From contig DAAN01000008.1 in assembly GCA_001701135.1 (NCBI GenBank), positions 1 through 35,940 on the forward strand: a stretch of DNA of 35,940 bases, written 5' to 3'. Numbering within the stretch: position 1 is the stretch's first letter; each line of letters begins with the position of its first letter. This stretch comes from Bacteroidales bacterium H3 (GTDB taxonomy: Bacteria; Bacteroidota; Bacteroidia; Bacteroidales; Muribaculaceae). Shown piece by piece: positions 1 through 35,940 of the stretch. Below the pieces are notes generated by a model. The model was not told the origin of the DNA. It saw only the letters and a list, made by a program, of their open reading frames with translations, and made no database searches. The translations under genes were made by a program, and so were the position numbers.

Positions 1-41
1 CTTAAACATGTTTCAGCAAACAGGTTTAGTGGTTCTGCGTT

Positions 42-132
42 CGATTTGCATTATCCTTGCATAAGATAAGCCGCACGAAGGCATCAAGCTAAAACAAGCC
101 GGGCTGCAAAAGCCACACCGATTTGCATTATC
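42..132. repeat. 14-bp direct repeat upstream of parC
   Basis: CGATTTGCATTATC occurs perfectly at 42-55 and 119-132. Each copy runs into a sequence close to the Bacteroidetes -7 element TAnnTTTG (TATCCTTG after the first, TATCTTTT after the second). The stretch 1-154 holds no supported gene. It may be a duplicated promoter or a regulator-binding site for parC; the sequence alone does not decide. Confidence 0.4.
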
Positions 133-154
133 TTTTCTACAGACATACATCATC

Positions 155-2878
155 ATGGACGACAATATTAAAGACCCCGAAAACATAGAAGAGCAGGACA
201 TGCCCGTTCAGGACGACAGCAACGACATCGAACCCGAAAGCCACTCTGACTATAAGCCGGCCAACAGGTTTGACGCCTCTGCCGTGCATCATCTGAGCGG
301 AATGTACCAGAACTGGTTTCTCGACTACGCATCATACGTTATCCTTGAGCGTGCCGTGCCCCACATCGAAGACGGACTGAAGCCCGTTCAGCGACGCATA
401 CTGCACTCTATGAAGCGCATGGACGACGGACGCTACAACAAGGTGGCCAACATCGTGGGCAACACCATGCAGTATCACCCCCACGGCGACGCATCGATCA
501 AGGACGCGCTGGTGCAGCTCGGTCAGAAAGAGCTGCTGATCGACACCCAGGGAAACTGGGGCAACATACTCACGGGCGACGACGCAGCAGCAGGCCGATA
601 TATCGAGGCACGCCTGTCGCCTTTCGCCCTGGAAACACTCTACAACGCCAAGATCACCGACTGGGTGCCCTCGTACGACGGGCGCAAGCAGGAGCCTGTG
701 ACCCTGCCGGTGAAGTTTCCGCTGCTGCTATTCCAGGGCGTGGTGGGTCTGGCCGTGGGCATGTCGTCGACCATCCTTCCCCACAATTTCAACGAAATCA
801 TCGACGCCGCCGTGGCGCATCTGCGCGGCGAGGAGTTCTCGCTCCTCCCCGACTTCCCCACCGGCGGTTTCATCGACGTTAGCCGCTACAACGACGGCGA
901 GCGCGGCGGCAAAGTGCTTGTCCGCGCCAAAATCGAAAAAGTCGACAACACCACCCTTGCCGTCACCGAGATACCTTTCACCAAAACCACGCCGAAAATC
1001 ATCGAGTCGATTCTCAAGGCCACGGAGAATGGAAAAATCAAGGTACGCAAGGTCGACGACAACACCTCGGACCAGGCACGCATCATAGTGCATCTGCAGC
1101 CCGGCACCTCATCCGACAAGGCCATGGACGCGCTCTATGCGTTCACCGACTGCCAGGTGTCGATCTCGCCCAACTGCTGCGTGATCCAGGACAACAAACC
1201 GCAGTTCCTGAACGTCAGCGCCATCCTGCGTCACAGCACCGACCGCACCCGCGAGCTGCTGCGCCGCGAGCTGGAGATAAAGCTCGGCGAGGTAAACGAG
1301 CAGCTGAACTTCGCCTCGCTGGAACGCATCTTCATCGAGGAACGCATCTACAAAGACACCGAATTCGAGCAGGGAGAGAACATGGAGGCTGTGGTGGCTC
1401 ATGTGCAGCGCCGCCTGAAACCGTTCCTCCCGCAGCTCATCCGCCCCGTCTCCGACGACGATGTGCTCCGCTTGATGGAAATCAAGATGAAGCGCATACT
1501 GAAATTCTCGTCGAAGGAGGCCGACCGCGTCATCGCCCTCTACCGCGAGCGCATCGCCGAGCTGCAGGGATGGCTCGACCACATCACCGACTACACCATC
1601 GACTGGTTCCTCCAGCTCAAGGAGAAATATGGCGAGGCATTCCCCCGCCGCACAGTGGTGCGCGGCTTCGACAACATCGAGGCTTCGCGCGTGGCCGAGG
1701 CCAACGAAAAGTTCTATTTCAACAAAGCCGACGGATTCATCGGCATAGGGCTGAAACGCGACGACAACACCGAGATGCTGTTCAACTGCTCGGCGCTCGA
1801 CGATGTCATCGTGTTCTACAACGACGGCCGATACAAGGTGGTGCGTGTGCCCGAGAAACTGTTCATAGGCAAGAATGTGCGCCACATAGGCATTTACAAC
1901 CGCCGCGACGAGCGCATGATCTACAACGTGATCTATCAGGATGGCCGCGGAGGCGCTTTCTACAAAAAGCGTTTCAAAGTCACCGGAGTCACGCGCGACA
2001 AGGAGTATAACCTCACCCAGGGGAATCCCGGCAGCCGCATAGCATGGTTCTCGGCCAATCCCAACGGCGAGGCCGAGGTGGTGAAAGTGACTCTGAAGCC
2101 CAAGGCACGGCTGACGCGCCTGCAACTCGACGTGGATTTCGCCGAGCTTGCCATCAAGGGACGTCAGAGCATGGGCAATCTGGTCACCCGCAACGAAGTG
2201 CACCGTTTCTCGCTCAAGGAGCAGGGCACATCCACCCTCGGAGGGCGCGAGGTATGGTACGATCCCGACGTTATGCGCCTCAACTACGAGGGGCGTGGTC
2301 GGCTGCTTGGCGAATTCCTCGGCGAGGACCGCATACTGGTGGTCACCCGCGGCGGCGAATACATTCTCACCACTTTCGAGGCGTCGAACCACTACGACCA
2401 CTACGACATCCTGCGCATAGAGAAGTACAGGCCCACACACATCTGGGCCGCCGTGCTCTTCGACGCAGACCAGGGATATCCATATCTCAAACGCTTCACC
2501 TTCGAGCAGGTCAACCGCCTCACATCGTTCATCGGCGAGAACCCCGCATCGCGACTGATACTGCTCACCGACACTCCGGGAGCACGTTTCCGCGTAGCTT
2601 TCGGAGAGGACGACTCACACCGCGAGCCTCTGGAGGTCGACGCCACCGATTTCATCGCAGTAAAATCGTTCAAAGCAAAGGGCAAACGACTGACCACCTA
2701 CACCTTGGCCGAAGTGACCGAAATCGACCCGAACCCCGATGCGCAGGCCGACATCGACAATCCCGACGATCCTGCATCGCCCGACACGCCCGACGGCTCC
2801 ACCGCGCCCGACGCCGAGCCGGAGATGAGCGACGAGGAGGTGCGCGATTCCATAATCGGTCAGGAGCGTCTTTTCTGA
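155..2878 (+). CDS. parC: DNA topoisomerase IV subunit A
   Basis: This is the breakage-reunion subunit of a type IIA topoisomerase, which passes DNA duplexes to unlink and relax chromosomes together with the ATPase subunit ParE. The N-terminal half has the classic GyrA/ParC core: a helical region with GLKPVQRRIL, the QYHPHGDAS segment and AAAGRYIEARLSP, where Tyr149 is the DNA-linking tyrosine. A long coiled-coil region and a C-terminal domain follow. The tail (about residues 860-907) is rich in Asp and Pro. At 907 residues it matches the long Bacteroidales ParC. It was chosen over GyrA because the C-terminal domain shows no clear GyrA box, but that separation is less certain than the family. 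The start follows a short spacer after the repeat region. Confidence 0.9.
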   Translation: MDDNIKDPENIEEQDMPVQDDSNDIEPESHSDYKPANRFDASAVHHLSGMYQNWFLDYASYVILERAVPHIEDGLKPVQRRILHSMKRMDDGRYNKVANIVGNTMQYHPHGDASIKDALVQLGQKELLIDTQGNWGNILTGDDAAAGRYIEARLSPFALETLYNAKITDWVPSYDGRKQEPVTLPVKFPLLLFQGVVGLAVGMSSTILPHNFNEIIDAAVAHLRGEEFSLLPDFPTGGFIDVSRYNDGERGGKVLVRAKIEKVDNTTLAVTEIPFTKTTPKIIESILKATENGKIKVRKVDDNTSDQARIIVHLQPGTSSDKAMDALYAFTDCQVSISPNCCVIQDNKPQFLNVSAILRHSTDRTRELLRRELEIKLGEVNEQLNFASLERIFIEERIYKDTEFEQGENMEAVVAHVQRRLKPFLPQLIRPVSDDDVLRLMEIKMKRILKFSSKEADRVIALYRERIAELQGWLDHITDYTIDWFLQLKEKYGEAFPRRTVVRGFDNIEASRVAEANEKFYFNKADGFIGIGLKRDDNTEMLFNCSALDDVIVFYNDGRYKVVRVPEKLFIGKNVRHIGIYNRRDERMIYNVIYQDGRGGAFYKKRFKVTGVTRDKEYNLTQGNPGSRIAWFSANPNGEAEVVKVTLKPKARLTRLQLDVDFAELAIKGRQSMGNLVTRNEVHRFSLKEQGTSTLGGREVWYDPDVMRLNYEGRGRLLGEFLGEDRILVVTRGGEYILTTFEASNHYDHYDILRIEKYRPTHIWAAVLFDADQGYPYLKRFTFEQVNRLTSFIGENPASRLILLTDTPGARFRVAFGEDDSHREPLEVDATDFIAVKSFKAKGKRLTTYTLAEVTEIDPNPDAQADIDNPDDPASPDTPDGSTAPDAEPEMSDEEVRDSIIGQERLF

Positions 2879-2893
2879 TCCCATACCCAAGTT

Positions 2894-3802
2894 ATGTCAT
2901 CACCCAAAGCCCTACGATTCCTTTTAGCCCTGCTGTTGCTGTCGGCTTCGCTCTCGGCTCTCGCGCAGGAGCCGAGAGAGGCTGCTGCCACACAAGCCGC
3001 CGCCCCGGAGGCCACAAAGGCAGCCGCAGCGCCGTTGCGACCGGTCAGCGAGGCATTTATGCTCGAAGGAGGCTCGTCGCATCTGCTCGACACCTACCTC
3101 TCGCCGCTGAAATACACAGGCTGGAACGTGGCTTTCAGCTATGAACGGCGCCAGGCCATGAAGTTCTCGCCGGCGCTTTGGCGCCAGCAGCTCAACCTGC
3201 GCATCGAGGCCAGCGGCGCCCACAACCCGGCCGGCAACGCCACTCTATATTACGGCAATATCAGCGCCGCATGGTCGATGGCCCGCAGGTGGCAACTCCC
3301 GCTGGGCATCCGCGCCGAGGCCGGAGGCATGGCGCAGTTTAATGTCGGCGGCATGTACAACCGCCGCAACGGCAACAACCCCGCGGCGCTGAAGACCGAC
3401 CTCACGCTCGGCGTAATCGGCGCCGTCAGCCGCGGATTGCGCATCGGGCGCCTCCCCGTCACGCTCCGCTGGCAGTCGGCGCTCCCGCTTGTCGGCGCCC
3501 TCTTCTCGCCGGAATATGACGAGCTGTATTTCGAAATGTATCTGGGCAACCGCCACGGGCTGGTGCACTGCGCGTGTCCCGGCAACTTCTTCCGCTGGGA
3601 CAACCTGGTAACGGCCGACATCGGTCTGGGCAACACCGCGCTGCGCCTGGGCTTCCGCTCCGACATCTATTCGCAGAAGGTGAACCACATCACCACCCGC
3701 AATTTCTCCTACGCCTTCGTGCTGGGCGTGGTCACGGATTTCATCTCGGTCTCACCCCGCCGCAGCCTGCCATCGGGCAACAACGTAGAGTGGGCCTACT
3801 AA
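2894..3802 (+). CDS. DUF3316-like outer-membrane protein
   Basis: This is a secreted protein of 302 residues with an N-terminal signal peptide (hydrophobic residues about 8-22, then ALAQ). The rest alternates polar and aromatic strands typical of an outer-membrane or periplasmic beta-barrel. The segment around residues 55-75, with a serine-rich turn followed by TYLSPLKYTGWN, resembles the Bacteroidales DUF3316 family, which has no established function. It begins 15 bp after parC ends, so it may be co-transcribed with it, although a topoisomerase and a surface protein have no obvious functional link. The family assignment is from memory of its signature and is moderate. Confidence 0.65.
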   Translation: MSSPKALRFLLALLLLSASLSALAQEPREAAATQAAAPEATKAAAAPLRPVSEAFMLEGGSSHLLDTYLSPLKYTGWNVAFSYERRQAMKFSPALWRQQLNLRIEASGAHNPAGNATLYYGNISAAWSMARRWQLPLGIRAEAGGMAQFNVGGMYNRRNGNNPAALKTDLTLGVIGAVSRGLRIGRLPVTLRWQSALPLVGALFSPEYDELYFEMYLGNRHGLVHCACPGNFFRWDNLVTADIGLGNTALRLGFRSDIYSQKVNHITTRNFSYAFVLGVVTDFISVSPRRSLPSGNNVEWAY

Positions 3803-3812
3803 TCATCCGCTC

Positions 3813-3846
3813 ATGAAAATCAGCAGATTATGAAAATCAGCAGATT
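3813..3846 (+). repeat. 17-bp tandem duplication containing the start codon
   Basis: ATGAAAATCAGCAGATT is present twice back to back (3813-3829 and 3830-3846). The first ATG opens a six-codon frame (MKISRL) whose TGA overlaps the second ATG. The second ATG is the start of the S41 peptidase gene. The duplication thus creates a tiny leader frame with a stop-start overlap. Confidence 0.9.
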
Positions 3847-4882
3847 CATCACAGCCATAATAGCCTCCGCCATCGTCATTCCGCTGGTTGGCGGGTGCCA
3901 CGATGTGGAGCAATTTCCCGACGATCCGCGCGGCAATTTCGAGCAGCTTTGGAAAATCATCGACGAGCACTACTGTTTCTTCGCGCAGAAGGATGTGGAC
4001 TGGAACGAAGTGCACGACCGCTATGCCCCTCGCATATCATCCGCCATGCGACAGGAGGAGCTGTTCGACGTGTGCTCGCAGATGCTCGACGAGCTTCGCG
4101 ACGGCCACACCAACCTGTCGGCACCTTTCGCCACCTCCTATTACAAAAAGTGGTGGAGCGACTATCCGCAGAATTTCCAGCTGCGCATAATTCAGGAAAA
4201 TTATTTCAACTTCAACTACCGCAACACCTGCGGCATCACCTACGGCATTCTGGAGCAGAATATCGGGTATATGTATTATCCGAGTTTCTCCTATGGCGTG
4301 GGCGACGGCAATCTCGACTATATCCTGTCGTATCTGTCGACCGCCGACGGGCTGATCATCGACGTGCGCGACAACGGCGGCGGCAGCATGGACAATGTAG
4401 AGACCATCGTGCGCCACTTCATATCACGGCGCATTCCCGCAGGCTCAATATGCCACAAAACCGGGCCCGGACACAACGATTTCTCGGAACCATACACCTA
4501 TTATTTCAATCCCGCCGACAAAGGCCGCATCCTCTGGGAGAAACCGGTTGTGGTGCTCTGCAACCGTTCCACTTTCTCGGCGGCCAACAATTTCGTGTCG
4601 GTGATGAAGTCGCTGCCGCAGGTGACCGTCGTAGGCGACACCACCGGTGGCGGCTCGGGGATGCCATTCTCGTCGGAACTGCCCAACGGCTGGGGAGTGC
4701 GCTTTTCGGCATCGCCCCTGCGCGATCCCGAGGGGAATCTCACGGAGTTCGGAGTGGCGCCCACGCCGGGTTGCGAGGTCGACATGGATCCGCAAAAGGC
4801 ACTCGAGGGAATCGACACGATGCTTGAATTCGCCATCGCGCGGCTGATAACCCAACAGACGGCTGATAACCCAACAGAATGA
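3830..4882 (+). CDS. S41-family peptidase lipoprotein
   Basis: This is a periplasmic or surface-anchored serine protease of the C-terminal-processing/tricorn-like S41 class. The first 22 residues form a lipoprotein signal ending in the lipobox LVGGC. A helical N-terminal region (about 30-110) is followed by the S41 core: IIDVRDNGGGS near residue 180, NRSTFSAANNF with the likely nucleophile Ser250, and GDTTGGGSG after it. The CtpA-type lysine is not seen, as in many Bacteroidales members. No clear PDZ domain is visible. The chosen ATG is the second of two created by a tandem duplication, because only this one reads into the protein. The stop codon lies in a second tandem duplication that abuts the next gene. 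Confidence 0.85.
   Translation: MKISRFITAIIASAIVIPLVGGCHDVEQFPDDPRGNFEQLWKIIDEHYCFFAQKDVDWNEVHDRYAPRISSAMRQEELFDVCSQMLDELRDGHTNLSAPFATSYYKKWWSDYPQNFQLRIIQENYFNFNYRNTCGITYGILEQNIGYMYYPSFSYGVGDGNLDYILSYLSTADGLIIDVRDNGGGSMDNVETIVRHFISRRIPAGSICHKTGPGHNDFSEPYTYYFNPADKGRILWEKPVVVLCNRSTFSAANNFVSVMKSLPQVTVVGDTTGGGSGMPFSSELPNGWGVRFSASPLRDPEGNLTEFGVAPTPGCEVDMDPQKALEGIDTMLEFAIARLITQQTADNPTE
4841..4878 (+). repeat. 19-bp tandem duplication at the stop/start junction
   Basis: CGGCTGATAACCCAACAGA is repeated perfectly at 4841-4859 and 4860-4878, and the next base begins the ATG of the following gene. Because the unit is not a multiple of three, the second copy supplies the frame in which the S41 peptidase stops (TGA 4880-4882). 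With one copy the frame would run on to a stop at about 5231. Confidence 0.9.
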
Positions 4883-5997
4883 CAAGACAACTGCTGATAT
4901 ACGTCATCGCGCTCTGCCTGATCGCAGTCGGAGCATCCTCATGTGCGGAGAAGAAAGGCGACGCCGACTACTCCGACAACATCTTCACCGAGGCCCGGTT
5001 TATCCGCGGCCATGCGCTCCCCGACAGTTCCGTCATCATTTCGGTGGTCAATCCCTGGGACACCACGGCGCTGCTGGCGCAATACCGGCTGGTCAACGCC
5101 CCCGACACCACCACTGTGTCGGGACTGCCCACGCTGCGTCTGCCGCTGCAGCGAATGGTGGTCTATTCATCGGTTCATGCCGGTCTGCTCGCCGAGTCAG
5201 GACAGATCGACCGGATAGCGGGCGTGGCTGACGCGCAATATATCACCGACGATTCCATACGTGCACGCATTGCCGACGGCCGCATCGTGGATATCGGGTC
5301 GTCGATGGAACCCTCGCTTGAAAAAATTGTGGCGCTCAGACCCGACGCCATCCTCATCTCCCCTTTCAAGGACGCGGGGCACGGTGTGGCCGACCGCACG
5401 GGCATTCCTGTGATAGAGTGCGCCGACTACATGGAGCTTTCGCCCATGGGACGTATGGAATGGACCCGTTTCTATTCCATGCTGGCCGAGGGTATGGGCC
5501 GGGAGAATGACCGGATGTTTCGCAGCGTCAAATCGCGCTACGATTCGCTGTGCAGCGTGGCTTCGCGATTCGACAAAACGCCGCTCGTGCTCACCGAAAT
5601 GCCCGAGAAAGGTGTATGGACCCTCCCCGGCGAAGGGAGCTACGCCGTGAGAATCATCCGCGACGCGAATGCGGATGTGGCGGTGCCCACCGGGGATGTG
5701 CCGGGATCGGTGCCTATGCCCTACGAAAAAGCGCTTACTAAAGCCCGTGAAGCCGATTTTTGGCTTATCCGCACCTACGGTTACGACATCACCGCTGACG
5801 ACATTGTAAAAAAACAGCCTCTCAACGCCCGCATCCGCGCTTTCGCCAACGGAGGAGTTTTCAATGCCAACACTGCCGTAAGCCGGGTATTCGAGGACAT
5901 CGCGTTTCACCCCGACCGCGTCCTCCGCGACTATATCACGATTTTCCACAACACGCCCGACTCGCTGCTCTATTTCCACCGGGTCGCCACCCCCTGA
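4879..5997 (+). CDS. ABC transporter substrate-binding lipoprotein (Fe-siderophore/B12 type)
   Basis: This is a 372-residue solute-binding protein of the periplasmic-binding-protein type II clan (BtuF/FepB-like, Peripla_BP_2), which captures a metal chelate or corrinoid. The signal peptide ends in a lipobox (ASSC, about residues 19-22), so it is lipid-anchored. Characteristic segments are LRLPLQRMVVYSSVHAGLL, then EPSLEKIVALRPDAILISP near residues 145-165, and a C-terminal lobe with FANGGVFN and HPDRVLRDY. No permease, ATPase or TonB receptor gene adjoins it, so the ligand cannot be inferred. Its ATG overlaps the stop of the S41 gene (ATGA), which suggests translational coupling. Confidence 0.8.
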   Translation: MTRQLLIYVIALCLIAVGASSCAEKKGDADYSDNIFTEARFIRGHALPDSSVIISVVNPWDTTALLAQYRLVNAPDTTTVSGLPTLRLPLQRMVVYSSVHAGLLAESGQIDRIAGVADAQYITDDSIRARIADGRIVDIGSSMEPSLEKIVALRPDAILISPFKDAGHGVADRTGIPVIECADYMELSPMGRMEWTRFYSMLAEGMGRENDRMFRSVKSRYDSLCSVASRFDKTPLVLTEMPEKGVWTLPGEGSYAVRIIRDANADVAVPTGDVPGSVPMPYEKALTKAREADFWLIRTYGYDITADDIVKKQPLNARIRAFANGGVFNANTAVSRVFEDIAFHPDRVLRDYITIFHNTPDSLLYFHRVATP

Positions 5998-6069
5998 CTG
6001 CGGCCGGGGTAGACGCTGCCTTGGTGGTCTATGTAACATTTTAGCATACGTTTCCGTCATACGCGACCG

Positions 6070-6077
6070 TAATTTTG
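6070..6077 (+). promoter_or_regulatory. Candidate -7 element for the amidase gene
   Basis: TAATTTTG fits the Bacteroidetes -7 consensus TAnnTTTG and lies about 30 bp before the amidase start. No TTTG -33 element is found at the usual 19-21 bp; TTTC at 6051-6054 is 15 bp away. Confidence 0.45.
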
Positions 6078-6105
6078 CAGCACACACTGCAAAACCTTTA
6101 TCGCT

Positions 6106-6558
6106 ATGACAGAAAACACCCCTGCGGCTGCAACTCCCCGCATGAGCTGCAACCGCACAATCGACACCATCATCGTACATTGCTCCGCCACTCCGGCCGG
6201 ACGCGACAACAGCGCCGCCGACATACGCCGCTGGCACCGGCAGCGCGGGTTCTCCGACATCGGTTACCACTTTGTGGTGCGCCTCGACGGCACCATAGAG
6301 GCCGGGCGCCCGCTTGAACTGCCCGGCGCACACTGCCGCGGGCACAACCTCAGATCGATAGGCGTGTGCTACGTCGGCGGCCTCGACAGCGCGGGACGTC
6401 CGGCCGACACACGCACCCCGGCTCAGCGCGCCTCGCTGCTGCGCCTGCTCACAGCCCTCCATCTGGCGCATCCCCGCGCCACAATCCGCGGTCACCGCGA
6501 CTTTGCCGCCAAAGCCTGCCCCTGCTTCGACGCCACCCGCGAATACCGCCTCATCTGA
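6106..6558 (+). CDS. N-acetylmuramoyl-L-alanine amidase (T7 lysozyme-like)
   Basis: This is a zinc amidase that cleaves the bond between N-acetylmuramic acid and L-alanine in peptidoglycan (amidase_2/PGRP fold, 150 residues). Zinc ligands are His25, His130 and Cys138, and the catalytic pair is Tyr54 and Lys136. These match T7 lysozyme His17, His122, Cys130, Tyr46 and Lys128 with a constant offset of eight, a strong family assignment. No signal peptide is present, as in many phage-derived amidases and the small Bacteroidales amidases of this type. It stands alone, with its own candidate promoter and no phage genes nearby, so it is either a domesticated phage lysin or a housekeeping recycling enzyme. 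Confidence 0.88.
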   Translation: MTENTPAAATPRMSCNRTIDTIIVHCSATPAGRDNSAADIRRWHRQRGFSDIGYHFVVRLDGTIEAGRPLELPGAHCRGHNLRSIGVCYVGGLDSAGRPADTRTPAQRASLLRLLTALHLAHPRATIRGHRDFAAKACPCFDATREYRLI

Positions 6559-6648
6559 ATCCTCCCCTATTGGCAGATTCCGCAACCGCCATCTTATAAA
6601 ACTGTAAAAATAGATGGCGGGGGCGGGTGAGGTTTCCGAAAAGATTAG

Positions 6649-6656
6649 TAACTTTG
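6649..6656 (+). promoter_or_regulatory. Promoter -7 element (TAACTTTG) for the YitT gene
   Basis: TAACTTTG matches the Bacteroidetes -7 consensus exactly and lies 86 bp before the yitT-like ATG. No -33 TTTG is present at the standard distance. The rest of 6559-6742 holds no supported gene. Confidence 0.6.
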
Positions 6657-6742
6657 CAACGGTGAAACCTTCTGCCGCGACCCGACGACCGAGTCAGCCC
6701 GGGTCACGGCAAACCAGTCAACCGTAAAAAACACCTTTGCAC

Positions 6743-7732
6743 ATGACTTTTCAGAAACCTAAAGTGTGGCTTTTCGCCAAGGATTATCTGGTGATTATCA
6801 TCGGTATCGCCATGTATGGCCTGGGGTTCTGCGCATTCATTGCCACGGCTCCCGACAAAGTGGTGATCGGCGGCATGGCCGGTCTCAGCCAGATTGTCGA
6901 CATGATCACATTCGGCTGTTTCGGCTTCCATGTCCCCTATTCCGTCACTATATTCACCGTGAACTGTCTGCTGCTCGCGATCGCATGGAAGATTGTGGGC
7001 AGCACGTTTGTGTTCCGCACGCTCTTCGGCGTAGTGGTGATTTCAGTGATATTCGCGTTTTTCCAGCCGTTGTTCAGGCAACCGCCTGTGGTTGGCGAGA
7101 CCTTTATGAACGTGATTATCGGCGCCGTGCTCTGCGGCCTGGGCATAGGTCTGGTGTTTGTGCACAACGGTTCGACCGGAGGCACCGATATTGTTGCCGC
7201 CGTGGCCTCGAAAAAGAGCAATGTCACCATCGGGCGCGCCATGATGTACTTCGACCTGTGCATCATCTCGTCGTCGCTGATTCTGAAATTTTTCTTTGTG
7301 CCCGACTTCAGTTTCCAGGCAGGCGTCCCCTCGCTGGTCTACGGTCTTATCACACTGTTTGTGATCCCCTTCATGGCCGACATGGTGATTCACACCAACC
7401 GGCAGGCCGTGCAGTTCACCATCTTCTCGCCCAAATGGGAGGAAATCGCCACGGCCATCAACAACGAGGCCCAGCGCGGCTGCACCGTGCTCGACGGCAT
7501 GGGCTGGTACTCCAAAAAGGATGTGAAGGTGCTGCTGGTGATGTGTCGCAAAATTGAATCCGTGACCATATTCCGCATCATCAAATCGATTGATTCCGAC
7601 GCGTTCATCACTCAGGCCCAGGTAAACGGCGTGTATGGCCGCGGCTTCGACGAAATCAAGCTGAAAATGCGCCGGCCCGGTGCCCCGCTCGAGCACCCTG
7701 CCCGCCCAGAGGCATCATCGCGCATCGTCTGA
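6743..7732 (+). CDS. YitT family membrane protein (DUF161/DUF2179)
   Basis: This is a polytopic inner-membrane protein of 329 residues in the YitT family, whose transport substrate or role is not established. About six hydrophobic segments fill residues 12-240, including the family's glycine-rich stretch FVHNGSTGGTDIVA in the middle. The C-terminal cytosolic part (about 245-310, with GCTVLDGMGWYSKKDVKVLL) is the DUF2179 domain, a small ferredoxin-like fold. The start is set at ATG 6743; a TTG two codons upstream is possible but less likely. The gene has its own promoter and is monocistronic as far as can be seen. Confidence 0.85.
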   Translation: MTFQKPKVWLFAKDYLVIIIGIAMYGLGFCAFIATAPDKVVIGGMAGLSQIVDMITFGCFGFHVPYSVTIFTVNCLLLAIAWKIVGSTFVFRTLFGVVVISVIFAFFQPLFRQPPVVGETFMNVIIGAVLCGLGIGLVFVHNGSTGGTDIVAAVASKKSNVTIGRAMMYFDLCIISSSLILKFFFVPDFSFQAGVPSLVYGLITLFVIPFMADMVIHTNRQAVQFTIFSPKWEEIATAINNEAQRGCTVLDGMGWYSKKDVKVLLVMCRKIESVTIFRIIKSIDSDAFITQAQVNGVYGRGFDEIKLKMRRPGAPLEHPARPEASSRIV

Positions 7733-7788
7733 GCCGGCAACGACGCTCCACCTTAAATACCAATACCTGAAATAACCATCAACCGGCC

Positions 7789-8895
7789 ATGACACGTCTG
7801 AGATTATCGTTGCTCCTTGCATTTGCCCTGCCCCTGTTCGCAGCCTACGGGGTCGACTTCACATGGGATGTGGGATTTGAATCGGTGTTCGACAACCGCG
7901 AGGGTTCATCGGACTGCTCGGCGGCCAAAACCTATTTCTTCACCTCGCTGGCTCCCGAAGCAGGGGTAAAATTCACCGAGACCGACCGCGTGGCCGGCGG
8001 CGTGGTGTGGTTTCAGCCCATAGGGTGCGAGTTCTACGGACAGAAAGTATCACCCACGCTTTACTACCGCCACAGCGGCAAGCGCTGGCGCTTTTCAATG
8101 GGCATGTTTCCCCGCACGCAGCTTGTGGAGGAGATGCCCGGCTATCTCTGGAGCGACTCACTGAGCTATACTCAAAAAAACATCCGCGGCGCCATGCTCC
8201 AGTATGTGCATCTGCGCGGATTCTTCGACCTGTATGTCGACTGGCGCGGCATGCAGACGCGGCGCCAACGCGAGGCTTTCAACGTAGTTTTTCACGGACA
8301 GATGTCGCCCCGCCGCAACTGGTTCGGCTTCGGCGGATATGTGCAGATGAACCATTACGCCCTGCAGAAGCAGCCGCCCGAGCAGCAGCATATCGTTGAT
8401 AATTTCATCGTCAACCCTTATCTTTCAGCCGATCTCGGCAGCAAAGTGCATATCGATTCGCTCACCATCCGCGCCGGGCTGCTGGCCACCGTGGAGCGCA
8501 ACCGCGCCGAGACCGATGCCGGATGGCGCACTCCCTGCGGATTCTACATGGAGGCGACCGGAGAGTGGCGTTTCCTCGGTGTTAAAAACACCCTCTATGT
8601 AGGCAAGGAGCTGTTTCCGAGCTACAACTACCCCGACCCCACCTTTGCCGACAACAAGCGCCCCCATGCCACGCCCGACGACCTGCTCACGAATCCGGTG
8701 GTGTGGTCGCCCATGGGTCCCGGCCTATATCAGGGCGAGCCATATTATCAGAAGAAATTCTACGACCGCCTCAACATCTACGCTCATGCCTACCGCAACC
8801 GTTACGTCGACATTCTGGCATCGCTTGACTTCAACTTCTACCCCGGCGGCATGCTTTTCTACCAGCGGCTGATGGTGCGGGTCACCATTCCCTGA
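7789..8895 (+). CDS. Secreted beta-barrel-like protein, function unknown
   Basis: I do not recognise a named family. The 368-residue protein starts with a clear signal peptide (hydrophobic residues 5-19, AYG). The mature part is rich in aromatic residues and alternating strands with short turns, ending in a hydrophobic strand (MLFYQRLMVRVTIP), the usual end of an outer-membrane barrel. Repeated motifs such as LYYRHSGKRWRFSMGMFPR suggest a porin-like or alginate-export-like channel of 14-16 strands, but that is inference. It precedes a mutarotase-fold lipoprotein by about 50 bp, so the pair may form an operon concerned with sugar at the cell surface. Confidence 0.6.
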   Translation: MTRLRLSLLLAFALPLFAAYGVDFTWDVGFESVFDNREGSSDCSAAKTYFFTSLAPEAGVKFTETDRVAGGVVWFQPIGCEFYGQKVSPTLYYRHSGKRWRFSMGMFPRTQLVEEMPGYLWSDSLSYTQKNIRGAMLQYVHLRGFFDLYVDWRGMQTRRQREAFNVVFHGQMSPRRNWFGFGGYVQMNHYALQKQPPEQQHIVDNFIVNPYLSADLGSKVHIDSLTIRAGLLATVERNRAETDAGWRTPCGFYMEATGEWRFLGVKNTLYVGKELFPSYNYPDPTFADNKRPHATPDDLLTNPVVWSPMGPGLYQGEPYYQKKFYDRLNIYAHAYRNRYVDILASLDFNFYPGGMLFYQRLMVRVTIP

Positions 8896-8906
8896 CATTT
8901 TTCAAG

Positions 8907-8942
8907 CTATATAATCCCTCATAACTATATAATCCCTCATAA
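8907..8942 (+). repeat. 18-bp tandem duplication before a start codon
   Basis: CTATATAATCCCTCATAA occurs at 8907-8924 and 8925-8942, followed by CTATG, a partial third copy that includes the next gene's ATG (8945). It fills nearly all of the gap between the two genes, so its copy number changes the spacing before the start codon. Confidence 0.85.
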
Positions 8943-8944
8943 CT

Positions 8945-9913
8945 ATGAAGAAACTATTTCCACTGATGCTGCTGGCCATTATCGCTGCAGCATGCACCGG
9001 GCGCCATAGCGGCACCGGCGAAGCCGAGTATGTAACCTATCGCGGCTGGGACAGCTGCGTGAAACTCACCGACGGCACCGTCACGGCCATTGTGAATCCC
9101 ACCTATGGCGCCCAGGTGCTCTATTTCGGCATCGACTCTGTCAACTGCAATGTGCTGTGGGCCGACAGTGCCATCAATGCCTTCACCGTGGACTCTTTCA
9201 TCGCTACCCGCCGCGCCCCCGACGCCGGCCGCAGCGACATCGGTCCTGAGCGTGTCACAGACCATATCCACGACTCGATCTGGGCGGGAGCCTATGCCGT
9301 AACCGACGTATCGGGCCGCTCCGTGACCATGGAATCCGTGCCCATGGCTAAAATGGGTGTGAAATTCACCAAGAAATACACCCTCGCCGGCGACGCCACG
9401 CTGCGTGTCGACCTCACCATGACCAACGTGTGCGACTCGGCTGTGCGCTACAATGTGTGGACGCGCACCCTGCTCCCCTCGGGCGGTCTCTACATGGCCA
9501 AAGCCACTCCCACCGAGAAATATCCCAACGGTTTCTCGGAATACACTTTCGACATAGATTCACTGATTCCCGGAGTGCGCACCGACCGTGTAAAGCTTGC
9601 CGAGGGTATCTTCACAGCTTTCCCCGGCGGCGAATCGCCTGCCGACTGCCACAAATTCTGCATCAACACCACTCCGGCTACCGACGGCGACTCCATGAGC
9701 ACCGCAATCTACATGCGCGCACCCTACATCTTCGTCAAACGTTTCGACTATGATCCGCAGGGCGTCTACGACATGAGCCACGGCATCGACTATCCCAACA
9801 TCATCTATTTCGACTCGCGTTTCATCGAGGTTGAGCCAAACTCCCCGATGATCACTCTGAAACCGGGCGAGAGCTACACCTTCACCGAGACGTGGCAGCT
9901 GCTCCCTTACTGA
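8945..9913 (+). CDS. Mutarotase-fold lipoprotein (DUF4380-like)
   Basis: This is a 322-residue lipoprotein with signal MKKLFPLMLLAIIAAAC and the lipidation cysteine at residue 17. The mature part looks like the galactose-mutarotase/glycoside-hydrolase-associated beta-sandwich: LTDGTVTAIVNPTYGAQVLYFG at the N-terminus resembles the GG-rich opening of DUF4380 proteins, and it ends with LKPGESYTFTETWQLLPY, typical of these folds. The catalytic residues of a true epimerase cannot be assigned. Its 3' end overlaps the convergent glycosyltransferase gene by 32 bp. The function is probably carbohydrate binding or modification at the envelope, but this is inferred from fold likeness only. Confidence 0.6.
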   Translation: MKKLFPLMLLAIIAAACTGRHSGTGEAEYVTYRGWDSCVKLTDGTVTAIVNPTYGAQVLYFGIDSVNCNVLWADSAINAFTVDSFIATRRAPDAGRSDIGPERVTDHIHDSIWAGAYAVTDVSGRSVTMESVPMAKMGVKFTKKYTLAGDATLRVDLTMTNVCDSAVRYNVWTRTLLPSGGLYMAKATPTEKYPNGFSEYTFDIDSLIPGVRTDRVKLAEGIFTAFPGGESPADCHKFCINTTPATDGDSMSTAIYMRAPYIFVKRFDYDPQGVYDMSHGIDYPNIIYFDSRFIEVEPNSPMITLKPGESYTFTETWQLLPY

Positions 9914-11651
9914 AACGATAGAGGCAGAGCGGCTCTCGACCCGGAGGCACCGTCAGAGTGCCGGCAGGCGTGAAACTGTAGCCCTCAGCCTCAAACTGCG
10001 GCACCCAACGCCCGGCATCGCTATCACTGACAAGAAGATAGCCCGATGCCGGGCGTTCGCGCCAGAAATTGCGTATGCGGTCGCCGAGATAGAAATCCAG
10101 CTCGAAGAAATGAACCGGATCGCCGGCGGCAAACTGCCCCTCCTCGATAAACTCGTAGAGCGTGCCCGAAGCTGCCGGCGCCAGACGGTCGATCTGCGCG
10201 GTCACCGGCTTCATCGATTTCACCGACAGCACCCGCGGCTGATATGCGCCGTCGAGTGCCATATAGATGCACACGGTGAGACCCGCCACGGCAAAGAGCA
10301 CACCCCTGCCGCCCGACTTGCTGCGGGCTATATACACAAACCATGCTACCCCGGCCAGAGCGGTCAGGGCAACCAGCACGAGGCCGAAACCGTCGATGTT
10401 CCCGATCTGCCTCATCATCTCGATGTTCTGTGCGGCATGGCGGCCATGGAATATTCCCTCAGGCACAACGCCGCACCTTATAAGCAGAAACAGCGCCGAA
10501 GTGAGAATGCCGGCCACGGCAAGCACCGAGCCATAAATTTTCACAGCCGCCCGGTGCCTGTCGGCCAGATATATCATATAACGTGCCAGAAAATAGGCGA
10601 TGAAGGGATATATCGGCATCAGATACACACTGCGTTTCGACTGCGGGAAGCAATAGAACAGAAATATCACCACTGTACAAACCGCCGAGAACAGAGTCAC
10701 GGGGTCGGCATTGCGCACCTTGCCGACTATGCCCTGCCACAGACCGGAAGCGCCGGCGGCCGGAGTGTCGTTGCGGCGGAACAGTCGGCGCCAGTCAAGC
10801 GTAAAAAGCGAAATCAGCACCAGCAGCACCCAGGGAACATAGCCCCCCAGAAGCGTCAGGAAATTATAATGCCAGGGATTGACGCACGAGTCGTAGGACA
10901 TTGTGTTGGTCATGCGGCCGAAATTCTCCTCCATCACCAGGTCGAGAAACTCCTGTCCCTGATGCAGCCATGCCGCATAATACCAGCAGAGCGGGAGCAC
11001 AAACGACATCACGCCCCATGCGGCAAGCAGCAGGAAAGCCTTGAAAAAATTCACTCCGCGCAGCAGCAGAAACACACCCGCGGCGAGGCACGGGATCAGC
11101 GACCCTACAGGCCCTTTGGTGAGTGTGGCGCAGCTCATGAACAGTATCGCCAGCCAGGGCACCCCTTTCAGGCCGCGCTCCCACCAGCGATAGAGCAGCA
11201 ACAACGCGCCCACTGTGAGCGCGGTGAGCATCATGTCGACACGGCAGTTGGCTCCCGCCCGGTGTAGCTCAAAGGCGGTGAGCGACACCAATGACGCCAG
11301 CAGCGCCACGGTCACACCCTTGCGTCTGACCAGGAAAACGTAAAGCATCAGCGTCATGGCTATCAGCGCCACGGCCGATGGCAGACGCGACGTGAACTCG
11401 CTGACCGCGCCACCTGTGGCAGCCGACGCCGCAGCTATTGTCCAATGGAAGAATGGCGGCTTATAGGGGATGTCGCCACCGTTGTTGCGCGGGAGCACCC
11501 AGTCGTCGCTCTCGAGCATAGAATATGCCACAACGGCCTCGCGTGGCTCCCCTTTGGTGTGAAAATCGGCAAGGCCGAGAAAAGGGAGCAACGCCACACA
11601 CGCCACTATCAACAGCAGCCAGAACCCGCGCCGGGGACTCAATCTGTTCAT
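9882..11651 (-). CDS. ArnT/PMT-type lipid-linked sugar glycosyltransferase
   Basis: This is an integral membrane glycosyltransferase of the GT-C (ArnT/protein mannosyltransferase) class, which moves a sugar from an undecaprenyl-phosphate carrier to lipid A, a glycan or protein in the periplasm. The 589-residue protein has about 11-12 hydrophobic segments. In the first periplasmic loop FHTKGEPREAVVAYSML carries the acidic/arginine signature of the family, followed by DDWVLP and YKPPFFHW. A C-terminal soluble domain of about 130 residues follows the last helix. The start is the ATG at 11649-11651, not the longer frame from 11696, because a perfect TAACTTTG promoter element lies inside that extension. 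It converges on the mutarotase-like gene with a 32-bp overlap. Confidence 0.85.
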   Translation of the reverse strand: MNRLSPRRGFWLLLIVACVALLPFLGLADFHTKGEPREAVVAYSMLESDDWVLPRNNGGDIPYKPPFFHWTIAAASAATGGAVSEFTSRLPSAVALIAMTLMLYVFLVRRKGVTVALLASLVSLTAFELHRAGANCRVDMMLTALTVGALLLLYRWWERGLKGVPWLAILFMSCATLTKGPVGSLIPCLAAGVFLLLRGVNFFKAFLLLAAWGVMSFVLPLCWYYAAWLHQGQEFLDLVMEENFGRMTNTMSYDSCVNPWHYNFLTLLGGYVPWVLLVLISLFTLDWRRLFRRNDTPAAGASGLWQGIVGKVRNADPVTLFSAVCTVVIFLFYCFPQSKRSVYLMPIYPFIAYFLARYMIYLADRHRAAVKIYGSVLAVAGILTSALFLLIRCGVVPEGIFHGRHAAQNIEMMRQIGNIDGFGLVLVALTALAGVAWFVYIARSKSGGRGVLFAVAGLTVCIYMALDGAYQPRVLSVKSMKPVTAQIDRLAPAASGTLYEFIEEGQFAAGDPVHFFELDFYLGDRIRNFWRERPASGYLLVSDSDAGRWVPQFEAEGYSFTPAGTLTVPPGREPLCLYRFSKGAAATSR

Positions 11652-11677
11652 GTTATCGGGAATCTTACTTAATGCTG

Positions 11678-11685
11678 CAAAGTTA
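11678..11685 (-). promoter_or_regulatory. Promoter -7 element for the ArnT-like gene
   Basis: On the minus strand this reads TAACTTTG, followed by GCAGC, 26 bp before the ATG at 11651. It decides the start codon of the gene, since a promoter should lie outside the coding sequence. No TTTG -33 is found at standard spacing. Confidence 0.65.
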
Positions 11686-11721
11686 CGAATTTTCATCCTA
11701 TGCGTGAACTATCCGCGGCAT

Positions 11722-11763
11722 AAAAAAGCCGGATCCGACGCCCCGGCGGGGAGCTGGATCCGG
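11722..11763 (-). terminator. Rho-independent terminator after the Spy-like gene
   Basis: CCGGATCC (11729-11736) pairs with GGATCCGG (11756-11763), with an inner CCCC-GGC-GGGG stem. On the minus strand the hairpin is followed by CTTTTTTA (T run at 11722-11727). It lies 24 bp beyond the Spy-like gene's stop. Confidence 0.8.
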
Positions 11764-11787
11764 AATGAGATGTGAAAGCGCTATTCC

Positions 11788-12342
11788 TCAGCTGGCTTTG
11801 CAGCTTTGGGCGGAGCGGGAGCAGGGCGACTTTTCGATTTTACGCGCACGTGCCTCTTTGCGCCGCGATTCCATTTTTGCCTTGTTTTCCTGGAATTTGG
11901 AATATTGCTCTTTGGTGAGAATATTTTTGAGACCTTCGTCGAATTTCTTCTTCGATTCCTGACGCATCTGACGTTTTTCAGACTTTGCGCGGGCCTTGGT
12001 GGCGTCGTTGAAATCCTTGCGCTCTTTCTTCAGATTGCTGCGGAGCACCTGGAGGTCGGCTTTCTGAGCGTCGGAGAGTTGGATGCCGTCGAACAGGAAC
12101 GGAGCGAAACACCCGTCGGCACCGCGGCGGCCGGCGTCACCTTTATGACATTTGCGGCGGCCGGCATCACCTTTGTGGCAGCTCCGGCGGTCGCAATCGG
12201 TTTTCTTCTTGCAGGTTGCGTCGTCATTGACACAGGTGGCGGTTGCGGGGCAGCCGTCGTCGGCCGAACGGGCAGAGGAGATTACAGGTAACGAGATTGC
12301 GATTGTCAGAAGCACTGACATACTGATAAAAAACTTTTTCAT
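11788..12342 (-). CDS. Cysteine-rich Spy/CpxP-like periplasmic protein
   Basis: This is a 184-residue exported protein with signal MKKFFISMSVLLTIAISLP and cleavage near SARS. The C-terminal two thirds are helical and highly charged: LSDAQKADLQVLRSNLKKE and later LTKEQYSKFQENK, the LTXXQ-like repeat of the Spy/CpxP/CnrX group of periplasmic chaperones and metal sensors. The segment between signal and helices is unusual: it holds seven cysteines and two copies of CHKGDAGRR, and two more cysteines end the protein. This suggests metal or redox binding, by inference. Start ATG 12342 is preferred over the in-frame ATGs upstream because it opens a standard signal peptide. A terminator follows. Confidence 0.7.
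   Translation of the reverse strand: MKKFFISMSVLLTIAISLPVISSARSADDGCPATATCVNDDATCKKKTDCDRRSCHKGDAGRRKCHKGDAGRRGADGCFAPFLFDGIQLSDAQKADLQVLRSNLKKERKDFNDATKARAKSEKRQMRQESKKKFDEGLKNILTKEQYSKFQENKAKMESRRKEARARKIEKSPCSRSAQSCKAS
12124..12183 (-). repeat. Two 30-bp repeats inside the Spy-like gene
   Basis: Units 12124-12153 and 12154-12183 share about 80-85% of their bases and encode the duplicated CHKGDAGRR motif, giving two closely spaced Cys-His pairs. A partial third copy may follow at 12184. Confidence 0.75.
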
Positions 12343-12533
12343 TGTATATTTCTTTTCTAATTTATTCATTCGTTGTTGGTTCACATTTACTCTGACTCAT
12401 TTAGAACAAAACCGTTTAAAAATATCTTTCCTAAAAGAAGTTAAGGATAATGATGATTCTCTAATTTTCGGGGATTACGGTCAATTGGTCGAGTTATTTT
12501 GGGTATAACAGTACATATTTCGATGGAAACAAG

Positions 12534-12541
12534 TAACTTTG
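12534..12541 (+). promoter_or_regulatory. Promoter -7 element for the deacetylase gene
   Basis: TAACTTTG matches the consensus and is 21 bp before the ATG at 12563, giving a very short leader with an A-rich stretch (AAAAGGAAATAAG) as the likely ribosome-binding region. Confidence 0.65.
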
Positions 12542-12562
12542 CATAATAAAAGGAAATAAGCG

Positions 12563-13360
12563 ATGGTATTGCTAAGTTTTGACACAGAAGAGTTCGACGT
12601 CCCCCGCGAAAGCGGCGTCCCTTTCACCCTCGAACAGGGCATGGATGTATCACGGTTCGGCACCGGCCGCATCCTCGAAATACTTAGGCAACATGGTGTG
12701 CGGGCCACATTTTTCTGCACCACCAACTTTGCCAGGAATGCGCCCGAACTCATGCAGCTGATCCTCGACAGGGGGCACGAGGTGGCGGCACACGGCTGCG
12801 ACCACTGGCAGCCGCAACCCTCCGACGTGTTCCGGTCAAAGGAGATTCTCGAGGAAATCACCGGGCGCGAGGTGCTCGGCTACAGGCAGCCGCGCATGTT
12901 TCCCGTCTCGGACGACGACATCAGAAAGGCGGGATACCTCTACAATTCATCGCTCAACCCCTGCTTCATCCCCGGGCACTACAACCATCTGCGCGACCCG
13001 CGTCGCCCCTTCCTCCGCGACGGCGTGCTGCAGATCCCCACAGCCGTCACCCCACGGCTGCGCATACCGCTCTTCTGGCTCGCTCTTCACAATTTTCCGC
13101 TCGGTCTCTACAAAGCCCTTGCATGGCGCACCTACAGCGCCGACGGGCATTTTGCCACATATTTCCATCCCTGGGAATTCTTCCCCTTAGGCGATTATCC
13201 TGAATTTAAAGTTGGATTCATCAGCCGCAACCATGCCGGCGAAGGCATGGAGCAGCGCCTCGACGCGCTTATCACCATGTTCCGCAACAAGGGCGCCGAC
13301 TTCGGTACATATTCCGAATTCGCCCGCAAGGAGCTGGCACGGCTCACTGCTGTCAAATAG
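12563..13360 (+). CDS. Polysaccharide deacetylase (NodB/CE4 fold)
   Basis: This is a metal-dependent deacetylase of 265 residues. NodB motifs are SFDTEEFD at the start (Asp7 as candidate catalytic base), HGCDH (His77 and His81, metal ligands) and GYRQP (Arg108). There is no signal peptide, so it works on the cytoplasmic face. ArnD, which deformylates undecaprenyl-phosphate-linked aminoarabinose, belongs to the same superfamily. The next gene is an ArnC/DPM1-like glycosyltransferase 46 bp downstream, and an ArnT-like gene lies nearby on the other strand. A role in deacetylating a lipid-linked amino sugar is therefore plausible; the substrate is an inference. Confidence 0.85.
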   Translation: MVLLSFDTEEFDVPRESGVPFTLEQGMDVSRFGTGRILEILRQHGVRATFFCTTNFARNAPELMQLILDRGHEVAAHGCDHWQPQPSDVFRSKEILEEITGREVLGYRQPRMFPVSDDDIRKAGYLYNSSLNPCFIPGHYNHLRDPRRPFLRDGVLQIPTAVTPRLRIPLFWLALHNFPLGLYKALAWRTYSADGHFATYFHPWEFFPLGDYPEFKVGFISRNHAGEGMEQRLDALITMFRNKGADFGTYSEFARKELARLTAVK

Positions 13361-13406
13361 CACACCGGGAATCCATTTTATGTCTGATTGATAACCTATC
13401 ACGTAT

Positions 13407-14348
13407 ATGCTCCGTCTCGCAATAGTTTCACCCTGTTATAACGAAGAGGAGGTGCTCCCCACCTCCGCAAACACCCTTGGCCAGCTTCTCGACCGTCTGG
13501 TGCTTGAAGGCCGCATAGCTTCCGACAGTTTCGTGCTGTTTGTCAACGACGGCAGCACCGACTCCACATGGCGCATCATCCGCGACCTCAATGCGGCCAA
13601 TCCCCGTTTCAAAGGAGCCAATCTGGCCCACAACGTGGGGCACCAGAACGCCATAATGGCCGGCATGATGATTGCCCGCGACCTGGCCGACGCAGTCATC
13701 ACCATCGACGCCGATCTCCAGGACGACATCAATGCAATCCCCCGCATGATCGATGCCTATGAGGAGGGATACGATGTGGTCTACGGCGTGAAAGTGCAGC
13801 GCACCGCCGACCCCGTGCTCAAACGTCTGTCGGCCCAGGCGTTCTACAAGCTTCAGAGCAGCATGGGCGTCAAGGCCATCTACAATCACGCCGATTTCAG
13901 GCTGCTTTCGCGCCGAGTGCTCGACGCGTTGAGCCTCTATGGGGAGAAAAATCTGTATCTGCGCGGCCTGATACCACAGATCGGCTACCCCTCCACCACG
14001 GTCGACGACGTGATTTCGGAACGCAAGGCCGGTCAGTCGAAATACAATCTCGGGCGCATGCTGTCGCTTGCCCTCGACGGTATCACCTCCTTCTCAGTGA
14101 AACCGCTCTATGCCATACTCTGGCTCGGCGTCATTTTCCTGGGCATTTCGCTTGTCATCGGCATCTATGTGCTGGCGTCGCTCTGCCGCCACACCGCGGT
14201 GCCCGGATGGGCCTCGCTGATAATGTCGATATGGATTGTGGGAGGCTTCATCCTCATCTCCCTCAGTATCGTAGGCATCTATGTGGGGCGCGTTTACCGT
14301 GAGGTGAAAAACCGTCCGCTCTATCATATCGCCGAAATACTCCCCTGA
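13407..14348 (+). CDS. Family 2 glycosyltransferase, ArnC/DPM1/GtrB-like
   Basis: This enzyme transfers a sugar from a nucleotide donor to undecaprenyl phosphate on the cytoplasmic side. The N-terminal GT-A domain shows SPCYNEEEVLP, FVNDGSTD (residues 46-53), the acceptor/metal motif DADLQDD (101-107) and a QNAIMAGM segment typical of polyprenyl-phosphate glycosyltransferases. Two hydrophobic segments near residues 232-260 and 268-295 anchor it, as in GtrB. At 313 residues it has the usual family length. It follows the deacetylase gene by 46 bp, so the two probably form one transcription unit. Confidence 0.88.
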   Translation: MLRLAIVSPCYNEEEVLPTSANTLGQLLDRLVLEGRIASDSFVLFVNDGSTDSTWRIIRDLNAANPRFKGANLAHNVGHQNAIMAGMMIARDLADAVITIDADLQDDINAIPRMIDAYEEGYDVVYGVKVQRTADPVLKRLSAQAFYKLQSSMGVKAIYNHADFRLLSRRVLDALSLYGEKNLYLRGLIPQIGYPSTTVDDVISERKAGQSKYNLGRMLSLALDGITSFSVKPLYAILWLGVIFLGISLVIGIYVLASLCRHTAVPGWASLIMSIWIVGGFILISLSIVGIYVGRVYREVKNRPLYHIAEILP

Positions 14349-14426
14349 CCATCCCGCCAAAGTTCTGCCTGCAATCCAATCGGAATTCTGCCGGAAAAAC
14401 GGCCCTAAAAATTCCTTAACCATTTC

Positions 14427-14457
14427 TTTGCAGTTTTGAAAAATAATTGTAACTTTG
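14427..14457 (+). promoter_or_regulatory. Full promoter TTTG-N19-TAACTTTG for the sensor kinase
   Basis: TTTG at 14427-14430 and TAACTTTG at 14450-14457 are separated by 19 bp, the canonical arrangement for the Bacteroidetes primary sigma factor. Transcription should begin near 14464, giving a leader of about 65 nt. The rest of 14349-14529 holds only the short upstream frame listed separately. Confidence 0.8.
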
Positions 14458-14495
14458 ATGCGTGAATCACAGGCCTGCGCCCACTGACCACGGGT

Positions 14496-14549
14496 ATGAC
14501 AGTTGTGGTAAAATATAGTATTTATCGTCTTGACCGAACGAAGCCTTAA
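14496..14549 (+). other. Possible 17-codon upstream ORF overlapping the kinase start
   Basis: The ATG at 14496 opens a 17-codon frame that ends at TAA 14547-14549, overlapping the kinase's TTG start by 20 bp in another frame. It may couple or damp translation of the kinase. There is no evidence beyond the frame itself and its place in the leader. Confidence 0.25.
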
Positions 14550-16695
14550 CATCTTTAAGCCAATTGCGCGTGCGATTGTGGCGATTATTTTCGTCACACT
14601 GTTTGTGCCGGCCTATGGTTTGCCTCATCTCGTTCCCGTCGCCGACAAGCCTGCGCTTACAGGCGTGCAGATCGACTCGCTGCAGCAGAAGCTTCGCAAC
14701 GATCTCGCTGCCGCCCGCACTCCCGCCGATTCAGTGCCCATTCTATACAATCTGCTTGACCTCTCCATTTCTACCGGTCACCCCAGCAAATACATCTACT
14801 CCCTGATAGAGACCGCATTCCGCGCCGGCGACACAGAGTCGGCACTCGATGGAGTGCGCAATCTCGCCAACCTTTTCGTGCGCAACGACTCCATCCTCGA
14901 CATAGCAATGGAATATGCACGTTGCGCGCCTGCCGGCGATGACCGCGACCAGACTGTATGCTTCATCCGGCTGATGAAAAACCAGCACAACATCAACTAT
15001 GCCGATAATGTGCACAAATCGGCTCATCTGCAGGAATTGCTCCGCCAGGTCAGCCTCAATCCTCCTCAGGACATCTACGACCGCATTGTGCTGATACATG
15101 CTCTCTGTCTGCACCTTACCGAAGTGGCCGAAGGCGATCTCCTCACCGAACATGTAGGGAAACTCAACGAGCTGATCAATACGCTGCCGTCGGAGCATCA
15201 TGTGCTCAGCAATGCATTCTACATATGGGCGTCGATGATCTACACCCGCAACGGCCACCCCGACGAAGCTATCGCCGCGTCCACCCGGTTGCTCGATGAA
15301 ATCGACTGGCTCGACGGACGCAACCGCCGCATCGGACGCATCTACCGCTCGTATGACGACAGCCGATACCAGATCTATACCCGCATCCTCGAGAACTACA
15401 AAGGTCTCAACGACGAGGAGCTGGAGCTGTATCACGACAAGGCGCTCGAAATGGTGAGTCGCTCGCAGCGCGTGGCAGGCACGTATGCCCACAACCCGAT
15501 GCCCTGCATCTTCTACTCTTTCGCAAAAAAAGATTACCCCGTGGCCTACGACCTGCTGAAGACTGCACTCGACTACGACCGCACCGGAAGCTACCGCAGG
15601 CGCATATACCTGAATATGTTTATCGAAGCCGCACGCGCCATCGGCAAGGACAGCGAACTGTCAGCAGTATACCCCGAATATCTCGCGCTGCTCGAAGATG
15701 AACTCAACAGCCGCCAGCAGGAGCGCTACCGCGAGCTGCAGGTGCTCTATGAGGTCAACGACATTCGCACCGAGAACCTCAAACTGCAGAAAGAGCAGCA
15801 GCGCTCACACAAGCAGCTGTGGCAGACCGTAGCATGGATCTGCTGTAGTGTGATCATCCTGCTCGCCCTGTTTGTGGTGACTCTGTGGAGGCTCAACCGC
15901 CGCAAGACCCAGCTGGCCCGCCGCCTCAAAGCATCCAATCTGGCGCTGCGCAACGAAAGCCGCAGCCTCCGCGAAGCCGAGGAACAGCTCCGTCAGGCAC
16001 GCGACGAGGCTGAGCGCGCCAACAATCTGAAGACCGAATTCATCAACAACATGAGCCACGAGGTGAAGACACCTCTTCAGGCAATTCAGGAGTTTTCGCA
16101 GATGATCATCGAAAATGTCGACGAAGCCCGCCGACCCTATGTGGAGCAATTCGCCGACCGCCTGCTGCTAAACTGCGATCTGGTCAACACCATCGTAAAT
16201 GATGTGCTCCAGCTCGCCGAACTGCACAACAACACCCTGAAAATCAAGAATGGCAACTACAGCGCCAAGAACATCTGCGATAACGCGCTGGCCAACATGC
16301 GCCTGCATCTCCACGACGGCGTAAGCCTGCGGCTCGACCCCGCGTCTGTCGACTTCATCATCCGCACCGACAACCACCGTCTTATGCAGATTCTCGACAA
16401 TCTGCTCGGCAACGCCTTGAAATTCACCGCCAAAGGCACCGTCACCCTCTTTTGCACCAAATCAGACGATAACCGGCACGCAATCTTCACCGTCACCGAC
16501 ACCGGCATCGGCATCTCCGCCGACCAGAAGGAGATGATCTTCGAACGTTTTACCAAACTCGACAACTCCACTTCGGGCGTAGGACTGGGTCTAACAATCT
16601 CGCGCATGCTTGCCACCCTCATGAGGGGCACCCTTGAACTCGACACCACTTACACCGGAGGCGCACGCTTCATCCTCACGCTCCCGCTTGACTGA
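14530..16695 (+). CDS. TPR-type membrane sensor histidine kinase
   Basis: This is a 721-residue sensor kinase that probably autophosphorylates on His510 and passes the phosphate to a response regulator not encoded here. It opens with a hydrophobic signal or anchor, then about 380 residues of helical repeats (TPR-like sensor region, periplasmic). A membrane span follows at about 431-453, then a coiled coil. The kinase core has the H box FINNMSHEVKTPLQ, the N box around DNHRLMQILDNLLGNALKF, and the G boxes DTGIGIS and GVGLGLTISR. There is no receiver or DNA-binding domain, so it is not a hybrid two-component protein. No ATG is available near the promoter in this frame, so TTG 14530 is the best start. 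Confidence 0.85.
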   Translation: MTERSLNIFKPIARAIVAIIFVTLFVPAYGLPHLVPVADKPALTGVQIDSLQQKLRNDLAAARTPADSVPILYNLLDLSISTGHPSKYIYSLIETAFRAGDTESALDGVRNLANLFVRNDSILDIAMEYARCAPAGDDRDQTVCFIRLMKNQHNINYADNVHKSAHLQELLRQVSLNPPQDIYDRIVLIHALCLHLTEVAEGDLLTEHVGKLNELINTLPSEHHVLSNAFYIWASMIYTRNGHPDEAIAASTRLLDEIDWLDGRNRRIGRIYRSYDDSRYQIYTRILENYKGLNDEELELYHDKALEMVSRSQRVAGTYAHNPMPCIFYSFAKKDYPVAYDLLKTALDYDRTGSYRRRIYLNMFIEAARAIGKDSELSAVYPEYLALLEDELNSRQQERYRELQVLYEVNDIRTENLKLQKEQQRSHKQLWQTVAWICCSVIILLALFVVTLWRLNRRKTQLARRLKASNLALRNESRSLREAEEQLRQARDEAERANNLKTEFINNMSHEVKTPLQAIQEFSQMIIENVDEARRPYVEQFADRLLLNCDLVNTIVNDVLQLAELHNNTLKIKNGNYSAKNICDNALANMRLHLHDGVSLRLDPASVDFIIRTDNHRLMQILDNLLGNALKFTAKGTVTLFCTKSDDNRHAIFTVTDTGIGISADQKEMIFERFTKLDNSTSGVGLGLTISRMLATLMRGTLELDTTYTGGARFILTLPLD

Positions 16696-16764
16696 CGCCC
16701 ACACACCTCTGTTCCGTCCCGCGGCACTTCACAATTAATTTCACCCTCACAACCACTAATTCGC

Positions 16765-17598
16765 ATGAAAATCAATGTAATCAGAGGTATTGTTGCCTCT
16801 CTGACACTGCTTTCAGCTATTACACTTTTTGCCCAGACACAACAGATACGCGTGTTCTCGCATCGCGGCGGACGCATGGAACATGACGAAAACACCATGC
16901 AGGCCTTCATGGCAAGCGACCGGGCAGGCTACACCGGCTACGAGACCGATGTGCGTATCACAAAAGACGGCCACATGATTATCACCCACGACAGCAGTCT
17001 CGAGAGCACAACCAACGGTTCCGGTGCGGTGGAAAACAAAACTCTCGCAGAGCTGAGGGCGCTCGAAACAAAGAAAGGAAACAAACTCCTCACCCTTGAG
17101 GAGCTGGTGGAATTCCTAAAAGACAAGAAGGGCCTCTACGTAGAGTTTGAAATGAAGACAAGCCCCGAGACACTCTACCCCGATTCTGTTCTTCCTCGCT
17201 ATGTCGACCTGCTGTATTCCACCGTGATGGCCAACAAACCCAAAGATGCCGAGTATATCTTCACCTCGGGCGACACCCGCCCCCTGCGGTACATGCAGCA
17301 GCGCCACCCCGATGCAGATCTGCTGCTGATCACCTATGCTCCGGTCAACAAGGCAACTATCGACCTCTGCAAAGGCCTTGGCATACGGCGCCTCGGCGCA
17401 ATGATGGAAGGCACATCGCGCGAAGCTGTCACAGAGGCTCACCGGCGGGGACTCGCCGTGAGCCTGTGGCCCGGCCAGAGCATCGCCGACTTCATGCTTG
17501 GCGCATATCTCGGCGCCGACTATCTCTGCACCGACATTCCCGTACAGCAGATGCAGTGGCAGAAGAAACACGCACCCTGGCTCGACGTAAGATACTGA
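16765..17598 (+). CDS. Glycerophosphodiester phosphodiesterase
   Basis: This secreted enzyme hydrolyses deacylated phospholipids (glycerophosphodiesters) to glycerol-3-phosphate and an alcohol. The signal peptide covers residues 1-24 (ITLFAQT). GDPD TIM-barrel motifs are complete: FSHRGG (His33, Arg34), DENT (Glu42), YETDV (Glu60, Asp62) and ITHDSSL (His75), then VEFEMK in the middle and a C-terminal GADYLCTDIP that closes the barrel. The length (277) is typical. It faces a secreted PI-PLC-domain gene convergently across a hairpin-rich gap, which suggests linked roles in phospholipid scavenging. No promoter is evident; it may be read from the kinase gene 69 bp upstream. Confidence 0.9.
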   Translation: MKINVIRGIVASLTLLSAITLFAQTQQIRVFSHRGGRMEHDENTMQAFMASDRAGYTGYETDVRITKDGHMIITHDSSLESTTNGSGAVENKTLAELRALETKKGNKLLTLEELVEFLKDKKGLYVEFEMKTSPETLYPDSVLPRYVDLLYSTVMANKPKDAEYIFTSGDTRPLRYMQQRHPDADLLLITYAPVNKATIDLCKGLGIRRLGAMMEGTSREAVTEAHRRGLAVSLWPGQSIADFMLGAYLGADYLCTDIPVQQMQWQKKHAPWLDVRY

Positions 17599-17636
17599 AC
17601 GTCAGATAATGAAATAGATTTCTATCATCTATGAAT

Positions 17637-17656
17637 CGGCGGCTGGAAAGCCGCCG
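17637..17656. other. Perfect 8-bp hairpin with GGAA loop
   Basis: CGGCGGCT (17637-17644) pairs with AGCCGCCG (17649-17656) around GGAA. No T run follows, so it is not a standard terminator. It may stabilise the 3' end of the GDPD transcript. Confidence 0.55.
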
Positions 17657-17722
17657 CCCCACACTGCCACCCTCCGCACGCCTGCCACCCGACAGCACAG
17701 ACGTATTGAGGAATGTATGGAG

Positions 17723-17746
17723 AGGAGGTTTTTAACCTCCTTTTTA
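17723..17746 (+). terminator. Rho-independent terminator downstream of the GDPD gene
   Basis: AGGAGGTT (17723-17730) pairs with AACCTCCT (17734-17741) with loop TTT, followed by TTTTATTT. It lies about 125 bp after the GDPD stop. Confidence 0.8.
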
Positions 17747-17776
17747 TTTGAGTGCTTTTTCAGGCGATGGTATTCT

Positions 17777-17811
17777 CTAAACCCTAAACCCTAAACCCTA
17801 AACCTTACACC
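17777..17811. repeat. Telomere-like heptamer array (CTAAACC)
   Basis: Four perfect head-to-tail CTAAACC units cover 17777-17804, followed by a degenerate TTACACC and then CTAAAAA. Nothing coding overlaps. It sits between two terminators in the gap between convergent genes. Confidence 0.9.
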
Positions 17812-17823
17812 CTAAAAAGAAGA

Positions 17824-17862
17824 CGCTGTGTCAAAATTCAGAATTTTGACACAGCGCTTTTT
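17824..17862. terminator. 33-nt near-perfect palindrome, bidirectional terminator
   Basis: CGCTGTGTCAAAATTC (17824-17839) is the exact reverse complement of 17841-17856, with a single A between them. CTTTTTAT follows on the plus strand, and an A-rich stretch lies on the other side, so it can end transcripts from both the GDPD side and the PI-PLC gene (minus). A run of nine G follows at 17872-17880. Confidence 0.8.
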
Positions 17863-17897
17863 ATCCCCTGAGGGGGGGGGCTGTCAGGTTTGTTATG

Positions 17898-20840
17898 TTA
17901 CTTTGAAAGCTTCAGGACTCCAATGGGAGTTGCAACGATGTAAACACCTGAGGAGAGACCTGCAAGGGCGGTTGAATAAGTTACTGATTGCTTCAGGAGG
18001 ATACCCTGGGGGCTGAACACGCTCACGGGGGTATCGGGCGTGAGACTGCTTTCTTCCGCCACATCAGTGATGGAGGCGGGAACGCCCTGCATATTGAAGT
18101 AAACTCGAGGGGCTTCAGTAAGCTTAGGGGCGGTGCGTCCGTTCACATATGCCCTTCTGCCTTCAACCAAGCATATTTCCTCGCCGTCATGACGGTTGAA
18201 CCACTGGAAACCGCCCTCGCCCGACGGAGCTCTGAGAATATAGGCAAGATTATTATGTTGCAGTCCGCGAGGCTCTGTGAGGCCGGTGAGAATCTGTGCA
18301 TCGTCGCGATAGTCGTTCTTACGGTTGGTGGGGTAGCCGGTGAATGTGTAGACCTTCTCATCCTGCTCGGCAGCCCGACGCTTTGCCGGCTGCGCAGGAT
18401 TCTTGGCGGGATTGCACACTACATAGGGATAATTGGCGCGGATTGTGTTTACCGGGTCACCCAGCTTGACGATATGGTAGTCAAACGGTCCGTTTTCATC
18501 GAAGTAGTTGCCCATATCGCTCATATCTATCGCTTCCATCACTTCAAGATCGGCCGGTGCATTGGCCTCGAATGGAAGCATCATGGTGTTCCAATGGTGG
18601 GGGAAAGTGAGTTCTATGACTGTGGGGCTGACGTTGTCGCCATAGTAGGTGAGACGCAGGTTGTCGAGATAGAACGATGTGGCTGCATTCTCATCCTCCT
18701 GTCTGCTGAAAACAAGTTCGCGTGTGGTGTGCTCATCAGTGACCTTGTCGAATGCAAAGACCACACGCCCATTGTCGGGATTATCGGCAAACCATGCCCC
18801 TGCCTCGGCCACATTGTCGCCCCCGGAGATGATCCCGGCAACACCGCCGCTATTGGCGGGAAGAGGTTCGGGAGTGCGGTCGCCCAGACGATATGTCACG
18901 CCGGAGCCGGTCGACAGATACTGAAACTCCAGAACATAATGGCCGCGGGGAAGGTGATCGACAATTGTGCTGATACTGAATGTGTTGTTGCCAGGTTGGG
19001 TATTGAAGGCGCGCCACATGCCGCCTCTGTCGGTGGCGTTCTGACCGGCTGTAATATTGCTGCCGGCTGCAACGTTCCATTTGTCGATACCTTTGTCGCC
19101 GTTGCCGAACGAATATGCGGGGATGAGGAATGTGGCGTCCATTCCGCGCTGCGGATTGGCTTTCTCTTTAAGGCGGCTTATGCGGTCGTGCCCTTCGATG
19201 GTTATGCCGGCCACTTCGTCGTCGGGACTTAAGGCTATGATCTGCCACATCTGGTGAGGATCATCGCTTGGCTCGGCGGGGAAGACGGTGTATTTGGGTT
19301 GGTCGTAGAAGATGTTTTCTCCCTCATTATATTGGCGGGCTTCGAGGCGACGGTGGCTCACCTGTCCCGTGATATGATACACCGGATAACCGTCCCAGTA
19401 GGTGCGCGAAAGCACAAACTCTGTGCCGTTGTTGTCATCGCCGTCGGTGGGGTCGAGGTAATATGCGCCATCCTTGTTCTGCAAAGCTCCGAAGGGGGAC
19501 ACAATGCGCAGACCGTTGTCGCCTTTGACAAACGACACCTCATGGCCGGCATAGTTGGCCACGGCATGGGAGCCCCACTCCGCGCCGCCACCGAAATATT
19601 TGTATTGGTTCATATCCTCACTGGCGCCAACGTTGCGCAGAAACAGGCGTTTGCCCTCGAACTCGTTGTCGGGGCGCAAATCCCAGTCAATCGCTGGATC
19701 AATGGCATATCTGACAACCGGAGCATCGGCCCCTCCGGTGAAGTTGTTCTCGATAACTTTATACACCAGGGCATCGCCTGAGGTCTCGGCGGTGAGAAGA
19801 TAGTCTGCCAACACGATTCCAAGCGGGCCGCGGCCAAGATTGTCGCCACTGAGATATTCCACAATCTGCTTGTTGAAAACCTTTGAATTGTTCTTATAAT
19901 TTGAACTGCTTGACACAAGGGATGACTGCTTGGAGGCAAAATTCATCACCCATTCCGAAGTATAATACCCGTTAAGCTCATACATCTCCGCCGGGGTGTC
20001 CTGCGCCTGAGAATATCTCAGTAGATTTTCAAGATGGGTGGCCTTGAGAGTGTTGTCGCCTTCGGAGTTCGACGATATGTCCTGCACATGGATTCTTGTG
20101 CTCAGATTCTCGTTGCCATGCAGATGCATTCGTCCGGGGCGCTGATCGTCGTTGAACGCGACCTGCCAGTTGAGCATATCGACCTGGCTTTTATATTGCA
20201 GATATGACGCACTGTCGCGAACAAGCAGCACCATTTTTCCTCTGGTTTCACCCACCGTCAGGTTGGGCTTGAAATCAATAACATGGCTCTGAAAGTTTTC
20301 AAGCACACTTTTATAAATCTCGGCGGCCTTTTCGGAGTTGCTCCCATTGTTTCCTCTGAATACGTGGATTACAAAAAACTCCGTCGGATGAGCCTCGAGA
20401 AAGTCAACGAGCGTTTGCATACCTCGTTGAAAGGTAACATCTGTGATATCGGTGCCGTGACAAAAATAAAGATTTTTATTGGGCCATACATTATAATAGC
20501 CGGGGCGAATATCCAGACCTCTGATTCCGCCGTCAATGAGTTCCTGCATTTTTGCACTCTGGCACGTCGAATTGATTGGCCCGGTGCCGGCTGACTTAGC
20601 TATCCAGCCCTCGCCCGTGGCGAAATCATGCGCACCCGGAATTGATACGTGCGACACAAACATATTGTCAGGAAGGTCGGCCATCCAGTCAGCACAGCGG
20701 TCAGTGGCGGCATCTTCAAGCTTTAGTGTTTCAGCATTCCAGCTGCGGTTCCATCTCATTCCGTCAGTGGAAGCCAACGAGTCAAGAGATAGAAACAAGA
20801 TCATCAACACCGTTGATGTCAGGCGTAAAGTCGTGTTCAT
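17898..20840 (-). CDS. Secreted PI-PLC-domain protein with T9SS-like tail
   Basis: This is a 980-residue exported protein. After a signal peptide (about 1-24) comes a phosphatidylinositol-specific phospholipase C X-box domain (about 45-350). SIPGAHDFATGEG carries His71, GLDIRPGYY the Asp110/Arg112 pair, and YFCHGTDI the second catalytic His128. The middle (about 390-560) resembles a ricin-like or lectin beta-trefoil region, and 600-740 looks like a carbohydrate-binding beta-sandwich. The end shows VSVFSPQGILLKQ, then LSSGVYIVATPIGVLKLSK, the pattern of a type IX secretion sorting domain, so it is probably surface-attached or released. It likely cleaves phosphoinositides or GPI-type anchors from host or diet, a family-based inference. 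It converges with the GDPD gene. Confidence 0.83.
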   Translation of the reverse strand: MNTTLRLTSTVLMILFLSLDSLASTDGMRWNRSWNAETLKLEDAATDRCADWMADLPDNMFVSHVSIPGAHDFATGEGWIAKSAGTGPINSTCQSAKMQELIDGGIRGLDIRPGYYNVWPNKNLYFCHGTDITDVTFQRGMQTLVDFLEAHPTEFFVIHVFRGNNGSNSEKAAEIYKSVLENFQSHVIDFKPNLTVGETRGKMVLLVRDSASYLQYKSQVDMLNWQVAFNDDQRPGRMHLHGNENLSTRIHVQDISSNSEGDNTLKATHLENLLRYSQAQDTPAEMYELNGYYTSEWVMNFASKQSSLVSSSSNYKNNSKVFNKQIVEYLSGDNLGRGPLGIVLADYLLTAETSGDALVYKVIENNFTGGADAPVVRYAIDPAIDWDLRPDNEFEGKRLFLRNVGASEDMNQYKYFGGGAEWGSHAVANYAGHEVSFVKGDNGLRIVSPFGALQNKDGAYYLDPTDGDDNNGTEFVLSRTYWDGYPVYHITGQVSHRRLEARQYNEGENIFYDQPKYTVFPAEPSDDPHQMWQIIALSPDDEVAGITIEGHDRISRLKEKANPQRGMDATFLIPAYSFGNGDKGIDKWNVAAGSNITAGQNATDRGGMWRAFNTQPGNNTFSISTIVDHLPRGHYVLEFQYLSTGSGVTYRLGDRTPEPLPANSGGVAGIISGGDNVAEAGAWFADNPDNGRVVFAFDKVTDEHTTRELVFSRQEDENAATSFYLDNLRLTYYGDNVSPTVIELTFPHHWNTMMLPFEANAPADLEVMEAIDMSDMGNYFDENGPFDYHIVKLGDPVNTIRANYPYVVCNPAKNPAQPAKRRAAEQDEKVYTFTGYPTNRKNDYRDDAQILTGLTEPRGLQHNNLAYILRAPSGEGGFQWFNRHDGEEICLVEGRRAYVNGRTAPKLTEAPRVYFNMQGVPASITDVAEESSLTPDTPVSVFSPQGILLKQSVTYSTALAGLSSGVYIVATPIGVLKLSK

Positions 20841-20903
20841 TGAATTTAGTGGTAATGACTAGTAAAAATCAATTCAACGAGCTTCTCAGCTCTTTTAAAG
20901 TTG

Positions 20904-20911
20904 CAAAGATA
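20904..20911 (-). promoter_or_regulatory. Candidate -7 element for the PI-PLC gene
   Basis: The minus strand reads TATCTTTG, which fits TAnnTTTG, 64 bp before the start codon. No -33 TTTG is seen at the usual spacing. Confidence 0.5.
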
Positions 20912-20980
20912 GATAAAAGGATCCGTTTTACCCCCCTTATTTATTAAATCATGTTAATTACATCGTTTTTTTCATTCCAG

Positions 20981-21025
20981 CCCTCCCGGACTTGCACCTG
21001 CGACGGTGGAGACATGCCGGGAGGG
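20981..21025. other. Long hairpin of unknown role
   Basis: CCCTCCCGG (20981-20989) pairs with CCGGGAGGG (21017-21025), and a smaller CACC/GGTG stem lies inside the loop. It sits beyond the tRNA-Val terminator. It could be a small structured RNA, a tRNA remnant or a second terminator. Nothing else is seen in the gap 20841-21033 apart from the promoter listed above. Confidence 0.4.
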
Positions 21026-21026
21026 T

Positions 21027-21064
21027 AAAAAAGAGAGGTGCGTCAATGATATTGACACACCTCT
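21027..21064 (-). terminator. Terminator of the tRNA-Val unit
   Basis: AGAGGTG plus GTCAAT (21034-21047) pair with ATTGAC plus CACCTCT (21051-21064), with one mismatch, and a T run follows on the minus strand (21027-21032). It lies just beyond the 3' end of the downstream tRNA gene. Confidence 0.8.
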
Positions 21065-21072
21065 TTGTGGAG

Positions 21073-21147
21073 TGGGCGCTGAGGGATTCGAACCCCCGAC
21101 CCTCTGCTTGTAAGGCAGACGCTCTGAACCAGCTGAGCTAAGCGCCC
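21073..21147 (-). tRNA. tRNA-Val (anticodon TAC)
   Basis: The cloverleaf on the minus strand has acceptor GGGCGCT/AGCGCCC, a D arm with AGCTCAGCTGGTT, anticodon stem TCTGC/GCAGA with loop CTTACAA (anticodon TAC), and T arm GGGGGTTCGAATCCC. It is 75 nt with discriminator A; CCA is not encoded. It is identical to the second copy about 250 bp away. Confidence 0.95.
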
Positions 21148-21322
21148 TCAAAAAAAAGCTTGTTGGTAGCGAGTGCCGCAATCGCCGGTTTCTCATCGTG
21201 GGCCGGCTGTTATGACTGACCTTTTTCCCTTTGGGAAAATCAACCGACCATGTCCCTCGCGGGAGGTTTGACCCTCTCCAGGGCCGAAACTTTGTGGCGT
21301 TGAACGGCGAGACAAAAGGATG

Positions 21323-21397
21323 TGGGCGCTGAGGGATTCGAACCCCCGACCCTCTGCTTGTAAGGCAGACGCTCTGAACCAGCTGAGCTAAGCGCCC
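21323..21397 (-). tRNA. tRNA-Val (anticodon TAC), second copy
   Basis: This is identical over all 75 nt to the copy at 21073-21147. It lies nearest the promoter and is read first. The 175-bp spacer between the copies holds no supported gene, so the two probably come from one precursor transcript. Confidence 0.95.
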
Positions 21398-21418
21398 GTC
21401 TCGCTTCCAAAAGCACTG

Positions 21419-21450
21419 CAAAGGTATGCACTTTTTTCTTCCCCGCCAAA
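21419..21450 (-). promoter_or_regulatory. Full promoter TTTG-N20-TACCTTTG for the tRNA-Val genes
   Basis: On the minus strand TTTG (21450-21447) and TACCTTTG (21426-21419) are 20 bp apart, the canonical Bacteroidetes layout, 22 bp before the first tRNA. Confidence 0.8.
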
Positions 21451-21557
21451 TTTTTCAGCAACTTTTTCTCAAAAAAATTCACTCCCATTTAGCAAACAGC
21501 TATATTTCAGCGCCTTACAAAATGGCATATTTTTTACCCGCCAAAACTGCATCTACA

Positions 21558-21614
21558 ATTATCAAATAATATGCTAATCTGCAATTGCCACTTGACCCTA
21601 CATTATCAAATAAT
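21558..21614. promoter_or_regulatory. Two copies of an inverted repeat upstream of the rplS promoter
   Basis: ATTATCAAATAAT (arms ATTAT/ATAAT, spacer CAA) occurs at 21558-21570 and 21602-21614, exactly 44 bp apart, or about four helical turns. The second copy ends 11 bp before the rplS -33 element. The arrangement resembles paired operator sites, but no regulator is identified. Confidence 0.4.
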
Positions 21615-21624
21615 CTGCTGCAAA

Positions 21625-21656
21625 TTTGGCGGGGTGCGGGAAAATGACTAACTTTG
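21625..21656 (+). promoter_or_regulatory. Full promoter TTTG-N20-TAACTTTG for rplS
   Basis: TTTG at 21625-21628 and TAACTTTG at 21649-21656 are 20 bp apart. The leader to the rplS ATG is about 75 nt. Confidence 0.85.
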
Positions 21657-21738
21657 CGCCCGTAATTCGTAATCTCTGGTGGGACAAGGCTGCCCGCGTA
21701 TATTACGAGATTGTTCAACATTTTTAAAGCTTTAAAAA

Positions 21739-22098
21739 ATGGATCTTATCAAAGTAGCCGAGGAGGCATTTGCTACCGGAAAGCAGCATCCCGAATTCGG
21801 CCCCGGCGACACCATCACCGTTGCTTATCGCATCAAAGAGGGTAACAAGGAACGTATCCAGCAGTACCGCGGTGTGGTTATCCGCATCAACGGTGAAGGC
21901 ACCAAGAAACGTTTCACCGTCCGCAAGATGAGCGACAACATCGGTGTTGAGCGTATCTTCCCCCTGGAATCGCCCTTCATCGACTCCATCGTGGTGAACA
22001 AATACGGCAAGGTTCGCCGTGCGAAACTCTACTACCTCCGCGCCCTCACCGGCAAGAAAGCCCGCATCAAAGAGCGCCGCGTAGTGAAAAAGGCCTGA
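21739..22098 (+). CDS. rplS: 50S ribosomal protein L19
   Basis: This is the large-subunit ribosomal protein located at the 30S-50S interface. The 119-residue product shows the L19 landmarks: [49 protein letters not shown] and [22 protein letters not shown]. The length and basic C-terminus fit the family. It has its own promoter and a strong terminator, so it is a monocistronic unit here, without the rpsP-rimM-trmD neighbours common in other phyla. A pair of inverted repeats upstream could be regulatory. Confidence 0.97.
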
Positions 22099-22134
22099 TT
22101 TTCACGGCTGAGTTTCACCCGACAACAGAAAAGA

Positions 22135-22174
22135 CAGACCGCATCCCCCTCCGGGCATGCGGTCTGCTTTCTTT
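22135..22174 (+). terminator. Rho-independent terminator after rplS
   Basis: CAGACCGCAT (22135-22144) pairs with ATGCGGTCTG (22157-22166), followed by CTTTCTTT. It is 36 bp past the stop codon. Confidence 0.85.
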
Positions 22175-22231
22175 AGAGGATTTCTTTAACAGCAGATTCA
22201 ATTATACGCTTCAAGTTTCGTGATTATTTAG

Positions 22232-22239
22232 TATCTTTG
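22232..22239 (+). promoter_or_regulatory. Candidate -7 element for the UmuD-like gene
   Basis: TATCTTTG fits the -7 consensus, 55 bp before the start codon. No clear -33 TTTG and no recognisable SOS box could be assigned. Confidence 0.5.
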
Positions 22240-22293
22240 CTCTCCTTATAATCCACAGTCTCTCCATAGTCTACAATCTCTCTCTGAAATCTT

Positions 22294-22749
22294 ATGGCAA
22301 TATCACTTGAAATCTTCACCGCCGACCTCTCGAGCCACCTGCCGCTCCCCTATGCCGACGGCGGCATTCAGGCCGGATTCCCCTCCCCCGCCGACAACTA
22401 TATCACCGAGACAATCGACCTCAACAAGGAGCTTGTGCGCCATCCCGCCGCCACCTTCTATGGCCGTGTGTCGGGCGATTCGATGATCGAGGAGGGAATC
22501 GAGCCGGGCGACATTCTGATCATCGACCGTTCCATAGAGCCTGACAGCGGCGATCTGGCCGTCTGCTGCATCGACGGCGAATTCACTCTCAAACGCATCA
22601 AGCTGGAGAAGAACCGCGTATGGCTCATTCCCTCCAACGAGATGTTTGACCCGATATTGGTGACTCCCGAAAACGAGTTTTCGGTATGGGGCGTGGTAAC
22701 CCACACCATCAAGGCCTACCGCCGCAAGCGGCGCTCCTCAAAGAAGTAA
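22294..22749 (+). CDS. umuD: UmuD-like S24 self-cleaving protease
   Basis: This is a LexA/UmuD-family serine protease that in the SOS response trims its own N-terminus and activates the UmuC translesion polymerase. At 151 residues it is too short for LexA and lacks a helix-turn-helix. The self-cleavage site is probably Ala27-Gly28 (IQAGFPSP). The catalytic Ser63 lies in GRVSGDSMIEEGIEPGD and Lys100 in EFTLKRIKL. The C-terminus is basic. Unusually, no umuC follows; the next gene is glmS with its own promoter, so the polymerase partner must lie elsewhere or the protein acts on another target. Confidence 0.88.
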   Translation: MAISLEIFTADLSSHLPLPYADGGIQAGFPSPADNYITETIDLNKELVRHPAATFYGRVSGDSMIEEGIEPGDILIIDRSIEPDSGDLAVCCIDGEFTLKRIKLEKNRVWLIPSNEMFDPILVTPENEFSVWGVVTHTIKAYRRKRRSSKK

Positions 22750-22808
22750 GATTATCCCAAAAGCAAAGGTTCCAAAAAGTGTTAAAACACTCTGCTCCAC
22801 CCGCTGCA

Positions 22809-22840
22809 TTTGTATAATTCAGCCTTTTTCGATAACTTTG
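22809..22840 (+). promoter_or_regulatory. Full promoter TTTG-N20-TAACTTTG for glmS
   Basis: TTTG at 22809-22812 and TAACTTTG at 22833-22840 are 20 bp apart. The leader to ATG 22906 is about 60 nt, too short for a glmS ribozyme, and none is seen. Confidence 0.85.
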
Positions 22841-22905
22841 CACTTTGATTGCAACCCAATCACTTATCTCTTCTCAATAAAACTTTATCTAACTGTACTG
22901 TATTT

Positions 22906-24750
22906 ATGTGTGGAATCGTAGGTTATATCGGTAACCGTCCTGCATACGAAATTCTTGTCAAAGGCCTTCACCGCCTTGAATACCGCGGCTACGACAGCGC
23001 AGGCGTGGCAATGCTTGAAGACAATGGCAAACTCAATATTTACAAGACCCGCGGCAAAGTAGCCGATCTGGAAAAATTCTGCGCCGACAAGGACCGTAAC
23101 GGCGCCATCGGCATCGCGCACACCCGGTGGGCCACTCACGGCGAGCCTAACGACATCAACGCCCACCCCCATGTGAGCCAGTCGGGCCATATCGCCCTTG
23201 TGCACAACGGCACCATCGAGAATTATGCCGTGCTCCGCGAAGCGCTCGAGCAGCAGGGTCTCTCGTTCAAGAGCGACACCGACACCGAGGTGCTGGTGCA
23301 ACTCATCGACTACATCGCCAACACCAACCAGTGCACACTGATCGAGGCCGTGCGCGAAGCCCTTCATCAGGTGGTAGGCGCCTACGCCATCGCCGTGGTC
23401 GACACCCGCGAACCCGACACCGTGATCGGCGCCCGCAAAAGTTCTCCACTGGTTCTCGGCATCGGTAAAGACGAGGTATTCCTGGCCTCCGATGCAACGC
23501 CGATCATCGAATACACCGACAAGGTTGTCTATCTCAACGACGATGAGATTGCAATCATCCGTCGTGGCGAACCGCTGAAAATCATCACCACCGACAACAG
23601 ATCGGCGGCCATCGACATCAAGACGCTCAAACTCTCAGTGTCGCAGCTCGAGAAGGGCGGTTACCCCCACTTCATGCTCAAGGAAATCAACGAACAGCCA
23701 CGCACCATCCGCGACTGCATCCGCGGCCGCATCGGCAACTGCGGCTCGAAAGTAACACTCTCAGGTGTGCTCGAACATGCCGACCAGTTCCGCAACTGCA
23801 AGCGCATGATCATTGTGGCCTGCGGCACATCGTGGCACGCCGGTCTCATAGGCAAGCGCCTTATCGAGGAGTGGGCACGCATCCCCGTGGAAGTGGCCTA
23901 CGCCAGCGAATTCCGCTACAGCAACCCCGTGGTGACCCCCGATGACATCGTTGTGGCCATCTCGCAGTCGGGCGAGACCGCCGACACCCTGGCCGCCATA
24001 CAGCTGGCCAAAGAGCGCGGCGCATTTGTCTACGGCGTCTGCAACGTGGTCGGTTCGTCGATTCCCCGCGCCACCGATTCCGGCACCTATATCCATGTCG
24101 GTCCTGAAATCGGCGTAGCCTCCACCAAGGCATTCACCGGTCAGGTAACCGTGCTGACAATGCTGGCCCTGGCCATCGGTCAGCTTCGCGGCACCATCAA
24201 CGACGCCCATGTGGCCGAAGTGGCCGAAGCTATCCGCAAGCTTCCCGATCTGATCAGGCAGACGCTGAAACTCAACGAGCAGATCGAAAAGCTCTCCGAT
24301 ATATATACATATGTGCACAACTTCCTCTACCTCGGCCGCGGCTACAACTATCCCTCGGCTTTGGAAGGCGCGCTAAAACTTAAGGAAATCAGCTACATCC
24401 ATGCCGAAGGCTATCCTGCGGCCGAGATGAAGCACGGCCCCATAGCGCTCATCGACCGCGAGCTGCCCACAGTGGTGATCGCGCCCTCCGACGAGTTGCA
24501 TGAGAAAATCATATCGAACATCCGGCAGGTCAAAGCCCGCGGCGGTTCGGTCATCGCTGTTGTGACCAAAGGCGACACCACCATCTCGGAAATCGCCGAC
24601 CACACCATCGAGATTCCTCTGGTGCCCGAATGCATTTCCCCTATCATTGTGTCGATTCCCCTTCAGCTGCTGGCCTATCATATCGCCGTGAAGAAGGGCT
24701 GCAATGTCGACATGCCACGCAACCTCGCTAAATCAGTCACCGTGGAGTGA
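22906..24750 (+). CDS. glmS: Glutamine-fructose-6-phosphate aminotransferase (isomerizing)
   Basis: This enzyme makes glucosamine-6-phosphate from fructose-6-phosphate and glutamine, the first step to UDP-GlcNAc for peptidoglycan and lipid A. The start is fixed at MCGIVGYIG because Cys1, after removal of Met, must be the N-terminal glutaminase nucleophile; the longer frame from 22849 would abolish this. The glutaminase domain covers about 1-240 (HTRWATHG, HNGTIENY). Two SIS sugar-isomerase domains follow (ACGTSWHAG with SQSGETADT, and then ALKLKEISYIHAEGYPAAEMKHGP). The end, DMPRNLAKSVTVE, is canonical. The length of 614 is normal. It heads a tight operon with rmlB, rmlA and an aminotransferase. 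Confidence 0.97.
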   Translation: MCGIVGYIGNRPAYEILVKGLHRLEYRGYDSAGVAMLEDNGKLNIYKTRGKVADLEKFCADKDRNGAIGIAHTRWATHGEPNDINAHPHVSQSGHIALVHNGTIENYAVLREALEQQGLSFKSDTDTEVLVQLIDYIANTNQCTLIEAVREALHQVVGAYAIAVVDTREPDTVIGARKSSPLVLGIGKDEVFLASDATPIIEYTDKVVYLNDDEIAIIRRGEPLKIITTDNRSAAIDIKTLKLSVSQLEKGGYPHFMLKEINEQPRTIRDCIRGRIGNCGSKVTLSGVLEHADQFRNCKRMIIVACGTSWHAGLIGKRLIEEWARIPVEVAYASEFRYSNPVVTPDDIVVAISQSGETADTLAAIQLAKERGAFVYGVCNVVGSSIPRATDSGTYIHVGPEIGVASTKAFTGQVTVLTMLALAIGQLRGTINDAHVAEVAEAIRKLPDLIRQTLKLNEQIEKLSDIYTYVHNFLYLGRGYNYPSALEGALKLKEISYIHAEGYPAAEMKHGPIALIDRELPTVVIAPSDELHEKIISNIRQVKARGGSVIAVVTKGDTTISEIADHTIEIPLVPECISPIIVSIPLQLLAYHIAVKKGCNVDMPRNLAKSVTVE

Positions 24751-24761
24751 CACCATGTGAA

Positions 24762-25961
24762 ATGAAAAAATATCTGGTAACCGGCGGAGCCGGCTTCATC
24801 GGCTCCAATTTTGTGAAATATCTGCTGGCGGAACATGGCACGGATGTGGAAATCCTCATCCTCGATGCCCTCACATACGCCGGGAATCTCCTCACCATCA
24901 AGGAGGAGATCGAGCTGCCCAACGTAACGTTTGTCCGCGGTGACATCGGCGACGCCCCTCTCGTCACCCGTCTGATCAAGGAGTTCGACCCCGATTATAT
25001 AGTGAATTTCGCTGCCGAGAGTCATGTCGACCGTTCCATTTCCAATCCCCGGTTGTTCCTGGAAACAAACATTCTGGGAACCCAGACACTGCTCAATGCC
25101 GCCCGCGAGGCATGGCTCCTCCCCGGTACACCCGGACAGCCCCCCGCATATCGCGAAGGGAAAAAGTTCCATCAGATCTCAACCGACGAGGTGTATGGCT
25201 CGCTTAGCCGCACCCCGGGCGAACCCCGTCCCCTCAGCCTCACAAATGCTGTGGCAAGGGTGGTGAAAGGGCGCGACAATCTACAGACTTTCGGCGACGC
25301 ATTCTTCACCGAATCGACTCCGCTGACACCGCGGTCGCCCTACTCCGTGTCGAAGACCGCAGCCGACATGCTCGTCATGGCCTATCACGAGACCTACGGC
25401 CTGCCGGTGACCATCACCCGTTGCAGCAACAACTACGGTCCATATCACTTCCCCGAGAAGCTCATACCACTGGTAATCAAGAATATCCTCGAAGGCAAGA
25501 AACTTCCCGTCTACGGCCGCGGCGAGAATGTGCGCGACTGGCTCTACGTCGCCGACCACTGCAAAGGCATCGACATGGTGCTCCGCAACGGCCGCGTCGG
25601 CCAGGTCTACAACATCGGCGGCTTCAACGAGGAGCAGAATATCACCATAGTCCGTGAAATCATTGCCATGGTGCGTGAATTCATGGAGGAGAATCCCGCC
25701 TACCGCACGTTGCTCTCCATCCCTGTCGAAGACATCAACGACAACCTCATCACCTACGTTTCCGACCGTCCCGGCCACGACATGCGCTACGCCATCGACC
25801 CGGAAAAAATCGCCACGGAGCTTGGCTGGTATCCCGAGACATCGTTCCGCGAAGGGATCCGCAAAACGGTGAAATGGAATCTCGACAATCATGACTGGAT
25901 CGAGTCTGTAGCTTCGGGCGATTACCAGAAATTCTACGACCAGCTCTACGGCAACCGATAA
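24762..25961 (+). CDS. rmlB: dTDP-glucose 4,6-dehydratase
   Basis: This NAD-dependent enzyme of the extended SDR family turns dTDP-glucose into dTDP-4-keto-6-deoxyglucose, the branch point to many deoxysugars. The Rossmann motif [11 protein letters not shown] is at the N-terminus, followed by the STDEVYGSL active-site Asp-Glu pair and the [12 protein letters not shown] motif with Tyr194 and Lys198. [15 protein letters not shown] and [11 protein letters not shown] complete the family signature. An insertion near residues 125-135 and 150-180 lengthens it to 399 residues, as often in Bacteroidales. ATG 24762 lies 11 bp after glmS, so the genes are co-transcribed; a GTG 15 bp upstream is unlikely. 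Confidence 0.95.
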
Positions 25962-25990
25962 ACCGATTTTTCAACTATTTTTTCCTGACC

Positions 25991-26878
25991 ATGAAAGGCA
26001 TAGTCCTGGCCGGAGGCTCCGGCACCCGGCTCCACCCCATAACAAGAGCTATCTCAAAACAGCTCATCCCCGTCTGCGACAAGCCGATGATATATTATCC
26101 CGTGTCGGTGCTGATGCTGGCCGGGATTCGTGAAATCCTGATTATCTCCACCCCCGCCGACCTCCCTGCCTTCAGGCGTCTGCTCGGTCCGGGCGAAGAG
26201 CTCGGTGTAAAATTCTCCTACGCCGAGCAGCCACGTCCCGAAGGCCTTGCCCAGGCCTTCATCATCGGCAAGGAATTTCTCAACGGCGATTCCGCCTGTC
26301 TGGTCCTCGGCGACAACATTTTCTATGGCCAGGGATTCACCGGCATGCTCCGTCAGGCTCTCGCCAGAGCTGAGAAAGAGAATGAAGCCACCATCTTCGC
26401 CTACCCCGTGAAGGACCCCGAGCGCTATGGCGTGGTGACAGTCGGCAAAGATGGTCGCGCCATTAAAATCGAGGAAAAACCTCTTAAGCCCGAGAGCAAC
26501 AAAGCCGTCGTCGGTCTCTATTTTTATCCGGCCGATGTGGTCGATGTGGCAGCTGCCGTAAAACCGTCGGCACGCGGTGAACTGGAAATAACTTCGGTCA
26601 ACGAAGATTATCTCAATCGCGAACGGCTGAACGTGCAAAATTTCGGCCGCGGTTTCGCCTGGCTCGACACCGGCACTGTCGACTCGCTGCTCGAAGCCTC
26701 CAATTTCATCGACGCCATCCAGAAACGGCAAGGCTTCTACGTAGCCGCGCTTGAAGAGGTTGCTTTCCGCCGTGGATTCATCGATGCCGACCGCCTGCGC
26801 GATCTGGCATCCAAAATGATGAACACCGACTATGGCCGCTATCTTATGTCGGTGGCCCAGTCGGGTGGCGAATCCTGA
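25991..26878 (+). CDS. rmlA: Glucose-1-phosphate thymidylyltransferase
   Basis: This enzyme activates glucose-1-phosphate with dTTP to dTDP-glucose, the substrate of RmlB. The nucleotide-binding signature [20 protein letters not shown] opens the protein. [38 protein letters not shown] and [15 protein letters not shown] follow as in RmlA. The length (295 residues) is standard. It starts 29 bp after rmlB and ends 12 bp before the aminotransferase gene. Confidence 0.96.
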
Positions 26879-26890
26879 AATCTCACCTCC

Positions 26891-28021
26891 ATGCCCCGTT
26901 TCCCATTTTTAGATCTGGCCGAAGTCAACCGGCCTTTCATACCCGACATCCGGCGACGAATAGCGGCCGTGGTCAGCTCCGGACGCTACATAGGCGGCCC
27001 CGAGGTCGCCGAATTCGAACAAAGGCTCGCCGATTCCACCGGCGTGCGCCATGCCATCGGCGTCAGCAACGGTCTTGACGCTCTGCGTCTCATTATCCGC
27101 GGGTATATCGAAACGGGAGCATTCGCACCCGGCGATGAAATCATTGTGGCCGCCAACACCTATGTCGCCTCTGTCCTCGCAATTTCGGAAAGCGGATTGA
27201 AACCGGTGCTCGCCGACCCGTCGGACGTCACCCTGAACCTCAACCCCGATACCCTCGGAAAATATATCACACCCCTCACCCGCGCAATCATGCCGGTTCA
27301 CCTCTACGGCCGCGTGTGCTGGAGCGAGACCCTCAGCCAATTCGCCGCCGACCACTCTCTGAAAGTGATCGAAGACAACGCGCAGGCAATCGGAGCACGT
27401 TACACCGCTCCCGACGGCACAAAAACGCATACAGGCTCACTCGGCGATGCTGCCGCCTTCAGCTTCTATCCCACCAAAAACATCGGTGCGTTAGGCGACG
27501 CAGGCGCCGTCACAACCAACGACAGCGCGCTCGCACATGCCATCAGGGCACTTGCCAACTACGGCTCCGACACCCGTTATCACAACATCTACCGGGGCTA
27601 CAATTGCCGTCTCGATCCCATACAGGCCGCCGTGCTCAATGTCAAACTCCCCCATCTTGACTCAGAGAATGCCCTCCGCCGCGAAATAGCCCTCACTTAT
27701 CTGCGGGAAATCCACAATCCGTACATCACGCTCCCCGACAACCCCGTGGCACCCGACGAAATGGTGTGGCACCAGTTTGTAGTCCGCATTGCCGACCGCG
27801 AAAAATTCCTGCGACACCTCAGCGACAACGCCGTAGGTTACGACATCCATTACGCCACACCCCCCTATCGCCAGCCCTGCTATGACGGCACCTTCCCCGT
27901 CGACGCTTTCCCCATTGCCGATGCAATCGCCGACACATGCGTCTCACTCCCCGTCACACGTCCGCTCACACCCGCCGACGCCACCGCCATCGCCGCGATC
28001 CTCAACACCTACCGCCCCTGA
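26891..28021 (+). CDS. DegT/DnrJ/EryC1 sugar aminotransferase
   Basis: This is a PLP-dependent aminotransferase that probably converts a dTDP-keto-deoxysugar to an amino sugar. Family features are [22 protein letters not shown], the [11 protein letters not shown] segment, and [17 protein letters not shown], where Lys196 should bind [19 protein letters not shown] is the typical later motif. It resembles FdtB/QdtB-type 3-aminotransferases, which act after RmlA, RmlB and a ketoisomerase. No ketoisomerase, rmlC or rmlD lies in the window, so the exact product (for example a dTDP-3-amino-3,6-dideoxyhexose) is inference. It ends the glmS-rmlB-rmlA operon. Confidence 0.9.
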
Positions 28022-28075
28022 CGCAGTAGGCTGACGCAGAATCTTATAAAATTCCACCCTCAAAATTCAAAACCA

Positions 28076-28107
28076 TTTGCAAAGCTCAAAAAAAATACAT
28101 ACCTTTG
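28076..28107 (+). promoter_or_regulatory. Full promoter TTTG-N20-TACCTTTG for tRNA-Ser
   Basis: TTTG at 28076-28079 and TACCTTTG at 28100-28107 are 20 bp apart, about 98 bp upstream of the tRNA. The intervening bases hold no gene. Confidence 0.8.
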
Positions 28108-28204
28108 CACCGCATAAAAGAAACCCATAGACAGTTTCACAAATGCAAACAACATATCGCCTGTAGCCCCGGCACCAACCGGGCAGATGCAGACAGACAC
28201 CATT

Positions 28205-28289
28205 GGAGAGATGGCAGAGTGGTCGATTGCGGCGGTCTTGAAAACCGTTGAGGGTCACACCTCCGGGGGTTCGAATCCCTCTCTCTCCG
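28205..28289 (+). tRNA. tRNA-Ser (anticodon TGA)
   Basis: Acceptor GGAGAGA/TCTCTCC, anticodon stem GCGGT/ACCGT with loop CTTGAAA (anticodon TGA), a long variable arm (TTGAGGGTCACACCTCC) typical of class II tRNAs, and T arm GGGGGTTCGAATCCC. It is 85 nt and CCA is not encoded. Phage genes begin about 80 bp beyond its 3' end. Confidence 0.95.
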
Positions 28290-28311
28290 CATTTAACGCT
28301 GATTATCAGTG

Positions 28312-28323
28312 TATTTGCAAATA
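28312..28323. other. Palindrome at the prophage/tRNA junction (att candidate)
   Basis: TATTTGCAAATA is a perfect 12-bp palindrome 22 bp past the tRNA-Ser gene and about 45 bp before the last phage gene. It is a candidate integrase core or arm site. The matching repeat at the other prophage end is outside the window. Confidence 0.3.
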
Positions 28324-28326
28324 AGT

Positions 28327-28368
28327 ACCCGCAAAAGTACCCATTTAGGCGCTTTTGCGGGTCTTTTT
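28327..28368 (+). terminator. Terminator after tRNA-Ser
   Basis: ACCCGCAAAAG (28327-28337) pairs with CTTTTGCGGGT (28352-28362) and is followed by CTTTTT. It ends the tRNA transcript on the plus strand and touches the stop codon of the last phage gene, which comes from the other strand. Confidence 0.85.
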
Positions 28369-28957
28369 ATGCCTTCCGGCAGGCTATTACCCTCCAAATA
28401 ATTAGGCCGGCGGCGACGCAAAGAAAAACTATTAAGAGGGTCGGCGTGTTGCTCGCCGTCTTCTGCTCTTTGGTCTCGGTCTTGATGTCGGCCTTATCGT
28501 GGACGGCGGCCGCCGTGGCGGTGCTGTCGGTCTTGTTTACCTCGGCGCCGGCGCTGGTCTGGGTGGCTCGTGTCTGGCTCCCTTCTGCGTTGATGGTAAC
28601 GGTGCCTTTAGTAAATGACTTCGGGCGGCTGGCGTTGGGTGGCTTGTCGCTCTGTCTCCCCTCGTGCATGGTAGCGGCCGAAGGTGGCAGGCTGTCTGCG
28701 GGGATCCCTTCCGGGGCACCGGTGTCGTAGTCCCAGCGCTCGAAGTCGATCACGACGTTAAGCTGCTGCAAAATATTTTCGATGGTTGCCTGGTCGAAGT
28801 AGGCGCCGCCGGTCACGGTGGCCGCGGTCTCCTGCTGGAAGGTGGCCGCGGTCTCCTGGCGGGTCTCCTGCTTTGTCGTGGCCTTCCTCGACGTGGAGCA
28901 GCTCTGTAGCCCGAAGAAAAGAAGGAGGGCTATTAATAGGGTCGTGGCTGCTCTCAT
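28367..28957 (-). CDS. Unimolecular-spanin-like lipoprotein
   Basis: This protein of 196 residues is built like a phage u-spanin. It has an N-terminal lipoprotein signal with lipobox GLQSC (Cys about residue 19) for the outer membrane, a periplasmic middle rich in Gln, Glu, Thr and Ala, and a C-terminal span ([20 protein letters not shown]) with a basic end for the inner membrane. Such proteins fuse the two membranes in the last step of lysis. The start overlaps the lysozyme stop (ATGA), as for lysis cassettes. A short duplication gives two QQETAAT-like units near residues 35-50. The name rests on architecture and context, since spanins diverge too far for sequence signatures. Confidence 0.6.
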
Positions 28958-29532
28958 GGCTGAAGGTCGGCGAAGGGTACGACTTTAGGCGGCCTGGCGT
29001 TATATACCAGGGAGCCGAAGCGGATATAGTCCAGACGGCGAAGCCATCCGGCGCGGTATCGTGCCGAAGTCGGGCGGCCTGCTATTACCTGGTCTATAAA
29101 TCGGGCGCGGGCGCGGTGTATATGGTCGAACAGCGCGCGCGGTTCCTGGGCGTTGATGGCGGCTAAGGTCTTTTCGCCTACTATGCCGTCGGCCTCGACG
29201 CAGAGAATTTTCTGCACGCCGGTTATACCGTGCTTTCCCGAAGCCCATACCCAGTCGACCATAATATTAGCTACGCTCTGGCTCTTTATGCGGTCGGCCT
29301 GGCATCTATCCCAGTAGTGGGGTTTCATCACGCGGCTAACGGCATCGTCGGGCGTTATCAGCTTGAGGTCGGCTACGTCGATGTCGCCGTCGCCGTCTTT
29401 ATCATAGCCGACCTGGCGCCAGGTGGCTATTGTTACGCCTCGGTTCGTGGCGCCTCCGGGGTCGTGCGGGTCGTTTACATAGCCCCCCTCGAAGCTGAGG
29501 ATAAATGGAGCTAAAATCTTAATGTTTGCCAT
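28954..29532 (-). CDS. GH108 phage lysozyme (N-acetylmuramidase)
   Basis: This endolysin of 192 residues cleaves the glycan strands of peptidoglycan. The glycoside hydrolase 108 signature [20 protein letters not shown] opens it, with Glu15 as the expected catalytic acid. A loop containing [13 protein letters not shown] resembles a calcium-binding insert. The C-terminal part (about 110-175) matches the peptidoglycan-binding-3 domain that accompanies GH108. No signal peptide is visible, so release needs a holin. ATG 29532 is chosen because the GH108 domain starts there; the frame extends upstream but overlaps another gene. It overlaps the spanin-like gene by 4 bp. Confidence 0.9.
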
Positions 29533-29677
29533 TGCCGTTCTGTTTTGGTTGGTACATCGGGCAAAATTGCCCTTCCTTGAAGTCGCAGACGCCTTTACCT
29601 CGGTAGGCGCAGGCTTCGCTGGCACATGTCGCTTCGAGGCTTTTTGTGCCTTCTACTTGTGGCTTTTTGTCTTCCAT
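29519..29677 (-). CDS. 52-residue Cys4 protein in the lysis region
   Basis: This small gene of 52 codons plus stop starts 2 bp after the preceding gene ends and overlaps the lysozyme start by 14 bp, so it fits the tight phage operon. The product has four cysteines (residues 18, 23, 31 and 39) around [12 protein letters not shown] and [12 protein letters not shown], and a Pro/Asn/Lys-rich end. The spacing suggests a small zinc or iron site, but no family is recognised. Without homologues its reality rests on position, tight spacing and clean start and stop. Confidence 0.6.
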
Positions 29678-29679
29678 TG

Positions 29680-30285
29680 TTAGTCAATATAAGGGGGTAA
29701 AATGTACTGAATATTTTGGGCGGCCTGGTGTAGCGTGGCGCGGGCTGCCTCCGGGTCGATCTCGCTGCCGTGGGTAAACTCGCAGAAGATGCTGCCTACC
29801 CAGTCATGTGCGTTGTCGCTTAGGCGCTTAATAAGTACCTGGGACGTACCGCAGGCGCTCAGTAGGCTCTTGGCGTAGCGGTCTTCTACCTGCTCGTCGA
29901 TGTCGGTTATGGCCGTGTAAAGCTGGGACGCCAGGAGCTGGCAGAATTTAGCTACGTCGGCCATCTTTAGGCGTTGGATCCGTGGCTTCATGCTCTCTAC
30001 ACCTTTACGCTTGCTCTCGAAATAGATGCTTATCATGCTTTCGTTGCCCAGAGGGTGCGGCTGCACGATATAAACGCGGTCGGCTTTAAGCTCGTGAAGC
30101 ACTTCCCACAGCTCGCCGTGGACGATGGCGGAGTTGTCGCTGCGGCGCTTCTGCTTTTCGGCCTGCTCGGCCTCCAGCTGTGCTACCTTTAAGTCGGTGA
30201 GTTTATTTTTGGCATACTGGTTATAGGCAAAGTAGGCCGCTATAATGGTGCCTATGGCGCTAATAATAGCGGGTAAATTTTCCAT
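29680..30285 (-). CDS. Membrane-anchored coiled-coil phage protein (holin candidate)
   Basis: I do not recognise the family. The 201-residue protein has one N-terminal hydrophobic segment (ENLPAIISAIGTIIAAYFAY, residues 2-21). A charged coiled-coil stretch follows (about 28-50, with VAQLEAEQAEKQKRR), then a mixed soluble domain with several cysteines and acidic patches, ending NIQYILPPYID. It lies between the DGR reverse transcriptase region and the endolysin, the place where holins or lysis regulators sit. A single-span, cytosol-facing holin or antiholin is one option; a membrane-bound accessory is another. Both are context only. Confidence 0.55.
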   Translation of the reverse strand: MENLPAIISAIGTIIAAYFAYNQYAKNKLTDLKVAQLEAEQAEKQKRRSDNSAIVHGELWEVLHELKADRVYIVQPHPLGNESMISIYFESKRKGVESMKPRIQRLKMADVAKFCQLLASQLYTAITDIDEQVEDRYAKSLLSACGTSQVLIKRLSDNAHDWVGSIFCEFTHGSEIDPEAARATLHQAAQNIQYILPPYID

Positions 30286-30317
30286 CGGTTCTGATTGGTT
30301 GTTGTTGGTCTCGGTTG

Positions 30318-30692
30318 TTACTCGTCGTAGCCGGCGGCGATGAGGTCGGCTTTGGCGTTGGTCTTAATCTCCTTGACGCGGCGCAGGTAGGCCTTGTAGT
30401 TCTCTACGGCCTCGGCGGCCTCGGTCTCGTCGAGCATTCCTTCCTGGGCGGCGTTGTAGCTGTTTACCAGGTCAAATTCGGCGGTCTCGTCTACTTCGTC
30501 GCGGATTACGGCCTTGACTACGGCGGCGCGGGTCGGGGTGCCCCAGATCTTGACGCTCTTATAGTCGTAGGAGTGGCGCTCGTTGCCTTCTTCGTCGGTC
30601 TCGGTCTCGGGCGTGATCGCGTAGTTGTAGTAGAAGGCGCCGTTACCCAGGTCTTGAATAATCTGGGGCTTATCGTTTGAATTTGATTTCAT
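30318..30692 (-). CDS. Hypothetical phage protein overlapping the RT gene
   Basis: This is an acidic protein of 124 residues with no signal peptide or membrane span. An N-terminal beta-rich part (GNGAFYYNYAI) is followed by helices from about residue 55 (TRAAVVKAVIRDEVDETAEF) and a charged helix near the end (ENYKAYLRRVKEIKTNAKAD). Its start lies 23 bp inside the end of the reverse transcriptase gene, so it is probably translationally coupled to it. Small acidic proteins near tail-fibre genes can be assembly helpers, but no family is recognised. Confidence 0.6.
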   Translation of the reverse strand: MKSNSNDKPQIIQDLGNGAFYYNYAITPETETDEEGNERHSYDYKSVKIWGTPTRAAVVKAVIRDEVDETAEFDLVNSYNAAQEGMLDETEAAEAVENYKAYLRRVKEIKTNAKADLIAAGYDE

Positions 30693-31719
30693 ACGGTGCG
30701 GTTTTGTTAAGTTTTTGAATTAAAAATTTACTATCACTATGTTTGCACCAGCCCCACCATGAGGCGCAGCGCTGTAAAAAGTCGGCTTCGCTTATGGGCT
30801 TTTTGGCTTTGCGCATGTTGCCTATAGCCCGGGCGAAGTGCTTTTTAATACCCTTGCGGAGCCGTGTTTCCTCCAGGTAGAATACGTAGCCGAGGAAGTC
30901 TACGCCGCGGCCGTGTTTATCGCGGTGCGTTCTGGCTACTGGAAATATTTGCTTATTGGGTTTAATCTCCAGTTTTAGGTGCGTGGCCAGGTAGTCCTCC
31001 ATGTCCGCTAAAAGCTGGCGTAAAATCTTCTTGTCTGAAGCTAAAAATACTATGTCGTCGGCGTAGTCTATCATAATAAGTTTTACGCCGTGCTCCTTCG
31101 CCCATCGTTGCCGAAGCCACATTATAAACCTGGCGAAGTAAAGAAGGGCGAAGAAGATCGAGGGGTGGTTGCCGATGGGGATGCCGTCGGCGCTGTCTAT
31201 AAGGTCGTCTATTAAGGCCAGGAGCCGGCGGTCTTTAATCTTCCATCGTACCTCCCGCTTTAATACGTCGTGGTCGATGCTCGGGTAAAATTTGCGGATG
31301 TCTATCTTTAGACAGTACAGGCAATTTCCCGGTTGGTTCCGAAGGAAGTATTTAACGCGGTCGGCGGCTGCCTGGATGCCTCGGCCTGGAAGGCCGCAGT
31401 AGGTATCGCGGTCGAAAAGTCCCCGCCAGATCGGGGCTACGACGTTCATTATAGCGTGGTGCACTATGCGATCAGGGTAGTAAGGAAGGCGAAAAATAAC
31501 GCGCTCCTTCGGCTCGTGTATAATGAAGGTCGTATAGGCCGAGGGCTTATAGGTTCCGGCCTTTAATTGTTCGTGTAGCGTCTGGATATTGGCTTCCCGG
31601 TGCTTGTCGTGTACCATGACGCCGTAGGAGCGCAGCTTCCCCTTGCGGGCGGTCTCGTCCGCAGCTCGAAGGTTATCTAAGCTAATAACCTGGTCGAAGA
31701 GGTTGCCGTGTCTTTTCAC
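30670..31719 (-). CDS. DGR reverse transcriptase
   Basis: This is the RNA-directed DNA polymerase of a diversity-generating retroelement. It copies the template repeat with adenine-directed errors, and the mutagenic cDNA replaces the variable repeat. The 349-residue protein begins VKRHGNLFDQVISLDNLRAAD, typical of DGR enzymes. It shows KIDIRKFYPSID (Asp140), the domain-4 motif IPIGNHPSIFF (182-190) and catalytic YADD (219-222) in MIDYADDIVFL. There is no maturase, endonuclease or msr-msd region, which excludes group II introns and retrons. The start is GTG 31719; no in-frame ATG lies between an upstream stop and this codon. It follows the template repeat by 154 bp. Confidence 0.96.
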   Translation of the reverse strand: MKRHGNLFDQVISLDNLRAADETARKGKLRSYGVMVHDKHREANIQTLHEQLKAGTYKPSAYTTFIIHEPKERVIFRLPYYPDRIVHHAIMNVVAPIWRGLFDRDTYCGLPGRGIQAAADRVKYFLRNQPGNCLYCLKIDIRKFYPSIDHDVLKREVRWKIKDRRLLALIDDLIDSADGIPIGNHPSIFFALLYFARFIMWLRQRWAKEHGVKLIMIDYADDIVFLASDKKILRQLLADMEDYLATHLKLEIKPNKQIFPVARTHRDKHGRGVDFLGYVFYLEETRLRKGIKKHFARAIGNMRKAKKPISEADFLQRCASWWGWCKHSDSKFLIQKLNKTAPYEIKFKR

Positions 31720-31873
31720 TTCTTTTGCTTTGCTGATTCCCAGCGGCGGTTCGACTGGCGTCTACTATGCCGCCTTTGAATGGGGTTAATATTTTTTTAC
31801 CTTGTTGTCGGTATGGCCTAAGCCCTTTGGGTTATATTGTTGCCTGGTCGGTAGCTGGCCGGCCTGGCTTGTC

Positions 31874-31986
31874 AGTAATTCCGGGAGCCGATGTTCGCAT
31901 TCGTATTCGAGGGGGCGTTATTCGTATTCGCATACGCGAGGCCGGCATTCGTGCCGTTATTCGCATTCCCGCCGAAGAGCACGCCC
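31874..31986 (-). repeat. DGR template repeat (TR)
   Basis: This is a 113-bp non-coding donor repeat. On the minus strand it holds about 28 adenines, many in AAT or AAC codon positions relative to the target frame. It is 99 of 113 identical to VR, and all 14 mismatches are at A in TR. The spacing to the target gene is constant (offset 577), so no gaps are needed. It lies in a 294-bp gap (31720-32013) with no gene. Confidence 0.95.
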
Positions 31987-32013
31987 TGGGGCTAACAGCC
32001 GTATATCGTGGCG

Positions 32014-32349
32014 TTACTCGACGTAGTAGCGGGTACCGCTGGCGCGCATGGTTACGTGGCGCGGGAAGGCGTTCCGCTGCTTGATCTGGTCGAGCACGTA
32101 TTTAATTTCTCGTGAATTTGTAAAGAATTTGCGGGCGTCGGCCATCTTGTCGTCCTTGTGGAATTTAACCAGCACGATGTAACGGTCTTCGCCGTATTTT
32201 GTTCTTTGTCCGGCTATGAAGTCGCAGAGCCAAAAGTCCCGGTTAATCAGCTGTTGCTGGGTTGTCTCCGGGCAGTTGAAGTGCTTGTTACTCTCGTCCG
32301 GCGCTATGTTAAGGAAGGCCAGGGAGCCGTCGTCTTGTTTGGTGTCCAT
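32014..32349 (-). CDS. Putative DGR accessory protein, avd position
   Basis: This 111-residue protein is encoded between VR and TR, exactly where BPP-1 encodes Avd, the basic helical partner of the reverse transcriptase. It does not look like Avd. Its charge is roughly balanced, and it appears mixed: a core around DFWLCDFIAGQR and DRYIVLVKFHKDD (likely beta-strands), then a helix about residues 72-92 (NSREIKYVLDQIKQRN), and a final strand VTMRASGTRYYVE. It may be an RNA- or cDNA-binding accessory of another family, or a phage gene carried along. I do not recognise a named domain. Confidence 0.7.
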   Translation of the reverse strand: MDTKQDDGSLAFLNIAPDESNKHFNCPETTQQQLINRDFWLCDFIAGQRTKYGEDRYIVLVKFHKDDKMADARKFFTNSREIKYVLDQIKQRNAFPRHVTMRASGTRYYVE

Positions 32350-32379
32350 GTTACTGGTGTTAATTTGGTTTTGGATTGA

Positions 32380-32410
32380 CCTCGGGCGCCTATAATCGTG
32401 GCGCCCGAGG
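32380..32410. promoter_or_regulatory. 11-bp-stem hairpin just downstream of VR
   Basis: CCTCGGGCGCC (32380-32390) pairs perfectly with GGCGCCCGAGG (32400-32410) around a 9-nt loop. It starts 20 bp past the stop of the target gene and 40 bp past VR. DGRs such as BPP-1 carry a hairpin or cruciform just downstream of VR that boosts retrohoming; this is the matching element by position, though it could also act as a terminator. Confidence 0.75.
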
Positions 32411-32430
32411 CGTTAATCGTGGCGGCTCGT

Positions 32431-33783
32431 TTACGCTGCTGCGGGTATAAAGCAAAGCCGGGAGCCGACGTACGCAAGCGTAAGCGAGGGGGCGTTATAC
32501 GTATTCGCAGACGCGAGGCCGGCATCCGTGCCGTTAGTCGCAGTCCCGCCGAAGAGCACGCCCCTAAGAGCCTGCCCGCTGGTCGGGATGTTGGTATAGA
32601 AGTAGTCGCAGAAGTATGCCGTAGAGCTGGCAGCGGCTCCTGCTACTATCGGCATATTTTCGCCGTATTCTCCTACCATGAGCGTCTTAACGTAGCCCTC
32701 ATTTCTTGGAAGGTCGCCGCGCTCCTGGTAGTTGGCCAGGGCGGCCTCGGTGCTTCCGAAGTTAGCCGGGTTGTCGCAGGTGTAGAAGATCGAGCGGCCG
32801 CCGCCGTCGTTGCTCTGAATTAGGCAGAGACAGCCGTCCGTCCAGCTCCATGTGTGGCCGAAGGGGTTTTCTATGCCGCGGTAGCTGGGTACCTTGACGA
32901 CGAGCGCCGTACCTCCGGGGTTATACTCGTCGGGCATCGTAAAGCTGACTACGCCGGTAGCGTTGCCGAGGCTGTTGGTTATGCCGCAGGGGATAAATGG
33001 GTTGTAGCCGTTAAGCGTGTTCCATTTGCTGCTCTCCAGGGTTGTTACTCCGGCGCCGAGGCCTCCCTGCTTGTAGCCGTTGGCGTCCGGCTGGGCGTTA
33101 AATTCGGCCTGGCAGTTGCGGGTGGCGTATTCTATAACAAAGAGCCAGTAGGTGGTTCGCTGGGCTTCGTATAGGTCGCAATTCCAGCCGGCGCCGTTGA
33201 GGCCGGCCGTCCCTCGGTTGCGGGCGTAGGCTCGGAAGTTGGTTAACGATATGCTGGTGGCGGGCTTGCCGAGAAGGCTTCTATAGGTACCGTCCCAGGA
33301 GGCGGTGTTGTTGCCGCCTCGGAAGGCCGCCGTAGTGTTGCACACTGCGGCCAGCTTGGGGGTGGCTGCTACGGTTCGGTCTACGGTGGCTTCGACTGCG
33401 CTACGGTAGCACTTGCGTACCTTGTGGAAGCCCGGCAGGGGATACTCGCTAATTAAGGAGCTGAAGTTGTTGCCGTCAAACTCGAATTTAGCGTAGTGAT
33501 CCGGAAGCTCTACCATATACATGCCGTCGGTGCCGTCGAGCTTGGCGGCGGTTCCGCTGTCCTTCTTGGTGCTGTCGGTCGGGTGCAGGTAGTAGTTTAC
33601 GGTGCCGTCGTCTTTAAGAATACAGCGGCGCATCCTGCTCTGGATCGGCAGGCTCTGGTGTAGCTCGGTGCGGCCTACGCGCTCTACGGCGGGGTCTCCT
33701 ACGCTGAGCTTTATTTTCACGCCGTAGTAATAATCGTAGGGAAAAACGGGCTTAGTGTTGCCCGCGGCGATAATAAGTCCCAT
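32431..33783 (-). CDS. DGR target protein, predicted phage tail/receptor-binding protein
   Basis: This 450-residue protein is the target of the DGR. Its C-terminal end carries VR (residues about 408-445), where 11 residues differ from the template: 414, 416, 420, 425, 429, 434, 436, 438, 439, 443 and 444. The scaffold residues GVLFGG, NAPS and GSR are unchanged. Such targets end in a C-type-lectin-like fold that displays the variable residues for binding, and the region around DLYEAQRTTYWLFVIEYATR fits that fold. No signal peptide is seen, as for a virion protein. It lies directly after a small protein gene and has 18 bp between stop and start. Confidence 0.9.
   Translation of the reverse strand: MGLIIAAGNTKPVFPYDYYYGVKIKLSVGDPAVERVGRTELHQSLPIQSRMRRCILKDDGTVNYYLHPTDSTKKDSGTAAKLDGTDGMYMVELPDHYAKFEFDGNNFSSLISEYPLPGFHKVRKCYRSAVEATVDRTVAATPKLAAVCNTTAAFRGGNNTASWDGTYRSLLGKPATSISLTNFRAYARNRGTAGLNGAGWNCDLYEAQRTTYWLFVIEYATRNCQAEFNAQPDANGYKQGGLGAGVTTLESSKWNTLNGYNPFIPCGITNSLGNATGVVSFTMPDEYNPGGTALVVKVPSYRGIENPFGHTWSWTDGCLCLIQSNDGGGRSIFYTCDNPANFGSTEAALANYQERGDLPRNEGYVKTLMVGEYGENMPIVAGAAASSTAYFCDYFYTNIPTSGQALRGVLFGGTATNGTDAGLASANTYNAPSLTLAYVGSRLCFIPAAA
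32451..32563 (-). repeat. DGR variable repeat (VR)
   Basis: This is the 113-bp 3' end of the target gene that matches TR. Substitutions relative to TR (coding strand) include AAT to ACT twice, AAT to GAT, TAT to TCT, AAT to TAT, AAT to CTT three times, AAC to TAC, ATC to GTC and TAC to TGC. No change occurs at any TR base other than A, and no insertion or deletion is present. Confidence 0.95.
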
Positions 33784-33801
33784 GTTTTACGCTGGTGTTT
33801 A

Positions 33802-34065
33802 TTAGTTGCCCCAGAGCAGCGCGGTGGCGCTGTTGCTGGGTTTAATCTCGTTAATTATCTCGGGGTTCCATCCGGTCTCGAAGCGGGTGTTAACGTATTG
33901 CCCCCGGGGCATCCCCCAGAGGTTGACTTCTAAGAAGCAGGCGGCCTCGCCGTCGTTCTTGAGGTTGAAGGGTCGCCCCAGGCTGAAGGGCTGGCCGTTC
34001 TCGAAGGTAACGGCGCCCATCTCGCTGATCTGGGCGCTTACCGTGTCGCCTTGTCTGTTGAGCAT
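33802..34065 (-). CDS. Small hypothetical phage protein, first of the DGR operon
   Basis: This is an 87-residue protein with no signal peptide or membrane span. It is strand-rich (ISEMGAVTFENGQPF and CFLEVNLWGMPRG) and ends NSATALLWGN. It is the first gene behind the promoter at 34085-34092 and is followed 18 bp later by the DGR target gene. A role as a small tail or tail-fibre associated protein is likely from position, but no family is recognised. Confidence 0.65.
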   Translation of the reverse strand: MLNRQGDTVSAQISEMGAVTFENGQPFSLGRPFNLKNDGEAACFLEVNLWGMPRGQYVNTRFETGWNPEIINEIKPSNSATALLWGN

Positions 34066-34084
34066 GGTCGTTTTAATTTGTCTG

Positions 34085-34092
34085 CAAAGTTA
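34085..34092 (-). promoter_or_regulatory. Promoter -7 element of the DGR/lysis operon
   Basis: The minus strand reads TAACTTTG, the consensus -7, 20 bp before the first gene's ATG. No TTTG is found at the -33 position, so activation or a weak promoter is likely. A palindrome sits just upstream. Confidence 0.65.
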
Positions 34093-34101
34093 CTGATAAA
34101 T

Positions 34102-34116
34102 GTACTATGATAGTAC
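34102..34116. promoter_or_regulatory. 15-bp palindrome in the DGR operon promoter (operator candidate)
   Basis: GTACTAT-G-ATAGTAC is a perfect inverted repeat that fills the spacer upstream of the -7 element, where a repressor would block RNA polymerase. A phage repressor or host regulator is the likely binder; neither is in the window. Confidence 0.55.
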
Positions 34117-34186
34117 GTTGGTTAAAAACTCGCTCATAACTTTTGCCGTGGCCGTGTCGCGGCTCCTGGTATAAAGCGAAGGAAGA

Positions 34187-34212
34187 AGCCCCGGCGCCGT
34201 GTTGCCGGGGCT
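34187..34212 (-). terminator. Hairpin after the truncated phage gene
   Basis: AGCCCCGGC (34187-34195) pairs with GCCGGGGCT (34204-34212). On the minus strand TTCTTCC follows, a weak T-rich tail, 5 bp past the stop of the truncated gene. It would separate that gene from the DGR operon. Nothing else is seen in 34117-34186. Confidence 0.6.
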
Positions 34213-34216
34213 GGGT

Positions 34217-34430
34217 TTATGTCGTCTTAATTCGTACCCATTTGCCGTTAACGAGCGTCTGGGCGCCGCTGGAGTCGACCTTCAGACCGTAATTGCCCCA
34301 GCGGGTCTCGAAGCCCTGGGAGGCTGAATAAAATAGATACTTGTCGGAGGCGTGCATGGTTAAAATGCCGTCTTTGGCGATGGTCGTTATATTGGTGCTT
34401 TGGGCGGCGGTTGGAAAAGGCGCGCGTGAT
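34217..34430 (-). pseudogene. C-terminal remnant of a phage tail gene cut by IS21
   Basis: About 70 codons of one frame end at TAA 34217-34219. The residues include ITTIAKDGILTMHASDKYLF, then FETRWGNYGLKVDSSG and TLVNGKWVRIKTT, the look of a tail-fibre or tail-tip C-terminus. The frame has no start in this window because the IS21-family element begins near 34431. The rest of the gene should resume beyond the far end of the element. Confidence 0.65.
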
Positions 34431-34515
34431 TGACCCCTTCGGGCACGCGGGACTGACCCCTATGGGCGAAATAAGAATGACCCTTGCGGGCGAAATAAAA
34501 ATGACCCCTGTCGAA
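34431..34515. repeat. Iterated end repeats of the IS21-family element
   Basis: Four copies of TGACCC(C/T) followed by a GGGC- or CGAAGC-like half begin at 34431, 34454, 34478 and 34502, spaced 23-24 bp. IS21-family ends carry multiple repeats that bind the transposase, so these mark the left end of the element. The exact end base and the target duplication cannot be fixed without the right end. Confidence 0.65.
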
Positions 34516-34538
34516 GCATTGGCAGGGGATTTTTTTTG

Positions 34539-34546
34539 TAGCTTTG
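34539..34546 (+). promoter_or_regulatory. Candidate -7 element for istA
   Basis: TAGCTTTG fits TAnnTTTG, 50 bp before the istA ATG. The -33 region is unclear (TTG at 34519-34521, 17 bp away). Confidence 0.4.
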
Positions 34547-34595
34547 AGATTCCTTGTTCTGGCACGGCGGGGATCAATCTCAAAAATTACAGAAT

Positions 34596-35940
34596 ATGAT
34601 TGCAAAATTAAAAAACATCCTTAGATGTTACGCAGTCGGAATGGGAATAAAAGAGACGGCCAACACGTTTCACCTTTCCCGCAACACCGTACGCAAGTAT
34701 GTCCGGCTGTTCATTTCAAGCGGCAAGACTGCCGAACAGCTGCTTGAGCTCTCGGAAGAGCATCTCCGTGAGATGTTCGGATGCACGGAGTTCCGTCGCC
34801 GCGAGCCATCTCAGCGTCAGCTGGAGCTGGACGCACTGATACCGGGCTATGTGGCCCGGCTCTCCCGCAAGGGCATGACGGTCCGCAAGCTTTTCAACGA
34901 ATACAAAAGCGAACATCCCGACGGCTTTCAGGAGTCAGTGTTCAAACGCGCTGTCCGGCAGTACCGGTTCCACACCACAGTAGTAGGCCACGTCGAGCAC
35001 TACGCCGCCGACCAGATGTATGTCGACTTCGCCGGAGACAAGCTGGAGGTGGTAGATGAAATGACTGGAGAAGTCAAAAAGGCTGAGGTGTTTGTCTCCA
35101 TACTTCCATTCAGCCACTACACGTACTGCGAGGCCGTGTGGTCGCAGCGCAAGGAAGACCTGATCAAGGCCTGTCAGAACGCGTTCGAATACTTCGGGGG
35201 TGTGACGGCCGCCATCGTGCCCGACAATCTGAAGGCGGCTGTAAAGACAAGCGACCGCAACGAGCCTGTGATCAACGAGGAGTTCGCGGCCTTCGCCGAC
35301 CATTACGGATGCGCCGTATATCCCGCGCGGGTCCGCCATCCCAAAGACAAGGCCCTTGTCGAGAACGCCGTCAAGCTGCTGTACCAGTCAGTGTATCTTG
35401 ACATAGAGGGGATGGTCTTCCCGTCGCTGGACGAACTGAACACGGCGATTCACATATCGCTGCACGACTTCAACGAAAGGCTGATGGCAGGGAGGAATAT
35501 GTCGCGTAAAGACATGTTCCTGCAGGGCGAAAAGGACTTCCTGCGTCCCCTTCCCGAGAAACCGTTTGTCATCAAGGAGCGAAAGCTGATGACAGTGGGC
35601 AAGAACTGTTATGTCTCCCTGTTCAAGCACCATTACAGCGTGCCGCGCGAGCATGTCGGCAAACGTGTGGTCATCCTTTATGACGCGGACACGGTTGAGA
35701 TCTACTGCGGCCTCAATCTCGTGGCGACACACGACCGCTGCGACATACCCTACACATACTCATGGAAGAAGGAACACAACCTGCCCGGCCATTACGGCCC
35801 GTATGACAAGGATCTGGAGGAACTCTTCAAGCGAGCCGCTGAAATGGACAACATCGTCCTTGACTACCTCCACGAAGTGGATGCCATGATGCAGTATCCG
35901 CCGAAATCCTTCAGCAGTTGCCGCGGCATACTGTCGCTTG
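34596..35940 (+). CDS. istA: IS21-family transposase IstA, 3' end cut by the window
   Basis: This DDE transposase cuts and joins the element's ends with help from the ATPase IstB. An N-terminal helix-turn-helix (about 8-40, with GIKETANTFHLSRNTVRKYV) binds the ends. The RNase H-like core has Asp144 in MYVDFAGDK, Asp210 in VPDNLKAAV and Glu256 in LVENAVK, the complete DDE triad. A linking domain follows (FERLMAGR-like DFNERLMAGRNMS). 448 codons are visible without a stop, and full-length IstA is somewhat longer. ATG 34596 opens the HTH directly. Confidence 0.93.
   Translation, partial: MIAKLKNILRCYAVGMGIKETANTFHLSRNTVRKYVRLFISSGKTAEQLLELSEEHLREMFGCTEFRRREPSQRQLELDALIPGYVARLSRKGMTVRKLFNEYKSEHPDGFQESVFKRAVRQYRFHTTVVGHVEHYAADQMYVDFAGDKLEVVDEMTGEVKKAEVFVSILPFSHYTYCEAVWSQRKEDLIKACQNAFEYFGGVTAAIVPDNLKAAVKTSDRNEPVINEEFAAFADHYGCAVYPARVRHPKDKALVENAVKLLYQSVYLDIEGMVFPSLDELNTAIHISLHDFNERLMAGRNMSRKDMFLQGEKDFLRPLPEKPFVIKERKLMTVGKNCYVSLFKHHYSVPREHVGKRVVILYDADTVEIYCGLNLVATHDRCDIPYTYSWKKEHNLPGHYGPYDKDLEELFKRAAEMDNIVLDYLHEVDAMMQYPPKSFSSCRGILSL

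Follow-up and report, generated by a model that had tools for sequence, protein, structure and literature searches.

In the reconstituted diversity-generating retroelement (DGR) of Bordetella phage BPP-1, inactivation of Avd brings repair down to about 1e-9 (PMC12875486). What substitutes for Avd in Avd-free systems thus becomes a question. The locus analysed here is probably such a case. It lies in a stretch of 35,940 nucleotides from Bacteroidales bacterium H3 (contig DAAN01000008.1), called the window, in which the following features were annotated.

28205..28290 (+): tRNA-Ser at the left phage edge, the likely attachment site
30670..31719 (-): reverse transcriptase (RT), 349 aa, with YADD and with IGNHPSI replacing [IVL]GxxxSQ (RVT_1, 8.6e-15; phrog_1423, 1.1e-107)
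31721..31818 (-): TR-RT spacer RNA, RT-17-like, sub-threshold (RF03020; covariation in 12 relatives)
31874..31986 (-): template repeat (TR) with 28 adenines, from the alignment with VR
32014..32349 (-): helper gene in avd position, 111 aa, predicted OB-like; not Avd
32380..32410: hairpin after VR, 11-bp stem and 9-nt loop, 40 nt beyond the 113-bp repeat
32431..33783 (-): 450-aa target gene carrying VR at the 3′ end, product a predicted tail protein (phrog_5302 tail protein, 1.5e-121)
32451..32563 (-): variable repeat (VR), from the alignment with TR; diversification covers 32458-32563, with IMH toward the lower coordinates
34412..35940 (+): transposase-bearing insertion outside the DGR, continuing beyond the window end (rve, Mu-transpos_C_2; ORF 34554-35939)

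A sequence-only reading had described this region as a complete, canonical DGR in a prophage. RT, TR, VR, target, avd-position ORF and hairpin are all found on the minus strand where they had been placed, and the gene order is canonical, but the accessory gene family (not Avd), the RT (without SQ) and the spacer (RT-17-like, not Phage_DGR RNA) are not. The prophage setting is borne out by homology to the related phages L026 and L028, which begins exactly at the tRNA-Ser. The target, thought to be a tail or receptor-binding protein, indeed matches a tail protein family; a Pfam scan of it gave no match. With VR at its 3′ end and an IMH/IMH* difference to TR, it shows features of a DGR target gene.

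We consider it probable that this is a prophage DGR with adenine-only mismatches in which the protein encoded in avd position, a predicted OB-like homologue of the C-terminus of the hankyphage RT, likely replaces Avd as RT helper.

The adenine signature reported for the repeats was reproduced. Over the 113-bp alignment, all 14 differences affect adenines of TR, read on the coding strand, the pattern expected of a DGR, with a chance probability of 1.5e-10 for a TR with 28 A in 113 positions. Three of them (TR positions 107, 108 and 111) are located beyond the GGCTCCCGG core, where VR reads CTTTGCTTTAT and TR reads AATTACTGA in the window and in its near relatives L004, L005, L026, L042 and L085. 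As both versions are constant across these relatives, the three differences look like a fixed IMH/IMH* difference. Without them, 11 mutagenic differences remain in 106 bases (chance 1.6e-8). These first 106 bases of TR contain no mutable codon that is able to turn into a stop.

Mismatches at non-adenine TR positions in related genomes had been named as an observation that would speak against the system, and few were found across loci. In tallies which retained a repeat pair only if TR adenines accounted for 60% or more of its mismatches, so that the fractions are biased upward, and which kept near-copies (L005/L042, L085/L088, L092/L093/L097), so that the counts are not independent, mismatches at TR adenines amounted to 73/75 for loci with SI at the SQ site (5 loci, two of which share identical VR and TR), 151/152 for the SP loci of the sister clade (11 loci), 750/785 for SQ loci with the helper before TR (47 pairs, 45 loci), 45/47 for loci with the helper after RT (3 loci, LoVEphage included), 23/23 for loci with an RT-fused helper (3 loci), 200/217 for loci without a helper found at that stage (15 pairs, 11 loci) and 13/13 for one locus with an SQ-site motif that was not read. 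L036 was left unused, as the regular expression called it SP while IGSLISQ is also present. Without the filter, the best repeat pair lacks an adenine bias in L045, L049, L052-L054, L106, L108, L110 and L112, and likewise in loci without the helper, L029 and L033 among them; the best pairs have 5/8 mismatches at adenines in L014, 10/15 in L019 (with Ns) and 12/17 in L125. For L045, the unbiased pair is another repeat. In L049, L052-L054, L106, L108, L110 and L112, it consists of two VR-like copies, and the adenine-rich pair is formed with a third copy, the TR.

The RT contains the YADD motif that had been seen in the sequence, and it falls among DGR RTs, both in a profile search against PDB (best match DGR RT 8ub7, 3e-81; next a group II RT, 9e-46) and in a tree, where it groups with the RTs of other DGRs and two group II RTs stand apart. 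This tree was made with a quick method without bootstrap, rows below 260 aa were dropped, and several branches are long. A Shewanella row that had been labelled group II by hand carries the SQ motif and falls inside rather than among the outgroups, so that only two rows serve as group II outgroups. The window RT has no SQ motif but SI, and the sister-clade RTs have SP at this site. SQ occurs in about 90% of DGR RTs, being typical and not strictly defining, and has been proposed to set RT fidelity (PMC3521204). The natural SI and SP variants bear on this proposal; adenine specificity would persist with the SI motif.

Two relatives, L091 and L103, share the same sequence around the cassette, yet their VRs differ at 14 sites, 13 of them at TR adenines. 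Judged from these sequences, the DGR family is active. A VR fixed across strains had been named as a further counter-observation, and the VRs of the relatives are not fixed. It is possible, yet doubtful, that the DGR of the window itself is dead and its VR a fixed relic. SI in place of the SQ motif is compatible with this, given the fidelity role proposed for SQ (PMC3521204), as are the identical VRs of L005, L006 and L042. A further point is the insertion from about 34412, which disrupts a gene of tail type lying upstream of the target; homology breaks off at 34411 relative to L026 and at 34407 relative to L004. We take this insertion to be IS21-like. Against a dead element, the window has open reading frames for RT, helper and target, SI loci keep their mismatches at adenines, and the window differs from L026 at 14 VR sites, 13 of these sites being TR adenines and the two TRs differing at 2 positions. 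None of these counterpoints amounts to present activity in the window.

The ORF that had been noted in avd position is indeed there, but its product is not Avd. No match to bAvd (PF22296) was found up to E 1 in the helper, in eight further ORFs of the region or in the transposase, while the control, BPP-1 Avd, recovers PF22296 and phrog_3206. Instead, the helper matches phrog_19665 (6.1e-29, residues 7-110) next to a DGR-type RT, which places it in this family.

The helper family and the C-terminal domain of the hankyphage RT are homologous, as judged from sequence comparison. Blastp gives 34% identity, the family HMM also matches, the phrog_19665 profile hits this C-terminus with 1e-19, and hhalign aligns the two with 98.5% probability (E 2.3e-15). 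The structure model of the helper has an OB-type strand order, which recurs in the model of the fused RT; an OB-like, nucleic-acid-binding fold is predicted. A PDB sequence search gave a best match of E 1.1, and Foldseek found no PDB match to the model below E 0.001. SSB, PriB, P12 and LEF-3 are among its weak structure matches. In a viral structure search, the top three matches are RT-domain proteins, and two ssDNA-binding proteins are found at E about 0.02.

The matches to SSB, PriB, P12 and LEF-3 and to the ssDNA-binding proteins, together with the predicted fold, would also suit a helper that acts after reverse transcription, coating or annealing the cDNA on its way into VR, as a phage single-strand annealing protein or an SSB would. 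We regard this as unlikely, since fusion to the RT, which occurs in hankyphages and in LoVEphage (there on the third of three frames that overlap), and association with a specific kind of spacer RNA fit an RT partner better.

When loci were collected by the helper family alone, 77 of 80 (the best 80 of 104) had a DGR-type RT (74 adjacent, 3 fused), and the other three reach a contig end. The helper is found in three arrangements: before TR, after RT or fused to RT. Among 21 records searched for both bAvd and helper, 3 have Avd only, 17 the helper only, 1 neither and none both. L003 and L052-L054, first scored as having no helper, carry it after RT according to phrog_19665. That the avd-position gene is a passenger phage gene merely located within the cassette is very improbable: position by itself is no proof of function, and L015 retains target and RT without helper, TR and spacer, but the RT linkage, the arrangements with fusion among them and the mutual exclusion with bAvd argue against it, and L015 has lost its TR as well. 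The helper likely does Avd's job across a whole branch of DGRs. In L005 it is interrupted by a stop. For L085 and L089, the 1200 bp after TR are not alignable without gaps (773 mismatches), and the RT match of L089 is partial.

An Rfam scan of the window at gathering score yields three tRNAs and nothing else. Below this score, the spacer matches RF03020 (RT-17) with 21.8 bits (gathering 40.4), over the full length of the model (1-95) and at the expected place; RT-18 matches weakly (17.4 bits). Ten of 31 related loci are at or above the RT-17 gathering score, RT-17 is directly upstream of RT in 22 of 34 records, and RT-3 (RF03068) is found in the spacer of three hankyphage types. The window has no match to RT-3 RNA or to RF03022 (Phage_DGR RNA), for which the control L039 was positive. 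A 12-sequence spacer alignment of the window's wider clade, scored on RNAalifold's own structure, has 7 pairs, 5 with compensatory change. RNAalifold found no consensus pair in 21 diverse spacers, so that our model R1 was sequence-only and was left unused. The RT-17 and RT-3 RNAs can thus be assigned to DGR spacers: they lie immediately upstream of RT in this helper-type DGR family, whereas their Rfam names state only an association with RTs, and the window copy is sub-threshold.

In the reading that we prefer, with the helper in place of Avd, the TR transcript would recruit RT and helper via its RT-17-like 3′ structure. The helper may hold single-stranded RNA or cDNA, or dock the RT on the spacer RNA, while RT and helper would make error-prone copies of the template RNA, the errors falling at adenines. 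The resulting cDNA, its bases random wherever TR has an adenine, would then replace VR upstream of IMH and so alter the tail tip.

Among known systems, the DGR of hankyphage (Bacteroides phage p00) shares the helper domain, adenine-only TR/VR differences, a tail target and the absence of a bAvd match in its record. It differs in that the domain is fused to the RT C-terminus instead of being a separate gene, and in having an RT of about 29% identity with SQ kept and RT-3 RNA as spacer. The BPP-1 DGR has its components in the same order (target/VR, accessory gene, TR, RT), mutates at adenines and has a DGR-clade RT, but its accessory protein is Avd, its spacer RF03022 and its motif SQ. HRDC-type DGRs of Treponema denticola, compared by description, also have an accessory gene other than avd next to RT and TR, but it encodes HRDC, is located between TR and RT and overlaps the RT gene (PMC4891356). 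The DGR-type RTs of crAss-like phages (cr55_1, cr115_1) are 45-47% identical to the window RT over 97%, but no helper match was found by tblastn of the phage collection or with the family HMM on the stretches of cr55_1 and cr115_1 that were scanned.

With somewhat less assurance, we favour the view that there is a second, Avd-free DGR class, large in gut phages, with an OB-fold partner (a gene or an RT domain) and an RT-17 or RT-3 spacer RNA. As orphan families of Rfam, these two RNAs would thereby acquire a function, the hankyphage RT would carry the phage's true helper as its tail, and adenine-specific infidelity would not require SQ. The helper family, connected with DGR RTs through both linkage and fusion, is a concrete candidate for Avd-free systems. 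A literature search of incomplete coverage found no naming of the helper domain and no link of RT-17 or RT-3 to DGRs, so that an earlier description is possible. Hankyphage lysogens can be cultured, and their DGR is reported to be active in culture (PMC12135933), so that the role of the helper is testable there.

The hairpin following VR, also described from the sequence, is present in the window and retained in its near relatives but absent from many other loci. As a stem of at least 8 bp occurs in just 33 of 79 loci checked, it is not general to this DGR group. The closest relatives are in MAGs labelled Prevotella and Muribaculaceae.

The cassette in the window is a true DGR of an Avd-free type. 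Its parts lie on the minus strand as follows.

32431-33783, minus strand: target gene, a tail protein by PHROGs
32451-32563, minus strand: VR, from the alignment with TR
32014-32349, minus strand: accessory gene of 111 aa, with a phrog_19665 match
31874-31986, minus strand: TR, from the alignment with VR
30670-31719, minus strand: RT, with YADD

The sequence-only reading had described a complete DGR with its parts in canonical order. The anatomy and the adenine signature uphold the DGR itself, including the YADD-bearing RT and, by its PHROGs match, the proposed tail-type target. The pairwise alignment reproduced the claimed TR/VR pair, with 14 of 113 positions mismatched and all 14 at TR adenines; as TR has 28 adenines, the chance of this is p = 1.5e-10. 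The word canonical had to be given up: a gene is indeed present in the avd position, but it belongs to the phrog_19665 family and is not an Avd.

Beyond the GGCTCCCGG core, the window and five relatives (L004, L005, L026, L042, L085) have CTTTGCTTTAT in VR and AATTACTGA in TR. The final three mismatches thus most likely represent a fixed IMH/IMH* difference, which would leave 11 mutagenic mismatches in 106 positions in the window (chance 1.6e-8). Stop codons are unreachable from any adenine-bearing codon in the first 106 TR bases. A small gene (30318-30692) overlaps the RT end and matches phrog_11557 (3.5e-18), as do genes at the same place in L026, a related phage, and L027, from Bacteroides pyogenes.

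A Pfam search with the accessory gene, here called the helper, gave no significant match, and PHROGs assigned it to phrog_19665, of unknown function (6.1e-29). The Avd of BPP-1, used as a control, matches PF22296 and phrog_3206. In hankyphage p00 the helper homologue forms RT residues ~323-421, in frame. The family HMM of the helper also detects this C-terminal homologue, residues 327-433 of a hankyphage-type RT match phrog_19665 (PHROGs, 1e-19), and hhalign of the helper against this RT domain gives 98.5% (E 2.3e-15). In LoVEphage (L002:3170-4713) three overlapping frames together encode the RT, and the last of them bears the helper domain. The domain is a separate gene 3′ of the RT in L049 and L126 and, by position, also separate and after the RT in L052, L053, L054 and Versailles. 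As it precedes TR elsewhere, the domain occurs in three arrangements: ahead of TR, behind the RT, and fused to it.

Several loci (L049, L052-L054, L106, L108, L110, L112, L126) have one TR and two VR-like copies; mismatches between the two copies fall at mixed positions, whereas their mismatches with TR, where compared, are almost all at TR adenines. In the contig of L005 a stop splits the helper gene into two frames (L005:7067-7425). In L015 (1493-1640) the target runs directly into the RT; compared with L020, the block between the start codons of helper and RT, with helper, TR and spacer, is absent as a single piece, so that either the DGR is locked or the gap stems from the assembly.

IMG/VR was scanned with the helper family alone and 104 loci were confirmed. 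Among the best 80 of these, some of which are near-copies, the RT lies 206-321 bp downstream in 73, 5 bp upstream in one, and is fused in three; in the remaining three the contig stops 1, 132 or 198 bp beyond the helper gene. In a large protein set, 348 helper relatives are of stand-alone length and 1776 of RT length, and PF00078 was found in 114 of 120 RT-length relatives among the matches listed. The helper family was found in 22 of 26 records searched, the others being BPP-1, Nostoc, VP58.5 and the L027 genome, and bAvd in 3 of 34, these being the three Avd controls. Among 21 records searched for both, three have Avd only, 17 helper only, none both and one neither, many records in these searches being fragments.

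The window spacer gives a sub-threshold match to the RT-17 RNA (RF03020) over its full length (21.8 bits), and we call it RT-17-like; among 12 relatives, five of seven pairs show compensatory change. Ten of 31 loci have an RT-17 match at the gathering score. At E <= 0.001 it was found in 22 of 34 records (9 of them above gathering), in every case touching the RT start or within ~30 nt of it. These are 21 of 27 records with a separate helper gene and the single L027 record; the three Avd controls and three hankyphage types gave no match. This 34-record search missed six separate-helper records (L003, L004, L005, L026, L060, L063), although L063 reached the gathering score in the 31-locus search. 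In the L027 DGR (9718-11011) an RT-17-like RNA (30.8 bits) precedes the RT, and neither an Avd nor a helper domain was found in that genome. Thus the association of RT-17 with the helper has exceptions. The RT-3 RNA (RF03068) is above the cut-off in 3 of 21 records, all hankyphage-type fusions (L001, L128, L129), with a sub-threshold match in L060 and none in LoVEphage or in L130, where the contig begins inside the RT. The BPP-1 spacer matches RF03022.

We infer that the helper takes the place of Avd. It may hold the single-stranded template or cDNA, or serve to dock the RT onto the spacer RNA; VR upstream of IMH would then be replaced by mutagenised cDNA. The main rival is that the helper acts in cDNA transfer instead.

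Members of the family are active. L091 and L103 do not differ in the 500 bp before VR, the 445 bp between VR and TR, the 117 bp TR or the 1200 bp after TR, whereas their VRs differ at 14 of 117 positions, 13 of them TR adenines. In L085 and L089 (SP type) the TRs are identical and the VRs differ at 18 of 106 positions, all 18 at TR adenines, with 10 differences in the 500 bp before VR; the 1200 bp after TR cannot be aligned without gaps. L005, L006 and L042 share an identical VR. No perfect stem of at least 5 bp occurs within 120 nt after VR in L091 and L103, which shows that these two loci can do without the hairpin. PMC12135933 describes the hankyphage DGR as active in culture, and a figure legend there marks an Avd; PMC6199706 singles out a small hankyphage ORF by size and charge. 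We found no bAvd homologue in the p00 record, and the 64-aa ORF between VR and TR (L001:3515-3706) has no Pfam or PHROGs match, so that an Avd label on it would be without homology support.

According to PMC3521204, the RT motif is SQ in 90% of DGRs and is proposed to set fidelity; the exceptions named there, in 15 of 155, are SP, SH, NQ, PA, AQ and VQ, and SI is not among these. The window has IGNHPSI, as do L004, L005, L026, L042, L043 and L045, and two other groups have SP (LGSPLSP/LGSPISP and IGNYLSP/IGNYPSP). Mismatches fall on TR adenines in 73 of 75 cases for SI (5 loci), 151 of 152 for SP (11 loci) and 750 of 785 for SQ with the helper before TR, fractions that lean upward as only pairs with at least 60% of mismatches at TR adenines were kept. 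In an RT tree made by a quick method (96 rows, 89 different), the SI rows (7, support 99) group with the LGSP rows (6, support 100), and the joint set has support 98. The IGNY group (5 rows, 100) is placed elsewhere, and thus SQ has probably been lost at least twice.

The window matches the related phages L026 and L028, from MAGs labelled Prevotella and Muribaculaceae, at ~88% identity from 28205 to 34411. A tRNA-Ser (28205-28290) lies at the phage edge, its first base being the start of the match to L026. The adjoining 34412-35940 is a transposase-bearing insertion, which we take to be IS21-like; its transposase gene, from 34554, has rve and Mu-transpos_C_2 domains. It breaks the homologue of a 1441-aa gene of L026 (3180-7505) with tail-type PHROGs matches. 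The break corresponds to L026 position 7314, inside this gene, so the window copy is cut close to its 3′ end, which probably leaves the prophage defective. On the host side, the window carries a topoisomerase IV/gyrase A gene and sugar-nucleotide genes. Two tRNA-Val(tac) genes with identical scores lie 250 bp apart at 21072-21397 and form a perfect 76-bp repeat.
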